64,000 nucleotides of DNA, from contig NZ_LMNF01000001.1 in the NCBI RefSeq assembly GCF_001422485.1, positions 1,603,498 through 1,667,497 on the forward strand, written 5' to 3'. Shown here piece by piece: positions 1 through 64,000 of the stretch (within the stretch, counting starts at the first letter, position 1; every line of letters begins with the position of its first letter). The notes beneath the pieces are model-generated. The model was not told the origin of the DNA and ran no database searches. It saw only the letters and a program-made list of their open reading frames with translations. This DNA comes from Agreia sp. Leaf283 (lineage in GTDB: Bacteria > Actinomycetota > Actinomycetes > Actinomycetales > Microbacteriaceae). The position numbers and the translations under genes are program-made.

Positions 1-1
1 G

Positions 2-160
2 CTCGCCGAGCGCGTCGCGTCGCTCGTGCTCGCGCATCCGGTCGCGCAGCGCGTTCGCGTCACGGTGCACAAGCCAGACGCCCCCATTCCCGTGCCCTTC
101 GGCGACGTCTCCATCACGATCGTGCGGCCCCGCGGCCCGCGGGTTCAGGCGGCGCTGTGA
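2..160 (+). CDS. folB: Dihydroneopterin aldolase, C-terminal fragment
   Basis: This is the last 52 codons of a gene that enters from the left edge. The visible end carries the family's C-terminal pattern VTVHKPDAPIPVPFGDVSI, typical of dihydroneopterin aldolase, which cleaves 7,8-dihydroneopterin to the 6-hydroxymethyl compound in folate synthesis. Its TGA stop overlaps the GTG start of folK (GTGA), so the two are translationally coupled. That FolK acts on the aldolase product supports the call. The N-terminal part and active-site residues lie outside the window. Confidence 0.85.
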   Translation, partial: LAERVASLVLAHPVAQRVRVTVHKPDAPIPVPFGDVSITIVRPRGPRVQAAL

Positions 161-678
161 ACGCGCCGCTGTTCGAGGGTGCCCGCGCCGTGCTCGCCTT
201 CGGCAGCAACCTGGGCAATCGAGGCGAGACCATCGTCGAGGCGATGGCCGAGATCGCGCAGCTGCCCGGAGTCGAGACCATCGGCGAGTCCAGCCTCTAC
301 GAGACGGTCGCGGTGAAGCTGCACGGCATCGATCCCGACGCGCCGGCCTACCTGAACGCCGTGTCGATCGTGCTCACCACACTCGAGCCGCACGACCTGC
401 TCGCCGCCCTCAACGCGATCGAGCTGCGCCATGGTCGGGTGCGCGAGGAACGCTGGGGCGACCGCACCCTCGACATCGACCTGATCACCTACGGCACGCT
501 CGAGCAGTCCGACGAGACGCTCACCCTGCCTCATCCCCGCGCCTGGCAGCGCGACTTCGTGCTGGCGCCCTGGCTCGAACTCGACCCGGATGCGACGATT
601 CCCGCACGTGGCCGGGTCGACGAACTGCTCGCCTCGACCGACGACACGGCCCGCCGAACACCCTCGGAGACGATGTGA
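157..678 (+). CDS. folK: 2-amino-4-hydroxy-6-hydroxymethyldihydropteridine pyrophosphokinase
   Basis: The 173-residue cytosolic enzyme transfers pyrophosphate from ATP to 6-hydroxymethyl-7,8-dihydropterin in folate synthesis. The N-terminal FGSNLGNRGETI matches the family's opening motif, and RWGDRTLDIDLITYG matches the HPPK signature with its metal-binding DxD. HPRAWQRDFVLAPWLEL is the usual distal segment. Length is normal for the family. The GTG start overlaps the folB stop, and its own TGA overlaps the GTG of the next gene, so it sits inside a coupled operon. Confidence 0.95.
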   Translation: MNAPLFEGARAVLAFGSNLGNRGETIVEAMAEIAQLPGVETIGESSLYETVAVKLHGIDPDAPAYLNAVSIVLTTLEPHDLLAALNAIELRHGRVREERWGDRTLDIDLITYGTLEQSDETLTLPHPRAWQRDFVLAPWLELDPDATIPARGRVDELLASTDDTARRTPSETM

Positions 679-1130
679 AGCGCACCCGACCGTTCTCCCT
701 GATCTCGCTGGCGTTGGCCGGCGCCATCGTGGGATTCCTGCTGCAGATCGGGCTCGCCTCCGGCGGGCGCCCCATCCTCGTTCCGCCCGTCACCCTGCCG
801 ATCACGCTGGTGGCGGCCGCGGCGCTCGTGCTGGCGTTCGCCATTCCGGTCTACCGGGCCATCCGGGGTCCGGTGCGGCGCGAGGTCAACCCGTTCCGTG
901 CGATGCGCGTGGTGGTGCTCGCCAAGGCCTCGAGCCTGGTCGGCAGCCTGGTCGCTGGCTTCGGCCTGGGATGCACGATCTACGTGCTGTCGCGCACGAT
1001 CGTTCCGGAGGTCTCGTCGCTCTGGCTGTCGATCGCCAGCGCGGCCGGCGGCGTCGTTCTGCTGGTGGCCGGCCTGGTCGCGGAGCAGCTCTGCGCGCTT
1101 CCGCCTGACGACTTCACACCGGAGGCCTGA
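675..1130 (+). CDS. DUF3180 family membrane protein
   Basis: This 151-residue protein has about four hydrophobic segments (near residues 8-28, 37-57, 82-103 and 118-139). The PFRAMRVVVLAKASSL stretch before the third segment is characteristic of the actinobacterial DUF3180 family, which regularly follows folK. The function is unknown. The GTG start overlaps the folK stop (ATGTGA context). It is probably a membrane partner of the following PH-domain proteins, judging only from operon position. Confidence 0.85.
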   Translation: MKRTRPFSLISLALAGAIVGFLLQIGLASGGRPILVPPVTLPITLVAAAALVLAFAIPVYRAIRGPVRREVNPFRAMRVVVLAKASSLVGSLVAGFGLGCTIYVLSRTIVPEVSSLWLSIASAAGGVVLLVAGLVAEQLCALPPDDFTPEA

Positions 1131-1131
1131 C

Positions 1132-1668
1132 ATGTCCGACCACTCGAACGACACCGTTCCTCTCGACCCCGCACGGGTCGGCTCGAAGCGGGTCGAGGTC
1201 GGCGGCGACTGGCGTCGCGTGAGCCGCAAGTACATCGGCGTCGAACTCGTCGGTGTGGCGCTGTTCGGGCTCGTCGCGATCGGCGCGACGCTCGTCTTCT
1301 CGCTGACGCGGTGGTTCGCCCAGCCCCTCGGCTGGATCCTCGTCGGCGCCGCCGTCGTGACCACCCTCGTGATGTTCGCTGTCGCGCCGCGTCGCGTGCG
1401 CTCGATCGGCTACCAGCTTCGCGACGACGATCTCCTCTTCCGGCGCGGCATCATGTTCCACCGCGTCGTCTCGGTTCCTTACGGACGCATGCAGCTGATC
1501 GACATCAACCGCGGCCCGGTGGCCCGGTTCCTCGGACTCGCCGAACTGCGGTTCGTCACCGCGGCGGCGGCGACCGGCGTCACGATCCCCGGTCTCGTCG
1601 ACAGTGATGCCGACGCCCTCCGCGACACTCTCGTCTCCCTCGCCGAAACGCGGCGGGCGGGGCTGTGA
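1132..1668 (+). CDS. PH-domain (YdbS-like) membrane protein
   Basis: This 178-residue protein has two transmembrane helices (about 45-65 and 72-92), then a bacterial PH-like (bPH2) domain with the pattern LLFRRGIMFHRVVSVPYGRM and LIDINRGPVARFLGLAEL. I chose the ATG at 1132, one base after the previous stop, because the region upstream in this frame lies under the DUF3180 gene. bPH2 proteins of the YdbS/YdbT type usually occur in pairs, and this one overlaps the next gene by GTGA. The molecular role is not established. In Bacillus, YdbST has been linked to resistance to antimicrobial peptides. Confidence 0.85.
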   Translation: MSDHSNDTVPLDPARVGSKRVEVGGDWRRVSRKYIGVELVGVALFGLVAIGATLVFSLTRWFAQPLGWILVGAAVVTTLVMFAVAPRRVRSIGYQLRDDDLLFRRGIMFHRVVSVPYGRMQLIDINRGPVARFLGLAELRFVTAAAATGVTIPGLVDSDADALRDTLVSLAETRRAGL

Positions 1669-3254
1669 CCGAGCCCGTCGCTCCGCCGCTGCCCGGCGGC
1701 GGCGAGTGGCTGCGGCTGCACCCGGCGACGCCCCTGCTCAAAGGCGGAATCGCCCTCATCGCGGTGATCGGCTTCATCCTCGCGAACGTGCGGGAACGTC
1801 TCATCGAGGCGTTCGTGGGCGGTCCGGACGGAGGCGACTTGATCGAGGAGCTGTACCTGCGCGGGCACCTCGGCTGGGCCATCGCGATCGTGCTCGGCGC
1901 CCTGCTGCTCGGCGTCGTGGCCTTCTTCCTGTCGTGGCGCATGCACACGTATCGCATCAACGACGAGGCGGTCGAGGTGCGCAGCGGCATCCTGTTCCGC
2001 ACCCACCGACAGGCCCGCCTCGATCGCATCCAGGGCATCGCCATCACGCGTCCGTTCATCGCTCGACTCTTCGGTGCCGCCCGGCTCGAGCTGAGCGTCG
2101 CCGGGCAGGACGCCAAGGTGCAGCTCGCCTACCTCAAGGGCAGCGACGTCGACCGGCTGCGCCACGACATCCTGATGCTCGCGTCGGCTCGCAGGGCAGA
2201 AGAGGGCGTCGCGCCGGGTACGAGGGCGGGCGTTGCCGCCGGGTCGCCGGATGCCGCGGGGCCGGATTCGCTCATCGGCCGGCGGGTCACGGAACTGCTG
2301 GCTCCCGAGCTCGACCCCCAGGAGGCTCCGCCGGAGTCGGTGGTGCGCATCTCGCCGCTGAGGCTCGCCGGTTCGCTGCTCGCCAGCGGCGCCACGCTGT
2401 TCGTGCTTGTCGTCGCCGCCGTCTTGATCGTCGTGACGGCGACCGGCCGCGAGCTCGGATTCCTCTTCCTCTTCGTTCCCGCCTTCATCGGTGGCGCCGG
2501 GTACTACGTGCGCAAGGTCACGCGCTCGCTGCGGTTCTCGATCGCGGCGACTCCCGACGGAGTGCGCGTCGGCTACGGGCTGCTCACGACGTCGAACGAC
2601 ACGCTTCCGCCCGGGCGCATACACGCGATCGAGGTCTATCAGCCGTTGCTCTGGCGCCCCTTCGACTGGTGGGCCATCCGCATCAACAGGGCCGGACACG
2701 CCTCGAGCGGCTCGGGCAGCCAGCCCGCCACGACCATGCTCCCGGTGGGCACGCGAGGCGACGTCGACAAGGTGCTCGGCCTGCTGCTGCCGGGGCTGGC
2801 GAGTGCCGACACCCGGCACCTCATCCTGGCCGGAATGGTCTCCTCCGGGCCGACGCCCGGATTCGCGGTCGACTTCGTTCCGGCCCCCCGGCGCGCACGA
2901 TGGCTGCGCCCGTTCTCGTGGCGTCGCACCGGCTACGCCCTCGCGGGCGACACCGTTCTGCTGCGCAAGGGCCTCGTGTGGCGACAACTCGTCGCCGTGC
3001 CGGCGGCACGCATCCAGAGCCTGCATCTCGACCAGGGCCCGCTCGCGCGCGCCCTCGATCTCTGCACGCTGACGCTCGACACGGTCGCCGGGCCCGTCTC
3101 TGCGTCGCTGTCGGTGCTCGACCGGGCAGGGTCGCTCTCCGCGTTCGACGCCATCAGCCGCGCGGCGACCGCCGCGGGCGCACTCGAAGACGGATCGCAG
3201 CGCATCGCGCTGCCCGCCGAGCCCCAGCCACCACGACCGGAGAGCGATCGATGA
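1665..3254 (+). CDS. PH-domain (YdbT-like) membrane protein
   Basis: This 529-residue partner of the preceding gene has paired transmembrane helices near 28-47 and 70-92, again around 230-275, and three bPH2-type segments (about 100-160, 300-350 and 430-490). The repeated pattern is a hydrophobic strand, R-x-G-I/L-L/V, then R-x-x-R-I-Q. RQARLDRIQGIAITRPFIAR is the clearest. Length and architecture fit YdbT. The GTG start overlaps the YdbS-like stop, and its TGA overlaps the ATG of the DUF2520 gene, so translation is coupled on both sides. Confidence 0.85.
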   Translation: MTEPVAPPLPGGGEWLRLHPATPLLKGGIALIAVIGFILANVRERLIEAFVGGPDGGDLIEELYLRGHLGWAIAIVLGALLLGVVAFFLSWRMHTYRINDEAVEVRSGILFRTHRQARLDRIQGIAITRPFIARLFGAARLELSVAGQDAKVQLAYLKGSDVDRLRHDILMLASARRAEEGVAPGTRAGVAAGSPDAAGPDSLIGRRVTELLAPELDPQEAPPESVVRISPLRLAGSLLASGATLFVLVVAAVLIVVTATGRELGFLFLFVPAFIGGAGYYVRKVTRSLRFSIAATPDGVRVGYGLLTTSNDTLPPGRIHAIEVYQPLLWRPFDWWAIRINRAGHASSGSGSQPATTMLPVGTRGDVDKVLGLLLPGLASADTRHLILAGMVSSGPTPGFAVDFVPAPRRARWLRPFSWRRTGYALAGDTVLLRKGLVWRQLVAVPAARIQSLHLDQGPLARALDLCTLTLDTVAGPVSASLSVLDRAGSLSAFDAISRAATAAGALEDGSQRIALPAEPQPPRPESDR

Positions 3255-3979
3255 ACCCCGCAGAACGAAGTGGACGCCTCGGTATCGGCATCATCGGTGC
3301 CGGACGCGTCGGGCCGGTGCTCGGAGCGGCGCTGGCCGGAGCCGGTCACGCGCTCGTGGGAGTCGCTGCGATCTCCGACGAGAGCCGCGAACGCGCCGAT
3401 GCGATGCTTCCCGGGGTGCCGATCCTCGAGATCCCGCAGCTCATCGAACGCAGCGAGCTCGTCATCCTCGCCGTTCCCGAGACAGAGCTCGCCGGTCTCG
3501 TGCAGGGCCTCGCGGCGACTCGCACCTGGCAGGCGGGGCAGCTCGTGATGCACACGGCTCCCGGCGTCGGCGTGAGCGTGCTCGCCCCCGCCCTGGCCCA
3601 GGGTGCGATTCCCCTGGCCGTGCACCCGGCGATGCAGTTCACCGGTTCGAGCGTCGACATCGCCCGGCTCGTCGGCACCTGGTTCGCGGTCACCGCGCCC
3701 GCACCCGTGCTTCCGATCGGGCAGGCCCTGGTCGTCGAGATGGGCGGCGAGCCGGTCGTCGTCGCCGAGAAGGATCGCGCGGCCTATGCCGAGGCCATCG
3801 AGACGGCCACGTCGTTCTCGAGCGCCATCGTCGACCAGGCCACGGGGCTGCTGTCGTCGATCCGCGTCCCCGCTCCCGGGCTCGTGCTGGGGCCCCTCGT
3901 GAGGTCGGCGGTCGAGAATGCTCTTCACCGTGCCCGTGGCGACGACGCGGCGGCGCCGTTCGACTCCATCGGCGGCTGA
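3251..3979 (+). CDS. Rossmann-like / DUF2520 oxidoreductase-like protein
   Basis: This 242-residue protein begins with a clear dinucleotide-binding loop, GIGIIGAGRVGPVLG, at about residues 11-25. The N-terminal half is Rossmann-like and the C-terminal half is an all-alpha DUF2520 domain containing AVHPAMQFTG. This architecture resembles ketopantoate reductase or prephenate dehydrogenase relatives. In actinobacteria it is regularly encoded just before panC, which suggests, without proving, a role in pantothenate synthesis as a ketopantoate-reductase-like enzyme. The ATG overlaps the previous stop (ATGA). Confidence 0.85.
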   Translation: MNPAERSGRLGIGIIGAGRVGPVLGAALAGAGHALVGVAAISDESRERADAMLPGVPILEIPQLIERSELVILAVPETELAGLVQGLAATRTWQAGQLVMHTAPGVGVSVLAPALAQGAIPLAVHPAMQFTGSSVDIARLVGTWFAVTAPAPVLPIGQALVVEMGGEPVVVAEKDRAAYAEAIETATSFSSAIVDQATGLLSSIRVPAPGLVLGPLVRSAVENALHRARGDDAAAPFDSIGG

Positions 3980-4075
3980 GGTCTCCAGGTCGGGCATCGA
4001 GGCCGCGGCGAGGCACTAGCATCAAGGGTGGCGGCGAGCGGAACCTGCGCCCGTCGTCGCGAGTGAGGAGTCCCG

Positions 4076-4960
4076 GTGACCGAAGTAGCCGATTCGATCG
4101 CGGGCGTTCGAGCCCTGATCAGCGAGTCGAGGACCGCCCTTGTCGCCGCGGGAATCTCCGATCCGAAGGTCTCGCTCGTTCCCACGATGGGCGCGCTCCA
4201 CGATGGGCATCTGGCCCTCGTGGCGAGTGCACGCGAACGAGGACATATCGTCGTGGTCTCCGTCTTCGTGAACCCCACCCAGTTCTCGGCCTCCGAGGAC
4301 CTGCAGCGCTACCCGCGCGACCTCGACTCCGACATCGCCATTCTCGACTCGGTCGCCCGCCCCAGCGACAGCGCCACCATCGTCTTCGCCCCGTCGGTCG
4401 ACGAGATGTACCCGAAGGGCCCGACGCAGACCACCGTCACGGCAGGCCGTTCCGGAGCGACGTTCGAGGGCAGAAGCCGCGCCGGTCACTTCGACGGCGT
4501 GCTCACCGTGGTGGCGAAGCTGCTCAACATCGTGTCGCCCGACACTGTGTTCTTCGGTCGCAAGGACGCGCAGCAGGCCTTCCTCGTGGGCCGAATGATC
4601 GCCGACCTCGACTTCGCCACGGCGATCGAGGTCATCGAGACTGTTCGCGAAGACGACGGCCTCGCGCTGTCGAGCCGCAACCGCTTCCTCGACGAGAAGG
4701 AGCGCCGCGCATCCCTCGTTCTCTCGCACATGCTCGAGGCCGCCGAATCCGCCGCAGACCGGGGCATCGACACGGTCATCGCTGCGGCGCAGTCGGTGGC
4801 GATGGGCGAGCCGCTCGTGCAGGTCGACTACCTGGCCGTCGTCGACCCCGCCACCTTCCTTCCCGTCGACGACGACTTCCGCGGCCGGTCGATCGTGCTC
4901 GTCGCGGCCCGCGTCGGCACCACGCGGCTGATCGACAACGAGACCATCTACCTGGGCTGA
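4076..4960 (+). CDS. panC: Pantothenate synthetase
   Basis: The enzyme condenses pantoate with beta-alanine using ATP, the last step of vitamin B5 synthesis. The 294 residues include PTMGALHDGHLALV (the HIGH-like ATP site), VSVFVNPTQF, RAGHFDGVLTVVAKL and SSRNRFL, all hallmarks of PanC. The GTG start is supported by GAGGAG at 4065-4070. A TAGCAT -10-like box at 4017-4022 precedes it, so panC may have its own promoter with a leader of about 45 nt. No panB or panD is visible in the window. Confidence 0.96.
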   Translation: MTEVADSIAGVRALISESRTALVAAGISDPKVSLVPTMGALHDGHLALVASARERGHIVVVSVFVNPTQFSASEDLQRYPRDLDSDIAILDSVARPSDSATIVFAPSVDEMYPKGPTQTTVTAGRSGATFEGRSRAGHFDGVLTVVAKLLNIVSPDTVFFGRKDAQQAFLVGRMIADLDFATAIEVIETVREDDGLALSSRNRFLDEKERRASLVLSHMLEAAESAADRGIDTVIAAAQSVAMGEPLVQVDYLAVVDPATFLPVDDDFRGRSIVLVAARVGTTRLIDNETIYLG

Positions 4961-5089
4961 GCGCCGAGCTATCCGCTCCCATCCGGTCCATCCGCGCACG
5001 GACAACCGGCAGCGGTTGCGCCGATGAGGGGCGGATGCGACGCGGTCGTTGGGTAAACTCTGAGGCGACCCGAGGAGAGATTCGCCCGC

Positions 5090-6601
5090 ATGAGTGATGC
5101 ACCCACCCACAGCCAGCTGACCGATGACGAACAGCGGGCCGAGGTCGCGGAACAGAAGCTCGTGCGCTTGGCCAAGCGTGACCGACTGATCGCATCCGGT
5201 GCCGAGGCCTACCCCGTCTCCGTTCCCGTCACCACGACGATTCCCGCCCTGCGCGAGAAGTACGGCGACCTCGTGGCCGACGACACGACCGGCGACATCG
5301 TCGGCGTCGCGGGCCGCATCGTGTTCGCCCGCAACACCGGCAAGCTCTGCTTCGCCTCGCTCCAGTCGGGCGACGGCAGTCGAATTCAGGCCATGGTGTC
5401 GCTCGCCCAGGTGGGCGAGGAGTCGCTCGCCGAGTGGAAGGAACTCGTCGACCTCGGCGACCACGTCTTCGTATCGGGCGAGGTCATCTCGTCGCGACGT
5501 GGAGAGCTGTCGATCATGGTCGCCGACTGGCAGATCGCGTCGAAGGCCCTGCTGCCGCTGCCCAACCTGCACTCCGAGCTCAGCGAAGAGACCCGGGTGC
5601 GCAGCCGCTACCTCGACCTGATCGTGCGCGACCAGGCCCGACAGGTCGTGCGCACGCGGGCCAAAGCCGTCGCCTCGCTGCGGCAGACGTTCGCCGAGCG
5701 CGACTACATCGAGGTCGAGACCCCGATGCTGCAGACCATGCACGGCGGCGCATCCGCCCGGCCCTTCGCCACTCACAGCAACGCGTTCGACACCGAGCTG
5801 TTCCTGCGCATCGCGCCCGAGCTGTTCCTCAAGCGCGCCGTCGTCGGCGGCATCGACCGGGTCTTCGAGATCAACCGCAACTTCCGCAACGAGGGCGCGG
5901 ACTCCACGCACTCGCCCGAGTTCGCCATGCTCGAGTCGTACGAGGCCTACGGCGACTACAACACGATGGCCGACCTCACCCAGACCCTGATCCAGAACGC
6001 CGCGCTCGCGGTGGCAGGCTCGCACGTCGTGACCTGGGCCGACGGCACCGAGTTCGACCTCGGTGGGCAGTGGGACCGCATCAGCATGTACGGGTCGTTG
6101 TCGGATGCGGCCGGAATCGACATCTCACCCGAGACGCCCGTCGACGAACTCCAGGCGCTCGCCGACCGCGAGGGCGTCGAGGTGCACCTGCCGAACCACG
6201 GCAAGCTCGTCGAGGAGCTGTGGGAGCACTTCGTGAAGGGCGGGCTCACGAGCCCCACGTTCGTCATGGACTTCCCGCTCGAGACCAGCCCGCTCACCCG
6301 CGCGCACCGCTCGATCCCCGGCGTTGTCGAGAAATGGGACCTCTACATCAACGGCTTCGAGTTGGCCACCGCCTACTCCGAGCTCGTCGACCCCGTCATC
6401 CAGAGGGAGCGCTTCGTTGCGCAGGCGAAGCAGGGGGCGGCCGGCGACGTCGAGGCGATGCGCCTCGACGAGGAGTTCCTGCGTGCCCTCGAGTTCGGCA
6501 TGCCGCCGTCCGGCGGCCTGGGCATGGGCATCGACCGGCTGCTCATGGCTCTCACCGGTCTCGGCATCCGCGAGACCATCCTCTTCCCGCTGGTCAAGTA
6601 G
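5090..6601 (+). CDS. lysS: Lysyl-tRNA synthetase (class II)
   Basis: The 503-residue class II enzyme charges tRNA-Lys. An N-terminal OB-fold anticodon-binding domain (about 60-170) is followed by the catalytic core. Motif 2 is [18 protein letters not shown] and motif 3 is [15 protein letters not shown] near the C-terminus. The start ATG has GAGGAG at 5072-5077 upstream. TAAACT at 5054-5059 is a likely -10 box. In many actinobacteria lysS is followed by lsr2 and clpC. Here no lsr2 is seen, and clpC lies about 5 kb downstream after unrelated genes. Confidence 0.97.
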
Positions 6602-6611
6602 GGTCGGCACC

Positions 6612-6773
6612 ATGAGCTTCTTCGGCGGCAACAAGAATCCCCTCGACGACGACAAGAAGAAAAAGCCGGGCGAGGTCAGCAACTCCCGCCTGCTGGTGTG
6701 GATCGTGGTCGGCGGCGTCGCGCTCTATCTGATCGGCACCGGGGTCTACGGCATCATCACCAAGGGCGGCTGA
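6612..6773 (+). CDS. Small single-pass membrane protein
   Basis: This 53-residue ORF starts 10 bases after the lysS stop. Residues 1-27 are hydrophilic and very basic (DDDKKKKPGE). Residues 28-48 (LLVWIVVGGVALYLIGTGVYG) form one transmembrane helix, with a short cytosolic or periplasmic KGG end. I chose the ATG at 6612 because it is the only plausible start after lysS. The function is unknown. Small tail-anchored proteins after lysS are common in this group. Confidence 0.7.
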   Translation: MSFFGGNKNPLDDDKKKKPGEVSNSRLLVWIVVGGVALYLIGTGVYGIITKGG

Positions 6774-6819
6774 GTCGGCTGACGGATCAGCGCCCGGGCC
6801 CCTGCACGGCCACGGCTGC

Positions 6820-6825
6820 TAAACT
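6820..6825 (+). promoter_or_regulatory. -10 box (TAAACT) of the 6834 gene
   Basis: TAAACT fits the actinobacterial TANNNT -10 element. It lies eight bases before the ATG at 6834, so transcription would begin at or within a couple of bases of the start codon, giving a leaderless or near-leaderless mRNA. No Shine-Dalgarno sequence lies between. No convincing -35 hexamer is visible. Confidence 0.55.
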
Positions 6826-6833
6826 CGGCGATC

Positions 6834-7031
6834 ATGGATGACATTCTCGCCGGGCTGGGCGCCCTCGCCCCCACAGTGCTCGTCGGGCTCGTCTTCTGGC
6901 TCGTGATGTTCGTGATCCTTCGCGCCGACAAGCACGAGCGCCGTGCCTTCTCGAAGATCGAGGCCGAAGAGCGGGCCAAGCTTGCCGCGGCGCAGGACGC
7001 GCCCGCGGGCGCCGGTTCGCCACGCTCCTGA
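6834..7031 (+). CDS. Small membrane protein with a charged tail
   Basis: This 65-residue protein has one long hydrophobic segment (about residues 8-31, LGALAPTVLVGLVFWLVMFVI), then a charged helical tail, RADKHERRAFSKIEAEERAKLA, likely cytosolic. There is no Shine-Dalgarno sequence. The upstream TAAACT suggests leaderless expression. The function is unknown. The codon use is typical of the neighbourhood, which supports a real gene. Confidence 0.75.
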   Translation: MDDILAGLGALAPTVLVGLVFWLVMFVILRADKHERRAFSKIEAEERAKLAAAQDAPAGAGSPRS

Positions 7032-7122
7032 GCCGCCCGTCCGACCGGCGCTTCTGACGAACCCTCACCCTCTCTCCGACACGCTACGGTTGTCGTCGGG
7101 GCAGTAGTCGAGGGGAGCCCGG

Positions 7123-8595
7123 GTGTTCGGAATCAGTGCGGTGGGCTGGGTTCTGATCTTCGGCGTGCTCATCGATTTTCTCGTGCGCGTCACGGCCATC
7201 ATCGTCGTGCCCCGCAACCGGCGTCCGGCCACCGCGGTGGCCTGGCTCATGGCCATCTTCTTTCTGCCCTACATCGGCGTTCTCACCTTTCTGCTCATCG
7301 GCAGCTACAAACTGCCCAAGAAGAGGCGCGACAAGCAGCAGGCGATCAACCAGTTCATCCTCGAGACGACCGAGGGCATCGACCTGGTCACCAAGAACCA
7401 CGCGTGGCCGCCGTGGCTCGAGTCCGTGGTCGAACTCAATCGCAACCTCGGCGCGATGCCCCTCGTCGGCGGCAACAACGCCAGTCTCATCGGCGACTAC
7501 GCTGCGTCGATCGCGGCCATGGCGGCCGACGTGGGCAAGGCCCGTCGCTACGTGCACGTCGAGTTCTACATCATGTCGTACGACACGGCCTCGGAGGCGT
7601 TCTTCGACGCTCTGGGAGCCGCGGTCAAGCGCGGCGTGACCGTGCGCGTGCTGCTCGACCACATCGCATCCATCAGGTCGCCGCACCACCGCAGGACGAC
7701 GAGAAAACTCACCGACCTCGGGGTGCAGTGGTCGTTCATGCTGCCCGTGCAGCCCCTGCGCGGCAAGTACCAGCGCCCCGACCTGCGCAATCACCGCAAG
7801 CTGCTCATCATCGACGGCAAGATCGGGTACATGGGGTCGCAGAACATGATCGACCGCAGCTACAACAAGCGCGGCAACATCCGTCGCGGCCTCAAGTGGC
7901 AAGACCTCATGACCCGACTCGACGGCCCGATCGTCGCCGGCCTCAACGCCATCTTCATCACCGACTGGTACAGCGAGACCAACGAACTGCTGATGCGCGA
8001 GACCGACCCGATCACCCCTGACGTCATCGAGGAGGCTCCCGATTCGCTCGACTGCCAGGTCGTGCCGTCTGGCCCGGGGTTCGAGGGCGAGAACAACCTC
8101 AGGCTCTTCCTCGCGCTTCTCTACTACGCGCAGACCCGCATCATCGTGACCAGCCCGTACTTCGTGCCCGACGAGGCGATGCTCTACGCCATCACCACCG
8201 CCACGCAGCGCGGCGTCGAGGTCGAGCTGTTCGTGTCGGAGATCGGCGACCAGGGTCTGGTCTACCACGCCCAGCGCTCGTACTACGAGGCGCTGCTGCG
8301 GGCGGGCGTGCGCATCTACATGTACCGGGCGCCGTACATTCTGCACGCCAAGCACTTCACGATCGACGACGACGTGGCCGTAATCGGCTCGAGCAACATG
8401 GACATGCGCTCGTTCAGCCTCAACATGGAGGTCTCGCTGATGGTGCGCGGCCGATCGTTCGTGACCGAGATGCGCGCCATCGAAGACGGTTACCGCAAGC
8501 TCAGCCGCGAGCTCACCCTCGATGACTGGCTGACGCAGCCGCTGCGATCGACGATCCTCGACAACCTGGCGCGGCTCACGAGCGCCCTGCAGTAG
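7123..8595 (+). CDS. cls: Cardiolipin synthase (phospholipase D family)
   Basis: This 490-residue membrane enzyme likely condenses two phosphatidylglycerols to cardiolipin plus glycerol. Two N-terminal transmembrane helices (about 5-27 and 38-60) precede two PLD domains with complete HxKx4D motifs: NHRKLLIIDGKIGYMGSQN near residues 224-242 and LHAKHFTIDDDVAVIGSSN near 406-424. Length is normal for bacterial Cls. GTG at 7123 has AGGGGAG at 7111-7117 as ribosome site. TACGGT at 7085-7090 is a possible -10 box. Confidence 0.93.
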   Translation: MFGISAVGWVLIFGVLIDFLVRVTAIIVVPRNRRPATAVAWLMAIFFLPYIGVLTFLLIGSYKLPKKRRDKQQAINQFILETTEGIDLVTKNHAWPPWLESVVELNRNLGAMPLVGGNNASLIGDYAASIAAMAADVGKARRYVHVEFYIMSYDTASEAFFDALGAAVKRGVTVRVLLDHIASIRSPHHRRTTRKLTDLGVQWSFMLPVQPLRGKYQRPDLRNHRKLLIIDGKIGYMGSQNMIDRSYNKRGNIRRGLKWQDLMTRLDGPIVAGLNAIFITDWYSETNELLMRETDPITPDVIEEAPDSLDCQVVPSGPGFEGENNLRLFLALLYYAQTRIIVTSPYFVPDEAMLYAITTATQRGVEVELFVSEIGDQGLVYHAQRSYYEALLRAGVRIYMYRAPYILHAKHFTIDDDVAVIGSSNMDMRSFSLNMEVSLMVRGRSFVTEMRAIEDGYRKLSRELTLDDWLTQPLRSTILDNLARLTSALQ

Positions 8596-8611
8596 AGCGC
8601 CCGGCAATAGC

Positions 8612-9640
8612 TCAGCGGCGCCGGGGCAGCAGCCGCACCGTCGGCAGCTCCGGCGCCGGCAAGGGAGCGCCGGTGTATGTGTGACCATCACGAGCGCCGG
8701 GGTCGCCGTGCGTGCTGGTGAAGCGCGGGCTCTGCGCATCCGGTTCGCCCTCGCCGATCGCCTCGGCCTGCCAGGCCGAGCGGTACTCCACGATCTCCTC
8801 GTGGGTGCGCCCCACGAAGTTCCACCACATGACGATCTGCTCGCCGAACGGCTCGCCGCCGATCAGCACGAGTCGCGCGTCGTCGTCGCCCGTCTCGATG
8901 GTCAGGCCGGATGCGCCGGTCTCGACGAAGGCGAGCTCGGTTCGGGCGACGTGCGTGCCGTCGATGGTGACGGAGCCGGTGTCGACCAGGACTCCGTGCT
9001 CGTCGAGCGGATCGACCGGAAGCGTGATGCGGGTGTGCCGCGGAATGTCGAGCTGTGCCGCGACGATGCGGGAGAAGGTCGTGGCCTGAGCGGTGACGCC
9101 GGCCACGGTGCCGAAGAACACGGCGATGCGGGCTCCGTCGAGGTCGGTGACGACGGCGTCGTGGCTCTCGAAGAAGGGCGCGACGTGGCGGGACGCGTCG
9201 GGGAGGGCGAGCCAGAGCTGCACGCCGTGCAGAAGAGTGGTGTTCTCGGTCGACACCTCGGAATGGCTGATGCCGCGCCCGGCCGTCATGAGATGAAGCT
9301 CCGAAGGCCGGATGAAGGCGTGGCTGCCCACGCTGTCGCGGTGCTCGATCTCGCCGTCGAAGAGCCAGCTCACGGTCTGCAGACCGGTGTGCGGATGCGG
9401 CGGCACGACCATGCCCGCGCCCGTGCGCACATCGGTGGGACCGTAGTGGTCGACGAAGCACCAGGCGCCGATCATGCTGCGCTCCCTGCTCGGCAGCGTT
9501 CGGTGCACGGTCATAGCGCGAGGGCCACCGAGGGGGACCTCGCGGGGAGCCAGGATGGTGACGCGTCGCGGTTCGGCACCGAGGAGTTCCTCGTCGTCTC
9601 CGATGAGGAGTTCATCCGGATGCTTCTCGAGGTTGCTCAC
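8612..9640 (-). CDS. Pirin family protein
   Basis: This is a bicupin pirin of 342 residues. PPHPHTGLQTVSWLFDGEIEHRDS and AGRGISHSE are the conserved pirin metal-binding region (His, His, Glu in the N-terminal cupin). The second cupin contains MWWNFVGR. I placed the start at GTG 9640 (MSNLEKHPDELLIGDD), because further upstream the frame runs into noncoding-like sequence and antisense of the next gene. Bacterial pirins have been reported as quercetinases or as modulators of pyruvate metabolism; nothing here decides between these. The gene converges with cls, 16 bases away. Confidence 0.9.
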   Translation of the reverse strand: MSNLEKHPDELLIGDDEELLGAEPRRVTILAPREVPLGGPRAMTVHRTLPSRERSMIGAWCFVDHYGPTDVRTGAGMVVPPHPHTGLQTVSWLFDGEIEHRDSVGSHAFIRPSELHLMTAGRGISHSEVSTENTTLLHGVQLWLALPDASRHVAPFFESHDAVVTDLDGARIAVFFGTVAGVTAQATTFSRIVAAQLDIPRHTRITLPVDPLDEHGVLVDTGSVTIDGTHVARTELAFVETGASGLTIETGDDDARLVLIGGEPFGEQIVMWWNFVGRTHEEIVEYRSAWQAEAIGEGEPDAQSPRFTSTHGDPGARDGHTYTGAPLPAPELPTVRLLPRRR

Positions 9641-9713
9641 AGCAGGAATCCTATGCCTCCATGCGCCCGTATCGACCGCTGGTGCCGGATGCGCTGCCCT
9701 GTCAGCATGGAGC

Positions 9714-10235
9714 ATGGACTTCCTGGCGAACAGCCCAGAGATTTTTCCGCTGATGCGCGGAGGCGGGGCCTTTCTCGTCGCCGTCGGGCTCGGCATCCTG
9801 GTCGGCAGCCTGGGCTCACGGCGCTTCCGCATCGTGTCGCTCATCGCGGGCGCCGCGTTGGGTGTTGTGGTGATGGGCGTGGGCGGCGCGACCAAGGTCA
9901 TCTTCGACGGCATCGGCTACCCCGAGTGGTGGCAGTGGGCCGTCCTCGGCGTCGCGTTCCTCGCCGAGGGATACCTCGTCAATGTGGTGGTCGAGAAGAA
10001 TCCCGATCGGGACTCCCGAGAGTTCTGGATGTGGATGCTGTTCGTGGTGGGGGCGCACTTCCTGGTGCTGACCGCGAGCCACGGCCCGATCTGCGGCGCC
10101 CTCGGCCTCGTGTGCATGGCGAACGCGTTGATCGGGCTGCGCAGTAAGAAGGTTCCGTTTCGTGCGTTCTGGGCGATAGACGGGGTGCTGAAGATTGCGG
10201 CCGGCGCGGTGATGGTCGCGGTGAGCTACGCCTGA
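9714..10235 (+). CDS. Multi-pass membrane protein of unknown function
   Basis: This 173-residue protein has about five hydrophobic helices (near 18-34, 40-60, 72-90, 108-125 and 148-172). The ATG at 9714 (MDFLANSPEIFPLMRGGG) is the natural start. It is divergent from the pirin gene, with the two starts 73 bases apart. HFLVLTASHGPICGALGLVCM holds a His and two Cys, but I recognise no family. It ends just before a perfect hairpin shared with the convergent SDR gene. Confidence 0.75.
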   Translation: MDFLANSPEIFPLMRGGGAFLVAVGLGILVGSLGSRRFRIVSLIAGAALGVVVMGVGGATKVIFDGIGYPEWWQWAVLGVAFLAEGYLVNVVVEKNPDRDSREFWMWMLFVVGAHFLVLTASHGPICGALGLVCMANALIGLRSKKVPFRAFWAIDGVLKIAAGAVMVAVSYA

Positions 10236-10240
10236 CGAAC

Positions 10241-10281
10241 GCGACAGGCCCAGGGAACGGATCGTTCCCTGGGCCTGTCGC
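10241..10281. terminator. Perfect 19-bp palindrome between convergent genes
   Basis: The left arm 10241-10259 and right arm 10263-10281 are perfect inverted copies around a 3-base loop, giving a very stable hairpin in either transcript. It lies between the stop of the 9714 membrane protein (+) and the stop of the SDR (-), so a bidirectional terminator is the natural reading. Each arm is itself a variant of the dispersed repeat whose normal copy follows at 10284-10306. There is no run of T residues. Confidence 0.65.
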
Positions 10282-10283
10282 GG

Positions 10284-10306
10284 CGTTCCCTGAGCCCGTC
10301 GAAGGG
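10284..10306 (-). repeat. Dispersed repeat A, single copy
   Basis: One copy of a 23-bp repeat whose other strand reads CCCTTCGACGGGCTCAGGGA plus three bases. Other copies in this window are at 37962, 37993, 38577, 40433, 40465, in 48456-48565 and in 48772-48868. It sits only in intergenic space. Confidence 0.85.
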
Positions 10307-10313
10307 CCTGCCG

Positions 10314-11207
10314 TTACGGCGTGGGCATGCCGCCGTTCACGTTGAGCGTCTCACCGATGACGTAGCTCGACTCGGGCGATGCCAGGAAGACATAGGCCGG
10401 AGCGAGCTCGGCGGGCTGTCCCCAGCGGCCGAGCGGGGTCTGCTCGCCGACGTCGGGCAGCTTCTCGGGCGGCTGGCCACCCGCGGTCTGCAGGGGAGTC
10501 CAGATCGGCCCGGGCGCCACGACGTTGACGCGGATGCCCTTGGGTGCGAGCTGCTGGGCCAGCGCCTTCGAGAACGCGTTGATCGACGCCTTGGTGGTGG
10601 CGTAGTCGACCAGCATCTCGCTGGGCGAATAGCCCTGGATCGACGAGGTGTTGATGATGGTCGATCCGGCACCGAGGTGGGGGAGGGCTGCCTTGGTGAT
10701 CCAGAACATCGCGTAGACGTTGGTCTTGAACGTCTCGTCGAACTGCTCGTCGGAGATCTCGTCGAGAGTCTCGCGGAACTGCTGCTTGCCCGCGTTGTTC
10801 ACGAGGATGTCGAGACCGCCCAGGCCGTCGACGGCCTGAGCCACGAGGTCGCGGCAGAACGCGGCGTCGACGATGTCGCCGGGGATGGCAACGGCTGTGC
10901 GGCCCTCGGCCTCGATCAGCTCGACGACGCGCTTCGCGTCGGTCTCTTCCTCGGGCAGGTAGGAGATGGCCACGTCGGCGCCCTCGCGGGCATAGGCGAT
11001 CGCGACGGCGGCGCCGATGCCGGAGTCGCCTCCCGTGATGAGGGCCTTGCGGCCGGTGAGGCGACCGGTGCCCCGGTAGCTCTTCTCGCCGCGGTCGGCC
11101 GTGTCGTCGAGGTTCGCGTCGAGACCGGCGCCCTCCTGGTACTGCGCTTTCGTGTCGATGTCGGCGAACATCTTCGTGGGGTCCTGGAGTGTGTACTGAT
11201 CAGTCAT
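10314..11207 (-). CDS. SDR family oxidoreductase (YghA/GsiB-neighbour type)
   Basis: This 297-residue short-chain dehydrogenase has an N-terminal extension of about 45 residues. GGDSGIGAAVAIAYAREGAD (about 60-79) is the NAD(P) loop. The NNAG motif follows, then Ser and YATTK form the catalytic Ser-Tyr-Lys. The extension and QYQEGAG-like N-terminus place it with the general-stress SDRs (E. coli YghA, Bacillus YhdF). The substrate is unknown. It is divergent from clpC, with 214 bases between them. Confidence 0.9.
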   Translation of the reverse strand: MTDQYTLQDPTKMFADIDTKAQYQEGAGLDANLDDTADRGEKSYRGTGRLTGRKALITGGDSGIGAAVAIAYAREGADVAISYLPEEETDAKRVVELIEAEGRTAVAIPGDIVDAAFCRDLVAQAVDGLGGLDILVNNAGKQQFRETLDEISDEQFDETFKTNVYAMFWITKAALPHLGAGSTIINTSSIQGYSPSEMLVDYATTKASINAFSKALAQQLAPKGIRVNVVAPGPIWTPLQTAGGQPPEKLPDVGEQTPLGRWGQPAELAPAYVFLASPESSYVIGETLNVNGGMPTP

Positions 11208-11324
11208 GTCTCAAGGCTAGGTCGGCCGTGCGAGTCGGCCGGGGGCGGTTGCGCAGTCGTGGCGAGCGTGTTTCACTCCCGCACGATGCGGTCTCCGGCC
11301 CGACCGGGCTCGAGGCGGTGCCCA

Positions 11325-11342
11325 GTCACGCCTAGGGCGAAC
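11325..11342 (+). promoter_or_regulatory. ClgR-type operator upstream of clpC
   Basis: The 14-base core CGCCTAGGGCGAAC matches the published actinobacterial ClgR motif, which I recall as WNNWCGCYNANRGCGWWS, at every defined position except the first W. ClgR is the known activator of clpC and clpP genes in Corynebacterium and Streptomyces. The site centre is about 37 bases upstream of a plausible -10 box, a position suited to activation. No clgR gene is in this window. Confidence 0.7.
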
Positions 11343-11369
11343 AGAGCAGTATTCGCGTCCGACGCTGAT

Positions 11370-11375
11370 TAGCAT
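11370..11375 (+). promoter_or_regulatory. clpC -10 box (TAGCAT)
   Basis: TAGCAT fits TANNNT and lies 46 bases before the clpC ATG. No good -35 hexamer is present at the proper distance, as expected for an activator-dependent promoter. The putative ClgR operator occupies the -35 side. Confidence 0.5.
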
Positions 11376-11421
11376 CAGTACATCGAGCGCCATCCCTGCC
11401 CTGGCGTTCAAGGAGACAGAC

Positions 11422-13950
<2,529 letters not shown>

Positions 13951-13972
13951 GAGATAACCGCAGCGAACGCGG

Positions 13973-14015
13973 ATGCCGCGTTTCGATTCCCCATTCGGGC
14001 ATCGGAACGCGGCAT
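13973..14015 (+). terminator. Hairpin after clpC
   Basis: Arms 13973-13987 and 14001-14015 pair over 15 bp with one mismatch (a G-U pair in the + strand RNA) around a 13-base loop. The hairpin starts 22 bases after the clpC stop and is followed by a weakly T-rich stretch (CCACGTTTAAG). It is consistent with a terminator for clpC. Confidence 0.65.
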
Positions 14016-14046
14016 TCCACGTTTAAGACGCGGCACGATGAGTCCC

Positions 14047-14052
14047 TACACT
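14047..14052 (+). promoter_or_regulatory. Leaderless -10 box (TACACT)
   Basis: TACACT is exactly six bases before ATG 14059. Transcription would therefore start at the initiator codon. This arrangement selects 14059 over the in-frame ATG at 14038. Confidence 0.55.
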
Positions 14053-14058
14053 GGGCGC

Positions 14059-14571
14059 ATGCCGAGCTCTGTGCAGTTGCGCTACTACCCCGCTCGCCGG
14101 CTCCTGGTTCGCGGGCGTCCCGCGGAGATTCTCAGCACGGTGGCCGGAGTGTTCGCGGGCCGGGGGTTCCACCCTGCGACCGCCATCGACGAGTCGACCA
14201 TCGAGCTGGAGATCGGCTCGGCGGCCCGTGAGTTCTGGCTCAGCGGCTCGATCCTGGCCGACGCTGCACGGTTTCTTCTCCCGCCCCGGGCCAGGGCGCT
14301 GGTCGTGCACGGTTTCGCCGTCGCCCAGGTGATTCCGTCGGAGCAGGCCGACACAGACCATCCCGAGACCTGGCTCACCGTCTCGGCCGTCAGCGGCCTC
14401 GAGACCCACAGCGACGTCGTCGACGCCGTCGAGCAATGCATGGCCGGCTTCGCGAGCGTCGGCCTGCTGCTGGATGCGGGCGAACCCCTCAGCGCCCTCG
14501 AGTTTCCCGCCGATTCGGTCTGCAATCCGAAGGGCTTCCGCGCGTGGCGGCGACAGCGGCGGCGTGGCTGA
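14059..14571 (+). CDS. Hypothetical conserved protein (170 aa)
   Basis: This soluble protein of about 170 residues has no recognised domain and no signal peptide. The sequence has an alternating strand/helix character (VQLRYYPARRLLVRGRPAEI, then GRGFHPATAIDESTIELEIG). One Cys near 126 (EQCMAGF) and one near 160 show no metal motif. The start at 14059 is chosen because a -10 box lies six bases upstream. The next gene begins 79 bases later, on the same strand. I do not recognise the family. Confidence 0.65.
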   Translation: MPSSVQLRYYPARRLLVRGRPAEILSTVAGVFAGRGFHPATAIDESTIELEIGSAAREFWLSGSILADAARFLLPPRARALVVHGFAVAQVIPSEQADTDHPETWLTVSAVSGLETHSDVVDAVEQCMAGFASVGLLLDAGEPLSALEFPADSVCNPKGFRAWRRQRRRG

Positions 14572-14650
14572 GCGTCGCCGAGAGGGAATGGCGCGCATGC
14601 CTCGGGCGTTGTGTCGCTGTGGCCCACCGGTCTGAGAGAGAAGGCGCACC

Positions 14651-15343
14651 GTGGATGTTCTGAACTGGCTGTTCAAAGCGCAGCTGCACATCGGCGACCA
14701 GACGATCCTGTGGCGTGAGGTTCTCGGCAACGTGTTCGGGCTGCTCAGCGCGCTGGGCGGGATGCGACGCAAGGTCTGGGCGTGGCCGGTCGGCATCGTG
14801 GGCAATGCCCTTCTCTTCACCGTCTTCCTCGGCGCCGTGTTCGGCACCCCCAACCCGGTGAACCTCCTCGGCCAGGCCGGCAGGCAGGTGATGTTCATCG
14901 TCGTGTCGATCTACGGCTGGGTGCGCTGGCAGCAGGCGAAGCACGACGGCGGGGCGGCGGTGAGCCCGCAGTGGGCCGGGTGGAAGAACAGGATCTGGCT
15001 CGTGGTGGCCTTGGTCGGCGGCACGGCGATCGTGACGCCGGTGTTCCAGCTTCTCGGGTCGTACGAGCCCGTCTGGGCCGACGCATGGATCTTCGTGGGC
15101 TCGCTGCTCGCGACCTACGGCATGGCCAAGGGCTGGGTCGAGTTCTGGTTGATCTGGGTGGCCGTCGACCTCGTCGGCGTTCCACTGCTCGTGTCTGCCG
15201 GCTACTACGCCTCGGCGTTCATGTACGTGTTCTACGGGGCCTTCACGATCGTGGGCTTCATCGTCTGGGCACGCATCCGTCGGGGCGAGAAGCTCACGAT
15301 CGAGACTCGTTTTCCTGATCCCACCGTGCACACCGAGTCGTGA
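14651..15343 (+). CDS. pnuC: Nicotinamide riboside transporter PnuC
   Basis: This 230-residue membrane protein has seven to eight hydrophobic helices. The N-terminal part (GNVFGLLSALGGMRRKVWAWPVGIVGN) and IYGWVRWQQ carry the tryptophan-rich motifs that define PnuC, a facilitator for nicotinamide riboside uptake that feeds NAD salvage. The GTG start is preceded by a GAGAGAAGG stretch at 14634-14642. No nadR-type kinase or recognisable riboswitch is adjacent. The assignment rests on motif and topology. Confidence 0.9.
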   Translation: MDVLNWLFKAQLHIGDQTILWREVLGNVFGLLSALGGMRRKVWAWPVGIVGNALLFTVFLGAVFGTPNPVNLLGQAGRQVMFIVVSIYGWVRWQQAKHDGGAAVSPQWAGWKNRIWLVVALVGGTAIVTPVFQLLGSYEPVWADAWIFVGSLLATYGMAKGWVEFWLIWVAVDLVGVPLLVSAGYYASAFMYVFYGAFTIVGFIVWARIRRGEKLTIETRFPDPTVHTES

Positions 15344-15465
15344 CCGGCAACGGATCGGTACGCGAACCCGCGTCATGATCTGCACCGGTGCGTGTCTCTT
15401 CAGGTGAGGGCATACAGCCCGGTCGGCACGCGGGCATAGCGCGACGGAGCAGCAGAAGGCTGGGC

Positions 15466-15582
15466 ATGAAGAAGATCATCAGAAAGCTGGGCGACCGTCG
15501 GGCGTCGAATGTCGAGCGACGCGTCACGCCTCGAGAACTCGAACTCCTCGGTCGTCTCCTCGCGCGCGAGTCCAAGGCCTGA
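15466..15582 (+). CDS. Possible very small basic protein
   Basis: This 38-codon ORF (MKKIIRKLGDRRASNVERRV and onward) ends ELLGRLLARESKA. AGAAGG six bases before the ATG is a reasonable ribosome site. A longer reading from GTG 15388 is possible, but its extra residues look noncoding. The composition is basic and helical. No homologue is recognised, so this may be a chance ORF. Confidence 0.4.
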   Translation: MKKIIRKLGDRRASNVERRVTPRELELLGRLLARESKA

Positions 15583-15659
15583 TCACGTCGACGCCCCTGC
15601 GCGCCGACGAGAAGAGTCGGCGAGGGCGCGCTGTGCACGCCGCAGGGCCGAAGTGGCAA

Positions 15660-15665
15660 TAGGCT
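15660..15665 (+). promoter_or_regulatory. Leaderless -10 box (TAGGCT)
   Basis: TAGGCT lies exactly six bases before ATG 15672, so the argA-like transcript should be leaderless. No ribosome site precedes the ATG. Confidence 0.55.
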
Positions 15666-15671
15666 GGTTCG

Positions 15672-16202
15672 ATGCCCGAAGTGACGAAGCCCGCCCCCAC
15701 CTACACGGTGCGGCGCGCGCAGACGAGTGATGTGCCGTGGATCAAGGAGCTCGTGGAGCCCCTCGTTCAGCGACGAATCCTCCTGGGCAAAGACCTCGTC
15801 GTGTTCTACGAAGCGGTGCAGGAGTTCTACATCGCCATCGACGATGAGGGCAATCGCATTGGCTGCGGCGCACTGCACGTGTTCTGGGACGACCTCGGCG
15901 AGGTGCGCACTCTGGCCGTGGCCGATGCCTGGCTCGGCAAGGGCGTAGGCCACGCCCTTCTCGAGGCCGTCGAGGGCGAGGCTCGTCGGCTGGGCCTCAC
16001 CCGGCTGTTCTGCCTCACCTTCGAAGTGGGCTTCTTCGAGCGCAACGGCTTCATCGCCTCGCCGCTCGGCCTCGTCGATCCCGATGTGTACTCCGAACTG
16101 GTGCGCTCTCCCGATGAGGGCGTCGCCGAGTTCCTCGACCTCGCCCGCGTCAAGCCGAACACGCTCGGCAACACGCGCATGCTGAAGCACCTCACCTCGT
16201 AA
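15672..16202 (+). CDS. argA: Amino-acid N-acetyltransferase (N-acetylglutamate synthase, GNAT type)
   Basis: The 176 residues match the short, kinase-less N-acetylglutamate synthases of actinobacteria (M. tuberculosis Rv2747 type). They start arginine synthesis by acetylating glutamate or glutamine. Diagnostic stretches are VFYEAVQEFYIAIDDEG, IGCGALHVFWDDLGEVRTLAV and GVAEFLDLARVKPNTLGNTRML. The acetyl-CoA loop is LGKGVGHALL near residue 94. Arginine genes are not adjacent here. Confidence in the family is high. Naming it argA follows the Mycobacterium precedent. Confidence 0.88.
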   Translation: MPEVTKPAPTYTVRRAQTSDVPWIKELVEPLVQRRILLGKDLVVFYEAVQEFYIAIDDEGNRIGCGALHVFWDDLGEVRTLAVADAWLGKGVGHALLEAVEGEARRLGLTRLFCLTFEVGFFERNGFIASPLGLVDPDVYSELVRSPDEGVAEFLDLARVKPNTLGNTRMLKHLTS

Positions 16203-16224
16203 CATGCCGAACATCTGCGGCGGG

Positions 16225-16230
16225 TAGCCT
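16225..16230 (+). promoter_or_regulatory. Leaderless -10 box (TAGCCT)
   Basis: TAGCCT lies six bases before ATG 16237, the same geometry as the preceding gene. Confidence 0.55.
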
Positions 16231-16236
16231 GCTGCA

Positions 16237-16722
16237 ATGTCTCCGTACCAGGTCTGCGTCTGCTTCATCACCCGGCGCTCAGAGCAGGGCGTGCGCCAGG
16301 TGCTGCTCGGCCGCAAGAAGACGGGCCTCGGGCTCGGCAACATCGTGGGCCTCGGCGGCAAGATCGAACCCGGTGAGACGGCCCTGCAGGCCATCGTGCG
16401 CGAGATCGAAGAGGAGTCGAGCCTGATCGTCGAGCCGACCGCGGTGAGCGAGGTGGGCTTCATCCGCTACGCCTTCCCTTTTCGCGAGAACTGGAGCCAG
16501 GATTCGACCGTCTTCGTCGTCGACGCGTTCAGCGGAAAACCGGCGGAGTCGGACGAACTCGTGCCCGACTGGTACGACGTGACCGAGCTGCCGCTCGACG
16601 GCATGTGGGACGACGCGAAGTACTGGCTGCCCCAGGTGCTCGACGGTGAGACCGTGCACGCGAGCTTCACCTTCGGCGAAGACCTGAAGACGGTCACCGA
16701 GTCGTCGTTCGACGCCGCGTAG
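16237..16722 (+). CDS. NUDIX hydrolase, MTH1-like
   Basis: This 161-residue protein probably hydrolyses oxidised purine nucleoside triphosphates. The Nudix box runs through GGKIEPGETALQAIVREIEE near residues 46-65 and continues ESSL. The catalytic REIEEE glutamates are intact, but the usual Gly near the end of the box (EExG) is Ser. Layout and the GLGLGNIVGLGGKIE lead-in resemble human MTH1 rather than E. coli MutT. Expression appears leaderless. Confidence 0.85.
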   Translation: MSPYQVCVCFITRRSEQGVRQVLLGRKKTGLGLGNIVGLGGKIEPGETALQAIVREIEEESSLIVEPTAVSEVGFIRYAFPFRENWSQDSTVFVVDAFSGKPAESDELVPDWYDVTELPLDGMWDDAKYWLPQVLDGETVHASFTFGEDLKTVTESSFDAA

Positions 16723-16810
16723 GCACCCGAAACGGGTATCCTCGACAGTACGTCCGGATGCTCGCGGTCCGGCCCGCACCTCCCGTTCGATCAGCGTTGA
16801 TTGGCACACT

Positions 16811-18055
16811 ATGACGAGCCCCTGGCTCGCGCAGCCCCAGGCCGCGCCGGCAGCTCCCCGACCCCTGGTCAGGGCCTCCTGGAATCGCGCCCTCGAGCGG
16901 CATCTCGATCCCGAGCTGCTGCTCGCCGCCCTCGAGGTCGCCGAAGACGAACTCGTCGACTACCGGCTCGCGCATCCGCTCGCCTCGGTGCTGCCCGTCA
17001 TCCGCCGCCTGCTCGTGCGCGACGCCGACGACGACTCGGGCATGCTCGTGGCCGTGGGGGATGCGATGGGTCGCCTTCTGTGGGTCGACGGCGACCGCGC
17101 CTTGAGGCGTCGGGCCGAAGGCATGCTGTTCGTCGAGGGAGCGGGCTGGGCGGAGAGCCGCGTGGGCACATCGGCGCCGGGCACCGCGCTCGAACTCGAT
17201 CACGCCGTGCAGATCTCGGGAGGCGAGCACTTCAACCGGCTCGCGCACGAGTGGAGTTGCACCGCCGTGCCCGTGCACGACCCCGAGACCCGGCGCATCC
17301 TGGGGGTCATCGACATCACCGGCGGGCGGCAGGCGGTCGACCCGCACACGCTTCCGTTGATGGAGGCGACGGCGGCGGCCGTGGAGTCCGAGCTGATGGT
17401 GCAGAGGCTTCGCGCCCAACGCGACCGCATCGGAGTGCGCCGCCGGCCGCCGCGCCCCGTCGGTCCTCCGACGAGGCCGCTGCTGCGCGTGCTGGGCCGC
17501 GACACGGGGGAGCTCACGTCGCCCGCCGGTCGTGCGGAGCTGTCGGCGCGGCACACGGAACTGCTCACGCTGCTGGCCTGGCACAGGCAGGGCCTCTCGG
17601 CGGAGCAGCTCGCGTCGCTGCTCTACAACGAGGGCGAGTCGCCCGTGACACTGAGGGCCGAGATGGTGCGGCTGCGCAAGGCGCTCGAGCGCGCGCACGT
17701 CGACCTCGGGGTGGAATCGCGGCCCTACCGACTCACGAATCCGCTTGAACTGGATGCGCAGCACGTTCTGGCGCTGCTCGATCGAGGGGCGCATCGCGTC
17801 GCTCTCGCCACGGCCACGGGCGCCGTACTGCCCGGCTCGTCGGCCCCGGGCATCGAGCACATCCGTGCGGAGGTGCGAGCGCGCCTGAGGGAGGCCGTGC
17901 TCACCGACGCGTCCGTCGACGTGCTGCTCGAGTACGCGCAGACGGCAGACGCGGTCGACGACGGCGAGGTGTGGAGCGCCCTGCTGCGTCTGCTCCCCCC
18001 GCGCTCCCCGAGGCGGGCCGGCATCGTGGCCCACCTCGAGTCGCTCGAGGGTTGA
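16811..18055 (+). CDS. GAF-domain transcriptional regulator (AcoR-like N-terminus)
   Basis: This 414-residue protein has a GAF sensor region at about residues 60-200. VGTSAPGTALELDHAVQ, GGEHFNRLAHEWSCTAVPVHD and ILGVIDITGG closely follow the AcoR-family GAF pattern. The C-terminal half holds a winged-helix-like segment (LSARHTELLTLLAWHRQGLS then EMVRLRKALE). There is no sigma-54 ATPase domain. Together with the ALDH-DUF779 genes 650 bases on, it is probably the aldehyde/alcohol-responsive regulator of that module. TATCCT at 16738-16743 is a possible -10 box. Confidence 0.8.
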   Translation: MTSPWLAQPQAAPAAPRPLVRASWNRALERHLDPELLLAALEVAEDELVDYRLAHPLASVLPVIRRLLVRDADDDSGMLVAVGDAMGRLLWVDGDRALRRRAEGMLFVEGAGWAESRVGTSAPGTALELDHAVQISGGEHFNRLAHEWSCTAVPVHDPETRRILGVIDITGGRQAVDPHTLPLMEATAAAVESELMVQRLRAQRDRIGVRRRPPRPVGPPTRPLLRVLGRDTGELTSPAGRAELSARHTELLTLLAWHRQGLSAEQLASLLYNEGESPVTLRAEMVRLRKALERAHVDLGVESRPYRLTNPLELDAQHVLALLDRGAHRVALATATGAVLPGSSAPGIEHIRAEVRARLREAVLTDASVDVLLEYAQTADAVDDGEVWSALLRLLPPRSPRRAGIVAHLESLEG

Positions 18056-18063
18056 GGTCGTCG

Positions 18064-18489
18064 CTAGGCTGCGGGGGCGAACAGTTCCAGCGCGATGTTG
18101 TCGGGGTCGCGGAATTCGAGGATGCAGCCCGAGCCGATGTCCTTGACGTCCTCGTGAGCGATGCCGAGCCCGTCGAGCACGACCACGGCGGCATCGAGCT
18201 GTTCACGGCCGGCGACCGCGAAGCTCAGGTGGTCGAGGCCCACCCTGTTCTCGTCGAAGCTGTCGGCGTCGTCGGCGACCGGGCGCAGGCCGAGCAGACC
18301 GCCCGGGTAGGAATAGATGACGCCGCCGAACAGGAAGGCGAGCTCGTCCTTCGTCTCCTGGTCCGCGTCGGCGGGCGGTGCCTCGAAGGCCACGTCGAAT
18401 CCGAAGACGGTGTCGTAGAACGCGCGTGAGGCGGCGATGTCGACGACGGTGAGGCGCACGTGGGCGTAGTCGATGGCGGGAATGGGCAC
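18064..18489 (-). CDS. VOC family (glyoxalase-like) protein
   Basis: This 141-residue vicinal-oxygen-chelate protein has two beta-alpha-beta-beta-beta modules. YAHVRLTVVDIAASRAFYDT opens the first, GLDHLSFAV the second, and ILEFRDPDNIALELF ends it. The candidate metal ligands His (first strand), His (GLDHLSF) and Glu (ALELF) are in family positions. I chose GTG 18489 because GGAG lies six bases upstream; a TTG at 18501 is the alternative. It is convergent with the GAF regulator, 8 bases away. The substrate is unknown. Confidence 0.85.
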   Translation of the reverse strand: MPIPAIDYAHVRLTVVDIAASRAFYDTVFGFDVAFEAPPADADQETKDELAFLFGGVIYSYPGGLLGLRPVADDADSFDENRVGLDHLSFAVAGREQLDAAVVVLDGLGIAHEDVKDIGSGCILEFRDPDNIALELFAPAA

Positions 18490-18620
18490 GGAGATCTCCA
18501 ATGATCTGAGGGGGATGAGGGAACATCACCGACCCTGTCACGATGGCCCTCCGCGGATTAGGCCTTGACCTCACAGGCGCACGTCGTCGTCGGCACGCGC
18601 GCCGTCGCATCCGGCCGCCG

Positions 18621-18637
18621 TGCAACGGCCTGCAACG
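18621..18637 (+). promoter_or_regulatory. TGCAACG direct repeat upstream of the ALDH gene
   Basis: Two TGCAACG copies start 10 bases apart (18621 and 18631), one helical turn, just upstream of a TAGCGT -10-like box at 18648-18653. This is a candidate binding site for the adjacent GAF regulator. It is a positional inference only. Confidence 0.3.
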
Positions 18638-18706
18638 TCGCGAAGCGTAGCGTCGAAGGAGTCTGAACCACAGGCATCCGACAACGACGTCGAAAGGCAC
18701 ACACGC

Positions 18707-20230
18707 ATGACTGTCTACGCGAACCCCGGAACAGACGGGGCCGTCTTCACCTACAAGCCGCGCTACGACCACTTCATCGGAGGTGAGTACGTGGTTCCCG
18801 CCAAGGGCCAGTACTTCGAGAACCCCACGCCCGTGACCGGTCAGAACTTCACCGAGATCGCCCGCGGCACTGCCGAGGACATCGACCGGGCGGTCGACGC
18901 CGGCTGGAAAGCGTTCGACGCCTGGGGCAAGACCTCGGTGGCCGAGCGCGCGGTGATCCTGAACAAGATCGCCGACCGCATGGAGGAGAACCTCGAGCTG
19001 CTCGCCGTGGCCGAGACCTGGGAGAACGGCAAGCCGGTGCGCGAGACGCTGAACGCCGACATCCCTCTGGCCATCGACCACTTCCGCTACTTCGCCGGCG
19101 CCATCCGCGCGCAGGAGGGCGGAATCTCCGAGCTGGACCACGACACCGTGGCCTATCACTTCCACGAACCTCTGGGCGTGGTGGGGCAGATCATCCCCTG
19201 GAACTTCCCCATCCTCATGGCGGTATGGAAACTCGCCCCCGCGCTCGCGGCAGGAAACTGCATCGTGCTCAAGCCGGCCGAGCAGACACCCGCATCGATC
19301 CACGTCTGGCTCGACCTCATCAAGGACCTTCTGCCCGCCGGTGTGCTCAACATCGTGAACGGGTTCGGCATCGAGGCCGGCGCCCCGCTCGCGTCGCACC
19401 CGCGCATCCGCAAGATCGCGTTCACGGGCGAGACGACCACCGGCCGACTGATCATGCAGTACGCCAGCGAGAACCTGATCCCGGTGACCCTCGAACTCGG
19501 CGGCAAGAGCCCCAACGTGTTCTTCGCCGACGTGGCCGACGAGAAGGACTCGTTCTACGACTCGGCGCTCGAGGGCTTCACCTTCTTCGCGCTGAACCAG
19601 GGCGAGGTCTGCACGTGCCCGTCGCGGGCGCTGGTGGATGCCTCGATCTACGACGGCTTCGTCGGCGACGCCCTCGAGAGGGTCAAGCTGGTCAAGCAGG
19701 GCAACCCGCTCGACACCGACACGATGATCGGCGCGCAGGCGTCGAACGACCAGCTCGAGAAGATCCTGAGCTACATGGACATCGGCAAGCAGGAGGGCGC
19801 GAAGCTGCTGATCGGCGGCGAGCGCAGCGATCTCGGCGGCGAACTCTCGGGTGGCTACTACGTGCAGCCGACCGTGTTCGAGGGCACCAACTCGATGCGC
19901 ATCTTCCAGGAGGAGATCTTCGGACCGGTGCTGGCGCTCACCAAGTTCAACGGCTACGACGAGGCCATCGAGATCGCGAACGACACGCTCTACGGCCTGG
20001 GCGCCGGGGTCTGGAGCCGCAGCGGAACCCAGCTGTACCGCGCGGGCCGTGCCATCCAGGCCGGGCGTGTGTGGTCGAACACCTACCACCAGTACCCGGC
20101 CCACGCGGCGTTCGGCGGCTACAAGCAGTCGGGCATCGGGCGCGAGAACCACCGCATGATGCTCGACCACTACCAGCAGACGAAGAACCTGCTGGTGAGC
20201 TACGCGAATTCACCGCAGGGGTTCTTCTAA
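18707..20230 (+). CDS. NAD-dependent aldehyde dehydrogenase (acetaldehyde type)
   Basis: This 507-residue ALDH oxidises an aldehyde to the acid. [20 protein letters not shown] is the NAD site. LELGGKSPN holds the general base Glu263, and [14 protein letters not shown] holds the nucleophile Cys302. The C-terminal [20 protein letters not shown] places it with the ExaC/AldB acetaldehyde group. The ATG at 18707 is preceded by a GAAAGG at 18692-18697. Neighbours are a GAF regulator and DUF779, the usual companions of this enzyme in actinobacteria, so a role in alcohol or acetaldehyde oxidation is likely. Confidence 0.93.
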
Positions 20231-20252
20231 TGCCGCTGCCGGTTCGGTTCTG

Positions 20253-20636
20253 ATGAGTCCCCGGGTCGAGGTGACGGGTGCCGCGGCGGACATGCTGCGG
20301 CACCTCGCCGAACAGTACGGGCCGCTGATGTTCCATCAGTCGGGCGGATGCTGCGACGGGTCTTCGCCGATGTGCTACCCCGTGGGCATGTTCCGCACCG
20401 GGGGCTCCGACGTGCTGCTGCAGACGCTCGAGATCGACGGCCTCGCTCCGATCGAGTTCTACATGTCGGCCAGTCAGTACGAGTACTGGAAGTACACGCA
20501 CCTCACCGTCGACCTCGTCGACGGGCGGGGAAGCGGCTTCTCGGTCGAGGCTCCGGAGGGAAAGCGCTTCATGATCCGCTCCAGGCTGCTGACCGACGGC
20601 GAGCTCGAGGAGTACGGGGTGGAGGCGCGGGCGTAG
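20253..20636 (+). CDS. DUF779 protein, ALDH-associated
   Basis: This 127-residue cytosolic protein has the defining DUF779 stretch MFHQSGGCCDGSSPMCYP (Cys33, Cys34, Cys41) and YMSASQYEYWKYTHLTVDLV. It begins 22 bases after the ALDH stop and is presumably co-transcribed. DUF779 proteins occur next to aldehyde dehydrogenases across actinobacteria and proteobacteria. The clustered cysteines suggest metal or thiol chemistry, but the function is not established as far as I know. Confidence 0.9.
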   Translation: MSPRVEVTGAAADMLRHLAEQYGPLMFHQSGGCCDGSSPMCYPVGMFRTGGSDVLLQTLEIDGLAPIEFYMSASQYEYWKYTHLTVDLVDGRGSGFSVEAPEGKRFMIRSRLLTDGELEEYGVEARA

Positions 20637-20643
20637 CTCGTGA

Positions 20644-20706
20644 AACGGGAGGAAATACGTGCATCCGATGGCCTATTCGGGTCGGATGCACGAATCTCCT
20701 CCCGTT
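20644..20706 (+). repeat. Long two-part hairpin, copy 1
   Basis: The outer stem is 20644-20653 with 20697-20706 (10 bp, perfect). The internal loop is four bases on each side. The inner stem is 20658-20668 with 20682-20692 (11 bp, perfect), with a 13-base apical loop containing CTATTCGGG. It lies between the convergent DUF779 (+) and esterase (-) genes. It could be a terminator, but its architecture is repeated in the second copy. Confidence 0.75.
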
Positions 20707-20744
20707 CTGCCGTCTTGGGTCGGGATTCGAGGTATTCGCACCCG

Positions 20745-20807
20745 AATGGGCGGAGTTCGGTGCATCCGTCGTCGTATTCGGGTCGGATGTGCTGAGCTCC
20801 GCCCGTT
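20745..20807 (+). repeat. Long two-part hairpin, copy 2
   Basis: It has the same size and plan as copy 1. The outer stem is 20745-20755 with 20797-20807, the inner stem 20760-20768 with 20784-20792, and the apical loop again contains TATTCGGGT. Several pairs differ from copy 1. Those that are not Watson-Crick are G-T, which pair only in the + strand RNA. Confidence 0.7.
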
Positions 20808-20829
20808 GTGGCGGCGGGCGCTCGCGGGG

Positions 20830-21846
20830 TCAGTCTGCGGCGAGTGCGCGGCGCAGAAAGTCGACCAGGTCGGCGGATGCGCGGCGCGACACCCGCATGA
20901 TGCCCGGGTAGGTCACCCAGCCGTGGGGCGCCTCGGCATAGGTCTTCACCTCGACGGGCGTTCCCTCGGCGGAGAGCCGCGCGGCGTAGGCCAGCGCCTG
21001 GTCGCGCAGCACGTCGTGCGCCGACACCTGCACGAGCGCGGCGGGAAGTCCACTCAGCGATGCCGCTCGGATGGGCGCCACCGACGGGTCGTCGTCGGCC
21101 CCGTGTTCCCGCGACCCGCCAAGGTAGTAGCGGAAGAAGGCATCCATGTCTGCGCGATGCAGAACCGGCTTGCGGGCGTTCTCGCGCATCGACGCGTCGT
21201 CGAGCGTGGTGTCGGTGACCGGGTAGATCAGGCCCTGGGCCCGGATGGCGGGGCCGCCCGCATCCCGAGCGAGCAGGGCGATCACTGCCGAGAGATTGCC
21301 GCCGGCGCTGTCGCCGAAGACGGCGAGCCGCGACGGCGATGCGCCCAGCTCCTCGGCGTGCTCCGACGCCCACCGCACCGCGGCCAGGCAGTCGTCGACG
21401 GCAGCGGGGTAGGGATGCTTCGGGGCCAGTCGATAGTCGACGGCCATGACCACGGCGCCCAGCTCGGCCGCCACCCGCGACGGCAGCCAGTCGCAGACGT
21501 CGAGGGCGCCGAAGAGGGTCCATCCGCCGCCGTGGAAGTACACCGCGATCGGCAGGGCGGCTCCGGCGGCGGGTCGGGAGTCGGCGCGGTGAGGCGTGTA
21601 CACGCGCACCCCGAGCGGCCCACCGGCGGTGGGGATCGCGAGGTCGCGCGCGTCGACCCGTGCGTCCCTCGCTCCGAAGAGCATCCGTCTGACCGGCGCC
21701 GGAATGCTGCGCATCGTCTGGTTGTGCTCGATGTCGGTCGGGCTCATGGTGGCGATGTGCATGGAGCGGAAGCGGTCCATGAACCAGCCCCACGCGCGCA
21801 CCCGCGCCGGGATCCTCACAGGCCGCGCGGCCGAGTCGTCGGTCAC
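20830..21846 (-). CDS. Alpha/beta hydrolase, HSL-family esterase
   Basis: The 338 residues show the hormone-sensitive-lipase pattern. YFHGGGWTLFG supplies the oxyanion hole and GDSAGGN the nucleophile Ser. HDVLRDQ gives the Asp and APHGWVTYP the His of the triad. It is likely a cytosolic carboxylesterase of unknown substrate. GTG 21846 overlaps the stop of the preceding gene (GTGA), making this the last cistron of a five-gene operon. Confidence 0.92.
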   Translation of the reverse strand: MTDDSAARPVRIPARVRAWGWFMDRFRSMHIATMSPTDIEHNQTMRSIPAPVRRMLFGARDARVDARDLAIPTAGGPLGVRVYTPHRADSRPAAGAALPIAVYFHGGGWTLFGALDVCDWLPSRVAAELGAVVMAVDYRLAPKHPYPAAVDDCLAAVRWASEHAEELGASPSRLAVFGDSAGGNLSAVIALLARDAGGPAIRAQGLIYPVTDTTLDDASMRENARKPVLHRADMDAFFRYYLGGSREHGADDDPSVAPIRAASLSGLPAALVQVSAHDVLRDQALAYAARLSAEGTPVEVKTYAEAPHGWVTYPGIMRVSRRASADLVDFLRRALAAD

Positions 21847-23018
21847 TGCGTCGACGAGTCGGTGAGCCGCGGCGAGCGGGGGACCTGCCTGGCCTGTGCG
21901 ACGCCCGCGCTGAACACGGACAGGGCCACGTCGCTGCGCGAGAGACCGAGTCGCTTGCGCAGCGCGCCGTGGGCGGCCGGCGAGTCGATGAGCTCGGAGT
22001 GCGGGGAGATGGCCACGCCCTGGCGATGCGCATGCAGCCAGAGCCGCTGCAGCACGCGACCGGCCTCGAGGGCGTGCGGCTCGGTCACGCCGATGCGGCT
22101 GTCCATGGCCTCGGTGATGCTCAGGATGTCGTCGATGCCGGCCGCGCGCGAGTTCGCCACGAGTACGTGGTGCGTGGGCGCCCCCGGCTCGTCGGGCACG
22201 CCGGTGGGCAGGGGGGCGTCGCGTCCGAGTCCCTCGAGGAAGCGGGCGACGGGGCCCGCGAGGGCGACAACGGGATCGCGGAGGCGGGCCGTGCGCGTGA
22301 ACGGTGCGGCGATCCGGGCGAGCGGGCGGGGCATCACGAGCATCTCGTCGGTCATGCCGTCAAGGCCGTACCGTGGGTGGCGCGGGTCGAGGCGCAGCCA
22401 GTGCAGCAGCTCGTTCGCGATCGTGGCGCGCGAGGCGGTGAAAGCGATTCCCAGGGTGCTGAGCTGCCTCATGGCGCGGTCGTCGAGCGAACGCACACTG
22501 AGCCAGGGCGGCAGCTGCAGGGAGTCGAGGTTCGAGAACACATCGGGCCGGCCCACGAGCGCGCCGCGGTAGACCCGTCGCTCGCGCACGTCGTCGGAGC
22601 TGAAGGTGCCGGGGGCGAAGGCGGCGTCGGGCAACTGTGCCGCGCCGGCCGCCGACGCCGCGTCGGGCGACGTCGGCGTGAGCGTCACTCGAAAGACCGG
22701 CCTGTCGGCATCCGCGGGGCCGCGCACCGGAAGCGAGTCGAGCTGCGACAGGGCCGGAAGCACCTCGACATCGATCGCGTAGCCGACCTCGGCCGCCCCG
22801 ATGGAGACGCTCTCGATCCACGCCCCCAGCGACATGATGACGTCGCGAAAGGTGGGGTCGCCCGCGGGGAGCGTTCGAGACGGCACGATGGCCACCTCGA
22901 TGCCGCCATCGACGACGCGCGGCGACCACGGCTGGGTGTTGTGCGGCGAGGGCGATCGGCTCGCCAGCAGCACCAGCTCGTGCAGCAGTTCGGGCGTCAC
23001 CGGGGTGGGGTCTGTCAT
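21843..23018 (-). CDS. Acg-like FMN-binding nitroreductase-fold protein
   Basis: This 391-residue protein opens with LVLLASRSPSPHNTQPWSP, the FMN-binding signature of the Acg-type nitroreductase family. WIESVSIGAAEVGYAIDVEV and a distal GVTEPHALEAGRVLQRLWLHAHRQGVAISPH repeat the fold's elements. Acg proteins of Mycobacterium bind FMN without clear reductase activity. The ATG overlaps the stop of the preceding gene (ATGA), and its own stop overlaps the esterase start. The role in this operon is unknown. Confidence 0.82.
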   Translation of the reverse strand: MTDPTPVTPELLHELVLLASRSPSPHNTQPWSPRVVDGGIEVAIVPSRTLPAGDPTFRDVIMSLGAWIESVSIGAAEVGYAIDVEVLPALSQLDSLPVRGPADADRPVFRVTLTPTSPDAASAAGAAQLPDAAFAPGTFSSDDVRERRVYRGALVGRPDVFSNLDSLQLPPWLSVRSLDDRAMRQLSTLGIAFTASRATIANELLHWLRLDPRHPRYGLDGMTDEMLVMPRPLARIAAPFTRTARLRDPVVALAGPVARFLEGLGRDAPLPTGVPDEPGAPTHHVLVANSRAAGIDDILSITEAMDSRIGVTEPHALEAGRVLQRLWLHAHRQGVAISPHSELIDSPAAHGALRKRLGLSRSDVALSVFSAGVAQARQVPRSPRLTDSSTQ

Positions 23019-24127
23019 GCGGATCCTTCTGTGATCGGGCGCCGGTACAGGGTCGAGCCGTGCAGGGGTGTGCCGCCGAATCGCGAGAACTGCCGGGCCG
23101 AGCCCTGGTTCTCGAGGCCGACTGTGGTCGTGCGCAGGCGCTGGTAGCCACCCGCCGCGAGGTTCGCCTGCAGCTGCCGGCTGAGCAGGGTCAGGATGCC
23201 GCGCCCCTGTCGCGCGGGCGCGGTCCCCTGGATGATCAGGATCGCCTCCCGCCGGTATCGGCCGCGGGTGAGAAGCAGCTCGAGCTGCCGCAGCGCGGTG
23301 AGGCGTCCGCCCACCTTCTGTACGAACGGCGAGATGTCGGGGAGCACCAGGATGAACGCCGCAGCCTCGCCCGTGGCGTCGTCGCGGGCGAGCAGCAGCA
23401 GCCTCTCGTCGAGCAAGAACGAGAGCCCGTCGGTGGCCGCCGCCATCTCGGCCGGGGTGATGCGCGTGTAGTACGGCAGCTGTTCGAAGGCGGCGTTCAG
23501 CACGCCGAGCAGCTCGGGGATCAGCGTCTCGGTCTTCGACTTGTCGCCGTATTCGAGCCGGATGCCCGCGGCCGAGAACTCGCGCGCCTCCGGCTCCACG
23601 ACGGGTACGGCGCCGACGTCGACGCTCCAGGTCTGCGCCTCCTGCGTCCTGGTGAAACCCGCCGCCTCGTAGACCTGCGGCACCCACGCGGGATTCCAGG
23701 CCGAATCGACGAAGCCCCGCTCGGCGAAGCCCGAGGTGATGACGCCGGCCGACTGGTTGGGTAGAAGCGAGACGGGCCCCAGAAGTTGCTGCTTGCCGGC
23801 GGATCGACCGGCCTCGTCGAGGTGCGCGAACAGGGCCGACGCCGCCTCCGCGCTCGCGAAGTCCGTGGCTCCGAACAGCTGCGATGCCACCCCGAACTTC
23901 GCATCGAGGCGCGCGTCGGTGTGCACGGTCGAGCGTCCCACGACTCGGCCATCGTCGTCGCGCACCAGAACGAGGCGCACGGGTTCGGGGTGCGGACTCG
24001 TGCCGCGATACCAGGAGCGGACGGTCGACTCCAGCAGAGGCACGGCGAGCTCGCGAGGCCAGAGCCGGTTCGGAAGGTCGACGAACTCGCGCAGAGCCCG
24101 TGTGTCGGAGACCGTCTCGATTTTCAT
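23015..24127 (-). CDS. GNAT-like acyltransferase (YghO-like)
   Basis: The 370 residues look like two GNAT-like halves. LLGPVSLLPNQSAGVITSGF and WVPQVYEAAGFTR in the first half resemble the YghO family. The second half has AAAFILVLPDIS and TAPARQGRGILTLLSRQL (acetyl-CoA loop RQGRGI) and ends GSTLYRRPI. YghO relatives have been linked to lipid (ceramide-type) gene sets in other bacteria, but here that is only a hint. ATGA overlaps on both sides show tight coupling. Confidence 0.65.
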   Translation of the reverse strand: MKIETVSDTRALREFVDLPNRLWPRELAVPLLESTVRSWYRGTSPHPEPVRLVLVRDDDGRVVGRSTVHTDARLDAKFGVASQLFGATDFASAEAASALFAHLDEAGRSAGKQQLLGPVSLLPNQSAGVITSGFAERGFVDSAWNPAWVPQVYEAAGFTRTQEAQTWSVDVGAVPVVEPEAREFSAAGIRLEYGDKSKTETLIPELLGVLNAAFEQLPYYTRITPAEMAAATDGLSFLLDERLLLLARDDATGEAAAFILVLPDISPFVQKVGGRLTALRQLELLLTRGRYRREAILIIQGTAPARQGRGILTLLSRQLQANLAAGGYQRLRTTTVGLENQGSARQFSRFGGTPLHGSTLYRRPITEGSA

Positions 24128-25035
24128 GAGGCCGGCCCCGTGGCATCCGGTGTCGGCGCCGGGACGTGGCCCGTCGAAGCGTGGCCCGTCGAAGCGCTGC
24201 CCGCCGACGCGTTGCCCGTCGTCTCGGTCGCCGTGTGCAGCCGGATGTAGCCCGCGGTGCCGTTGCGGGTGTCCTTGGTGATCCACTGCATGAGGTGCCG
24301 GTGGCCGGGCATGCGCGCGAACGCCAGCAGGTCGTCGCGGCGCTCGAAGAACGCGAGCGTGCCGAGCGTGAACGGGAACTCGTAGTAGGTCGTGAACCAC
24401 ACGTAGCCGCGCATGGTCACCATGCGCGCGATCATCGGATAGTAGATGCGCGACAGGGCGATGAGCGCGGTCGGCCCCGTGTACTTGGTGGCGCCCACGA
24501 ACATGGCGTGCGCGTCGGCGATGGGCCGGGTCGCGCTGGTGCGCTTCGTCTGCTTGGTGGGCTTCGTCGGGCGGCCCTTCGGCCGGTCGGTGGATGCGGC
24601 GTCGACCCGGGGCGGCTCGGTTCCGCGGCCGGCCTCGACCGAGGTGGGGGTGAAGCGCTCGATGTGGCCCATGCGGCCGTCCTCCGCCCGCCACACGCCA
24701 TTGGTGTAGCCGTGTGGCTCGGCCTCGAGGATGCGGCCGGTGGGATGCTCTCCGTCGAGTCGCAGCCAGGGCGCGAGGTGCGTCGGCGCCGTCACGAGCG
24801 CGTGGTCGAGCTGGTCGCGGTCGACGAAGTACGAGGCCACCCCGAGGGTTCCGGGAGATCGTCGGTAGCTCTTCTGCCAGAGAAAGCCTGGGGAGTCGGC
24901 GAGGTGAGCCGCCAGTTCGCGCCGGGCGGCACGGGCGCGTCGCGCATCCGGTGCCCGCTCGAACCGGCGCTCGACGACGATCATCGCGCCCGCCCGGCCC
25001 TGGGGAGGGGCGAGCGAGAAGTCCGTGGAGCGCAT
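24124..25035 (-). CDS. Antibiotic-biosynthesis-monooxygenase-like protein with a repetitive tail
   Basis: This 303-residue protein has two ABM/ferredoxin-like portions: MIVVERRFERAPDARRARAA and later PFTLGTLAFFERRDDLLAFA followed by RHLMQWITKDT. They are separated by a Lys/Thr-rich linker (KGRPTKPTKQTKRTSATR). The C-terminus is low complexity, with repeated STGH/AGS units (SAGSASTGHASTGHVP). A later start at MIVVERRF (residue 18) is possible. I do not recognise a specific family. The operon context suggests a partner of the adenylating enzyme. Confidence 0.6.
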   Translation of the reverse strand: MRSTDFSLAPPQGRAGAMIVVERRFERAPDARRARAARRELAAHLADSPGFLWQKSYRRSPGTLGVASYFVDRDQLDHALVTAPTHLAPWLRLDGEHPTGRILEAEPHGYTNGVWRAEDGRMGHIERFTPTSVEAGRGTEPPRVDAASTDRPKGRPTKPTKQTKRTSATRPIADAHAMFVGATKYTGPTALIALSRIYYPMIARMVTMRGYVWFTTYYEFPFTLGTLAFFERRDDLLAFARMPGHRHLMQWITKDTRNGTAGYIRLHTATETTGNASAGSASTGHASTGHVPAPTPDATGPAS

Positions 25036-25048
25036 CAGCCGGCCCGGT

Positions 25049-26641
25049 TCATCGCGTCGGCGACGAGGTCGTGGGCACTCCGCCGCGGTCGGCCTCGTCG
25101 ACGAGATAGACGTTCTTGATCTTGCGGGGGCCGCCCTCGAACACGCCCGTTCCGAAGGGGTGCACCTCGATGCGCACGTCGGATGCGGTCGGATCCTCCT
25201 CGAGCGACTGCGCGATGTCGCGGGAGACGGAGGCGAGATGCTTGAGAACGCCGGCGGCCGAGCGTGCCTTCAGTTCATCGGTGGCCTCGGCGTCGAGCGA
25301 GGCTCCCTCGCGCAGCTGCAGGTGGATGACCGGTCGCTGCTCGAGGTTGCCGATATCGAGCAGGCTCAGCTTGAACGACTCGATCTCGCTCGCGTGCGGG
25401 TTGTCGAGGTAGAGGCCGTTCTCCACGTCGAGCGGGTAGATGTTGGCGCCCATGTACGAGATGGTCGAGTCCTTGCGGCCGAAGAGCAGCACGAACGGAA
25501 GCTTCATGCGCTGCGTCGAGAAGGCGCGCTCGAAGGCGAAGCCGAGGCGGGGGTACTTCTCTGCGTAGGCCTGCATCTCGGGGAACGTCACGATCTTCGC
25601 CTCGTCGCCGATGTTGTAGCGCAGCTTCGGGCTCATGATGGCCGTGGAGTTGAGCGTGACGAGCAGCTCGTTGTCCTCCGTGGTCTCGAGGTAGGTCTCG
25701 AGGGGGTTGTACTGGAAGATCATCGGGGTGCGCTGCTCGCCCTCGCCGAGCACGTCGCGGCGCAGCGGCTCGTTGGCCACGAGGGCGCGCCGCAGCCAGA
25801 CCGAGAGGTCGCTCTCGCCCGACATGCCGATGGTCAGGTCGGATGCTCCGTAGCCGGAGTAGACGCGGGTGAAGCGGTCTTCGAGGTAGTCGCGCAGACC
25901 CTCGGTGAGGGCCTCGCCGCCGACGAAGCCGTTGAGGTTGTAGGCGTCCCAGTCGAAGCCCTCACTGTCGAGGCGATCGCGCAGGTGCTTGAGGAAGGGC
26001 GGGTAGGCGCTGATGAGGTAGACGTAGCCGGGGCCGAAGTGCTTCAGGGTGTCGACGATCTTGTCGATGTCGGGGCCCGTGTTCTTGACCATGGCGATCT
26101 TCGACATGGCGAGGCCGGTGTTGGTTCCTGTCGCCCACGCCCCCATCGAGAAGGCGTTGATGCAGAAGAGCTTCTTCGTGCCGAACAGCAGCGTGATGTA
26201 GCCGGCCACGTTCTTGTGCACGGTGTCGAGCTCGCGCTTGGAGCGCATCCAGTTGTAGGGCGTGCCGCTCGAGCCGCTCGACTCGTCGACCACGGTGCCG
26301 ACCGTGATGATCTCGCCGTTCCAGCAGCGCTCCGCCTCGGGGTACCGGTTCACGTACTCGCTCTTGGAGGTCGGTCGGTAGTTCGTGAGCTGCCACCAGC
26401 GGAACGAGAACTTCTCTTCGTCGAGGTAGTTCTTGTAGGCGGGCACATCGAGGTAGGCCTGCTGGCAGACCATCCACGCGTTGAGCCTTGCGAAGCGCTC
26501 CATCGACGGGTGGTAGTGCCGCGCGGTGAAGCGCCAGAGCGCCGGATGCAGCCGGTAGATCGCGTAGGTGGCGGTGACGACGGCCGTGGCGATGCGCAGG
26601 GCGGCCTGTCGAAGTGCACTCGTTCGTTGCGGTCTGGGCAC
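25049..26641 (-). CDS. PaaK-like adenylate-forming ligase
   Basis: This 530-residue protein belongs to the phenylacetate-CoA-ligase/CapK branch of adenylating enzymes. DESSGSSGTPYNW is the phosphate loop, VYSGYGASDLTIG the A5-like motif, and LRYNIGDEAKIV the GD motif. The C-terminal domain contains the IKNVYLVDE lysine region. It probably activates a carboxylic acid as acyl-AMP. GTG 26641 is preferred over GTG 26671: GAAGGA lies just upstream, and a TAGGGT -10 box at 26670-26675 overlaps the earlier start. It is first in the five-gene operon. Confidence 0.82.
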   Translation of the reverse strand: MPRPQRTSALRQAALRIATAVVTATYAIYRLHPALWRFTARHYHPSMERFARLNAWMVCQQAYLDVPAYKNYLDEEKFSFRWWQLTNYRPTSKSEYVNRYPEAERCWNGEIITVGTVVDESSGSSGTPYNWMRSKRELDTVHKNVAGYITLLFGTKKLFCINAFSMGAWATGTNTGLAMSKIAMVKNTGPDIDKIVDTLKHFGPGYVYLISAYPPFLKHLRDRLDSEGFDWDAYNLNGFVGGEALTEGLRDYLEDRFTRVYSGYGASDLTIGMSGESDLSVWLRRALVANEPLRRDVLGEGEQRTPMIFQYNPLETYLETTEDNELLVTLNSTAIMSPKLRYNIGDEAKIVTFPEMQAYAEKYPRLGFAFERAFSTQRMKLPFVLLFGRKDSTISYMGANIYPLDVENGLYLDNPHASEIESFKLSLLDIGNLEQRPVIHLQLREGASLDAEATDELKARSAAGVLKHLASVSRDIAQSLEEDPTASDVRIEVHPFGTGVFEGGPRKIKNVYLVDEADRGGVPTTSSPTR

Positions 26642-26669
26642 GGCGGTCCTTCGATCGGAGACGTAATTC

Positions 26670-26675
26670 ACCCTA
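26670..26675 (-). promoter_or_regulatory. -10 box (TAGGGT) for the five-gene operon
   Basis: On the minus strand TAGGGT would start transcription near 26663. That leaves about 20 bases of leader with GAAGGA before GTG 26641. It supports the shorter start of the ligase. Confidence 0.45.
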
Positions 26676-26713
26676 CAGCCGCGCCAATGCGGCCGTCAGG
26701 GCGCCGGTGCTCG

Positions 26714-26719
26714 TAGCCT
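26714..26719 (+). promoter_or_regulatory. Leaderless -10 box (TAGCCT)
   Basis: TAGCCT lies exactly six bases before ATG 26726. The promoter diverges from that of the ligase operon, about 40 bases away. Confidence 0.55.
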
Positions 26720-26725
26720 AGGGTC

Positions 26726-27385
26726 ATGTCGACGATCAAGAATCCGGTCGGACCTCAGCCGAGCAAGGTCTACTGGCGTCGGCGTGTGCTGGTGCTCGTG
26801 GGCCTGGTCGCGGTGGTCGCCATCATTGTGCTGATCATCGTGCGGCCCGGCTCGTCTTCCACCGTCGGAAGCGCCACCACTCCGCCCGCGTCGACGGGTG
26901 CCCCCGCCACGACGACGCCTCCGGCCGAGGCGAGCGAGCCGCAGAACGTCGATGCCGCCGCACCCGCCGACGGTGAGACGCCCGCGTGCGACGCTGCGAG
27001 CATCCAGGTCACGCCTGTGACCGATGCCGACACGTACGCCGCCGGGGTCAACCCGCAGCTGTCGCTGAGCGTGACGAACACGGGCGCAACGGCCTGTTCG
27101 ATCAACGTCGGCACCGGCCAGCAGGTCTACAAGATCACGAGCGGCGAGGAGCAGTACTGGATCTCGACCGATTGCCAGACGGAGCCCACCGACATGCCCA
27201 CCGTCATCGATGCCGGCGCCACCCTCGCGTCGACCCCGTTCGCCTGGGACCGCACCCGTTCCGCAGCCGACACCTGCGCGTCGACGGATCGTCCCCAGGT
27301 TCCCGCGGGTGGCGCGTCGTACCACCTCGACGTGTCGATCGGCGGCTTCGCCTCGTCGGCGAGCAAGCAGTTCATCCTCGGCTAG
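26726..27385 (+). CDS. DUF4232-like anchored extracytoplasmic protein
   Basis: This 219-residue protein has a basic N-terminus (YWRRR) and one transmembrane segment near residues 22-40 (VLVGLVAVVAIIVLIIV). A Thr/Pro/Ala-rich linker (about 45-75) leads to an exported beta-rich domain with QLSLSVTNTGATACSINVGT and paired cysteines. The pattern matches DUF4232-type domains seen in many actinobacterial surface proteins. The function is unknown. The gene is monocistronic and probably leaderless. Confidence 0.75.
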   Translation: MSTIKNPVGPQPSKVYWRRRVLVLVGLVAVVAIIVLIIVRPGSSSTVGSATTPPASTGAPATTTPPAEASEPQNVDAAAPADGETPACDAASIQVTPVTDADTYAAGVNPQLSLSVTNTGATACSINVGTGQQVYKITSGEEQYWISTDCQTEPTDMPTVIDAGATLASTPFAWDRTRSAADTCASTDRPQVPAGGASYHLDVSIGGFASSASKQFILG

Positions 27386-27411
27386 CCGTCATCACGGGGT
27401 GGCCATCGCCG

Positions 27412-29454
27412 CTACACGTGCGCGCTCGGGCGCGACCGTCCCTCCGAACGGCTTCGACCGCGGAAACGCAGGCTGATGAGAACCGCGCCGGCCAGCAGTG
27501 CACCGAGCGCGCCGAGCGGAGCAACTGGGGGCAGCGCCACTCCGGTGGCCGCGAGGGCTTTCGTCGTGTCGGAAGTAACGCCCCCGGCTACGGGGGTGCC
27601 TGCGGCAGACGTGGTGTTGACCAAGTGCACGGCGCCGTCGCGAAGCACAACGCTTGGCGTGTAGCCTGCGGGCAGACCTTCGAAGCTGAACGACGAGAGG
27701 TCGATGTTCGACGCGGAGCCCGTGTAGGTGGCGATCAGCTGGTCGTCGGCGGGTACGAAACCGTTCGCGAAGCTGGTTCGCACCACTCCCTCGACGGCCA
27801 GGTCGCCTGCGATCTGCGTTGCGGGGGCCGACGAGTCGATACTCAGATCCAGCTCGCCGCCGGCGAGGACGGCGAGGTTGCCGCCGATGACGAGCGGTGC
27901 CGCTGCGCTCTCAGACAGGATGCCGTCGGCAACGCTGATCGAGCCGGTGCCGAACGCGGTCGGTGACGTGGCCGCGAGCCGGCCTCCGTCGACGATCGTG
28001 CCTCCGAGGTACGAGTTGTCGCCAGTGAGGGTCAGGATGCCCGTTCCCTGCTTGGTCAGGGACCCCGCGCCGTCGATGTCGTTGCGCCAGCTGTCGGCAC
28101 TGCTGAAGCCTCCGTCGGCAGCGTTCATGGTGACCGTCACGTCGGTGGAGAAGGCGCTGTAGCCATCCGCTGCGGCGAAGAGATTCAGCCGGCCCCACCC
28201 CTCGGAATCATCCAGCAGTGCGTAGCCCGAGGGCAGCGCGGTGGACTGAAGCACCCACCGGCGCTGGTCCGCGTCGAGGTAGGGCTGCCTCGTCTCGAGC
28301 AACGCCTCGGCACCCTTCGGCACGACGGCCGACGCGGTGGTGTCACCCACCCGGGGCAGACCATAGGTGAGGCGCTGCTCGTAGAGCTTCTCGTTGCTGC
28401 CCCGGTCGGCGAACGCGTCGCTGCCCGTCGGGGTGGTGGCGAACAGGGCGGCGGCGTTCGCGCGCGCGCTCTGCTTGAGAGTTGCGTTGGCGGGGTCGTT
28501 GAGGGCGGCCGCGGCCACGGCGGTCGACATGATGCGGCCGCCGATCACGTCGCCGGGAGAGTGCATGCCGGCGACGATGCGACTGTTGCCGATCTCCGAC
28601 GCGCTGGTCAGGATCTGCTGGAACCGCTCCGGCGCCGCATATGCGAGCGCGTAGCTGGCCAGGTATCCCGCGTTGGTGTGTCCGCTCGGGTAGCCGCCAT
28701 CCGACTGCCATTCGGCATCCGTCTTCTCGGCGGGAACCAGCGACGGCAGAACCTCGACACTGTCGCTCCAGCGGAACGGGCGGGCGTAGTTGTAGAAGGC
28801 CTTCGAGGGGTTCGTCGACGCCGAACTGTTGCGGAACTGATTGACCAGGTCGACCATGGGGCCGTAGGTGGTGCCCGAGTCTGCCCAGGCACCATTCGAG
28901 TTGCCCGCGTCGTCGTACTTGACCGTGGTCGCGTCGGCAGGGACCTGGTCGGGGATCGTGGTTCCCGCGTTGGTGCCCGCGCGGAAAGCGTCGGCATACG
29001 GGCCGAGTCCATCGATGGCCGAATAGTTCTGATTTCGACGATCGATCAGATAGGCCTCGGTGGACTGCTCGGCTGTGCGCGACTGGGTGATTCCTGCAGC
29101 CGTGGCGATGTTCGCGTCAAGTACCGTCTGATTCTTGATGGTGCCCACGCTGGAGGGGATGAACTTTCCGTTCGCATCGAACTGCGCCGTGGGATTCGCA
29201 TCGGGCACCCAGTAGTCGAGCATCGGAGAGAGGAGACCGATCGCCACGTTGCTCTCCGGTGTGTTGTTGGCCGTGGTGTTGCTCGCCGCCGCGTCGACGT
29301 AGAAGCGTCCCCAGGCATCCGGCTGCGCGACGATGGAGTCGGTCGGCGCGGCCTGCGCGGGTGCGGCGATACCGCAGGTCACGGTCGCGGCGAGAGCCGC
29401 CGCAATGGCGACGCGGATGCGACGGGTACGGCGGGCGGGAGACGGTGCATTCAT
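27412..29454 (-). CDS. Secreted PAP2-family phosphatase with an LAXTG wall-sorting tail
   Basis: This 680-residue exported protein has a signal peptide ending AAPAQA near residue 34. The PAP2 motifs are KAFYNYARPFRW, GYPSGHTNAGY and SRIVAGMHSPGD, giving a vanadium-haloperoxidase-type acid phosphatase core. About 100 residues follow of an autotransporter-like beta repeat (GSLTKQGTGILTLTGDNSYL). The end is LAATG at 634-638, a hydrophobic helix and an Arg-rich tail, a class E sortase signal. I chose ATG 29454 because it immediately precedes the signal peptide. The substrate is unknown. Confidence 0.88.
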   Translation of the reverse strand: MNAPSPARRTRRIRVAIAAALAATVTCGIAAPAQAAPTDSIVAQPDAWGRFYVDAAASNTTANNTPESNVAIGLLSPMLDYWVPDANPTAQFDANGKFIPSSVGTIKNQTVLDANIATAAGITQSRTAEQSTEAYLIDRRNQNYSAIDGLGPYADAFRAGTNAGTTIPDQVPADATTVKYDDAGNSNGAWADSGTTYGPMVDLVNQFRNSSASTNPSKAFYNYARPFRWSDSVEVLPSLVPAEKTDAEWQSDGGYPSGHTNAGYLASYALAYAAPERFQQILTSASEIGNSRIVAGMHSPGDVIGGRIMSTAVAAAALNDPANATLKQSARANAAALFATTPTGSDAFADRGSNEKLYEQRLTYGLPRVGDTTASAVVPKGAEALLETRQPYLDADQRRWVLQSTALPSGYALLDDSEGWGRLNLFAAADGYSAFSTDVTVTMNAADGGFSSADSWRNDIDGAGSLTKQGTGILTLTGDNSYLGGTIVDGGRLAATSPTAFGTGSISVADGILSESAAAPLVIGGNLAVLAGGELDLSIDSSAPATQIAGDLAVEGVVRTSFANGFVPADDQLIATYTGSASNIDLSSFSFEGLPAGYTPSVVLRDGAVHLVNTTSAAGTPVAGGVTSDTTKALAATGVALPPVAPLGALGALLAGAVLISLRFRGRSRSEGRSRPSAHV

Positions 29455-29576
29455 CGGGTAGGGCTCCAGGGAAACTCGTTGCCCGTGCCAGCACACGAGT
29501 CTGCATCAGTGAAACCCAGCAGGGTTAAGGCGATAGGGACCGCAGGTGAACAACTCGCGCGTTCATCTACGCCGTC

Positions 29577-29582
29577 TAGCAT
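29577..29582 (+). promoter_or_regulatory. Leaderless -10 box (TAGCAT)
   Basis: TAGCAT is six bases before ATG 29589 of the carboxylesterase gene. Confidence 0.55.
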
Positions 29583-29588
29583 CGAAGG

Positions 29589-31136
29589 ATGCTCGAGCGA
29601 AACGCACCACAGAACCTCGACGTACGGGTTGCTCAGGGAATCGTGCGGGGCGTTCGCGAACGAGGCGTCGAGGCCTGGCGGAACCTTCCCTATGCCGAGG
29701 CGCCGACAGGGAGCCTCCGTTTCCGGGCTCCGAGGCCTCCCGCGGCCTGGGTCGGCGTGCGCGATGCATCGGAATTCGGCCCGGTGCCCTGGCAGTCATT
29801 GCAGGGTCACTTCGTCGGCGCGTCGAAGAAGCAGGCGATGAGTGAGGACTGTCTGACGCTCAATGTGCTTCGGCCTGCCCACGCCGCCGGGGACGGCTTG
29901 CCCGTGATGCTCTTCATCCACGGCGGGGCGTACGCGGTCGGCTCCAGTGCCGAGTACCCCCGCAACGGCGAGGCTCTGGTGCGAGACGGCGGCATCGTCT
30001 ACGTGAGCATCAACTACAGGCTCAGTGCGCTCGGCTACCTCGACTTCACGCGCTTCTCGACGCCCGAGCGCTCCTTCGACTCGAACCTCGGACTGCGCGA
30101 CCAGGTGGCAGCGCTCGAGTGGGTGCGCGACAACATCGCCGCCTTCGGCGGAGATCCGAACAACGTCACGGTGTTCGGCGAGTCTGCCGGCGGCAACGCG
30201 GTCACCACCCTGATGGCCACGCCGGCAGCGCATGGACTCTTTGCGAAGGCCATCGCCCAGAGCGCGCCGACGAACGCCATCTATCCCCCGGAACAGACCC
30301 ATCGGTGGGCGGATGAGTTCGTGGCTTTCCTCGCCGACCGCATCGAACCGGGCGGCGTCGAGAGCACTTCCGTCGACGACGCCGGTGAACTGCTTGTACG
30401 GGCCGACGCATCCGATCTGGTCGAGGCCGCCGTGGCCCTCACCCTTCTTGCACCCGACCGCGACCCCGGCACCATCGCGCTGTGCCCCGTGATTGACGGC
30501 GACTTTCTGCCCGAGCGCCCCCTCGACGCGTTCAAGTTCGGGCGCGCCGCGCGCATCCCGCTGATCATCGGCACGAACGACCGCGAGGGGTCGCTGTTCA
30601 CCGGTCGGCTCGACATTCTGGCCACCACGCCCACGCGCATCCGGGCGATCTTCTCGCGCACGAAGAAGAAGGCCCGCAAGGCGATCAAGGCGGAGTATCC
30701 CGGGCTGCCGGCGAAGCGCCCGGCCGCTGACTTCGCGGGGGACTACGCGTTCTGGTACCCCACGGTGAAGGTGGCCGAGCGCCACTCGAGGTTCGCCCCG
30801 GTGCACTTCTACCGCTTCGATATCGCGCCGCGCCTGGTGCGTCAGCTCGGCTTCGATGCGACGCACGGGCTGGAGCTGTTCGCGTTGTTCGACCGCATGA
30901 ACGGCTGGTTCGGGCGCGCGATGGGCGCGTTGGGCGGCCGGCGCGCGTTCATGCGCACGGGCGACCGGATGCGACGCCACTGGATCGAGTTCGCCCACAG
31001 CGGGCGGGTACCCGGCTGGCCCGCCTACGACGAGCAGACGCGCAGCACCATGATCTTCGACGAGGTCGACCGGGTCGAAGACGACCCTCGCGGCGCCCGC
31101 CGGGTGGCATGGCAGGCTTTCGTGCCCCACGTGTGA
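29589..31136 (+). CDS. Carboxylesterase type B
   Basis: This 515-residue alpha/beta hydrolase belongs to the cholinesterase/carboxylesterase-B family. AWRNLPYAEAPTGSLRFRAP is the family's N-terminal signature and SEDCLTLNVLRP follows. MLFIHGGAYAVGS gives the oxyanion hole and VTVFGESAGGNAV the nucleophile. The acid probably lies in the GTNDREGSLF region and the His in the ATHGLELFALF region. There is no signal peptide, so it is likely cytosolic. Substrates cannot be inferred. Confidence 0.92.
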   Translation: MLERNAPQNLDVRVAQGIVRGVRERGVEAWRNLPYAEAPTGSLRFRAPRPPAAWVGVRDASEFGPVPWQSLQGHFVGASKKQAMSEDCLTLNVLRPAHAAGDGLPVMLFIHGGAYAVGSSAEYPRNGEALVRDGGIVYVSINYRLSALGYLDFTRFSTPERSFDSNLGLRDQVAALEWVRDNIAAFGGDPNNVTVFGESAGGNAVTTLMATPAAHGLFAKAIAQSAPTNAIYPPEQTHRWADEFVAFLADRIEPGGVESTSVDDAGELLVRADASDLVEAAVALTLLAPDRDPGTIALCPVIDGDFLPERPLDAFKFGRAARIPLIIGTNDREGSLFTGRLDILATTPTRIRAIFSRTKKKARKAIKAEYPGLPAKRPAADFAGDYAFWYPTVKVAERHSRFAPVHFYRFDIAPRLVRQLGFDATHGLELFALFDRMNGWFGRAMGALGGRRAFMRTGDRMRRHWIEFAHSGRVPGWPAYDEQTRSTMIFDEVDRVEDDPRGARRVAWQAFVPHV

Positions 31137-31167
31137 GCCTGCGCCGGTCGAGTGGCCGGGCTGTGCG

Positions 31168-31267
31168 CCGGCCGAGTAGCGAGGAACGAGCATATCGAGA
31201 CCACCCCGGTCGAGTTGTCGGGACATGCGCCGGTCGAGTAGCGAGGAACGAGCGTATCGAGACCACC
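31168..31267 (+). repeat. Dispersed repeat B, two direct copies
   Basis: Copies 31168-31205 and 31231-31267 share the core GTAGCGAGGAACGAGC(A/G)TAT, then CGAGACCACC. Related partial pieces (GGTCGAGTGG, GGTCGAGTTG) lie between and before them. They are intergenic, downstream of the carboxylesterase. Other copies occur at 31511, 38018, 39104, 40488 and 48582. Confidence 0.8.
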
Positions 31268-31315
31268 CGCTGGCGCGCGGACGACGCTGCGCGGCACTGA
31301 GACGGCGCAGAGGGC

Positions 31316-31444
31316 GGCTTCCATCAGACGAATCCCACCATGTGCGACATCTCAACACCACCGTCCCCTGGGTGCCCATGGTGAGGTGGCGCAGGTGGTG
31401 GCTTCTTGCGTCCGAATCCCGCCATGTGTGACATCTCGACACCA
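31316..31444. repeat. Imperfect direct repeat, offset 84 bp
   Basis: Bases 31316-31360 recur at 31400-31444 with scattered substitutions; the best-conserved core is CCATGTGCGACATCTCAACA against the CCATGTGTGACATCTCGACA form. Between the copies lies unrelated sequence. The whole stretch 31137-31563 holds no convincing gene, only repeats. Confidence 0.65.
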
Positions 31445-31510
31445 AGCGACGTCTTATCGGTGCGAGCGGGGCAGGCGCGCCGACTCCGTACGCCAGCCAC
31501 CCTCCACTGC

Positions 31511-31547
31511 GTCGGTCGAGCAGCGAGGAACGAGCGTGTCGAGACCC
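31511..31547 (+). repeat. Dispersed repeat B, single copy
   Basis: This copy (GCAGCGAGGAACGAGCGTGT core) ends 16 bases before the radA stop. It carries a few substitutions from the other copies. Confidence 0.75.
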
Positions 31548-31563
31548 CGTCGCTGCGACCAGG

Positions 31564-33033
31564 TCAGTCGTCGTCGCGGTCTGTCTCGACGAGGCGCAGT
31601 GGGTTGGCCGGAGGCGGCACGATCAGCCCGCGCCGCGCAGGGCCCTTCTGCACCGGGAACGAGCCGGTAGAGGGATGCGCCGGGCTGACCCGCGAACCGG
31701 CGGCGGGCTGCTTGTCGAAGGCCACGCGGAATGCGCGACGGATCTGCGTCTCGTCGGGGCCGAGGATGTCGGTGAAGCCGAGCCTGCGGGCCTCGGTGAC
31801 GCGGATGCTCGAGGAGGCGACGGGTCGCACCTCGCCCGCGAGGCTGATCTCGCCGAAGGCCGCGAAGGTGTGGGGCAGCGGAAGGTCGCTGTTGGCACTG
31901 GCGATCGCGAGGGCGATGGCCAGGTCGGCCGAGGGGTCGATGAGACGCACACCGCCGACGGTCGAGACGTAGACGTCGCGGTCGCCCAGCGGAATATTGA
32001 GCCGCCGTTCGAGCACGGCCAGCAGCATGGCGACCCGCGAGCCGTCGACCCCGTTCGTGACTCGCCGAGGGTTGGGTGCGGTGGTCTTGACGACGAGGGC
32101 CTGGATCTCGACGGGCATCGCGCGACGGCCGTCGAGGGCGACGGTGACACAGGTGCCGCTGACGGCCTCGCCACTGCGGCTGAGGAACAGGCCGCTGGGG
32201 TCGGGCACCTCGGCGATGCCCTCGGAGGTCATCTCGAAGCAGCCGACCTCGTCGGTGGGGCCGTAGCGATTCTTGAGGGCGCGCACGAAGCGCAGGCTGG
32301 TGTGGCGGTCGCCTTCGAACTGGCAGACGACGTCGACCAGGTGCTCGAGAACGCGCGGGCCCGCGATGGAGCCGTCTTTGGTGACGTGGCCCACCAGGAT
32401 GACCGGGAGCGACCGCTCTTTCGCGACGCGGATGAGGGCCGACGCCACCTCGCGCACCTGTGTTGGGCTGCCGGCCGCGCTGTCGATGGAGTTACTGGCC
32501 ACGGTCTGCACGGAGTCGACGATGACGAGGTGCGGCTGCACGGCGTCGATCTGGCCGAGCACCGTCGACAGGTCTGTCTCGGCGGCGAGCATAAGCGTGG
32601 GGGAGAGGGAGTGGGTGCGCTCGGCGCGCAGCTTGACCTGGCTGACCGATTCTTCGGCGCTCACGTAGAGCACGCGCAGGTGGTCTTCGGCCGCCTTGGC
32701 TGCGACCTCGAGCAGAAGGGTCGACTTGCCGACGCCCGGCTCACCCGAGAGAAGGATCGTGGCACCGGGAACCAGGCCGCCGCCGAGCACCCGGTCGAAC
32801 TCGTGGATGCCCGTGGCCCAGTGACTGGCGGCCTCGGTGGAGATCTCGGTGATGGGCTGGGCGATGCGGGTCTCGCTGAGCTTCGCCGCCTTCACCGTGC
32901 GGGCGATGCCCTCGTTCTCGGCGCTCGACACGACGGTGCCCCAGGCCTGGCACTCGCCGCAGCGCCCGACCCACTTGACGCTCTGCCAGCCGCACTCGGT
33001 GCAGCGGTAAGCGTTCGGGGTCTTGGAAGCCAT
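31564..33033 (-). CDS. radA: DNA repair protein RadA
   Basis: This 489-residue branch-migration helicase acts in recombinational repair. It has an N-terminal C4 zinc finger (Cys11, Cys14, Cys25, Cys28; YRCTECGW and GRCGECQAW) and a RecA-like core with Walker A GEPGVGKST. The RadA-specific KNRYG motif lies in RALKNRYGPTDE. The C-terminal Lon-protease-like domain ends near residue 450. Length and order are canonical. Its gene-end neighbourhood contains a repeat B copy. Confidence 0.97.
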   Translation of the reverse strand: MASKTPNAYRCTECGWQSVKWVGRCGECQAWGTVVSSAENEGIARTVKAAKLSETRIAQPITEISTEAASHWATGIHEFDRVLGGGLVPGATILLSGEPGVGKSTLLLEVAAKAAEDHLRVLYVSAEESVSQVKLRAERTHSLSPTLMLAAETDLSTVLGQIDAVQPHLVIVDSVQTVASNSIDSAAGSPTQVREVASALIRVAKERSLPVILVGHVTKDGSIAGPRVLEHLVDVVCQFEGDRHTSLRFVRALKNRYGPTDEVGCFEMTSEGIAEVPDPSGLFLSRSGEAVSGTCVTVALDGRRAMPVEIQALVVKTTAPNPRRVTNGVDGSRVAMLLAVLERRLNIPLGDRDVYVSTVGGVRLIDPSADLAIALAIASANSDLPLPHTFAAFGEISLAGEVRPVASSSIRVTEARRLGFTDILGPDETQIRRAFRVAFDKQPAAGSRVSPAHPSTGSFPVQKGPARRGLIVPPPANPLRLVETDRDDD

Positions 33034-33100
33034 GCCTCCACGATAGACGCGACCGACGACATCCGGTCACCGCCTGTGGAGAGTGGTAGGAACGGCGGCT

Positions 33101-33880
33101 CTAGGCCTCGGGGTCTTCGCCCCAGCCGTCGTCGTTGCGGCCCTTCGCGGCGAGGGCGGCGGCGCGCTCTGCCAGGCGCTGGCGCACCTCGGCCTGGGCC
33201 TCTTCGACGAGCTTGGGGTCGAGCGGAGCGTTCACGTTGTGCGGGTTGCCGTGGTACTTCTCGATGTAGGCGTCGAGCTCGGGGCCGGAAGTCCACGAGG
33301 TGATGAGGCAGTAGCGCGGCTCGGGGCCCTTGTGCCAGACGGCGTGCCAGAAGCGCTGCGTGTCGACGATGAGCTGGGCTCCCGCGGGCAGCGCGATGCG
33401 CACCTCGGTGTCGGGGTCGAAGCGGTTCTCGCGCAGGATCATGAACGACTCGGCGTCGTCGGAGAGGTTGAAGAAGCCGCGAACGATCCAGCCGGTGCCG
33501 TCGGGGTTGAGGCGGTTGTTGTCGTCTTGATGCAGGTTGTAGAGCGCGTTCGCGTAGGTGTTGGGCTGCAACTCGATCACGCGGCAGCGGCCGATGTTGG
33601 CTCCGGGCTCCTCGGCGCGGGCCTTCAGGATGGGCGCGTGCTCGACATTGGCCTGAACCCAGACGCCGTCTTTGTCGGTGCGCGGGGGCGTGTGGTTCCA
33701 GAATCCGTTGCACTCCATCTCGCCGAAAGCGGAGGCCAGAGGGGCGAAACGGGTCACTCCGGAGGACTTCCAGTCGACGTACTCGAGGTCGAGCCACTCC
33801 TGCGGATCGGCGGCCTGGTCGTAGCGGTCGAGAACCACGTAGCCGGTCTCTTCGAATGCTGCGGAGCGGATGTAGCTCAT
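33101..33880 (-). CDS. Putative 2OG-Fe(II)-dependent oxygenase-like protein
   Basis: This 259-residue protein has no signal peptide. NLHQDDNN (His-x-Asp) near residue 115, then FWHAVWHKGPEPRYCLITSW near 177-196 with a distal His and Arg, reproduce the HxD...H...R layout of the double-stranded beta-helix oxygenases. GWIVRGFFNLSDD and VRIALPAGAQLIVDTQ fit cupin strands. The substrate is unknown. The last 40 residues are a charged helix. The call is from motif spacing and could be wrong. Confidence 0.6.
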   Translation of the reverse strand: MSYIRSAAFEETGYVVLDRYDQAADPQEWLDLEYVDWKSSGVTRFAPLASAFGEMECNGFWNHTPPRTDKDGVWVQANVEHAPILKARAEEPGANIGRCRVIELQPNTYANALYNLHQDDNNRLNPDGTGWIVRGFFNLSDDAESFMILRENRFDPDTEVRIALPAGAQLIVDTQRFWHAVWHKGPEPRYCLITSWTSGPELDAYIEKYHGNPHNVNAPLDPKLVEEAQAEVRQRLAERAAALAAKGRNDDGWGEDPEA

Positions 33881-34070
33881 AGAACCAGGACCCTTTCAGT
33901 GGGAGGGCGCGCGGGTTTTGTCGCGCCCAACTAAGGCAAGGCTAACACCTCGGATGCGCCGGATTTCGGCCCAAAAAGGCTCGATTGGGCGGCATCCGCG
34001 AGATTCCGGGCTTCGATTTCTACACGCTGTAGATTCGCGCGAACCTCTGGTCTGCATTACACTCGTCCCC

Positions 34071-34160
34071 GGTACCGTGTCCGAGCGGCCGAAGGTGCAA
34101 CTCTCGAAAAGTTGTGTGCTTGAAAGAGCACCGTGGGTTCAAATCCCACCGGTACCGCCA
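34071..34160 (+). tRNA. tRNA-Ser (CGA)
   Basis: Acceptor arm GGTACCG pairs with CGGTACC, followed by discriminator G and encoded CCA (34158-34160). The anticodon stem CAACT/AGTTG encloses CTCGAAA, so the anticodon is CGA at 34105-34107, reading UCG. A long variable arm (GTGCTTGAAAGAGCAC) and the T-loop GGTTCAAAT confirm a class II serine tRNA. TACACT at 34058-34063 is a plausible -10 box placing the start right at the tRNA 5' end. Confidence 0.97.
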
Positions 34161-34165
34161 CGATC

Positions 34166-34209
34166 AAACCCCCTGCTTCTCCTTGCTCAGCGAGGAAGTC
34201 AGGGGGTTT
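34166..34209 (+). terminator. Terminator after tRNA-Ser
   Basis: AAACCCCCTG at 34166-34175 pairs perfectly with CAGGGGGTTT at 34200-34209. A weaker inner stem (CTTC/GAAG) extends it. TTTCGTCGTTT follows. It lies five bases after the CCA end. Confidence 0.85.
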
Positions 34210-34305
34210 CGTCGTTTCCGGCTGCGAATGTCGATGAGTGGCCGAGCGCCATCTCGGCCAGAATGACCTGAAACGCATTCCCGCACCAGCCCCCGGAGGC
34301 ACACC

Positions 34306-36369
34306 GTGACCACATCGGTCCGATCCGTCATCACGCGGATCCCCGCGACCCTCATCCTTGCCGCCATCGTGCTCGCCATCGGGGTCATCGGCCAGGGCCT
34401 CTGGGTGCCCACGCCGCAGCAGCCGTGGTGGGAGGCCGTCGCCTACGGCCTCCCCGCGCTGCAAGAGGGCCGGTGGTGGACGCCGTTCACGGGCACCTTC
34501 TTCGTGATCACCCCGTGGACCTACGCGATCGCGATCGCGGGCTTCGTCTTCGTCGGCCTGCTCGAATGGCGCCGGGGATCCAAGGTCGCGATGACCTACT
34601 TCTGGGTCGGCCAGATCGTCGCGGTCCTCGCCACTGCGGCGTTCCTCTGGGCAGCCAGCCTGCTTCCGTGGCCCTGGGCCATCGAACTCGCCGGAATGCT
34701 GGATGCCGGCCCATCCGGTGGCACCATGGCGTGCTTCGCCGCCTGCGTCAGTCTGTTCCCGTCGCCGTGGCGCCAGCGCGGCTGGCTCATCGTCGTCGGC
34801 TACGCGGCCATCGGCGTGCTGTTCCTCGGCACGCTCGCCGATCTGGAGCACGCGTTCGCGGTGATCCTGGTGCTCGCCGTCGACAGGTCGTTTCACATCA
34901 AGCGGGCGAGCCTCCGCGAGCGGCGACTCCTGGCCTTCGCCGGGGGCCTCGCGCTCGGGGTCATCCAGATTCTGACCCTGCTGGTGCCGACCAACGGGCC
35001 CTTCGGCCCGACCGCCCCCGGAGACGGCCCCTTGCTGGAGGCCATCCTCGACGCCGTAGTTATTTTGCTCGTGGCCAACGGTCTGCGTCTCGGGCGACGC
35101 TGGGCCTGGGTTCTGACGATCATCTGGGCGCTCGTGAACCTCGCCGTCGCCGGGCTCTACCTCACCTTGTCAATCGTGGTGGATCCCATCGATCTGCCGC
35201 TGGGCCTGGGAGACATCGACGTCTTCCTCGCTACAGCCGTGATCTGGGCCGCTTTCCTCCTCTACCTCATCGCGACACGCCACTCCTTCGGGTCCCGCCG
35301 CAAACGTCCGCTCGGCTCCGGCGAGGAGCGGCACGGGCAAGGCGCTCCGACGGCCGACGACGCCCGGCAGATCATCACGCAGTACGGCGGCGGCAGCTTG
35401 TCGTGGATGACGACCTGGGAGGGCATGGAGTACTTCCGCACCGAGAAGGGGCTCATCCCGTACCAGAAGCATGTCGGTGTGGCGCTCGTGCTGGCTGACC
35501 CGCTGGGACCGGAATCGGCGGCTGCAGCGAGCGTCGCCGAGTTCGTGAGCGCGGCTGAGCGCGACTCCCTGATCCCGTGTTTCTTCAGCTCGAGCCAGCA
35601 CACCCGCGACAGCCTTCCCGAGGGTTGGCGTGACCTGATCATCGCCGATGACACGATCGTCGATCTCCCCGGCCTGGCCTTCACGGGCAAGCCCTGGCAG
35701 CACGTCAGAACGGCGATCAACAAGGCCGACCGTGAGGGCATCACGTTTCGCATGACCACGCTGGCGGAGGAGACGTGGGGGATTCGTCAGCAGTTGCGCG
35801 CCATTTCCGAGTCGTGGGTGGGCGACAAGGATCTGCCCGAGATGCGATTCACGTTGGGCACCCTGCAGGAGGCGGAGGACCCCGAGGTGCGACTCGCCCT
35901 CGCCGTATCGCCGAACGGAGACGTCGACGGCTTCCTGAGCTGGCTGCCGATCTACGGGCCCGACGGAACGCACACCGGCTGGACCCTCGATCTCATGCGA
36001 CGGCGCGACGGTGGTTTCGGCGCGGTCATGGAGTTTCTGATCGGATCGTCGGCGCGCACCTTCGCCGAGGAGGGCGCGTTGATCGCCTCGCTCTCGGGCG
36101 CACCTCTGGCTCATCAGGCAACGGATGACGAGGGCACGATCGCGCACTTGCTCGGCCAACTCAGCGGCATCCTCGAACCCGTCTACGGATTCTCGTCGCT
36201 GCACCGGTTTAAGCAGAAGTTCAATCCGCGCACCGAGCCGATCTATCTCCTCTACCGCGACGAGGGCGACCTCACCCGCATCAGCGCCGCGCTGACCCGC
36301 GCGTTCCTGCCCGATGCCACCCTGCGCCAGTTCGCGGGCGCCGGCATCGACATGCTCCGTCGCGAGTGA
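34306..36369 (+). CDS. Rhomboid-like / DUF2156 membrane protein (lipid aminoacyltransferase-like)
   Basis: The 687 residues have about nine membrane helices in residues 1-330. These are rhomboid-like, with DAGPSGGTMACFAAC near 137-151. A cytosolic DUF2156 domain follows at about 345-680 (the MprF/LPG-synthase C-terminal GNAT fold). It contains QYGGGSLSWMTTWEGMEYF, GLIPYQKHVGVALVLADP, LSGAPLA and FNPRTEPIYLLYRD. MprF-like enzymes transfer Lys or Ala from aminoacyl-tRNA to phosphatidylglycerol. The next, convergent gene is an AlaRS fragment, so alanyl-lipid synthesis is an attractive inference. GTG 34306 has GGAGG at 34295-34299. Confidence 0.85.
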   Translation: MTTSVRSVITRIPATLILAAIVLAIGVIGQGLWVPTPQQPWWEAVAYGLPALQEGRWWTPFTGTFFVITPWTYAIAIAGFVFVGLLEWRRGSKVAMTYFWVGQIVAVLATAAFLWAASLLPWPWAIELAGMLDAGPSGGTMACFAACVSLFPSPWRQRGWLIVVGYAAIGVLFLGTLADLEHAFAVILVLAVDRSFHIKRASLRERRLLAFAGGLALGVIQILTLLVPTNGPFGPTAPGDGPLLEAILDAVVILLVANGLRLGRRWAWVLTIIWALVNLAVAGLYLTLSIVVDPIDLPLGLGDIDVFLATAVIWAAFLLYLIATRHSFGSRRKRPLGSGEERHGQGAPTADDARQIITQYGGGSLSWMTTWEGMEYFRTEKGLIPYQKHVGVALVLADPLGPESAAAASVAEFVSAAERDSLIPCFFSSSQHTRDSLPEGWRDLIIADDTIVDLPGLAFTGKPWQHVRTAINKADREGITFRMTTLAEETWGIRQQLRAISESWVGDKDLPEMRFTLGTLQEAEDPEVRLALAVSPNGDVDGFLSWLPIYGPDGTHTGWTLDLMRRRDGGFGAVMEFLIGSSARTFAEEGALIASLSGAPLAHQATDDEGTIAHLLGQLSGILEPVYGFSSLHRFKQKFNPRTEPIYLLYRDEGDLTRISAALTRAFLPDATLRQFAGAGIDMLRRE

Positions 36370-36483
36370 CCGGATGCGGCAGGGCCGCACGGTTGGGCCG
36401 GCAGGCGGCCGGGCGCCGGTCCGGCACGCGGCCAGTGTCAGACGGTCGCGCCGTCGCGCTTTCGGCCGACGCGTGCCCGCAGG

Positions 36484-37917
36484 TCAGGCCGGAACGCCGC
36501 CGCCCGGCAGCCCGGCCGCGCCGAGTCGCGTAGCGCCGCGCGAACGGGCGCGCTGCTCCTCGAGCGCGGCGGCGAAACCCGACTCCCAGTCGTCGGCCAC
36601 GTCGATGCCGAGGCGCCGCGCCTCCTCGACGGAAAGCTCCTTCGGAAAGCCGTGCGTGTCGGACAGGCGGAACACGTCGAGGCCGGTCAGCGTCGACCCC
36701 TGATACTCGGCTAGGGCGCGGAGCCCGCCGGTCAGCGTGCGCCGAAACGCCGTCTCCTCCTTCACGAGCACGGCGATGACCTCGTCGCGTGAGGCGGCGA
36801 CTTCGGGGTAGTCCGATGCGTACAGGTCGGCGATCACGGGAACGACCGTGGAGAAGAAGTTCTCGGACAGGCCCAGGGAGAGCGCGAACCTGATGGCGCG
36901 GCGCAGCAGTCGCCGCATCACGTAGCCCTGCTCCTTGTTCGACGGGCGCACGCCGTCGACCGCGAGGAAAGTCGCACCGCGGAGGTGATCCGCGATGATC
37001 CGCATCGCCGCCGTCTCGTCCTCATAGCGGCGTCCCGTCAACTCCTGCAGCGACTCGATGATGGGCCACAGCAGGGAGATGCGGAACACGTCGTCGGAGC
37101 CGATCGACGCTGCCGCAATCCGCTCCAGGCCGCCGCCGAAGTCGACGTTGCGCTTGGTGAGCTCTTCGAACGATCCGTCGTCGCGCCGCCGGTATTGCAT
37201 AAAGACCTGGTTGCCGATCTCCATGAACTGCCCGCCGTCGCTGGCCGGATGCGCCAGGCCGTACGACGCATCCTGATGCTCTGCGCCGAAGTCGTAGAAC
37301 ACCTCGCTGTCGGGCCCGCACGGGTCGCCGATCGGCGTGCCCTCGAGCGATCCGCCGCGCGACCACCAGTTCTCGCCTCCGTCGTAGAAGAAGATGCGCT
37401 CGCCGGGCCGCACGCCCCGGGCGTCGCCATCCGCCTGCGAGCCGATCTCGGCAATGCCGTTCGAGACGCCGCGCTCGGCGAACACCGCGGCCCAGATGGA
37501 TGCCGCCTCGTCGTCGCGGGGGATTCCGTTGGCCGGGTCGCCGATGAAGCAGGTGACGTAGATCTTCGCCGGATCCAGGCCGACCACGTCGACGAGGAAG
37601 CCGTAGAACTGGCGGATCTGCGTCTCTTTGAAGTAGTCGCCGAGAGACCAGTTGCCGAGCATCTCGAAGAAGGTCGTGTGCCGGTTGTCGCCGACCTCGT
37701 CGATGTCCTGGGCGCGCACGCAGGGCTGGCTGTCGGTGAGGCGCACGCCGGCCGGATGCTGCTGCCCCAGCAGGTAGGGAAGGAGCGATTGCATGCCGCT
37801 GCCGTTGAACAGGGTCGATGTGTCGCCCCTCGGAACCAGAGGCGCCCGCTCGATGACGGTATGCCCCCTCTCCTCGAGGTAGGTCAGGAACGAGTTGCGG
37901 ATGTCATGGGCGTCCAT
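36484..37917 (-). CDS. AlaRS paralogue lacking editing and C-Ala domains
   Basis: The 477 residues align with the aminoacylation core and tRNA-binding helices of alanyl-tRNA synthetase: FLTYLEERGHTVIERAPLVP, motif 2 region HTTFFEMLGNWSLGDYF, motif 3 DFGGGLERIAA and VMRRLLRRAIRFAL. It stops shortly after FPKELSVEEARRLGIDV, just where the editing domain normally begins. No HxxxH editing motif and no oligomerisation domain follow. Normal AlaRS has about 880 residues. The E. coli 1-461 fragment is known to aminoacylate, so this could be active. The gene converges with the DUF2156 gene, 114 bases apart. The main alaS is not in the window. Confidence 0.9.
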   Translation of the reverse strand: MDAHDIRNSFLTYLEERGHTVIERAPLVPRGDTSTLFNGSGMQSLLPYLLGQQHPAGVRLTDSQPCVRAQDIDEVGDNRHTTFFEMLGNWSLGDYFKETQIRQFYGFLVDVVGLDPAKIYVTCFIGDPANGIPRDDEAASIWAAVFAERGVSNGIAEIGSQADGDARGVRPGERIFFYDGGENWWSRGGSLEGTPIGDPCGPDSEVFYDFGAEHQDASYGLAHPASDGGQFMEIGNQVFMQYRRRDDGSFEELTKRNVDFGGGLERIAAASIGSDDVFRISLLWPIIESLQELTGRRYEDETAAMRIIADHLRGATFLAVDGVRPSNKEQGYVMRRLLRRAIRFALSLGLSENFFSTVVPVIADLYASDYPEVAASRDEVIAVLVKEETAFRRTLTGGLRALAEYQGSTLTGLDVFRLSDTHGFPKELSVEEARRLGIDVADDWESGFAAALEEQRARSRGATRLGAAGLPGGGVPA

Positions 37918-37961
37918 CGTTCAAGCGTTCCATACGAGCCGCCCGATCGCGTAGCCCCGCT

Positions 37962-38060
37962 CGCTCCCTGAGCCTGTCGAAGGGCCTGCGCCCGTTCCCT
38001 GAGCCTGTCGAAGGGAGTGATTTCGATACTCTGGCTCGTTCCTCGCGCGGCTCCTCAATC
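37962..38060. repeat. Composite repeat A + A + B
   Basis: Two repeat A copies (37962-37984 and 37993-38015, CGTTCCCTGAGCCTGTCGAA orientation) run directly into a reversed repeat B-like piece (TTTCGATACTCTGGCTCGTT, to about 38060). A second composite of the same order is at 40433-40535. The 720-base space 37918-38637 otherwise holds the cruciform below and no convincing gene. Confidence 0.75.
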
Positions 38061-38183
38061 AGCGCACGGCTTGGCCCCATTGCTTACAAGACCGCCCGAG
38101 CGAGCTGTCGCTTCGCGTCGCGCCGTGACGCCCATCCCGACGCGCCGGATGGGCAGAACAGCGCCGCGCAAACGACGAGTCAT

Positions 38184-38246
38184 GATCGTGTGGCGTCATC
38201 GTGCCCATCGCCGGGACCCGGATGGGCGCAGCGGCGCCACACGATC
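38184..38246. repeat. Nested, symmetrical palindrome
   Basis: Outer arms GATCGTGTGGCG (38184-38195) and CGCCACACGATC (38235-38246) pair perfectly over 12 bp. Inner arms GCCCATC (38203-38209) and GATGGGC (38221-38227) pair over 7 bp. The two internal loops are 7 bases each and the apical loop is 11. There is no gene in this stretch to which a terminator can be assigned. Confidence 0.75.
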
Positions 38247-38576
38247 CGCTCTGATCGAGGAGTCAGACTCCGTGGTTTCGTTAGGGTCTCTCGGAAGAAC
38301 TAACGGAGCACGAATCGGTCGACGCGCCATCACTCGCGCATTGACAGCGGCATGTTGCTCTAAATGTGCGCCCTTAGGTTGCAGGAGCACGACGTGGTCG
38401 ACGAGTCCGACGGCTAACTGAGGACAGTTTCGTTCCACCTCACTCCACGGCGCGAAAATTCGGGGGCTGAATCGCCCAGATAGCCCTGCCCGAGCGCTCT
38501 GTCCTCATTTAGCGCCAGCCGCCACGACGCAAACGATGATCGGAGTTCGCCATCAGAATCGCAGTCGAGCGCGAGG

Positions 38577-38599
38577 CCCTTAGACAAGCTCAGGGAACG
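38577..38599 (+). repeat. Dispersed repeat A, single copy
   Basis: The copy begins CCCTTAGACAAGCTCAGGGA and lies about 27 bases upstream of the -10 box of the GNAT gene. Confidence 0.8.
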
Positions 38600-38625
38600 C
38601 CGCGGCCGACCAGACATCCCTTTCG

Positions 38626-38631
38626 TAGACT
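38626..38631 (+). promoter_or_regulatory. Leaderless -10 box (TAGACT)
   Basis: TAGACT lies exactly six bases before GTG 38638, predicting a leaderless transcript with a GTG start. Confidence 0.55.
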
Positions 38632-38637
38632 GAATGC

Positions 38638-39117
38638 GTGCCTACCGTCTCGCTCGAATCGCCGCGTGGTTCCGACGTACTGCCGCTGCTGCAACAGGCC
38701 GACGACTATGCGTTGAGCCTGTATCCGGCCGAGAACTACCACGGGCTGGATGTCGATTCGCTCGACCGATCGGAGGTCGCCTTCTTCGTGGCTCGGGTCG
38801 ACGGCATGGCCCTCGGTACGGCGGCGATCGTCGACAGGGGCGACGGATCAGCGGAACTGAAGCGCATGTTCGTCACAGCCGAAGCCCGAGGCCTCGGGGT
38901 CGGACGAGCTCTGCTCGATGCCGCAGAAGCGCACGCGATAGACCGCGGCGCCACCGTGATGCTGCTCGAAACCGGGCTGCCCCAGGCCGCCGCGATCGCC
39001 CTATACGAAAGAGCGGGATACAGCGCCATCCCGAGATTCGACGCCTACGTCGACGATCCCACGAGTTACTGCATGGAGAAGCGCCTCCCGCCCCGACCTC
39101 TTGCGCCGGTCGAGTAG
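38638..39117 (+). CDS. GNAT N-acetyltransferase
   Basis: The 159 residues form a typical small GNAT enzyme. ELKRMFVTAEARGLGVGRAL is motif A with the acetyl-CoA loop RGLGVG, and LETGLPQAAAIALYERAGY is motif B. The substrate is unknown. The last residues (PPRPLAPVE) and the TAG stop are read from a repeat B copy, so the repeat has extended or replaced the original C-terminus after CMEKRL. Confidence 0.88.
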   Translation: MPTVSLESPRGSDVLPLLQQADDYALSLYPAENYHGLDVDSLDRSEVAFFVARVDGMALGTAAIVDRGDGSAELKRMFVTAEARGLGVGRALLDAAEAHAIDRGATVMLLETGLPQAAAIALYERAGYSAIPRFDAYVDDPTSYCMEKRLPPRPLAPVE

Positions 39118-39143
39118 GCCGCCTGCGGCCGTATCGAGACCAC
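39104..39143 (+). repeat. Dispersed repeat B copy providing a stop codon
   Basis: GGTCGAGTAGGCCGCCTGCG and the following GCCGTATCGAGACCACC form a repeat B variant with an internal GGCCGC/GCGGCC hairpin. The TAG in GAGTAG is the stop codon of the GNAT gene. A reversed copy of the same variant is at about 48625-48663. Confidence 0.75.
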
Positions 39144-39165
39144 CTCGCCCTGTTTTCTCTTCAGC

Positions 39166-40383
39166 TCACCGTCCGGGACGCTGGCGACGGGCTCGCGTCC
39201 CGAAGGCATCCAATGCCGTGAGAATTTCAGTCGCCTGCCAGTATCGATTGCGACGGCCGGCGGTCGCCTGGGTCAGGATCCCCGCATCAACGAGCTTCTT
39301 GACGGAGCTGTCGGCCGCTTGCTCGCTCACGTCCAGTTCGCGCGCGATCGTTCCGATGGTCACGATCGGCTGACGCAGAAGCAGCAGCTTCAAGCGATGG
39401 ATGGACGAGTCGCTGCGTGCCCGAATGGCCGCGTTCCAGTCTTCGGCCACGCGGGTGATGTCCTTCTCCAGCGAGCGTCCGTTGGCGACTGCGGCGAACG
39501 CGGCCTCCGACAGGGCCTCGACGATAGGGCGTACGTCTCCGGCCCGGTACGCGGTGAGCGCTCGAAAGTAGCCCTCTGTTTCTCCCAGGAGGCCGGCCGA
39601 TACTGGCACCGTCACATTCTTCGTCACGCCGCCCGCGCGCAGCATTCCCTGCACAAGTGCTCGCCCCGTTCGCCCGTTTCCGTCGGGGAACGGGTGGATC
39701 GTCTCGAATTGTGCGTGAGCGATTGCGACCTGGGCCAGAACGGGGAGGTCGACCCGACGCGCGAACAGCATTACATCGGACATCAATGCCGGAACCCGCT
39801 CATGATGCGGTGCGACGAAGGATGCGTTGTGCGGAGAAATGTAACCCCCGCCGATCCACACCTGCCCGTCCCTCCATCGTCCGACGATGTCGGGATTCGA
39901 TTGCTCCATCAGTGCACGATGCATGGTCAGGATCGCGTGGGTGTCGAGATCGTCGGCAAGCGCGATCGCCGCCTCCATCGCCGCGACATTTCCCACCACG
40001 AGCCGAGCGTTGGTTGAGGAGGAGTCACCCAGGTCGGCCAGTGCGACCTGCTTCGCGCTCGCGGCGAGGTTCTCCACCTCAGAGCTCGAGGCGCTCTCCG
40101 TGCGAAGCAGGATCGACGCGAAGGGAGCCGTCAGCGTTCCGACCTCGGCATCGAAGCGAGTGAGTTCTCTGCTCGCGTCGTCGGAGATCGCCGCCAGATC
40201 ATCGGGCAGCGACATCTTCAGGTCTGCGATGAAGGGAGGAACGGCCGCATTGTACGGCCCAGATGCCGCTCGGAGCCGTCGCCGCGAGCCTACCTCGGTG
40301 CCCGAACGGGCCCACGGACGGGACTCCGCTGTTGTCGCCGGCCAGCTGATTGGCATGCCCGGTCGTGGAATAGCGCTCGTCAC
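39166..40383 (-). CDS. Fic-domain protein with N-terminal inhibition motif and wHTH
   Basis: This 405-residue protein would transfer AMP (or another nucleotide part) to a target hydroxyl. The intact Fic motif HPFPDGNGRTGR starts at His230. The inhibitory helix motif S-x-x-x-E-N is at residues 100-105 (SSEVEN), making this an autoinhibited class II Fic. The C-terminal winged helix is near 335-395 (IVTIGTIARELDVSEQAADS). The GTG start is chosen from the TATGAT box six bases upstream; ATG 40356 is the alternative. No antitoxin gene is adjacent, which fits intramolecular inhibition. The target is unknown. Confidence 0.93.
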   Translation of the reverse strand: MTSAIPRPGMPISWPATTAESRPWARSGTEVGSRRRLRAASGPYNAAVPPFIADLKMSLPDDLAAISDDASRELTRFDAEVGTLTAPFASILLRTESASSSEVENLAASAKQVALADLGDSSSTNARLVVGNVAAMEAAIALADDLDTHAILTMHRALMEQSNPDIVGRWRDGQVWIGGGYISPHNASFVAPHHERVPALMSDVMLFARRVDLPVLAQVAIAHAQFETIHPFPDGNGRTGRALVQGMLRAGGVTKNVTVPVSAGLLGETEGYFRALTAYRAGDVRPIVEALSEAAFAAVANGRSLEKDITRVAEDWNAAIRARSDSSIHRLKLLLLRQPIVTIGTIARELDVSEQAADSSVKKLVDAGILTQATAGRRNRYWQATEILTALDAFGTRARRQRPGR

Positions 40384-40389
40384 TCGTTA

Positions 40390-40425
40390 ATCATAACCAA
40401 GGTTAGCCAATTATCCTTGGTTATG
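40390..40425 (-). promoter_or_regulatory. Fic promoter with overlapping operator palindrome
   Basis: CATAACCAAGG at 40392-40402 and CCTTGGTTATG at 40415-40425 are perfect 11-bp inverted arms. On the minus strand TATGAT (40395 to 40390) is six bases before GTG 40383 and overlaps the near arm. A protein bound here would block the promoter. The Fic protein's own winged helix is the obvious candidate. Confidence 0.7.
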
Positions 40426-40432
40426 GACCGCC

Positions 40433-40535
40433 CGTTCCCTGAGCCTGCTGAAGGGCAAGCACCCCGTTCCCTGAGCCTGTCGAAGGGAGTGATTCCGACA
40501 CGCTGGCCCGTCCCGCGCGTCCACTCAATCAGCCC
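40433..40535. repeat. Composite repeat A + A + B, second copy
   Basis: Repeat A copies lie at 40433-40455 and 40465-40487, followed by a diverged reversed repeat B piece ending CCACTCAATCAGC, in the same order and orientation as 37962-38060. The pair brackets the GNAT and Fic genes. Confidence 0.75.
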
Positions 40536-40545
40536 GGTGGGGCCG

Positions 40546-41115
40546 CTAGACCAATGTCCGAGCTCGCGCCTCCGGAACCCCCAGCATCAGCAGGCTCGTC
40601 AGCGCTGCTGCCGAGGCATCGAGACTCTCCCGTGACAGCGCACTGTCGGCGATCATGAACACTCCCGACCAGGCGACCTGACTGAGAACATCAGCGGGCA
40701 GATGCCGCCCGAACGCCCCGCTGCACTGCCCCCGATCGACGAGCCCGGCGAGGGTCTCGTCGACGGGCCCCAGAAGAGAGTGGATGTCGGCTCCGAGCTC
40801 CCCGCGCCGCAGCGCGACGAGCACGCGGTACCGGTGCACCAGCGGCCACAGTCGCGTGATGAAGTCGGCCCACTCGGCGTCGGCCGCGCGGTTAGGGGTG
40901 GCGACGTCGGCAAGGATCGCAGACATCTCCTCGACCGCGCGACGGGTGAGCTCGTGCACGAGGTCGGATCGTGACGGGAAGTGTCCGTACACCGTGCGTC
41001 GAACAACGCCCGCGGCTGTCGCGATCTCGCCCATGCCCGCGTCAGGGTTCTTGCCCAGAACGTCGATCGCCACGTCGAGGATTCGCTGTTTCGTGTCGTT
41101 CCCCGGGTCACTCAC
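40546..41115 (-). CDS. TetR/AcrR family transcriptional regulator
   Basis: The 189 residues have an N-terminal TetR helix-turn-helix (ILDVAIDVLGKNPDAGMGEI, then GVVRRTVYGHFPSRSDLV) and a helical ligand domain. It is divergent from an epoxide-hydrolase-like gene. Twin palindromes in the shared intergenic region are almost certainly its operators, so it likely represses both itself and that gene until a ligand binds. Confidence 0.93.
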   Translation of the reverse strand: MSDPGNDTKQRILDVAIDVLGKNPDAGMGEIATAAGVVRRTVYGHFPSRSDLVHELTRRAVEEMSAILADVATPNRAADAEWADFITRLWPLVHRYRVLVALRRGELGADIHSLLGPVDETLAGLVDRGQCSGAFGRHLPADVLSQVAWSGVFMIADSALSRESLDASAAALTSLLMLGVPEARARTLV

Positions 41116-41152
41116 GCGACGTCGCCCTACCGATCAGCTTCATAAATCCATG

Positions 41153-41199
41153 ATTGCACACTGGTGTGCAACTGCGTAGTCTGCACACCAGTGTGCAAT
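41153..41199. promoter_or_regulatory. Twin TetR operators forming an 18-bp inverted pair
   Basis: Site 1, TTGCACACTGGTGTGCAA (41154-41171), and site 2, TGCACACCAGTGTGCA (41182-41197), are each palindromes. The two are also perfect inverted copies of one another over 18 bp (41153-41170 and 41182-41199) with an 11-bp spacer. The centres are 27 bp apart. They lie between the divergent TetR and epoxide hydrolase genes. Confidence 0.88.
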
Positions 41200-41238
41200 C
41201 CCATGTGCGCGGTGACTGAAGAACTCAGGAGACAGACA

Positions 41239-42405
41239 ATGACCAAGACGACCCCCACCCCGGAGGACATCCGCCCCTTCCGTGTTGCGATCCCGCAATC
41301 CGAGATCGACGACCTCACCCGACGACTGGCCGCGACCCGCTGGCCCGATCCGGAAACCGTTCCCGACTGGTCGCAAGGCGTGCGCACGGAGGATGCGCGT
41401 TCGCTGGTCGAGTACTGGGGGAGTGGATACAATATGCGCCGCGTCGAATCGAGGCTGAATGCGTTCCCTCAGTTCGTGACGACGATCGACGGCCTCGACA
41501 TCCACTTCATCCACGTCAGATCGGAGAACCCCGGCGCCATGCCGCTGCTCCTCACGCACGGGTGGCCGAGCTCAGTCCTCGATTTCGTCGACCTGATCGA
41601 ACCGCTCACGAACCCGACCAAGCACGGTGGGGCTGCCGACGACTCGTTCGACGTCGTCATCCCGTCGCTGCCCGGATTCGGCTTCTCCGGCAAGCCGACC
41701 GACACCGGCTGGAACGTCGAGCGCATCGCCCAGGCGTGGGCCGAGCTGATGCGCCGTCTCGGCTACGAGAGCTGGTCGGCACACGGTGGCGATTGGGGAG
41801 CGGCCGTCACCACCGCCCTGGGAGCCGCCCGACCGCACGGGCTGCGCGGTATCCATCTGAGCACGCCGTATGCGTTCCCGCGGAGCATCCCCGACGTGTT
41901 GACCGACGACGAGCGTCGCGCGGTCGAGGGCCTTGCCCTCTACGGCGGGCCGCTCGGGGGCTCGAATCATGTGCAGGGCACGAAGCCCCAGACGATCGGA
42001 TTGGCGCTCGCGGACTCCCCGGTCGGCCAGGCGGCGTGGATCTACGAGAAGTTCCAGTCGAAGACCGACAACCGCGGCCGAGCCGAGGATGCCCTCAGTG
42101 TCGACGCGATGCTCGACACGATCTCGCTCTACTGGTTCACCAACAGCGCGGCCTCATCGGCGCGCATCTACTGGGAGAACCGAACGGCCACGATGGCCGG
42201 CCCCAATCTCTCGTTGCCGGTGGCCGTGACCGTGTTTCCTCGCGACATTCCGCGGCTTCCGAAAAGCTGGATCGAGGACGCCTACAGCGACTTGATCCAC
42301 TTCGGCGAGGCCGAGAGGGGCGGGCACTTCGCTGCTCTCGAGCAGCCGAAGATTCTCGTGGACGAGCTCCGCGCCGGGCTGAGGAGACTCCGAAACGGCG
42401 CGTGA
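41239..42405 (+). CDS. Epoxide hydrolase (EHN + alpha/beta hydrolase)
   Basis: The 388 residues begin with the EHN domain (IRPFRVAIPQSEIDDLTRRL, TRWPDPETVPDWSQG), then the alpha/beta fold. LTHGWPSSVLDFVDLIEPL holds the oxyanion HGWP. SAHGGDWGAAVTTALG holds the nucleophile Asp (GGDWG). GGHFAALEQPKIL supplies the catalytic His near the end. This is the soluble microsomal-type epoxide hydrolase layout. ATG 41239 has CAGGAG at 41226-41231. It is likely induced when the divergent TetR repressor releases. Confidence 0.92.
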   Translation: MTKTTPTPEDIRPFRVAIPQSEIDDLTRRLAATRWPDPETVPDWSQGVRTEDARSLVEYWGSGYNMRRVESRLNAFPQFVTTIDGLDIHFIHVRSENPGAMPLLLTHGWPSSVLDFVDLIEPLTNPTKHGGAADDSFDVVIPSLPGFGFSGKPTDTGWNVERIAQAWAELMRRLGYESWSAHGGDWGAAVTTALGAARPHGLRGIHLSTPYAFPRSIPDVLTDDERRAVEGLALYGGPLGGSNHVQGTKPQTIGLALADSPVGQAAWIYEKFQSKTDNRGRAEDALSVDAMLDTISLYWFTNSAASSARIYWENRTATMAGPNLSLPVAVTVFPRDIPRLPKSWIEDAYSDLIHFGEAERGGHFAALEQPKILVDELRAGLRRLRNGA

Positions 42406-42639
42406 ACGGATGCCTGCCGTCGGGTTCTGCGACCCGTTCCGGTGGGTGGATGTGGGCAACTGAGTGCGCCCGACGGATTGGTCGATCGCGTGCGGCGCCG
42501 TCGATAATCCCAGCAGGCCTGCGCTGGTACGGCAGCGCCGAGTACCTATGTCACGCTCAGGCGAGCCAGCAGCAATCTCCGACGCTTTTCCCCTGGCGAA
42601 AAAGTTGTTTCGAGGACTCTCACGTGGACCCTGATGGTC

Positions 42640-42954
42640 TCACTCGCCGAAGAAAAGCGGTTCGGACGAGATCTCTATGTACCAAGCGTCCAGGTCGAGG
42701 AACCACGTCGATACGTCGGCGCGCAGAGGATACGAGTTCATCCTCATCTGCAGGGCCGCTGCCCATCGTCGCGTGAGTTCCTCAGGGTCGATCTCCTCAT
42801 CGAGGGGGCGTCCTTCCAGGGATGGGCTCTCTGCGAAGGGCATTACTCGCCACGTCAAAGCGGCTAGACCATGGCGGCTTCCCCAGGCATTGAGAGTGTT
42901 CGCCAGCGCCTCTTCGAGGCCAAGAGACAGTGTGAGGCCCACGTTCTTGTTCAT
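42640..42954 (-). CDS. Hypothetical small protein (104 aa)
   Basis: The 104 residues MNKNVGLTLSLGLEEALANT and onward end WFLDLDAWYIEISSEPLFFGE. The sequence is acidic and mixed alpha/beta, with no signal or membrane segment and no recognised family. I chose ATG 42954 over the longer frame. The gene stands alone in a lower-GC stretch, suggesting acquisition. The 234 bases before it (42406-42639) show nothing I can name. Confidence 0.5.
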   Translation of the reverse strand: MNKNVGLTLSLGLEEALANTLNAWGSRHGLAALTWRVMPFAESPSLEGRPLDEEIDPEELTRRWAAALQMRMNSYPLRADVSTWFLDLDAWYIEISSEPLFFGE

Positions 42955-43361
42955 ATGAAGTCCAACTCGATTCAAGGAAAAGAGGGGGCGAGTCCCCCTG
43001 CGTTGTCCTCGATCAACAGCAGGCACGGTAGTGCCAGCTGCCCCCCAGCATTGAGACTTTCACTCATGCGATCGAGTAAGGCTCATTCTTACTTCAATGT
43101 CTCGATAAAGCAAAGTGCACGCAAAATGACGGAACGCGAACTTAGTCAGAGTTTCGATCCTCGTAGATTCTCGTTCGGTAGTCCCGCTGGTGGCTCCGTT
43201 CAGCGAGACGGGGTCGAGGGCGAGGCGCTCTTAGAATGCACGATTCGTGCTACAGCGGGTGCTGTCAGGAATGCTCCCTGACCACGTTGATCAGCACCAA
43301 CCTCACGCCCCCAAAGTGACGCAATCGCGCACAGTCGATGACGCAATTGCGCGGCTTCGCC
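42955..43361. other. Gene-poor, lower-GC spacer
   Basis: About 400 bases are visibly richer in A/T than the surroundings, with no ORF showing the local codon pattern. A small inverted repeat AGTAAG/CTTACT (43075-43093) and a direct repeat TGACGCAAT(C/T)GCGC (43317-43330 and 43339-43352, period 22) are the only structures I can point to. It may be acquired or decayed DNA. Confidence 0.5.
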
Positions 43362-43604
43362 CTACGAAATCGGGCAGTGCAACTGTGTTCGTTCGCCACT
43401 TCTGTCGATGGTGTGCAGCGCCATCGACCTGCCGCAAAGAGGGCAGTGCGGGTCGGCCGGCGCCACGTAGGGATCTTCCGGTCGGCCGATTCCGACCTGC
43501 GCCGGCCCCGTGAACGAGTAGACGATGCGGTTGAGGTTGTTGATGAACCCCGGCTTTCCGTCGAAGGGGTTCATGGGGTTGGGCTTGCGTGCCGGCCTGG
43601 TCAA
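43362..43604 (-). CDS. Small conserved-looking protein with a CPLC pair
   Basis: The 80 residues include PMNPFDGKPGFINNLNRIVY, SFTGPAQVGIGRPEDPYVAP, HCPLCGRSMALHTIDR and a final HCP. The CPLC pair with later His/Cys suggests a small zinc ribbon, but only three Cys are present. TTG 43604 has GAGGA upstream; the internal ATG 43574 has none. No family is recognised. A 20-bp perfect palindrome lies 27 bases upstream and may control it. Confidence 0.65.
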   Translation of the reverse strand: MTRPARKPNPMNPFDGKPGFINNLNRIVYSFTGPAQVGIGRPEDPYVAPADPHCPLCGRSMALHTIDRSGERTQLHCPIS

Positions 43605-43630
43605 CTGGTCCTCGAATGCTTGGTGCTGAA

Positions 43631-43650
43631 ATGATTAGTGCACTAATCAT
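43631..43650. promoter_or_regulatory. Perfect 20-bp palindrome
   Basis: ATGATTAGTGCACTAATCAT is its own reverse complement. A second short palindrome, CGCGATCGCG, follows at 43653-43662. The form (TTAGTGCACTAA core) is typical of MarR- or GntR-type operators. No regulator gene is adjacent. It lies upstream of the small minus-strand gene ending at 43362. Confidence 0.75.
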
Positions 43651-43738
43651 ATCGCGATCGCGTCGCATCGACCCCGCGAATCAGGAGTTGCTCGGCACCG
43701 TGGAGTTCGGAAGTCAATCAGGCGTGCCTAAAGACGGA

Positions 43739-43778
43739 ATGCCCGCCTCCCGCCGCACGAAGCGGGGGAGACGGGCAT
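43739..43778 (-). terminator. Terminator of the amidase gene
   Basis: ATGCCCG (43739-43745) pairs with CGGGCAT (43772-43778). A GC-rich inner stem (CTCCCGC with GCGGGGGAG, two-base bulge) continues it. On the minus strand it starts 29 bases after the amidase stop and is followed by TCCGTCTTTA. Confidence 0.7.
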
Positions 43779-43806
43779 CCGGAACCAACGCCGGAAGGCC
43801 TGCCGA

Positions 43807-45657
43807 CTAGGGCAGATCCGGGTACAGCGCCGGGGTGGTGCGGTAGTGCGTGGCCTGCTCAAACGCGTAGGCGAGGCCGATGAGGGTGCCCTCGTCGTAG
43901 TTGTGGCCGAGGAACTCCAGGTTGACTCCGGCGTTCGGAACGGCATTCACGCCATCGTCGGGCGACGTCTGGCCCATCGGAACCGTGACCGCGGGCATGC
44001 CCGTGTTCGGGCTCAGCCGCATGTTGCTGCCGTTGGTGCCGTAGGGCGTGCCCGACGGATACACGATCGAGTCGAGGTCGAGCGAGTCCATCAGGGCGGT
44101 CACATTCGTGCTCGCGTTGGCGATGAACGCGGTGTGCGTTCCGGTCGGACCCGCCCAGTTCTGGTAGGTCTCCTCGGTGACGGCTTCACGCTGCACGTAG
44201 GTGCCTTGCCTCGACGGCACGAACTTTTTGGATGCCACGATCTCCGTCAGGCTTCGCGCCGTGACTGCCGGCGAGAGGTGGTTCTGCACGTACACGGCGA
44301 GGTCGTGCTTGAACTCGTTCGTGCTTCCGCTGCCCTCGCCCATGACGGTCGTGAGCAGTGCCGCGTCGGCTCCTGTGAGCTCCACCACCGTGGCACCCTG
44401 CGCCTCCAGCGTGGCCTTCGCCGCCGCCCACAGGCGAACGTCGGTGGCATTCGAACCGATCATGGATGCGGAGAAGCCGATCCGGGTGCCGGCCAGCGCC
44501 GTCGGGTCGAGGTACTGCGTGTACGAGTCGGGAACCAGTCCTGTCTGCTCGGCCGTGATCGCATCGTTGGGGTCGACTCCCACCACGGCGTCGAGCGCGA
44601 CGGCCGCATCGGTGACGCTGCGTGCGATCGGTCCGCCGGTGTCCTGGCTCAAGGCCAGCGGGATGATGCCGTCGCGGCTGGTCAGACCGACGGTGGGCCG
44701 GATGCCGACGAGCTGGTTGTACGTCGAGGGGATCCGGATCGAGCCACCCGTGTCGGTGCCGAAGCCGATGCCGGCGAGGTTCGCCGCGATCGCAGCGCCG
44801 GTTCCTCCGCTGGAGCCACCGGCCGTCTTGCTCGTCGCATACGGGCTCGCCACAAGGGTCGACGTTCCGGCGGGCTGGAACGACGAGTACTCGGAGGCGA
44901 AGCCGAAGGCGAACTCGTCGAGGCTGGCCTTGGCGAGGATGATCGCTCCCGCGTCGCGCAGGCTCTTCACCATGAACGCGTCGTCGGAGGTCTGGTTCGC
45001 GTCCCAGCAGCCGCAGCCGCCGGTCGTGACCATGTCGACCGTGTCGTAGTTGTCCTTCACGGCGATGGGAATTCCGAGCAGCATGCTCGTCATCCCCTGC
45101 TCGGCGCGCGTGGCGTCGGCGGCCGCGGCGGACTCCAGCGCAACGGTGCTCGTCGTGATGATCGAGTTGAGTGCGCGGCCGCTCTCGGCCGGATCGATCT
45201 TCGCCTTGTCGTAGGCCGCGATGCGGTCGAAGTACTCCTGCGTCAGCGCGACCGAGGTGGTGACCCCGGCGTTCATCGCGGCCTGCATGTCGATGGTCGA
45301 CGCCTCGACGATGTCGAAGGGGCCATCGTCGTAGATGATGCGGCTGGAGACCGCGGCGATGTCGGTCACCGTGATCGTGCCGTCGGCATCCACATCGCCC
45401 GTCTGCACCGAGGCCCACTCGGGCGATGAGCTGGTCGCTCCGAGGCTGTCGGCGAGCAGCTGCAGGTCGTCATCAGTGACCTGGTCGTCGCCGGTCAGGT
45501 CGAGTTCGGTGTAGTACGGGGAGAGAAAAACGGCGGTCGCCGGTTCTGCGACAACGGGATCGGCGCTGGCCGGAGCGGCCGCGAGAGTGCCGACGGCGAG
45601 CACCGAGATGATGCCTGTCGCTGCGATTGCCGTCTGGCGAACGCGTCGTGAGATCAC
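43807..45657 (-). CDS. Secreted amidase-signature hydrolase with N-terminal dockerin
   Basis: The 616-residue exported enzyme has a signal peptide ending APASA near residue 32. Residues 52-107 form a dockerin-type pair of EF-hand-like loops: DLTGDDQVTDDD from Asp53 and DVDADGTITVTD from Asp88. The amidase-signature domain follows, with Lys201 (AVKDNYD), Ser282 (AGGSSGG) and nucleophile Ser306 (DTGGSIRIP). The Ser-Ser spacing of 24 matches FAAH. GTG 45657 has AGAGG upstream. A cohesin protein is encoded just upstream on the same strand, so the enzyme probably docks onto it at the cell surface. The amide substrate is unknown. Confidence 0.9.
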   Translation of the reverse strand: MISRRVRQTAIAATGIISVLAVGTLAAAPASADPVVAEPATAVFLSPYYTELDLTGDDQVTDDDLQLLADSLGATSSSPEWASVQTGDVDADGTITVTDIAAVSSRIIYDDGPFDIVEASTIDMQAAMNAGVTTSVALTQEYFDRIAAYDKAKIDPAESGRALNSIITTSTVALESAAAADATRAEQGMTSMLLGIPIAVKDNYDTVDMVTTGGCGCWDANQTSDDAFMVKSLRDAGAIILAKASLDEFAFGFASEYSSFQPAGTSTLVASPYATSKTAGGSSGGTGAAIAANLAGIGFGTDTGGSIRIPSTYNQLVGIRPTVGLTSRDGIIPLALSQDTGGPIARSVTDAAVALDAVVGVDPNDAITAEQTGLVPDSYTQYLDPTALAGTRIGFSASMIGSNATDVRLWAAAKATLEAQGATVVELTGADAALLTTVMGEGSGSTNEFKHDLAVYVQNHLSPAVTARSLTEIVASKKFVPSRQGTYVQREAVTEETYQNWAGPTGTHTAFIANASTNVTALMDSLDLDSIVYPSGTPYGTNGSNMRLSPNTGMPAVTVPMGQTSPDDGVNAVPNAGVNLEFLGHNYDEGTLIGLAYAFEQATHYRTTPALYPDLP

Positions 45658-45728
45658 GGGGGTGTTCCTCTGCGAGAAGGGGGATCGGGCGATCCCGGAT
45701 GTGGATTCAGGGGTGCGGGGTCGGCGGC

Positions 45729-46445
45729 TCATCGTGCGCTCGCAGACCGGCGCCGAAGCGCCACGAAGCCGACGCCGAGGAGGGCGATGGCGAAGACGGC
45801 CAGGGCTCCGGCGCCGAAGCCGGTGATGGCCAGGGAGCCGTCGCCGTTGGTCGACGAGGCGGGCGCGGCGGTCGGCGTGGACGTCGTGTCGCCGCCCGAA
45901 GTCGGTGGCGTCGTCGTGGTCGGTGGCGTTGTCGGCGGAGTGGTCTCGACGGGAACGGCTGCGATGGTCACGGGCGCGGTCGCGGCGTCGGCCAGAACGG
46001 TGGTCGCGCCGACCGTGTCGACGAGTGTCACGGATGTCGTGAGGGTCGCGTCGCCGGCGGCGAGGCTCGTGAACTGCAGGGATGCGGCCAGGTCGCCCGC
46101 GAGGGCGGGTGACGTTCCGAGACGGCTGTGCAGGATGGTGACGCTGCCGGCAGCCTCCTCGACGCTGTCGAATCCTCCCGCCGGACCCTCGGAGGCGCTG
46201 TCGTCGACGTAGTCGAGCAGAGCCGGGTCGAACGTGACCGTGATCGCGTAGCTGTAGGCGTCGACCGTGCCGGCGAGTGCGACAGAGACGTCGACGGCCT
46301 TGCCGGCCTCGACCTCGGGGGTCGCGGTCATGGTCACGGTGGTCGTCGGGGCGGCGAGTGCGGGTGACGCCGCGACCATCGAAAGGCCGAGGGCGATGCC
46401 GCCGGCGGCGAGGACTGCTCGCAGGCGAGATGAGGTGTGTTTCAT
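45729..46445 (-). CDS. Cohesin-domain surface protein with LAITG sorting signal
   Basis: The 238-residue exported protein has a signal peptide ending SPALA near residue 31. A cohesin-like beta-sandwich at about 33-160 contains AGKAVDVSVALAGTVDAYSY, TVTFDPALLDYV, then LQFTSLAAGDATL. A Thr/Pro-rich wall-spanning linker lies at about 165-200. LAITG at 205-209, a hydrophobic helix and RRRSASAR follow, which is a class E sortase signal. AAGGA precedes the ATG. It is encoded 71 bases upstream of the dockerin amidase on the same strand, presumably one operon. Confidence 0.88.
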   Translation of the reverse strand: MKHTSSRLRAVLAAGGIALGLSMVAASPALAAPTTTVTMTATPEVEAGKAVDVSVALAGTVDAYSYAITVTFDPALLDYVDDSASEGPAGGFDSVEEAAGSVTILHSRLGTSPALAGDLAASLQFTSLAAGDATLTTSVTLVDTVGATTVLADAATAPVTIAAVPVETTPPTTPPTTTTPPTSGGDTTSTPTAAPASSTNGDGSLAITGFGAGALAVFAIALLGVGFVALRRRSASAR

Positions 46446-46812
46446 CAGGACGTGGTCCTTCTTTCTTCACTGTGGGGATGCTGATCGACTTATCGACGGG
46501 CGCGACGAAGAGCTCCGTGTGCGGGCCAGTTCCGGCACGTGGCCGGGGGTTCTGTCGAGCAGGGGGAGCGGGTCGCCGACGGGATCGGGTGCGGTCAGCG
46601 GGAGAGTGGTGCAGGAATCCTCACAGTATCCGCGGGCACGATCCGCACCGTTTCGCCGATGTTTCGTGCTGGTAACAAAGTCGAAGGATCATCGCACCGG
46701 AGGGTCGATCGAGGCCCCGATGCCTCATCGACGACCCGAATAGCGCCGGTCTGTGCGCGACGGCGCGGTCTGCGTGCCGCCAGGGTGAGCGTGTTCCGAG
46801 CGCGGACGCAAG
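46446..46812. other. Intergenic space without a recognised gene
   Basis: This 367-base divergent space lies between the cohesin gene (-) and the 46825 gene (+). Apart from the AAGAAAGAAGGA ribosome site of the cohesin gene at its left end, I see no gene, repeat copy or clear operator. Confidence 0.5.
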
Positions 46813-46818
46813 TAGTCT
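46813..46818 (+). promoter_or_regulatory. Leaderless -10 box (TAGTCT)
   Basis: TAGTCT lies exactly six bases before ATG 46825. Confidence 0.55.
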
Positions 46819-46824
46819 GCTGCC

Positions 46825-47337
46825 ATGGAAGAGTCTCCCTCCGAGCAGGTGCGCCGGCTGGTGGCCCGCACCATCGACTCGCTCGAAAGCCAGGGCGTGC
46901 ACGACGAGGCGCTCGGGGTGATGCGCGAGCCGCGCGGCTTCTCGGTGTTCAAGACCGCACCGATGATCGCTCCCGCGGGCCGGGCCTGGCGGCTCGGTGT
47001 TCTACTGGTCGATCGCGACGGCGGAGTCTACGAGACGGGCGACGTGACCAGAGCCATCGAGCCCCTGCGGGCGGTCACGAACCGGTCGGCCGAGGCCGAA
47101 GCCCGACGCGACGATCGCCGCGCAGCGGCACGAGGCAAGTTTCCCGAGGGCGAGGTCGTGAACCACCGCTTCGTTCCGCTCGCGCTAGACGACGAGAGCC
47201 TGGATGCCGGCTCGGGCCCGTTGCAGGTTCGCGACGGCATGGTCGTCGTGCAGTGGGATCGTTCGAGCCCCGGCCACGGAGTCTCGACCCTCGACCGCTA
47301 CCTCGCCGACCGGGTCAGTGTGCTCACGTTGGATTGA
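46825..47337 (+). CDS. Hypothetical conserved protein (170 aa)
   Basis: This 170-residue soluble, charged protein has no recognised domain. The beta-rich first half (FSVFKTAPMIAPAGRAWRLGVLLVDRDGGVYETG) and the basic helix AEAEARRDDRRAAARGKFPE suggest a small DNA- or RNA-associated fold, but this is a guess. Codon use and the leaderless promoter support a real gene. Confidence 0.7.
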   Translation: MEESPSEQVRRLVARTIDSLESQGVHDEALGVMREPRGFSVFKTAPMIAPAGRAWRLGVLLVDRDGGVYETGDVTRAIEPLRAVTNRSAEAEARRDDRRAAARGKFPEGEVVNHRFVPLALDDESLDAGSGPLQVRDGMVVVQWDRSSPGHGVSTLDRYLADRVSVLTLD

Positions 47338-47425
47338 CGCTTTCGGCGCGGCGCTGCTCGCGAGGTGACACTTCGGTCGACCGGACGCGTCATCTCAGCG
47401 GAGTGCTGTGCGCCGAAGCGTCAAC

Positions 47426-48409
47426 TCAGCGAAGTGCCGCGCGGTCGAACCCCGCCGCGGCGTAGATCGCGTCGATGGCCTGCATCTGCGCCACCGAATC
47501 CGCGCCCTCGGTGAGCAGCCGCTCGCCGCTCGCCAGACCCTCGACGACTGCCGCGAGCTGGTGGTCGTAGGTCTCGAGCCCGGCCACGGTGGAGTTGCGT
47601 GTGATGCCGTCGCGGGTCTCGCTGATCGTGTGCCCCTTCGACGGGAACACGAGGTTGTCGACATGCAGGCTGCCGAGAGTGCCCACGACGTCGAGCGAGG
47701 AGTTCAGCTGCGAGCCCTCGACCATGCTGCAGGTCATGCGGGCCGTGGCGCCCGACGCGAACCGCAGCGACGCATCCATGCTGAGGTCGGCGCCCATCGA
47801 GTTGACCGTCGCCGTCGCATCCAGAACCTCGGGCTCGCTCGCCATCAGCGCACGCAGCTGGTGCAGGGGGTAGCAGCCGAGATCCATGAGCGATCCGCCG
47901 CCCACGGCCGGGTCGTGGCGGATCGACGCGGGATCGAACGGAATGGATGCGGTGAAGTCGGCGTGTGCCGACACGATCTCGCCGAGGCGCCCCGATGCGA
48001 CGATGCGATCGATCTCGGCGCTCAGCGGGTGGTAGCGGTCGTGGAACGCCTCGATGAGGCGCAGGCCCGTGTCGGTGGCGGCCGTGGTCATGAGTCGGGC
48101 CTCGTCGGCCGACATGGCGAAGGGTTTCTCGCAGAGTACGTTCTTGCCCGACTCGAGGGCCGCGATCGACCAGCGGGAGTGCTCGGACGGGGGCAGGGCG
48201 TTGTAGATCAGGTCGATCTCGGGGTCGGCAAGCAGTCGCTCGTAGCCTCCGTAGGAGCGCGGGATCGAGTGAGTCGCCGCGTAGGCGCTCGCCGACGACT
48301 CGCTGCGGGATGCGACGGCCACGATCTCGACGTCGTCACGTCGTCGTGCGGGGATGATGATGGCGTTCGGGGCGATGCCGGCCGCGCCGAGGATTCCGAT
48401 TCTGAGCAT
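47426..48409 (-). CDS. Gfo/Idh/MocA family oxidoreductase
   Basis: The 327-residue NAD(P)-dependent enzyme has MLRIGILGAAGIAPNAIIIP as its N-terminal Rossmann loop, GKNVLCEKPFAMSADEARLM with the catalytic EKP, and GGGSLMDLGCYPLHQLRALM with the substrate-binding DxGxYxxH-like motif. It probably acts on a sugar, polyol or dihydrodiol; the neighbours do not say which. I chose ATG 48409 at the fold's natural beginning. Its 3' end overlaps one half of a 31-bp-period direct repeat (from about 47389). Confidence 0.9.
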   Translation of the reverse strand: MLRIGILGAAGIAPNAIIIPARRRDDVEIVAVASRSESSASAYAATHSIPRSYGGYERLLADPEIDLIYNALPPSEHSRWSIAALESGKNVLCEKPFAMSADEARLMTTAATDTGLRLIEAFHDRYHPLSAEIDRIVASGRLGEIVSAHADFTASIPFDPASIRHDPAVGGGSLMDLGCYPLHQLRALMASEPEVLDATATVNSMGADLSMDASLRFASGATARMTCSMVEGSQLNSSLDVVGTLGSLHVDNLVFPSKGHTISETRDGITRNSTVAGLETYDHQLAAVVEGLASGERLLTEGADSVAQMQAIDAIYAAAGFDRAALR

Positions 48410-48455
48410 GGGTCCAGCGTGACACACAGCGATCGGGATCGCCCCCTGTGAGGCC

Positions 48456-48565
48456 CGTTCCCTGAGCTTGTTGAAGGGGGCCGGCCCTTCGACAAGCTCA
48501 GGGAACGGAGTTGCCCTTCGACCGGCTCAGGAAACAAGGGCGCCCTTCGACGGGCTCAGGGAACG
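48456..48565. repeat. Repeat A array, four copies at a 29-bp period
   Basis: Copies start at 48456 (inverted), 48485, 48514 and 48543. The steps are exactly 29 bp each, that is 23-bp units with 6-bp spacers. The consensus of the forward copies begins CCCTTCGACAGGCTCAGGGA, with small variation in the middle. No cas genes or longer spacers are present, so this is not a CRISPR. Confidence 0.85.
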
Positions 48566-48581
48566 CCGGCCGTCGGCCGCG

Positions 48582-48663
48582 CTGGTTGAGTAGCGAGGAA
48601 CGAGCGTATCGAAACCACGGCGGGGTGGCCTCGATACGGCCTCAAGCGGCCTAGTCGACCACC
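48582..48663. repeat. Repeat B copy and its inverted variant
   Basis: 48582-48618 holds GTAGCGAGGAACGAGCGTAT-type repeat B. 48625-48663 holds the reversed, shortened variant with GGCC-type inner arms that also occurs at 39104. Together they form a loose inverted pair. 48664-48771 has nothing recognisable. Confidence 0.7.
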
Positions 48664-48771
48664 GCAAGGCTCACTACGTGACCGGCGCAAGCGGCCGAGC
48701 GCGCGTTCAGCGGGCGAACGCTCCTTCGGTGTGCGCGCGGTCGCCCGCAGGCGGCGCGTTCGATCTGCTCG

Positions 48772-48868
48772 CCCTTCGACAGGCTCAGGGAACGGACTCG
48801 CCCTTCGACAGGCTCAGGGAACGGGGGCGCCCTTCGACAGGCTCAGGGAACGACAGGCTCAGGGAGCG
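48772..48868 (+). repeat. Repeat A array, three copies at a 29-bp period plus a partial
   Basis: Copies at 48772, 48801 and 48830 are identical over 23 bp and spaced exactly 29 bp. A truncated copy follows at 48851-48868. The array ends eight bases before the stop codon of the ferritin-like gene, at its 3' side. Confidence 0.88.
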
Positions 48869-48875
48869 GGCGCGG

Positions 48876-49664
48876 CTAGACGCCGAGCGCGTTGAGGGAG
48901 TCGTCGACGATCGTGAGGCCCTCCAGGCCCGGGAGTCCGCTGATGGCGGTGTCGATCTTGCGGGCAGCCTTGCGCCCCTCTTCGCCACCCATGAGGTGGC
49001 CCATCACGTGCTTGACCTCGTTCTTCTCCATGATGCTGGAGCCGACCGGTGCCCAGAAGTTGCTGAGGGCGAAGCGCGCGAACTTCTGCGCCTTCGTGCT
49101 CTTCGCCAGACGCTCGCGGGCCTGCGAGGTGTAGAACGCCACGTGGCGCGCCTCCTGCTTGGCGATGCGCTTGAGCAGCTCGGCGAGCACAGGGTCTTCT
49201 TCGAGTGCGGCCATACGGTTGTAGGCGGTGATCGCCGACCACTCGTTGGCTGCACCCCAGGCCATGTGCACGGCCACGAAGTCGGCGCCCACGACCTTGC
49301 CGATCACGGACTGCTTGATGGGGTCGAGCTTGTCGCGCCAGCCGAGCTTGAGGCGCTTGGCCTTGAGCTCGTCGAAGTCCACGTGGATTCCGTGGATGCC
49401 GAGAACGGTGGCGAGGGCTTCGCCGTGCCAGAACTCCTCGCGGTTCCACATGGTCATGAACGCGCCCATCTCGGCCTCTTTGTGGGAGGGCGTGGTGAGC
49501 AGGTCGCGGGTGTAGCAGACCGTGTGATATTCCACATCGGCCATATAACGCAGGGTGCGCAGGGAGCCCTCGGGCAGAGGGTGTTCGCGGAATCGCTCGA
49601 GGTCGAGGTCGTCCCAGTTCACGCTCACCGAGGTGGCGGTGTATTTGTCTACGTCGAATGCCAT
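48876..49664 (-). CDS. Ferritin-like diiron protein (intact site)
   Basis: The 262-residue all-helical protein has a complete ferritin-like ligand set in order: Glu45 (ADVEYH), Glu77-x-x-His80 (REEFWH), Glu141 (AANEWS) and Glu171-x-x-His174 (KQEARH). This is the layout of acyl-ACP desaturases and related diiron oxygenases or oxidases. It is homologous to the 51979 gene product. ATG 49664 is used; TAAACT 11 bases upstream may give it a separate near-leaderless transcript. It is likely the oxygen-activating enzyme of the adjoining lipid cluster. The substrate is inferred only. Confidence 0.8.
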   Translation of the reverse strand: MAFDVDKYTATSVSVNWDDLDLERFREHPLPEGSLRTLRYMADVEYHTVCYTRDLLTTPSHKEAEMGAFMTMWNREEFWHGEALATVLGIHGIHVDFDELKAKRLKLGWRDKLDPIKQSVIGKVVGADFVAVHMAWGAANEWSAITAYNRMAALEEDPVLAELLKRIAKQEARHVAFYTSQARERLAKSTKAQKFARFALSNFWAPVGSSIMEKNEVKHVMGHLMGGEEGRKAARKIDTAISGLPGLEGLTIVDDSLNALGV

Positions 49665-49671
49665 GGTGTGA

Positions 49672-49687
49672 GGAGAGTTTACTCTCC
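49672..49687. promoter_or_regulatory. Short palindrome over a gene junction
   Basis: GGAGAGT and ACTCTCC are perfect 7-bp arms around TT. The element covers the last codons and stop of the reductase gene and the TAAACT box before the ferritin-like gene, so it could be an operator or a weak hairpin between the two cistrons. Confidence 0.45.
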
Positions 49688-51982
49688 GGTTCCCTTCGCG
49701 AATTGCGGTAGAGCGGACGCGCCGCGGGCGCCGCGTTTCCAGTTGTGGATGCTCCATCTTCTTCGGAGCGCCTCACGCGAGAGATTGGTGTCGGGGTTGA
49801 TCGCGGCGGGATTTCCGAGCAGTTGCAGCCAGACCAGGTCGGCGTGGCTGTCGCCGTAGCCGTACGACTTCGACAGGTCCATGCCGTGCGTCTCGGCGTA
49901 GCGGCGCAGCCAGGCCGCGCGCGCCTCGTCGACCAGCGGCGGCTGGGCCAGGTAGCCGGTCAGGATTCCGTCGCGCTCGTGCATCGATCCGGCGATGACG
50001 TCGTCGAAGAGCGGGGCGAGCGGCGAGGCCAGGATGCCGATGGATCCCGTGACGAGCACGGTGCGGTGGCCGGCGGCGCGGTGCTCCTCGATGCGCGCGA
50101 TGGCCGACGGCATCGTGTGCCGCAGCAGCGTCTCGCGGTACCCGCCGGACACGACCTTCTCGAGCCGCTTCGCGGGCATGCCGCTGTAACGGCGCAGGAA
50201 CGCGCGGATGAACTCTCCGCGGTCGCGGTGCTCGGCCTTGAGATAGCCCGGCAGGGAGGTGAGCAGGCTCGCCACCTCGCTGGGCCAGGCCGCCTTGCGG
50301 AACCCGGCCGAGCGCACCCACAGGTACTGCTCGACGATGTTGGAGTCGACGACGGTGCCCTCGAAGTCGAAGACGGCGAGCACGTCGCTGCGCTCGGGGA
50401 GCGCCTTGGCCACGCGCTCCGACGCGGCGGGCCGCAGTGAGAACGCGCGGGTGAGAGCGGTGATCGACGGGAAGTGCACCCTCTGCAGGTAGTCCTCCCA
50501 GTCGATGGCGGTCACGTCGAATCCGATGTCGTCGCGCAGCTCGGCGGGCAGGGAGTTGTGCAGCGCCCGGGTGTTGCGGTCGTCGAAGATGATCTCGGTC
50601 TGCACGTAGGCGCGGTAGAGCTCGACGAAGGTGCGCAGATTCTCGAGGTCGTCTTTGCGCTTGAGGGCCTTCTTCACATGCACGCGGGTGCGCTCGGTCG
50701 AGGGGAGGCGCTCGAGCGCCCTCTCGAGGCGGGCGTTCCAGATCTCCTGGTTGTGCAGCACCCGGTCGACCTTGCGGGTTCCGGGGAAGGTCCAGTACGG
50801 AACCTCGATGTGCCCGTCGCTCTCGTGCGGCAGCGGATTGGCCGTGAAGAACTCGTTCATGTTCGTGAACATGCGGTGGATCGGCAGCGGATTCCGGGCG
50901 CCGGAACTCACGTGGTAGTACGCGGAGTCGACCTCGGACTCGGGCGTCGGCGGGGTGGCCGCGACGGCGAGGATGACGTTCACCACGTAGTCGACGGGAA
51001 TCACGTCGAGAACGGTGTCGGGCAGGGCGGGGAACTGCGTGAGGTTGCCGCGTGCATAGGCGAGCACCAGCGGGTCGGCCACCTTGAAGCCGTCGATCCA
51101 ACCGGGGTAGGGGTGCCGCAGTGCGCTCTCGATGATCGCCGGGCGCACGACCGACAGCCGGTGGCCGGTCTCGCGCCACAGCTCTTCGGCGGCGCGCTCT
51201 GCGAACGACTTCGTGAGCGTGTACACGTCTGTCCAGCCGAGGCTCTGCGCCCGGCTGCGGCCGTAGTCGACGAGGCGCTCGCGCACCCACTCGACGCGGC
51301 CGGTCTCTGCGGCCGTGGCGACCGCCTGCGGGCCTTCCTTGCCGTGCACGGCGCGCGCATCCGACATGAAGGTGCGCAGTGTCTCGGGTTGCCGCGATGC
51401 CATCTCGACCCGCACCCGGGCATCCCTGGCCGCGGTGAGCTCTGCGCGCCAGTCGACCTCGTGCTTGAGGCGCCCCTCGGGAACGATGCCCTTGCGCAGG
51501 CCGCCGACGTAGGCCGTCGAGACGTGCACCACGTGGGCGTCGCTGCCCGATTCGGCCAAGGCCGTGTACAGGGCGATCGCCCCGCCGAGGTTGGTCTCGA
51601 ACGCCTGGTCGATGGGCGGGTCGAACGACACGGTGGATGCGCTGTGGATCACGACGTCGAGATCGTCGGGCAGAGCGGGCACGGTCGCGAGGTCGCCCTC
51701 GATCACCCGCAGTCGCTCGCGCACGGCGCGCTCGACCTCGGCCTCGCCGACGCGCTCGCGCCACGGCCCGAACACCGGCTTGCGCAGCAGCGTGCGCAGG
51801 CGGTCTTCGGCCGTCGTGCTGCCCTTGGTGCGGATGAGCAGCGAGATCGTGGTGTCGGGATGCGACGAGAGCAGCCTCTCGACGATGGCCTGGCCCACGA
51901 AGCCCGTGCCTCCGGTGATGAAGACGTGCGCGTTGCCGAGGTCGCCGGTCACGACCGTGTCGGTCACGTTCGGGCCGCTCAC
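49679..51982 (-). CDS. Fatty acyl reductase fused to a HAD-like phosphatase domain
   Basis: The 767-residue protein has an N-terminal extended-SDR acyl reductase: nucleotide loop TGGTGFVG at 23-30, catalytic YTLTK at Tyr254-Lys258, and a FAR_C-like segment at about 390-500. This is the fold that reduces acyl-CoA or acyl-ACP to fatty alcohol. From about 530 a HAD-IB domain follows: motif I is DFEGT (Asp539, Glu541, Thr543), then LVTGS, then YGDSHADLVWL. The second Asp of DxD is Glu, so phosphatase activity is doubtful. GTG 51982 overlaps the upstream gene's stop (GTGA). Confidence 0.85.
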   Translation of the reverse strand: MSGPNVTDTVVTGDLGNAHVFITGGTGFVGQAIVERLLSSHPDTTISLLIRTKGSTTAEDRLRTLLRKPVFGPWRERVGEAEVERAVRERLRVIEGDLATVPALPDDLDVVIHSASTVSFDPPIDQAFETNLGGAIALYTALAESGSDAHVVHVSTAYVGGLRKGIVPEGRLKHEVDWRAELTAARDARVRVEMASRQPETLRTFMSDARAVHGKEGPQAVATAAETGRVEWVRERLVDYGRSRAQSLGWTDVYTLTKSFAERAAEELWRETGHRLSVVRPAIIESALRHPYPGWIDGFKVADPLVLAYARGNLTQFPALPDTVLDVIPVDYVVNVILAVAATPPTPESEVDSAYYHVSSGARNPLPIHRMFTNMNEFFTANPLPHESDGHIEVPYWTFPGTRKVDRVLHNQEIWNARLERALERLPSTERTRVHVKKALKRKDDLENLRTFVELYRAYVQTEIIFDDRNTRALHNSLPAELRDDIGFDVTAIDWEDYLQRVHFPSITALTRAFSLRPAASERVAKALPERSDVLAVFDFEGTVVDSNIVEQYLWVRSAGFRKAAWPSEVASLLTSLPGYLKAEHRDRGEFIRAFLRRYSGMPAKRLEKVVSGGYRETLLRHTMPSAIARIEEHRAAGHRTVLVTGSIGILASPLAPLFDDVIAGSMHERDGILTGYLAQPPLVDEARAAWLRRYAETHGMDLSKSYGYGDSHADLVWLQLLGNPAAINPDTNLSREALRRRWSIHNWKRGARGASALPQFAKGTGE

Positions 51983-52797
51983 GAGCGCAGCTTTCGGGCG
52001 ACGGCGTCGCCGATCTGCGGGGTCAGGCCGGGAAGTTCTGCCACTCTGTTTCCGATCGTGGTTGCGCGCTGGAGTCCGTCGGCACCGCCGAAGACCGTCT
52101 GTTCGAAGAAGGTGCGGTCTGCATCGGAGCGGTCGACGGCTCCGATGGGCCAGGCCGCGTGGGCGAGGTGATTCGCCGCCTGCCTGACCGTCTTGGACGA
52201 GTCGGCCAGCCTGCGTCGCGCCTCTTCGGCGAAGAACGATTCGTGCCGGCTCTTGATGCCGCGGATGGTGTCGATCGTCGTGCTGAGCGTCGGGTGCCCG
52301 GCGAGGGCATCCAATCGGGCGTATGCCGTGCCCATGACCCATTCGTCGACGAGGCCCGTGGTCATGTGCACGCCGGTGAGCGGAACACCCTGCCCCATGG
52401 CGAGGATGGCGCGACGGATGGGTCCGCGGCGTTCGGCCGATTCCGACCGGTCGGAGCGCGGGGCGCCCTCATCGCCGACCTGGGCGCCGGTGCTGCCGTT
52501 GGCCACGAGGATCTGGTCGATGGCGTCGGCGATCCAGAACTTCTCGAAGGCCCAGGTGACGAGGAACGCGGTGACGCGCGCGTCTTTGTGGGTGGCGGTC
52601 ACGAGCAGGTTGCGCAGCTGCTCCATCGTGGCGCTCTCGAGGCGGCCGAGGTAGCGCAGCAGATGCACGGCATCGGTCGAGAGCTGCGCGCCGTCGTAGG
52701 CCTCGAGCTGGAGCTCGGGACGAAGATTTCCGCGGGCGGTGCCGGCGAATGCCCGCACGTCGAACCGCGCACTCGAAGTTGCATCTGTGGATGTCAT
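51979..52797 (-). CDS. Ferritin-like paralogue with a degenerate metal site
   Basis: The 272-residue helical protein is homologous to the 48876 gene product. LLRYLGRLESATMEQLRNLL aligns with its LRYMADVEYH region, and GVHMTTGLVDEWVMGTAYAR with its AVHMAWGAANEW region. Of the six ligands only Glu54, Glu152 and His185 remain. ExxH in helix 2 has become Lys86-x-x-Ile89, and the helix 4 Glu has become Lys182. It probably cannot hold two irons and may be a structural partner of the intact paralogue. It is first in the minus-strand arm of the cluster. Confidence 0.75.
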   Translation of the reverse strand: MTSTDATSSARFDVRAFAGTARGNLRPELQLEAYDGAQLSTDAVHLLRYLGRLESATMEQLRNLLVTATHKDARVTAFLVTWAFEKFWIADAIDQILVANGSTGAQVGDEGAPRSDRSESAERRGPIRRAILAMGQGVPLTGVHMTTGLVDEWVMGTAYARLDALAGHPTLSTTIDTIRGIKSRHESFFAEEARRRLADSSKTVRQAANHLAHAAWPIGAVDRSDADRTFFEQTVFGGADGLQRATTIGNRVAELPGLTPQIGDAVARKLRS

Positions 52798-52852
52798 GAA
52801 AGCCCTGCCGACTGGTCGAAAACCCGCGTGCGTAAACGACGCCGTGAAGAGC

Positions 52853-52862
52853 AGACTAACCT
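52853..52862. promoter_or_regulatory. Symmetrical divergent promoter (shared TA)
   Basis: AGACTAACCT contains TAACCT on the + strand (52857-52862, six bases before ATG 52869) and TAGTCT on the - strand (52858 to 52853). The two -10 boxes share the TA at 52857-52858. It serves both arms of the lipid cluster. CTAACCTAA at 52856-52864 also equals one half of the DtxR/IdeR iron box, but the other half is poor. Confidence 0.6.
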
Positions 52863-52868
52863 AACCCC

Positions 52869-53645
52869 ATGGCTGTAGCTCTCGTTACGGGAGGAACGTC
52901 TGGCATCGGTGCTGCGTTCTCCCGATCCCTCGCCGCGCAGGGATATGACCTTGTTCTCGTCGCTCGGAGCGTTCCGCGACTGGAGGAGATGGCCGAAGAG
53001 ATCCGCGCCCTCGGCCGCTCGGTCGAGATCCTCCCCGCCGATCTCGCGGATCGGGCCGACGTGGCGCGGGTCGCCGAACGGCTCGAAGACGCCTCCCGTC
53101 CGATCGACATGCTGGTGAACAACGCCGGGTTCGGCGTGCACACGTCGCTCATCGACTCCGACGTCTCGGCCCACGACAAGGCCTTCGAGGTCATGTGCCG
53201 CGCCGTGCTGGTGCTGTCGGGTGCCGCGGCACGCGGGATGCTGCCCCGCGGCTCGGGAAAGATCGTCAACGTCTCGAGCACGGCCGGTTTCGTGACCATG
53301 GGCGCGTACTCGGCGCTCAAGGCCTGGGTCACCTCGTTCACCGAGGGACTCGCCGTCGAACTGCGCGGCACGGGGATCGGCGTGACGGCGCTCTGCCCGG
53401 GCTGGGTGCACACCGAGTTTCACGAGCGCGCCGGGATCAAGGCGTCGAGCATTCCAAACTTCTTGTGGCTCGACGCCGAACAACTTGTCACGGCATGCTT
53501 GCGCGACGTCGACCGGGGCAGGGTAATCTCCATACCGACTGTTCGGTACCGAACCCTCATCTGGTTGGCTCGCCACGCACCGAGGAGTGCGATACGCGCA
53601 GTCTCCGGGTCGATCTCATCGAGTCGAAAGAAGCCGGTCACCTAG
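52869..53645 (+). CDS. SDR oxidoreductase of the lipid cluster
   Basis: The 258-residue classical SDR has the loop GGTSGIGAAFSRSLAAQGYD, then NNAGFG, Ser (NVSSTAG) and YSALK as catalytic residues, and CPGWVHTEFH. This is the DltE/Rv-type acyl-ketone reductase branch. In eukaryotic ether-lipid synthesis the acyl/alkyl-DHAP reductase is also an SDR (PexRAP), so that is the function I infer here. It is leaderless, and its stop TAG abuts the ATG of plsC. Confidence 0.85.
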   Translation: MAVALVTGGTSGIGAAFSRSLAAQGYDLVLVARSVPRLEEMAEEIRALGRSVEILPADLADRADVARVAERLEDASRPIDMLVNNAGFGVHTSLIDSDVSAHDKAFEVMCRAVLVLSGAAARGMLPRGSGKIVNVSSTAGFVTMGAYSALKAWVTSFTEGLAVELRGTGIGVTALCPGWVHTEFHERAGIKASSIPNFLWLDAEQLVTACLRDVDRGRVISIPTVRYRTLIWLARHAPRSAIRAVSGSISSSRKKPVT

Positions 53646-54395
53646 ATGGCTGCAGAAGAACCCGCCCCCTCGGGGCCCGCCAAGGTCGTTGCCGGCGTGC
53701 GCGACCGTTTCAACTCGCCCAGCGTCGCGGCCGCCCGCTTTCTGGTTCAGCGCGGGCTGCTCAAGCCCCTCATCTGGTCGCTCACCCGCGTCACCGTGAT
53801 CGGTCGCGAGAAGCTCAAGGACCTGTCGGGGGGCTTCGTCGTCGTCGCCAACCATTCCAGCCATCTGGATGCCCCGCTGATCGTCGGCTCCCTGCCCCGC
53901 CGGCTTGCGCGGTACCTGGCCACGGGTGCGGCCGCCGACTACTTCTTTGCCGTCTGGTGGCGACGCGGCCTCACGGCATTGTTCTTCAATGCGTTCCCGG
54001 TGAAGCGCATGGAGTCGAAAGCCAAGTCGATGAGCGCCCGGTCTCTGCTGTCGCGGGGCATCCCCATCCTCATCTTCCCCGAGGGAACCCGATCGAAAGA
54101 CGGCGCGGTCGGCACCTTCAAGCCCGGTGCCGCCGCGCTCGCGGCATCCTGCGACGTGCCCACCATTCCGATGGCGCTCATCGGTGCCCATGTCGCCCAC
54201 CCGCGCGGGGCCAACTGGCCACGTCGCGGACGGTACCCGGTCGGCGTCGTCTTCGGCGAACCGCTGAGGCCCGTCGCGGGCGAGACCCCCGGCCACTTCG
54301 CCGAGCGCACGAAGCAAGAGATCCTGCGCCTGCACGACCTTCATTCGGCCACTATCCTTGGCCAGTCCCCCCGATCAAGAGGAGCCCTCAAGTGA
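53646..54395 (+). CDS. PlsC-like acyltransferase
   Basis: The 249-residue glycerolipid acyltransferase has NHSSHLDAPLIVG for the HX4D catalytic motif, FPVKRMESKAKS for motif II, IFPEGTRSKDGAVGTFK for motif III and TIPMALIGAHV for motif IV. In general it acylates lysophosphatidate. In this cluster it could acylate DHAP, the step before alkyl-DHAP synthase. The ATG follows the SDR stop directly, and the TGA overlaps the GTG of the next gene. Confidence 0.9.
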   Translation: MAAEEPAPSGPAKVVAGVRDRFNSPSVAAARFLVQRGLLKPLIWSLTRVTVIGREKLKDLSGGFVVVANHSSHLDAPLIVGSLPRRLARYLATGAAADYFFAVWWRRGLTALFFNAFPVKRMESKAKSMSARSLLSRGIPILIFPEGTRSKDGAVGTFKPGAAALAASCDVPTIPMALIGAHVAHPRGANWPRRGRYPVGVVFGEPLRPVAGETPGHFAERTKQEILRLHDLHSATILGQSPRSRGALK

Positions 54396-56059
54396 GCGAT
54401 GTCAAGCACATGAAATGGTGGGGCTGGGGCGTCGACGGCGTCGCATTCCACCACGAGAACAAGCCGGGTTTCGCCCCCTTCGTCAAGAAGAACCTGGGCC
54501 TCGACCTCACCAAGACCAAGGGCGAGCCGCCGGCATTCGACGACATCGATGTCCCCTCCAGCCGTGCCCCGGAGGCCTTCGTCCTGCTCCTGACCGGCAT
54601 CGTCGGGGATGAGCACATCGAGACCGACGACATGTCGCGGGTCGTGCACACCTTCGGCAAGAGCATCCGCGACCTCATCCGCGTTCGCACGAGCGCCTTC
54701 CCTCGAGCCGTCGATGTCGTCGTGTATCCGGCCAACGAGGCCGAGGTGCGTCTGATCGTCGACGCGGTCGTCGCGGCCGACGCCGTGCTCATTCCGTTCG
54801 GCGGCGGCAGCAACATCGCCGGCAGCCTCGAGCCCCTCGCCGGCGAGGAGCGCACCGTGGTGTCGCTCGACCTCGGCCGGCTCAACCGCGTCATCGAGGT
54901 CGACGCCGACTCGAGCCTCGCGCGCATCCAGGCCGGCGCCCAGGGCCCCGACCTCGAGGCCGAGCTGAACGCCGCCGGCTGGACCCTCGGACACTTCCCC
55001 GACAGCTTCACCCACTCCACCGTCGGCGGCTGGGTGGCCACGCGCTCCTCCGGCATGCAGAGCGACAAGTTCGGAGACATCGCCGATATTGCCAAGGGTC
55101 TGCGTGTCGTGCGCCCCGGCGGCGTGCTCGTTCTGCGGCCGCTGCCCAGCACCTCGACCGGGCCCAGCGTGCGCGAGATGATCCTCGGCAGCGAGGGTCG
55201 CCTCGGTGTCATCACCGAGGTCACCGTGCAGATCCACCGCATCCCGGCCAAGCGCGAGATCCTCGCCTACCTCTACCCGACCTGGGACGCCGGACTCGCG
55301 GCCATGCGTGAGATCTCGGAGAGCGATGCCACGCCCTCGATCACCCGCGTCTCCGACGGCAACGAGACGCTGTTCTCGTTCGCCACGTCGAAGAAGAGCA
55401 AGGGCTTCTCCGGCCTCGCCACGAAGGGCCTCGGCGTCTTCCTGAAGGCCAAGGGCTGGGACACCGAGAAGATGTGCCTGTCGTTTGTCGGCAACGAGGG
55501 CGGCGAAGAGTTGGTCGCGACGAACCAGAAGATCATCGCCGGCATCGTCAAGAAGCACGGCGGAATCACCGTGGGCAAGGGCCCCGGCGTGCTCTACGAC
55601 CAGAAGAAGTTCGACACCCCGTACATCCGGGACTGGTTCCTCGACTGGGGCGGCTCCGCCGACGTGTCCGAGACCGCGGCGCCCTGGGCCAAGCTGCCCG
55701 AGCTCTACCGCAACGTGATCGCGAGCGCCAACCACGCGTTCGACGAGATCGGGGTCAAGGGCTGGATCATGGCCCACCTGTCGCACTCCTACACCTCGGG
55801 CGCCTGCCTCTACTTCACCTTCGCCTACCTCGACACGGGCGACGCGATCCCCAACTACGACGTGGTGAAGGGCGCGATTCAGCAGGCGTTCATCGACGCG
55901 GGCGGAACGCTGTCGCACCACCACGGAGTGGGCCTCGAGCACGCCCCGTGGATGGAGCAGGACATCTCGACCGAGGGCGTCAAGATCATGCGCGGACTGT
56001 TCGGCTCGGCCGACCCGGGTCGCCACTTCAACCCGGGCAAGGTTCTGCTCGACGAATGA
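54392..56059 (+). CDS. agpS: Alkyl-DHAP synthase-like FAD enzyme
   Basis: The 555 residues follow alkyldihydroxyacetonephosphate synthase end to end. MKWWGWG opens it as in human AGPS. FAD-binding IPFGGGSNIAGSLEP, GHFPDSFTHSTVGGWVATRS and LGSEGRLGVITE follow, then SYTSGACLYFTFAY with the catalytic-region Tyr, and finally TLSHHHGVGLEHAPW. AGPS replaces the acyl chain of acyl-DHAP with a fatty alcohol, making the ether bond. AAGAGGAG at 54377-54384 supports GTG 54392. Actinobacterial homologues are annotated as AgpS, but their role is little studied. Confidence 0.88.
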   Translation: MSDVKHMKWWGWGVDGVAFHHENKPGFAPFVKKNLGLDLTKTKGEPPAFDDIDVPSSRAPEAFVLLLTGIVGDEHIETDDMSRVVHTFGKSIRDLIRVRTSAFPRAVDVVVYPANEAEVRLIVDAVVAADAVLIPFGGGSNIAGSLEPLAGEERTVVSLDLGRLNRVIEVDADSSLARIQAGAQGPDLEAELNAAGWTLGHFPDSFTHSTVGGWVATRSSGMQSDKFGDIADIAKGLRVVRPGGVLVLRPLPSTSTGPSVREMILGSEGRLGVITEVTVQIHRIPAKREILAYLYPTWDAGLAAMREISESDATPSITRVSDGNETLFSFATSKKSKGFSGLATKGLGVFLKAKGWDTEKMCLSFVGNEGGEELVATNQKIIAGIVKKHGGITVGKGPGVLYDQKKFDTPYIRDWFLDWGGSADVSETAAPWAKLPELYRNVIASANHAFDEIGVKGWIMAHLSHSYTSGACLYFTFAYLDTGDAIPNYDVVKGAIQQAFIDAGGTLSHHHGVGLEHAPWMEQDISTEGVKIMRGLFGSADPGRHFNPGKVLLDE

Positions 56060-56940
56060 GCCGCGCCCGTCTCGGCGGGCCCGTCGGCGCGGCGGGCCTC
56101 GTCGTCGCCGGGCTGGCGTGCCAGGAGGTCGGGGCGGCCTTCGCCGTGCTGCTCTTCCCGAGCGTCGGTGCGCTCGGCATGGTGGCGCTGCGCCTCACCT
56201 TCTCTGCCCTGATCCTGCTCGCCATCGCGCGCCCCTCTGTTCGCGGCCGCAGCCGCGGCGACTGGATGACGGTGGTGCTGTTCGGCGTGGCCCTCGCGGT
56301 GATGAACGGGTTGTTCTACGAGGCGCTCGCGCGCATCCCGCTGGGCGCCGCGGTGACCATCGAGGTGCTCGGGCCGCTGATCCTGTCGGTGGCGACGAGC
56401 AGGCGCGCCTCCAGCTGGCTCTGGGCCGTGCTGGCGTTCATCGGCGTCTTCCTGCTGGGTCAGGGCAGCTTCGGGGAGCTCGATCCCGTGGGCGTGCTGT
56501 TCGCCGCCGGCGCCGGAGCGAGCTGGGCCGGGTACATCCTGCTGTCGTCGCGCACGGGGAGCCGCTTCGCCCGACTCGACGGGCTCGCGCTCGCCATGGC
56601 GATCGGCGCCGTTCTCACGCTGCCGCTGGGGCTCGCCGCAGCCGGCCCCGCGATCGTGCGCCCCGACATCCTGCTTCTGGGAGCGGCCGTCGCCGTGCTC
56701 TCGTCGACGATCCCGTACGCCCTCGAACTGTTCGCGCTGCGTCGCATCCCCTCGTCGACCTTCGCCATTCTCATGAGCCTCGCGCCCGCGATCGCCGCCC
56801 TGGCCGGAGTCGTTCTGCTGGCGCAGCACATCTCGATCGTGGGCGTGATCGCGATCGCCCTCGTCGTGACGGCGAGCATCGGGGCGGTGCGCAGCGCGCG
56901 ACCGGGAACTACTCCCGTCGCTCGTGCCGACGTGGTCTGA
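56056..56940 (+). CDS. EamA-family transporter (RhtA/YdcZ-like)
   Basis: The 294-residue protein has about ten membrane helices in two EamA repeats. The first includes GMVALRLTFSALILLAIAR and the second LLGAAVAVLSSTIPYALELF with the conserved ALRRIPSSTFAILMSLAPA. RhtA-like members export amino acids such as threonine and homoserine. The ATG overlaps the agpS-like stop (ATGA), so it is co-translated with the lipid genes, though a functional link is unproven. Its 3' end overlaps the convergent DUF4166 gene by 32 bases. Confidence 0.88.
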   Translation: MSRARLGGPVGAAGLVVAGLACQEVGAAFAVLLFPSVGALGMVALRLTFSALILLAIARPSVRGRSRGDWMTVVLFGVALAVMNGLFYEALARIPLGAAVTIEVLGPLILSVATSRRASSWLWAVLAFIGVFLLGQGSFGELDPVGVLFAAGAGASWAGYILLSSRTGSRFARLDGLALAMAIGAVLTLPLGLAAAGPAIVRPDILLLGAAVAVLSSTIPYALELFALRRIPSSTFAILMSLAPAIAALAGVVLLAQHISIVGVIAIALVVTASIGAVRSARPGTTPVARADVV

Positions 56941-57583
56941 GCCGCTCGGGCGCGTCGCTCGCCTCGGGGAACGCGCAGGTGAACGAGCCCTCGTAGCCGA
57001 ACAGGAAGCCGAACCGGTCGTTGGCGACCTCGAGTCGAATGCGGTAGACGCCGGCCGACTCGTCGTAGCTCTCACGAAGCTCGGCCCGGCCGCTGAAGAG
57101 CATGGGGAAGCGGAACGCGATCGGTCCTTCGTAGAAGCGCTGGGCGCCCGAGCGCAGCAGCAGCGAGCCGTCGTCGCCGACGGAGAGCTCGAGGTCGACG
57201 GCGAGGTGCTGGTGGGTGCCGAGGTAGTCGATGACCCGCGCCGCTCGCTCGCTGTAGATCATGGTCGCGTCGAAGCGATGGGGGCGCGGCCCCGCGCCGT
57301 AGGTGCGCACGAACGTGATCGTCTCGCGTCCCAGCGGATCGACGTAGGGGTAGTTCTCGACCGTGAAGGGCACGTCCGAACCCTGGATGGGCACGAGGAT
57401 GTTCCGGATCCGCCCCACCCACAGGAACGGGATGGTCCACCACGGTCCCCGACGGATGCGCGTCATCACGCCGGTGCCCACGCAGGCGTACCCGGCGTCG
57501 ATCCCCACCCCGAACCTGCGGCGCATCATGGGGTGGAGTCGTGCGAAGTCGTCTCCCAGCGCGGTCTCGAAGATGCCGGTCAC
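56909..57583 (-). CDS. DUF4166 protein
   Basis: The 224 residues contain FARLHPMMRRRFGVG at the start, then IPFTVENYPYVDPLGRETIT-like DUF4166 segments, and MLFSGRAELRESYDE and FGFLFGYEGSFTCAF at the end. The family is thought to be a lipocalin/START-like ligand-binding fold; its function is unknown. I chose GTG 57583, which overlaps the stop of the SRPBCC gene (GTGA). Co-translation with a second ligand-binding-fold gene suggests a shared hydrophobic ligand. Confidence 0.85.
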   Translation of the reverse strand: MTGIFETALGDDFARLHPMMRRRFGVGIDAGYACVGTGVMTRIRRGPWWTIPFLWVGRIRNILVPIQGSDVPFTVENYPYVDPLGRETITFVRTYGAGPRPHRFDATMIYSERAARVIDYLGTHQHLAVDLELSVGDDGSLLLRSGAQRFYEGPIAFRFPMLFSGRAELRESYDESAGVYRIRLEVANDRFGFLFGYEGSFTCAFPEASDAPERLRPRRHERRE

Positions 57584-58236
57584 GACTCTGTCAGCCCCGC
57601 CAGCGAGTCGGGCGCATTCGCCATCGGGTCGTGCGAACGGGCGGAGCGGGGCGGCCGCGCCTGGCACCGGCGTGCGCGAGGCCGGCCTGGCCGCCAGACG
57701 GCGAGAACGGATGCGAGCGGCCAGGACTCGGGCGGGGTTCCGGTCTCGGCCCAGATGCGCAGGCGGTCGAAGCTCCACGCCGTCATCCACCAGACCAGGC
57801 GCCGGGTCACGAGCCGATCGAGAAGCTGGCCGACCCGGCCGAAGAACGGCTCGTAGTCGTACCCAGTGATGAACAGTGTCGAGCCGTCGGCGTTCGGAAT
57901 GTAGCGCCAGTATCCTCGGCCAGACGCGAGCGGCGACAGGGGGTCGGTCGTCGAGAACACGAGGGCGGACGTGCGTGACCCGTTCTGGCCGTCGCGCTCG
58001 CCGAGCGAAACACCCGTGCCGTGGATCGTGTGGAACGGAATACGCCGTTCGTAGCGGAAGCGGGTCGGTCGGTCGGCCGCGCCGACGGCGCCGGGCGGTG
58101 TCGGCTCGGGAGCGATCCGGCTGAACCGCAGATCCCAGCGCGAGTGCAGCTGCGGGGTCTGCGTGAGGCGCCAGACCTCGTCGAGCGGGGCCTCGATGCG
58201 GGTCTCGACGTAGAGTGCGCGCCGTGATCCTGTCAT
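57580..58236 (-). CDS. SRPBCC (START-like) protein
   Basis: The 218 residues begin with [20 protein letters not shown] and [12 protein letters not shown], the usual SRPBCC opening. A beta-rich middle ([20 protein letters not shown]) and the long C-terminal helix [20 protein letters not shown] follow. An Arg-rich, disordered tail after about residue 185 is unusual. ATG 58236 is the natural start. The protein likely binds a lipid-like molecule. It is first of a two-gene operon with DUF4166. Confidence 0.82.
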
Positions 58237-58365
58237 GCAGCCACTCGTCTTTCGTCTCGGTGGAATGCCAGCGTATCGTGGCCGGTGGAATGCCCCGGGC
58301 GGGTCGGCAGTTGGCCCCAGTACGCGCTTTCCCGCCGCCACGACGACCGACCGAAAGGCCTCGCT

Positions 58366-58809
58366 ATGCCATTGACCGGAGAATACGAACCGAGCACGTC
58401 CGACTGGGCGCGCGAGCAGGTCGAGGAGTACGAGGCCTCCGGCGGAACGCGCGGCACGACGCTTCGCGGCATGCCGGTGATCGTGCTCACCTCGGTCGGC
58501 GCGAAGTCGGGCAAGCTGCGCAAGACCCCGCTGATGCGCGTCGAGCACGCGGGCGAGTACGCCGTCGTCGCGTCTCTCGGTGGCGCACCCAAGCACCCGG
58601 TCTGGTACTTCAACCTGCTCGCCGAGCCGCACGTCGAGCTGCAGGACGGCCCGGAGAAGAACGACTACACGGCCCGTGAGGTGACCGGCGATGAGAAGGC
58701 TCTCTGGTGGGAGCGGGCCGTGGCCGCGTACCCCGACTACGCCGACTACCAGGTCAAGACCGAGCGCGAGATCCCCCTGTTCGTTCTGACGCCTCGCCAG
58801 CCGGAGTAG
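58366..58809 (+). CDS. Ddn-like deazaflavin (F420)-dependent nitroreductase family protein
   Basis: The 147-residue split beta-barrel has [20 protein letters not shown] (the Ddn signature GAKSGKxRxxPLM), [20 protein letters not shown] and VELQDGP. Ddn relatives reduce quinones or nitro compounds with F420H2. ATG 58366 has AAAGG upstream. It is divergent from the SRPBCC gene. Its last 56 bases overlap the 3' end of the convergent MFS gene. Confidence 0.92.
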
Positions 58810-60025
58810 GCTCCCGTCCTCCGGTAAGGCCGACGACGGCGCCGGCGACACCCGTCACGATCGCGCCGACGGCGGTCACCGTGAGGCCGGAGAACGCCGT
58901 ACCGGTGTCGATCAGGGCGCCCGCCACCGCCGAGCCCACCGTCACTCCCACCGCGAGGCCGACCGACGGCCACGACAGCGCCTCGGTGAGCCGTCTACGG
59001 TCGACGCGCACCTCGATCAGCGAGATGCCGGAGATGAGGACGGGGGTCGTCACGAGACCCGCGAGGAGCACGGCCGCCGTGAGCGTGCCCAGGTCGCGGA
59101 TGAGCACGATCCACGGGATCACGAGCGCGTAGGCGATTCCGGTGACCAACACGCGGCGGCCGGCGGGCCACGACGCGCTAAGCGGGCCGAACGCGATACC
59201 GGCCACGACGCTGCCCAACGCCAGGACGGCGAGGATCAGGCCCGCGCTCGCCGGCTGCCCGGCGAAGGCCGAGACGCTGACAGCCGAGAGGTCGACGGAG
59301 CCGAAGACAAGGCCGACCCCGAAGTACATCGGCAGGATTCCGATGACGACTCCGGGCAACCGCGCTCGGCGCCGTGCCGCGGACGTGCGCTCTGCGCCGG
59401 CATCCGGAATCACGGCGGCGGGCCGGGGCGCCGTCGAGCGCAGAAGCAGCAGCGCGACACCGCCCAGGATGCCCACGGCGATACCCGTGGCGAAGCCGTA
59501 GACGGGGCCGAGCGTCGTGGCGAGCACGGTGACCACGGGCGGCCCGATCACGAAGACCAGCTCGTCGTTGACGGACTCGAGGGCGAGCGCGGTGTGCCTC
59601 TGCGAGGGCTTCGTGAGGATTCCCGACCAGCGCGCCCGAGCCAGCGACCCCATGTCTATCGAGGTGAGGCCCACGAGGAAGGCCGCCACGAACCAGCTCC
59701 ACTCCGGCGCGTCCACGATCACGACCGTGCCGAGGGCGACCGCCGACAGCGTCGACGCGACGAGCCCGATCGGCAGCACGGCCAACTGGCCCCGGGCGTC
59801 GACGGCCCGTGACCAGAGCGGGCCGCCCACGGCGATGCCGACGATGATCGCACCCGAGACCAGGCCGGCCAGCGCGTAGCTCTGCGTCGCGCCGGCCACG
59901 AGGAGCACGGTCGCGATGCCGGCGGTCGAACGGGAGACGCGCCCGAACCATCCGGCCACGCTGAAGGCCACGGTTCCCGGGTTGGAGAGGATGTCGGCGT
60001 AGGAGCCCAGCAGCCGGATTGCCAT
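58754..60025 (-). CDS. MFS transporter
   Basis: The 423-residue protein has twelve hydrophobic helices in two halves, with a central Arg-rich loop ([14 protein letters not shown]). The helix 2-3 loop ([14 protein letters not shown]) resembles the MFS motif A in degenerate form. Helix-breaking Gly/Pro in [17 protein letters not shown] are typical of drug:H+ antiporters. The substrate is unknown. The C-terminal 18 codons overlap the Ddn-like gene on the other strand. Confidence 0.9.
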
Positions 60026-60166
60026 CGACCATGCCTTACGGTCACAGCACGAAGGCGGGGATGCCCGCCGGCGACTCGAGGGTGACGTCGCGAATGAGCC
60101 TAGTCGAGAGCAGGGCCTCCCTATGCTGGAGGCGACGCCACTCCGGGCGCGCCGAAAGGAGCTTCA

Positions 60167-60781
60167 GTGACGAATCCGTACGACTACGCCGGCCAGACCC
60201 AGCCCGCGGGATGGTACCCGGATCCATCGGGAGGCCAGGGCACACGCTGGTGGGACGGTCAGCAATGGACGCAGCACGTCTCGGACCCGGCCCTGCAGGT
60301 GTACGCGAGCAACGAGCCCCGACGGGTCGACCCCTCCACGCCGATCTACACGCCCTGGATCTGGCTGATCGTGCTGCTGCCGCTGTTGTCGCTCGTGACG
60401 CTGCTGTTCTGGGACATGGACTCCTACCTGAGGGCGTCGATGTCGACCGACGATCCGTTCGCGCAGTACTCCGACCCGGGCTACCTCGTGGAGCAGGGAA
60501 CGGGCTGGCTGATCTACGGAGTGAGCGTGCTGTTCGCGTTCCTCGATCGCCGGGTGCTGCTGCAGCGGGGCTTCGACCGCCCCTTCCACTGGGCGTGGAC
60601 CTTCCTCGGCGGAATCGTCTACATCATCGGACGATCCGTTATCGTGCGTCGCCGCTCCGGCAGGGGCCTCCTGCCGATCTGGGTCTACATCGCCGTCTTC
60701 GTGGTCTCGATGATCGTCGTGATCGCCAAGGTCGTCGGCGCGGTGTCGACGGCGATGGCCGTCATGCCGGGGTTCAGTTGA
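60167..60781 (+). CDS. DUF2510 membrane protein
   Basis: The 204-residue protein has an N-terminal DUF2510 motif (PAGWYPDPSGGQGTRWWDGQQW, tryptophan-rich). Four to five membrane helices follow from residue 65 on, ending VFVVSMIVVIAKVVGAVSTA. DUF2510 is a small actinobacterial module of unknown function on membrane proteins. GTG 60167 has AAGGAG at 60156-60161, and TATGCT at 60122-60127 is a likely -10 box. Confidence 0.88.
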   Translation: MTNPYDYAGQTQPAGWYPDPSGGQGTRWWDGQQWTQHVSDPALQVYASNEPRRVDPSTPIYTPWIWLIVLLPLLSLVTLLFWDMDSYLRASMSTDDPFAQYSDPGYLVEQGTGWLIYGVSVLFAFLDRRVLLQRGFDRPFHWAWTFLGGIVYIIGRSVIVRRRSGRGLLPIWVYIAVFVVSMIVVIAKVVGAVSTAMAVMPGFS

Positions 60782-60885
60782 GCGGCTTGCTGCCAAGTCG
60801 CCGCTGAAGGTCCTGCGTCGGTGCCAACGGGGCCTAGGGTCACAGGTACGGAGTCAGCCGGGCTCTCGGAACGAGGGAGTACACC

Positions 60886-61023
60886 ATGGGCGAGAAGTCC
60901 GCACGAAAAGCCGTAGCCAAGCCGGCCGCACGCAGTCTCAAGGAGAAGCGCGCCGACAAGAAGACGAAGAGCGGCTCTGTGAACCACTCGACCGACGCGG
61001 TGACGAACGTCAAGAAGAAGTAG
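60886..61023 (+). CDS. Small lysine-rich protein (45 aa)
   Basis: This 45-residue, very basic protein (MGEKSARKAVAKPAARSLKE, then KRADKKTKSG) ends NVKKK. GAGGGAG at 60873-60879 is a good ribosome site and a terminator follows the stop directly, so it is probably a real single gene. Similar short Lys-rich proteins are common in Microbacteriaceae. The function is unknown; nucleic-acid binding is a guess. Confidence 0.7.
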   Translation: MGEKSARKAVAKPAARSLKEKRADKKTKSGSVNHSTDAVTNVKKK

Positions 61024-61033
61024 CCAGGTCTGA

Positions 61034-61072
61034 GAGAGCCCCGCACATGACTGTCATGCGCGGGGCTTTCTC
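61034..61072 (+). terminator. Terminator after the small basic gene
   Basis: AGAGCCCCGC on the left pairs with GCGGGGCTTT on the right (one mismatch region), with an inner ATGA/TCAT. TTTCTC ends the right arm. It lies ten bases after the stop and also precedes the convergent VIT1-like gene's end, so it may act in both directions. Confidence 0.8.
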
Positions 61073-61083
61073 ACGTCTGCGAT

Positions 61084-62172
61084 CTACAACCCGGTCGTGC
61101 CGAAGAGCAGGCCAAGCAGGTAGGTCACGAGCGCGGCGCCGTAGCCGATCGCGAGTTGGCGCAGTCCGCGCTTGAGCGGTGACGCTCCGGAGAGGATGCC
61201 GACCACGGCGCCGGTGCCGAGCAGCGCCAGGCCCACGAGCACGGCGGCCACGACGAGGGCCGCGAGTCCGGACAGGCCGAACAGGTAGGGCAGCACCGGG
61301 ATGATCGCGCCCGACGCGAAGAAGCAGAAGCTCGAGAGGGCAGCGCTCATGCCCGTGCCCACGGCCTCGTGCTCGTCGCTCTCGGCGTGCACGGCCGGGT
61401 CGGCCGTGAGCGCCAGGTCGTGGGTCTGCAGCACCTCGGCGGCATGGGCGTCGGCATCCGCCTCGCTCATTCCGCGAGCACGGTAGACAAGGGCGAGCTC
61501 GTTCGCGTCGACGTCGAGGTCGGCCACGGCGGTGCGCGCCCCGGGATCGGGCGTCGACGACTCCAGCAGTTCGCGCTGCGACCGCACCGAGACGTATTCG
61601 CCGGCTCCCATCGACAGGGCTCCCGCGAGCAGGCCGGCGATGCCGGTGAGCAGCACGACGTTGTTGCCGACGCCGCTGGCCGAGATCCCGATCACGAGCG
61701 CGAGGTTGGAGACGAGTCCGTCGTTGGCGCCGAACACGGCCGCGCGGAACGTTCCGCTCAGCCGCATGCGACCCCGTGTGGCGAGTCCTCGAACGACCTC
61801 CTCGTGGATGCGCTCGTCTGCGGCCATGGCGGCCGTCGCATCCGAATCGGTGTCGTAGGGCGAGCGCGACTCAGCTCGCTGGGCGAGCGCGAGCACGAAG
61901 ACCGACCCGAAGCGGCGGGCGAGGAAGCCGAGCACACGCGTGCGCAGGGCGCCCCGACGGGTCGGCCCGATCTGGTCGCCCAGCAGGGCGCGCCAGTGGG
62001 CCTCGTGGCGGGCTTCGGCCTCGGCGAGGGCGAGCAGGATCTCGCGCTCCTCGCCCGTGCGCCTCGAGGCCAGGTCCCGGTAGACGGCGGCCTCGAGCTG
62101 CTCGTCTGCCAGGTAGCCGCGCCAACGGCGGATCTCGGATGCGCGCGGGGTGCGCTGCGCCTCGCTGCTCAC
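61084..62172 (-). CDS. Ferritin-like + VIT1/CCC1 membrane protein (MbfA-like)
   Basis: The 362 residues join an N-terminal rubrerythrin/ferritin-like domain to a VIT1 family membrane domain. The N-domain (about 1-130) has EQLEAAVYRDLASRR and AEAEARHEAHW with an ExxH, then DERIHEE. The membrane domain has FGANDGLVSNLALVIGISAS and GAGEYVSVRSQREL, and three C-terminal helices. This matches MbfA-type Fe/Mn exporters, in which the ferritin-like domain gates iron export. GTG 62172 begins just after the DUF5997 gene. Confidence 0.88.
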   Translation of the reverse strand: MSSEAQRTPRASEIRRWRGYLADEQLEAAVYRDLASRRTGEEREILLALAEAEARHEAHWRALLGDQIGPTRRGALRTRVLGFLARRFGSVFVLALAQRAESRSPYDTDSDATAAMAADERIHEEVVRGLATRGRMRLSGTFRAAVFGANDGLVSNLALVIGISASGVGNNVVLLTGIAGLLAGALSMGAGEYVSVRSQRELLESSTPDPGARTAVADLDVDANELALVYRARGMSEADADAHAAEVLQTHDLALTADPAVHAESDEHEAVGTGMSAALSSFCFFASGAIIPVLPYLFGLSGLAALVVAAVLVGLALLGTGAVVGILSGASPLKRGLRQLAIGYGAALVTYLLGLLFGTTGL

Positions 62173-62192
62173 GGCGGCGGTGTCGGACTCGG

Positions 62193-62627
62193 TCAGTTGC
62201 CGGCGGCGGCGCGCTGGCTCTCCTGGCGCGCGACGTGGGCGGCCTTGCGAGCCTTGTCCTCGTTGAGCTGCTTCACGCGGGCGGCCTCGCGGCGTACCTC
62301 GGCCTGCGTGGCGCGTTCGCGAACGAGCCACTCGGGTCGGTTGGCGAGCAGGTCCTGGATCTCGGCCGTCGTGAGCGGCTCGGTGACGCCGCCGCGGGCG
62401 AGGCCCGAGATGGTGACGCCGAGCTTCGATGCGATGATCTGGCGCGGGTGCGGACCGGCGAGGCGCAGCTGCACCACCCACTCGGGCGGCGTGGAGAGCA
62501 GCTCGTCGAGTTCGGTGCGCGTGACCGTGCCCTGCTGGAATTCTGCGGGCGTGGCCTCGAGCAGCACGCCGAGCTTCTTGGCCGCCGTCGCGGGCTTCAT
62601 GGTCTGGGGGGTTTTCGCGGGCGTCAT
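62193..62627 (-). CDS. DUF5997 protein
   Basis: This 144-residue soluble protein is dominated by two similar segments: KKLGVLLEATPAEFQQGTVT with TPPEWVVQLRLAGPHPRQII, then TTAEIQDLLANRPEWLVRER. It ends in a charged helix. This corresponds to actinobacterial DUF5997, usually found next to a LysR gene as here. The function is unknown. ATG 62627 is seven bases after TACCCT, so it is probably leaderless. Confidence 0.82.
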   Translation of the reverse strand: MTPAKTPQTMKPATAAKKLGVLLEATPAEFQQGTVTRTELDELLSTPPEWVVQLRLAGPHPRQIIASKLGVTISGLARGGVTEPLTTAEIQDLLANRPEWLVRERATQAEVRREAARVKQLNEDKARKAAHVARQESQRAAAGN

Positions 62628-62634
62628 GATGCCA

Positions 62635-62644
62635 AGGGTAGCCT
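62635..62644. promoter_or_regulatory. Symmetrical divergent promoter (shared TA)
   Basis: AGGGTAGCCT contains TAGCCT on the + strand (62639-62644) for the LysR gene and TACCCT on the - strand (62640 to 62635) for the DUF5997 gene. They share the TA at 62639-62640. The two genes cannot be transcribed from it at the same instant. Confidence 0.6.
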
Positions 62645-62687
62645 GAGACCGCGCCGGAAGCCCGGCGCGAAGCGTGAGGAGCTTTTC

Positions 62688-63758
62688 GTGCAGATCGATC
62701 CGACCACACTTCGCTGGTACACGGCCGTGGCCACCGAGCTGCATTTCGGGCGCGCCGCCGCGTCGCTGGGCATCGCCCGCACCCGGTTGAGCAAGGCGAT
62801 CGTCGAACTCGAAGGGCTTCTGGGGTACCCGCTCTTCGATCGCGAGCAGCAGGGCACGGTGCTGACGGATGCCGGACGGCAGCTTCTCGACGACGCCCCG
62901 GCTCTGATCGTGGCGGGCGACGAGCGCGCAGCCCTCGAGGCGGAGGAGGCGGCGAAGCCCGTTCCGTTCCGACTGTCGTTCGTTCCCGGCGTGACCGTCA
63001 CGAAGTGGACCACCGAGTGGGCGGAGCGCCACCCCGACATCCCGCTCGAGGTGCGGCCCGTCGCCGAGGATGCGCGAGTCTCCGGAGTGCGCGACGCGAC
63101 CGTCGACGTGGCGTTCGTGCGCCTGCCGATCGAGCGCGACGGTCTCAGCGCCATCCGCCTCTACGACGAGGTGCCCGTGGTCGTCGTCTCGAAAGACAAC
63201 GCGCTCTCCCTGCTCGAGGAGGTGCGCCTCGCCGAGCTGCTCGACGAGCATCTCGTGCAAAACCCGGCCGAGGTCGAGGGATGGGCGGAACAGGCGACCG
63301 AGATGATCGAGGGCACGCGTGTCGACCTGCCGGCGCCCGCGTCCGTCGAAGACGCCATCGACCTCGTGGCCGCGGGAACGGGCATCGCCGTGCTTCCCCA
63401 CTCGGTCGCCCGACTGCACGCGCGCAAAGACGTGGTCGCCCGCCCGGTGCTCGACCTTCCCGAGACGCAGATCGCCATCGTCTGGCTCGCAGACGAGACG
63501 TCGGAGCGCATCGAGGAGTTCATCGGCATCGTGCGCGGCCGCCGCACGTCGAGCTCGCGGGCGGCCGTCTCCGCCCCCGAGGAGAAGCCGCGTGCAGCCG
63601 CCCCGAAGAAGCCCCGCACGGGAGCCGCCTCGGGCAAGGGAGCGGGCTCGGGCAAGGGCGCCGCCTCCGGCAAGGGTGCCGCCGCGAAGACGCCGCGCCC
63701 GCTCGGCACCGCCCGCAAGCCGCGCCCGTCCGGCGGCTACCGCAAGAAGGGCCGCTGA
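62688..63758 (+). CDS. LysR family regulator with a Gly/Lys-rich tail
   Basis: The 356 residues have an N-terminal winged helix (LRWYTAVATELHFGRAAASL, TRLSKAIVELEGLLGYPLFD) and a shortened LysR substrate domain to about residue 285. A disordered tail of about 70 residues follows, with repeats SGKGAGSGKGAASGKGAAAK and KPRPSGGYRKKGR. The tail is unusual for LysR and looks like a DNA-binding extension. GTG 62688 has GAGGAG at 62676-62681. It is divergent from DUF5997, which is probably its target. Confidence 0.88.
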   Translation: MQIDPTTLRWYTAVATELHFGRAAASLGIARTRLSKAIVELEGLLGYPLFDREQQGTVLTDAGRQLLDDAPALIVAGDERAALEAEEAAKPVPFRLSFVPGVTVTKWTTEWAERHPDIPLEVRPVAEDARVSGVRDATVDVAFVRLPIERDGLSAIRLYDEVPVVVVSKDNALSLLEEVRLAELLDEHLVQNPAEVEGWAEQATEMIEGTRVDLPAPASVEDAIDLVAAGTGIAVLPHSVARLHARKDVVARPVLDLPETQIAIVWLADETSERIEEFIGIVRGRRTSSSRAAVSAPEEKPRAAAPKKPRTGAASGKGAGSGKGAASGKGAAAKTPRPLGTARKPRPSGGYRKKGR

Positions 63759-63786
63759 CCGAACGCGCGTACGGAACAATGGGGCA

Positions 63787-64000
63787 GTGACCTCTTCTGC
63801 TCCCCGCTTCGGACTCCTCCTCGACGTCGACGGGCCCATCGCCAGCCCGGTGACCCGCTCGATCGTCATTCCGTCGATCAGTCGTGACCTGGCGGCGCTC
63901 GCGAACGCGGGCGTTCCGGTGATCTTCAACACCGGGCGCTCCGACGTGTTCATCGCGGGGGAGGTCGTCGAGCCGCTCCTCGCCGCCGGCCTGCAGCCGC
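63787..64000 (+). CDS. HAD-superfamily hydrolase, N-terminal part
   Basis: The gene runs off the right edge; 71 codons are visible. FGLLLDVDGPIASPVT is HAD motif I (DxDGP) and VIFNTGRSDVFI matches motif II with the T/S. It is likely a phosphatase of the Cof/trehalose-phosphatase-like type. GTG 63787 is the start. There is no obvious ribosome site, and ACAAT just upstream is a weak -10 candidate. Confidence 0.8.
   Translation, partial: MTSSAPRFGLLLDVDGPIASPVTRSIVIPSISRDLAALANAGVPVIFNTGRSDVFIAGEVVEPLLAAGLQP

Follow-up and report, generated by a model that had tools for sequence, protein, structure and literature searches.

What do six tightly packed genes make in Agreia sp. Leaf283, an aerobic bacterium of soil and leaves? 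An earlier note, written from the sequence of the window (the whole 64,000-nucleotide stretch of DNA that was analysed, whose numbering we use throughout), proposed that they make alkyl-ether glycerolipids in an aerobic actinobacterium, with a diiron protein perhaps converting the product to a vinyl ether. The first part of this proposal is well supported by homology, by the catalytic residues of the alkyl-DHAP synthase homologue (AGPS), by conserved clustering, by the co-occurrence of AGPS with the diiron protein FerA, and by the published lipids of genera that carry the cluster. We conclude that the cluster very probably provides for the aerobic de novo synthesis of ether lipids. The full statement, in which the diiron proteins FerA and FerB also carry out the vinyl-ether step, we put at roughly 0.55.

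Arrangement of the cluster and its four core enzymes

The source genome is actinobacterial and measures 3.98 Mb; its AGPS shares 96-98% identity with the AGPS proteins of Agreia species. Positions 48876-56059 contain two divergent gene runs: the minus strand carries FerB, FAR-HAD, and FerA, and the plus strand carries SDR, PlsC, and AGPS. All six genes lie where the earlier note had placed them, and the overlapping starts and stops that it described are confirmed by the coordinates. On the minus strand, FerB (51979..52797) and the fatty acyl reductase FAR-HAD (49679..51982) overlap by 4 nt (the GTG start codon of FAR-HAD and the stop codon of FerB share a GTGA), and 14 nt separate FAR-HAD from FerA (48876..49664). 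On the plus strand, the stop codon of the SDR (52869..53645) directly abuts the start of the PlsC-family acyltransferase (53646..54395), which in turn overlaps AGPS (54392..56059) by 4 nt. The next gene on the plus strand encodes an RhtA-like EamA transporter (56056..56940) and overlaps the stop codon of AGPS. This translational coupling is seen in Agreia only, and the other genera have no conserved EamA gene, so we rejected the transporter as a core member of the cluster.

The two runs do share a 71-bp intergenic region (52798..52868), from which a single divergent promoter had been inferred, but we looked there for a sigma-70 consensus and found none. (The sequence TAACCT, located 6 nt upstream of the start codon of the SDR, is possibly a leaderless -10 element.) A 23-bp interspersed repeat, CCCTTCGACAGGCTCAGGGAACG, is present in 13 copies, at 48456-48852 of the window and elsewhere, with small groups adjoining the end of the cluster; none would be expected by chance.

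AGPS matches alkyl-DHAP synthases (ADPS) from end to end. The E-values are 1.6e-115 for the enzyme from Dictyostelium and 7.4e-82 for the enzyme from guinea pig, and the next match is a glycolate oxidase at 5e-21; ADPS enzymes with solved structures lead other FAD oxidases by about 90 orders of magnitude. R319, R413, Y474, and H509-511 of AGPS are invariant among its homologues and align with the catalytic residues of guinea-pig ADPS, which we take to be R419, R515, Y578, and H615-617. Thus AGPS, for which all of the catalytic residues were checked, is a true homologue of alkyl-DHAP synthase and is predicted to have that activity. A second, divergent class of AGPS (33-37% identity) is found in L025, L026, L027, and other genomes, with no genes from the cluster nearby.

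For FAR-HAD, the open reading frame had been called correctly, but a C-terminal HAD-IB domain (PF12710, 6.8e-32) had been missed. The reductase portion contains an NAD_binding_4 domain (PF07993, 5e-47) and a partial Sterile domain, and it is similar to a fatty acyl-CoA reductase of solved structure (PDB 7eoz, 4.8e-46). Motif I of the HAD domain is DxEGT, here and in most homologues, which makes phosphatase activity doubtful. One match to FAR-HAD (G047:C1:1188405-1190654, which overlaps L039) spans an internal TGA, possibly because of a frameshift, a pseudogene, or an overrun at the edge of the match.

The SDR (PF00106, 3.9e-46) has intact TGGTSGIG, NNAG, and YSALK motifs, and the acyltransferase (PF01553, 1.5e-22) has intact HX4D and FPEGTRS motifs. 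We propose that they act as an alkyl/acyl-DHAP reductase (the role of PexRAP) and as a DHAP acyltransferase (the role of GNPAT), respectively; these are family-level matches, and the substrates are not readable from sequence. Subtercola clusters L130, L131, L134, L141, L142, L147, and L152 have an extra PlsC-like gene between FerA and FAR-HAD, which would fit with separate sn-1 and sn-2 acyltransferases.

In the pathway that we infer, from the reactions and their order to the FerA/FerB complex and its substrate, FAR-HAD would convert iso- or anteiso-acyl-CoA (or acyl-ACP) to a fatty alcohol, and the PlsC-like enzyme would acylate DHAP. AGPS would then form alkyl-DHAP by exchanging the acyl group for the fatty alcohol, and the SDR would reduce alkyl-DHAP to 1-alkyl-glycerol-3-phosphate, which would enter ordinary phospholipid or glycolipid synthesis. 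Finally, FerA, paired with a non-catalytic FerB, would use O2 as a soluble diiron desaturase of the ether product and most likely introduce a 1'-2' double bond, which would yield a plasmalogen.

Conservation of the cluster and lipids of its carriers

The earlier note had staked its proposal on the six genes being conserved together in relatives, and across 80 loci and 38 genera we found that they are. Among the 80 named AGPS loci (which were selected by AGPS, so that AGPS is present by construction), the SDR and PlsC are found in all 80, FAR-HAD in 71, and FerA in 66. When we clustered the neighboring genes, the most widespread family beyond the six was a TetR-like regulator, in just 8 of 38 genera; no family outside the six is a widespread neighbor of AGPS in the dozens of actinobacterial genera compared. 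The clustering far exceeds what chance would give, as the same genes recur jointly in most of the AGPS loci from other genera. The full set is found in Agreia, Subtercola, Frigoribacterium, Glaciihabitans, Rhodoglobus, Salinibacterium, Herbiconiux, Streptomyces, and Ruania, among others. Clusters with AGPS, FAR, PlsC, and SDR and without FerA are found in Naasia, in Pseudactinotalea, and in genomes of family f12.

Of 396 genomes of the order, 56 have FerA and 75 have the close class of AGPS (E < 1e-250, tallied manually from the match list), with both in 48. In other words, 48 of the 56 genomes with FerA also have this class of AGPS; at the level of genera, it is 13 of 16 (Fisher p = 5e-10, ignoring shared ancestry). 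In a search of plasmids, FerA and this class of AGPS were found together only on a 2.35-Mb Streptomyces megaplasmid (L202, NZ_CP109481.1, 1069080-1094735), which suggests that the cluster can move horizontally.

Acid methanolysis converts plasmalogens to dimethyl acetals (DMA) of fatty aldehydes. DMA from aerobic Actinobacteria have been on record since 2000 (PMC5945732, PMC7472656), and we found no genetic explanation for them in the literature that we searched. The cluster supplies a candidate explanation. Subtercola species contain i-16:0, a-15:0, and a-17:0 DMA, which sum to about 20-29% of the profile, and Agreia is reported to contain only up to 4% DMA (PMC5945732). The complete cluster is present in S. 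vilae DB165 (L130), a strain with measured DMA, and in S. lobariae (L152). Frigoribacterium faeni, for which the anteiso-15:0 aldehyde or DMA was reported (PMC12823222), carries the cluster as well (L112). F. endophyticum was described without DMA (PMC12823222), although the cluster is present in another strain of that name; this and the low DMA of Agreia weigh against our reading of the cluster.

Kineococcus rubinsiae contains 2.9% anteiso-15:0 DMA, in a peak that the MIDI system had labelled as C14:0 2-OH and that GC-MS identified as a-15:0 DMA (PMC7472656). Frondihabitans is listed among the genera without DMA (PMC5945732), 14:0 2-OH has been reported from it, and one strain has the cluster (L119). 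Given the Kineococcus result, the 14:0 2-OH of Frondihabitans may be misread a-15:0 DMA, and some taxonomic accounts of other cluster-carrying genera may contain the same misreading as "14:0 2-OH". K. rubinsiae also has a peak labelled "C20:4" (16%) that is not a fatty acid methyl ester (PMC7472656); we speculate that it could be an alkylglycerol.

The FerA/FerB pair and the vinyl-ether bond

Both of the "ferritin-like" proteins of the earlier note are present, and they turn out to be paralogues that share about 30% identity, with the diiron ligands complete in FerA and three of them changed in FerB. The ligands of FerA are E45, E77xxH80, E141, and E171xxH174. All of these are invariant in 105 of 105 homologues except for H174, which is conserved in 104 (the other has H174Q). 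In FerB, E77 is replaced by K, H80 by I, and E171 by K, and the loss extends across its homologues (90 of 90 for H80 and E171 and 86 of 90 for E77). The predicted model of FerB nevertheless keeps the fold of FerA. The simplest reading is that FerA is the catalytic subunit, and FerB a non-catalytic partner, of a putative complex.

FerA does not pass the cut-off of any Pfam family; for PF03405 it scores 21.7 bits, just under the gathering score of 22.7. The predicted model (pLDDT 83) is most similar to stearoyl-ACP desaturases (VIA Z = 18, 3.5 Å over 235 residues), followed by DesA2 (Z = 17) and by aldehyde-deformylating or R2-like oxidases (Z = 15). The margin is modest, as helical bundles can reach VIA Z of about 13 without real kinship. 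FerA has both the fold and the diiron ligand pattern of the soluble acyl-ACP desaturases.

We also searched for enzymes that are already known to form vinyl ethers. CarF/PEDS1 (PF10520) had no match in the genome of Agreia sp. Leaf283 or in 10 named cluster carriers; the model matches in 9 of 246 Actinobacteriota. DUF2229 (PF09989), which we take to be the domain borne by PlsA/R, had no match in the source genome, in the named genomes of Subtercola, Agreia, Frigoribacterium, Glaciihabitans, and Herbiconiux, or in other sampled Microbacteriaceae, while its model matches in 4 of 60 relatives and in 4 control genomes. We therefore rejected both CarF and PlsA/R as hidden vinyl-ether enzymes in the genomes searched. 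Because of its O2-dependent diiron site, its desaturase-like fold, its linkage to the other genes, and the lack of CarF or DUF2229 matches in those genomes, FerA/FerB is the best candidate in the cluster for this step. That it introduces the vinyl-ether double bond is plausible, at slightly less than even odds. We hold equally tentatively that the pair evolved independently as a third type of vinyl-ether (plasmanyl) desaturase, namely a soluble heteromeric diiron enzyme with no relation to CarF/PEDS1 or to PlsA/R.

Two observations speak against this role. Six genomes (five from genus g52 and one from g26) encode FerA and FerB, with intact ligands, and lack both this class of AGPS and FAR-HAD, so we rejected FerA as a strict marker of the AGPS pathway. 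The neighbors of these standalone pairs vary and give no functional lead. The standalone pairs make it possible that FerA/FerB has some use outside of the ether-lipid pathway. Also, the sampled Kineococcus genomes (one assigned by a 100% plasmid match to K. radiotolerans and the others by the shared genus label) encode AGPS, but we found no close FerA and no match to CarF in them. We considered a divergent FerA, but 6 of 11 of these genomes gave only partial matches (1e-5 to 1e-7), which are probably to other diiron proteins. Since K. rubinsiae nevertheless contains 2.9% DMA, either another route to DMA exists or some DMA arises from free aldehyde.

Both observations fit with an alternative in which the ether-lipid pathway is right and FerA/FerB is a general desaturase or hydroxylase of acyl or alkyl chains (for instance on acyl-ACP) that feeds several lipids, with DMA arising through a different enzyme or from aldehyde that FAR produces. 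The fold of FerA is nearest to that of acyl-ACP desaturases, and enzymes with the soluble desaturase fold usually act on acyl-ACP and not on membrane lipids. However, FerA clusters and co-occurs strongly with AGPS, and the standalone FerA genes nest within the clade of clustered ones, which fits with loss of the other genes or with co-option of a cluster-derived gene. We consider this alternative to be rather unlikely.

It is less probable still that the cluster makes just saturated alkyl ethers, with FerA/FerB modifying a lipid elsewhere or serving some other purpose and with the DMA unrelated to the cluster. The clusters of Naasia, Pseudactinotalea, and family f12 do imply that the core works without FerA, but the cluster is present, and the known vinyl-ether genes were not found, in the genera for which DMA was measured. 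Finally, the AGPS-like flavoprotein could be a D-2-hydroxyacid dehydrogenase, with the cluster leading to wax esters or hydrocarbons from the products of FAR. AGPS does share its domains (PF01565 and PF02913) with glycolate and lactate oxidases, and FerA has its lesser resemblance to aldehyde-deformylating and R2-like oxidases. Against this, the scores and catalytic residues of AGPS are of the ADPS type, and the conserved core includes no wax synthase or hydrocarbon gene, so we view it as very improbable. If instead the preferred reading is true, and FerA/FerB forms the vinyl ether of a plasmalogen, then aerobic Actinobacteria have a complete six-gene plasmalogen pathway, and FerA/FerB is a new class of enzyme for a bond that is important in animal membranes.

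Comparison with known systems

Ether-lipid synthesis of the AGPS type is already known from animals and myxobacteria, and the myxobacteria have been called a striking exception among aerobic bacteria for their plasmalogens (PMC9131029). A metagenome survey lists AGPS homologues from Actinobacteria (PMC11868695). In the literature that we searched, which left out most subscription journals, we found no earlier description of the six-gene actinobacterial form with FerA/FerB and nothing that relevantly joins plasmalogens with Microbacteriaceae.

The same four core reactions as in the peroxisomal pathway (FAR1, GNPAT, AGPS, PexRAP, and PEDS1) can be assigned in Agreia: the FAR, acyltransferase, AGPS, and SDR families of the aerobic plasmalogen pathway are all present and linked, and the catalytic residues of AGPS are kept. 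In contrast to that pathway, Agreia has no match to PEDS1/CarF, its acyltransferase and SDR are generic members of their families, and its cluster adds the FerA/FerB pair and the HAD domain. In the MXAN_1676-1674 operon of Myxococcus xanthus, which is also an aerobe with plasmalogens, a bacterial AGPS adjoins a FAR, an acyltransferase, and an NAD-dependent reductase, and elbB of the elb cluster encodes another HAD protein (PMC9131029). However, M. xanthus uses CarF for the vinyl ether, relies mostly on ElbD, has other gene fusions, and is not described as having a FerA/FerB pair (PMC9131029). Plasmalogens are also the product of the anaerobic PlsA/PlsR pathway of other bacteria, orthologues of which occur elsewhere among the Actinobacteria (PMC9702350), but we found no match to its DUF2229-type domain in Agreia, Subtercola, Frigoribacterium, or other sampled Microbacteriaceae. 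With the soluble acyl-ACP desaturases (castor stearoyl-ACP desaturase and mycobacterial DesA1/DesA2), FerA shares the fold and the E, ExxH, E, ExxH pattern. It differs from them in its low identity (14-19%), in scoring slightly under the Pfam cut-off, in being paired with a degenerate paralogue, and in being clustered with ether-lipid genes.
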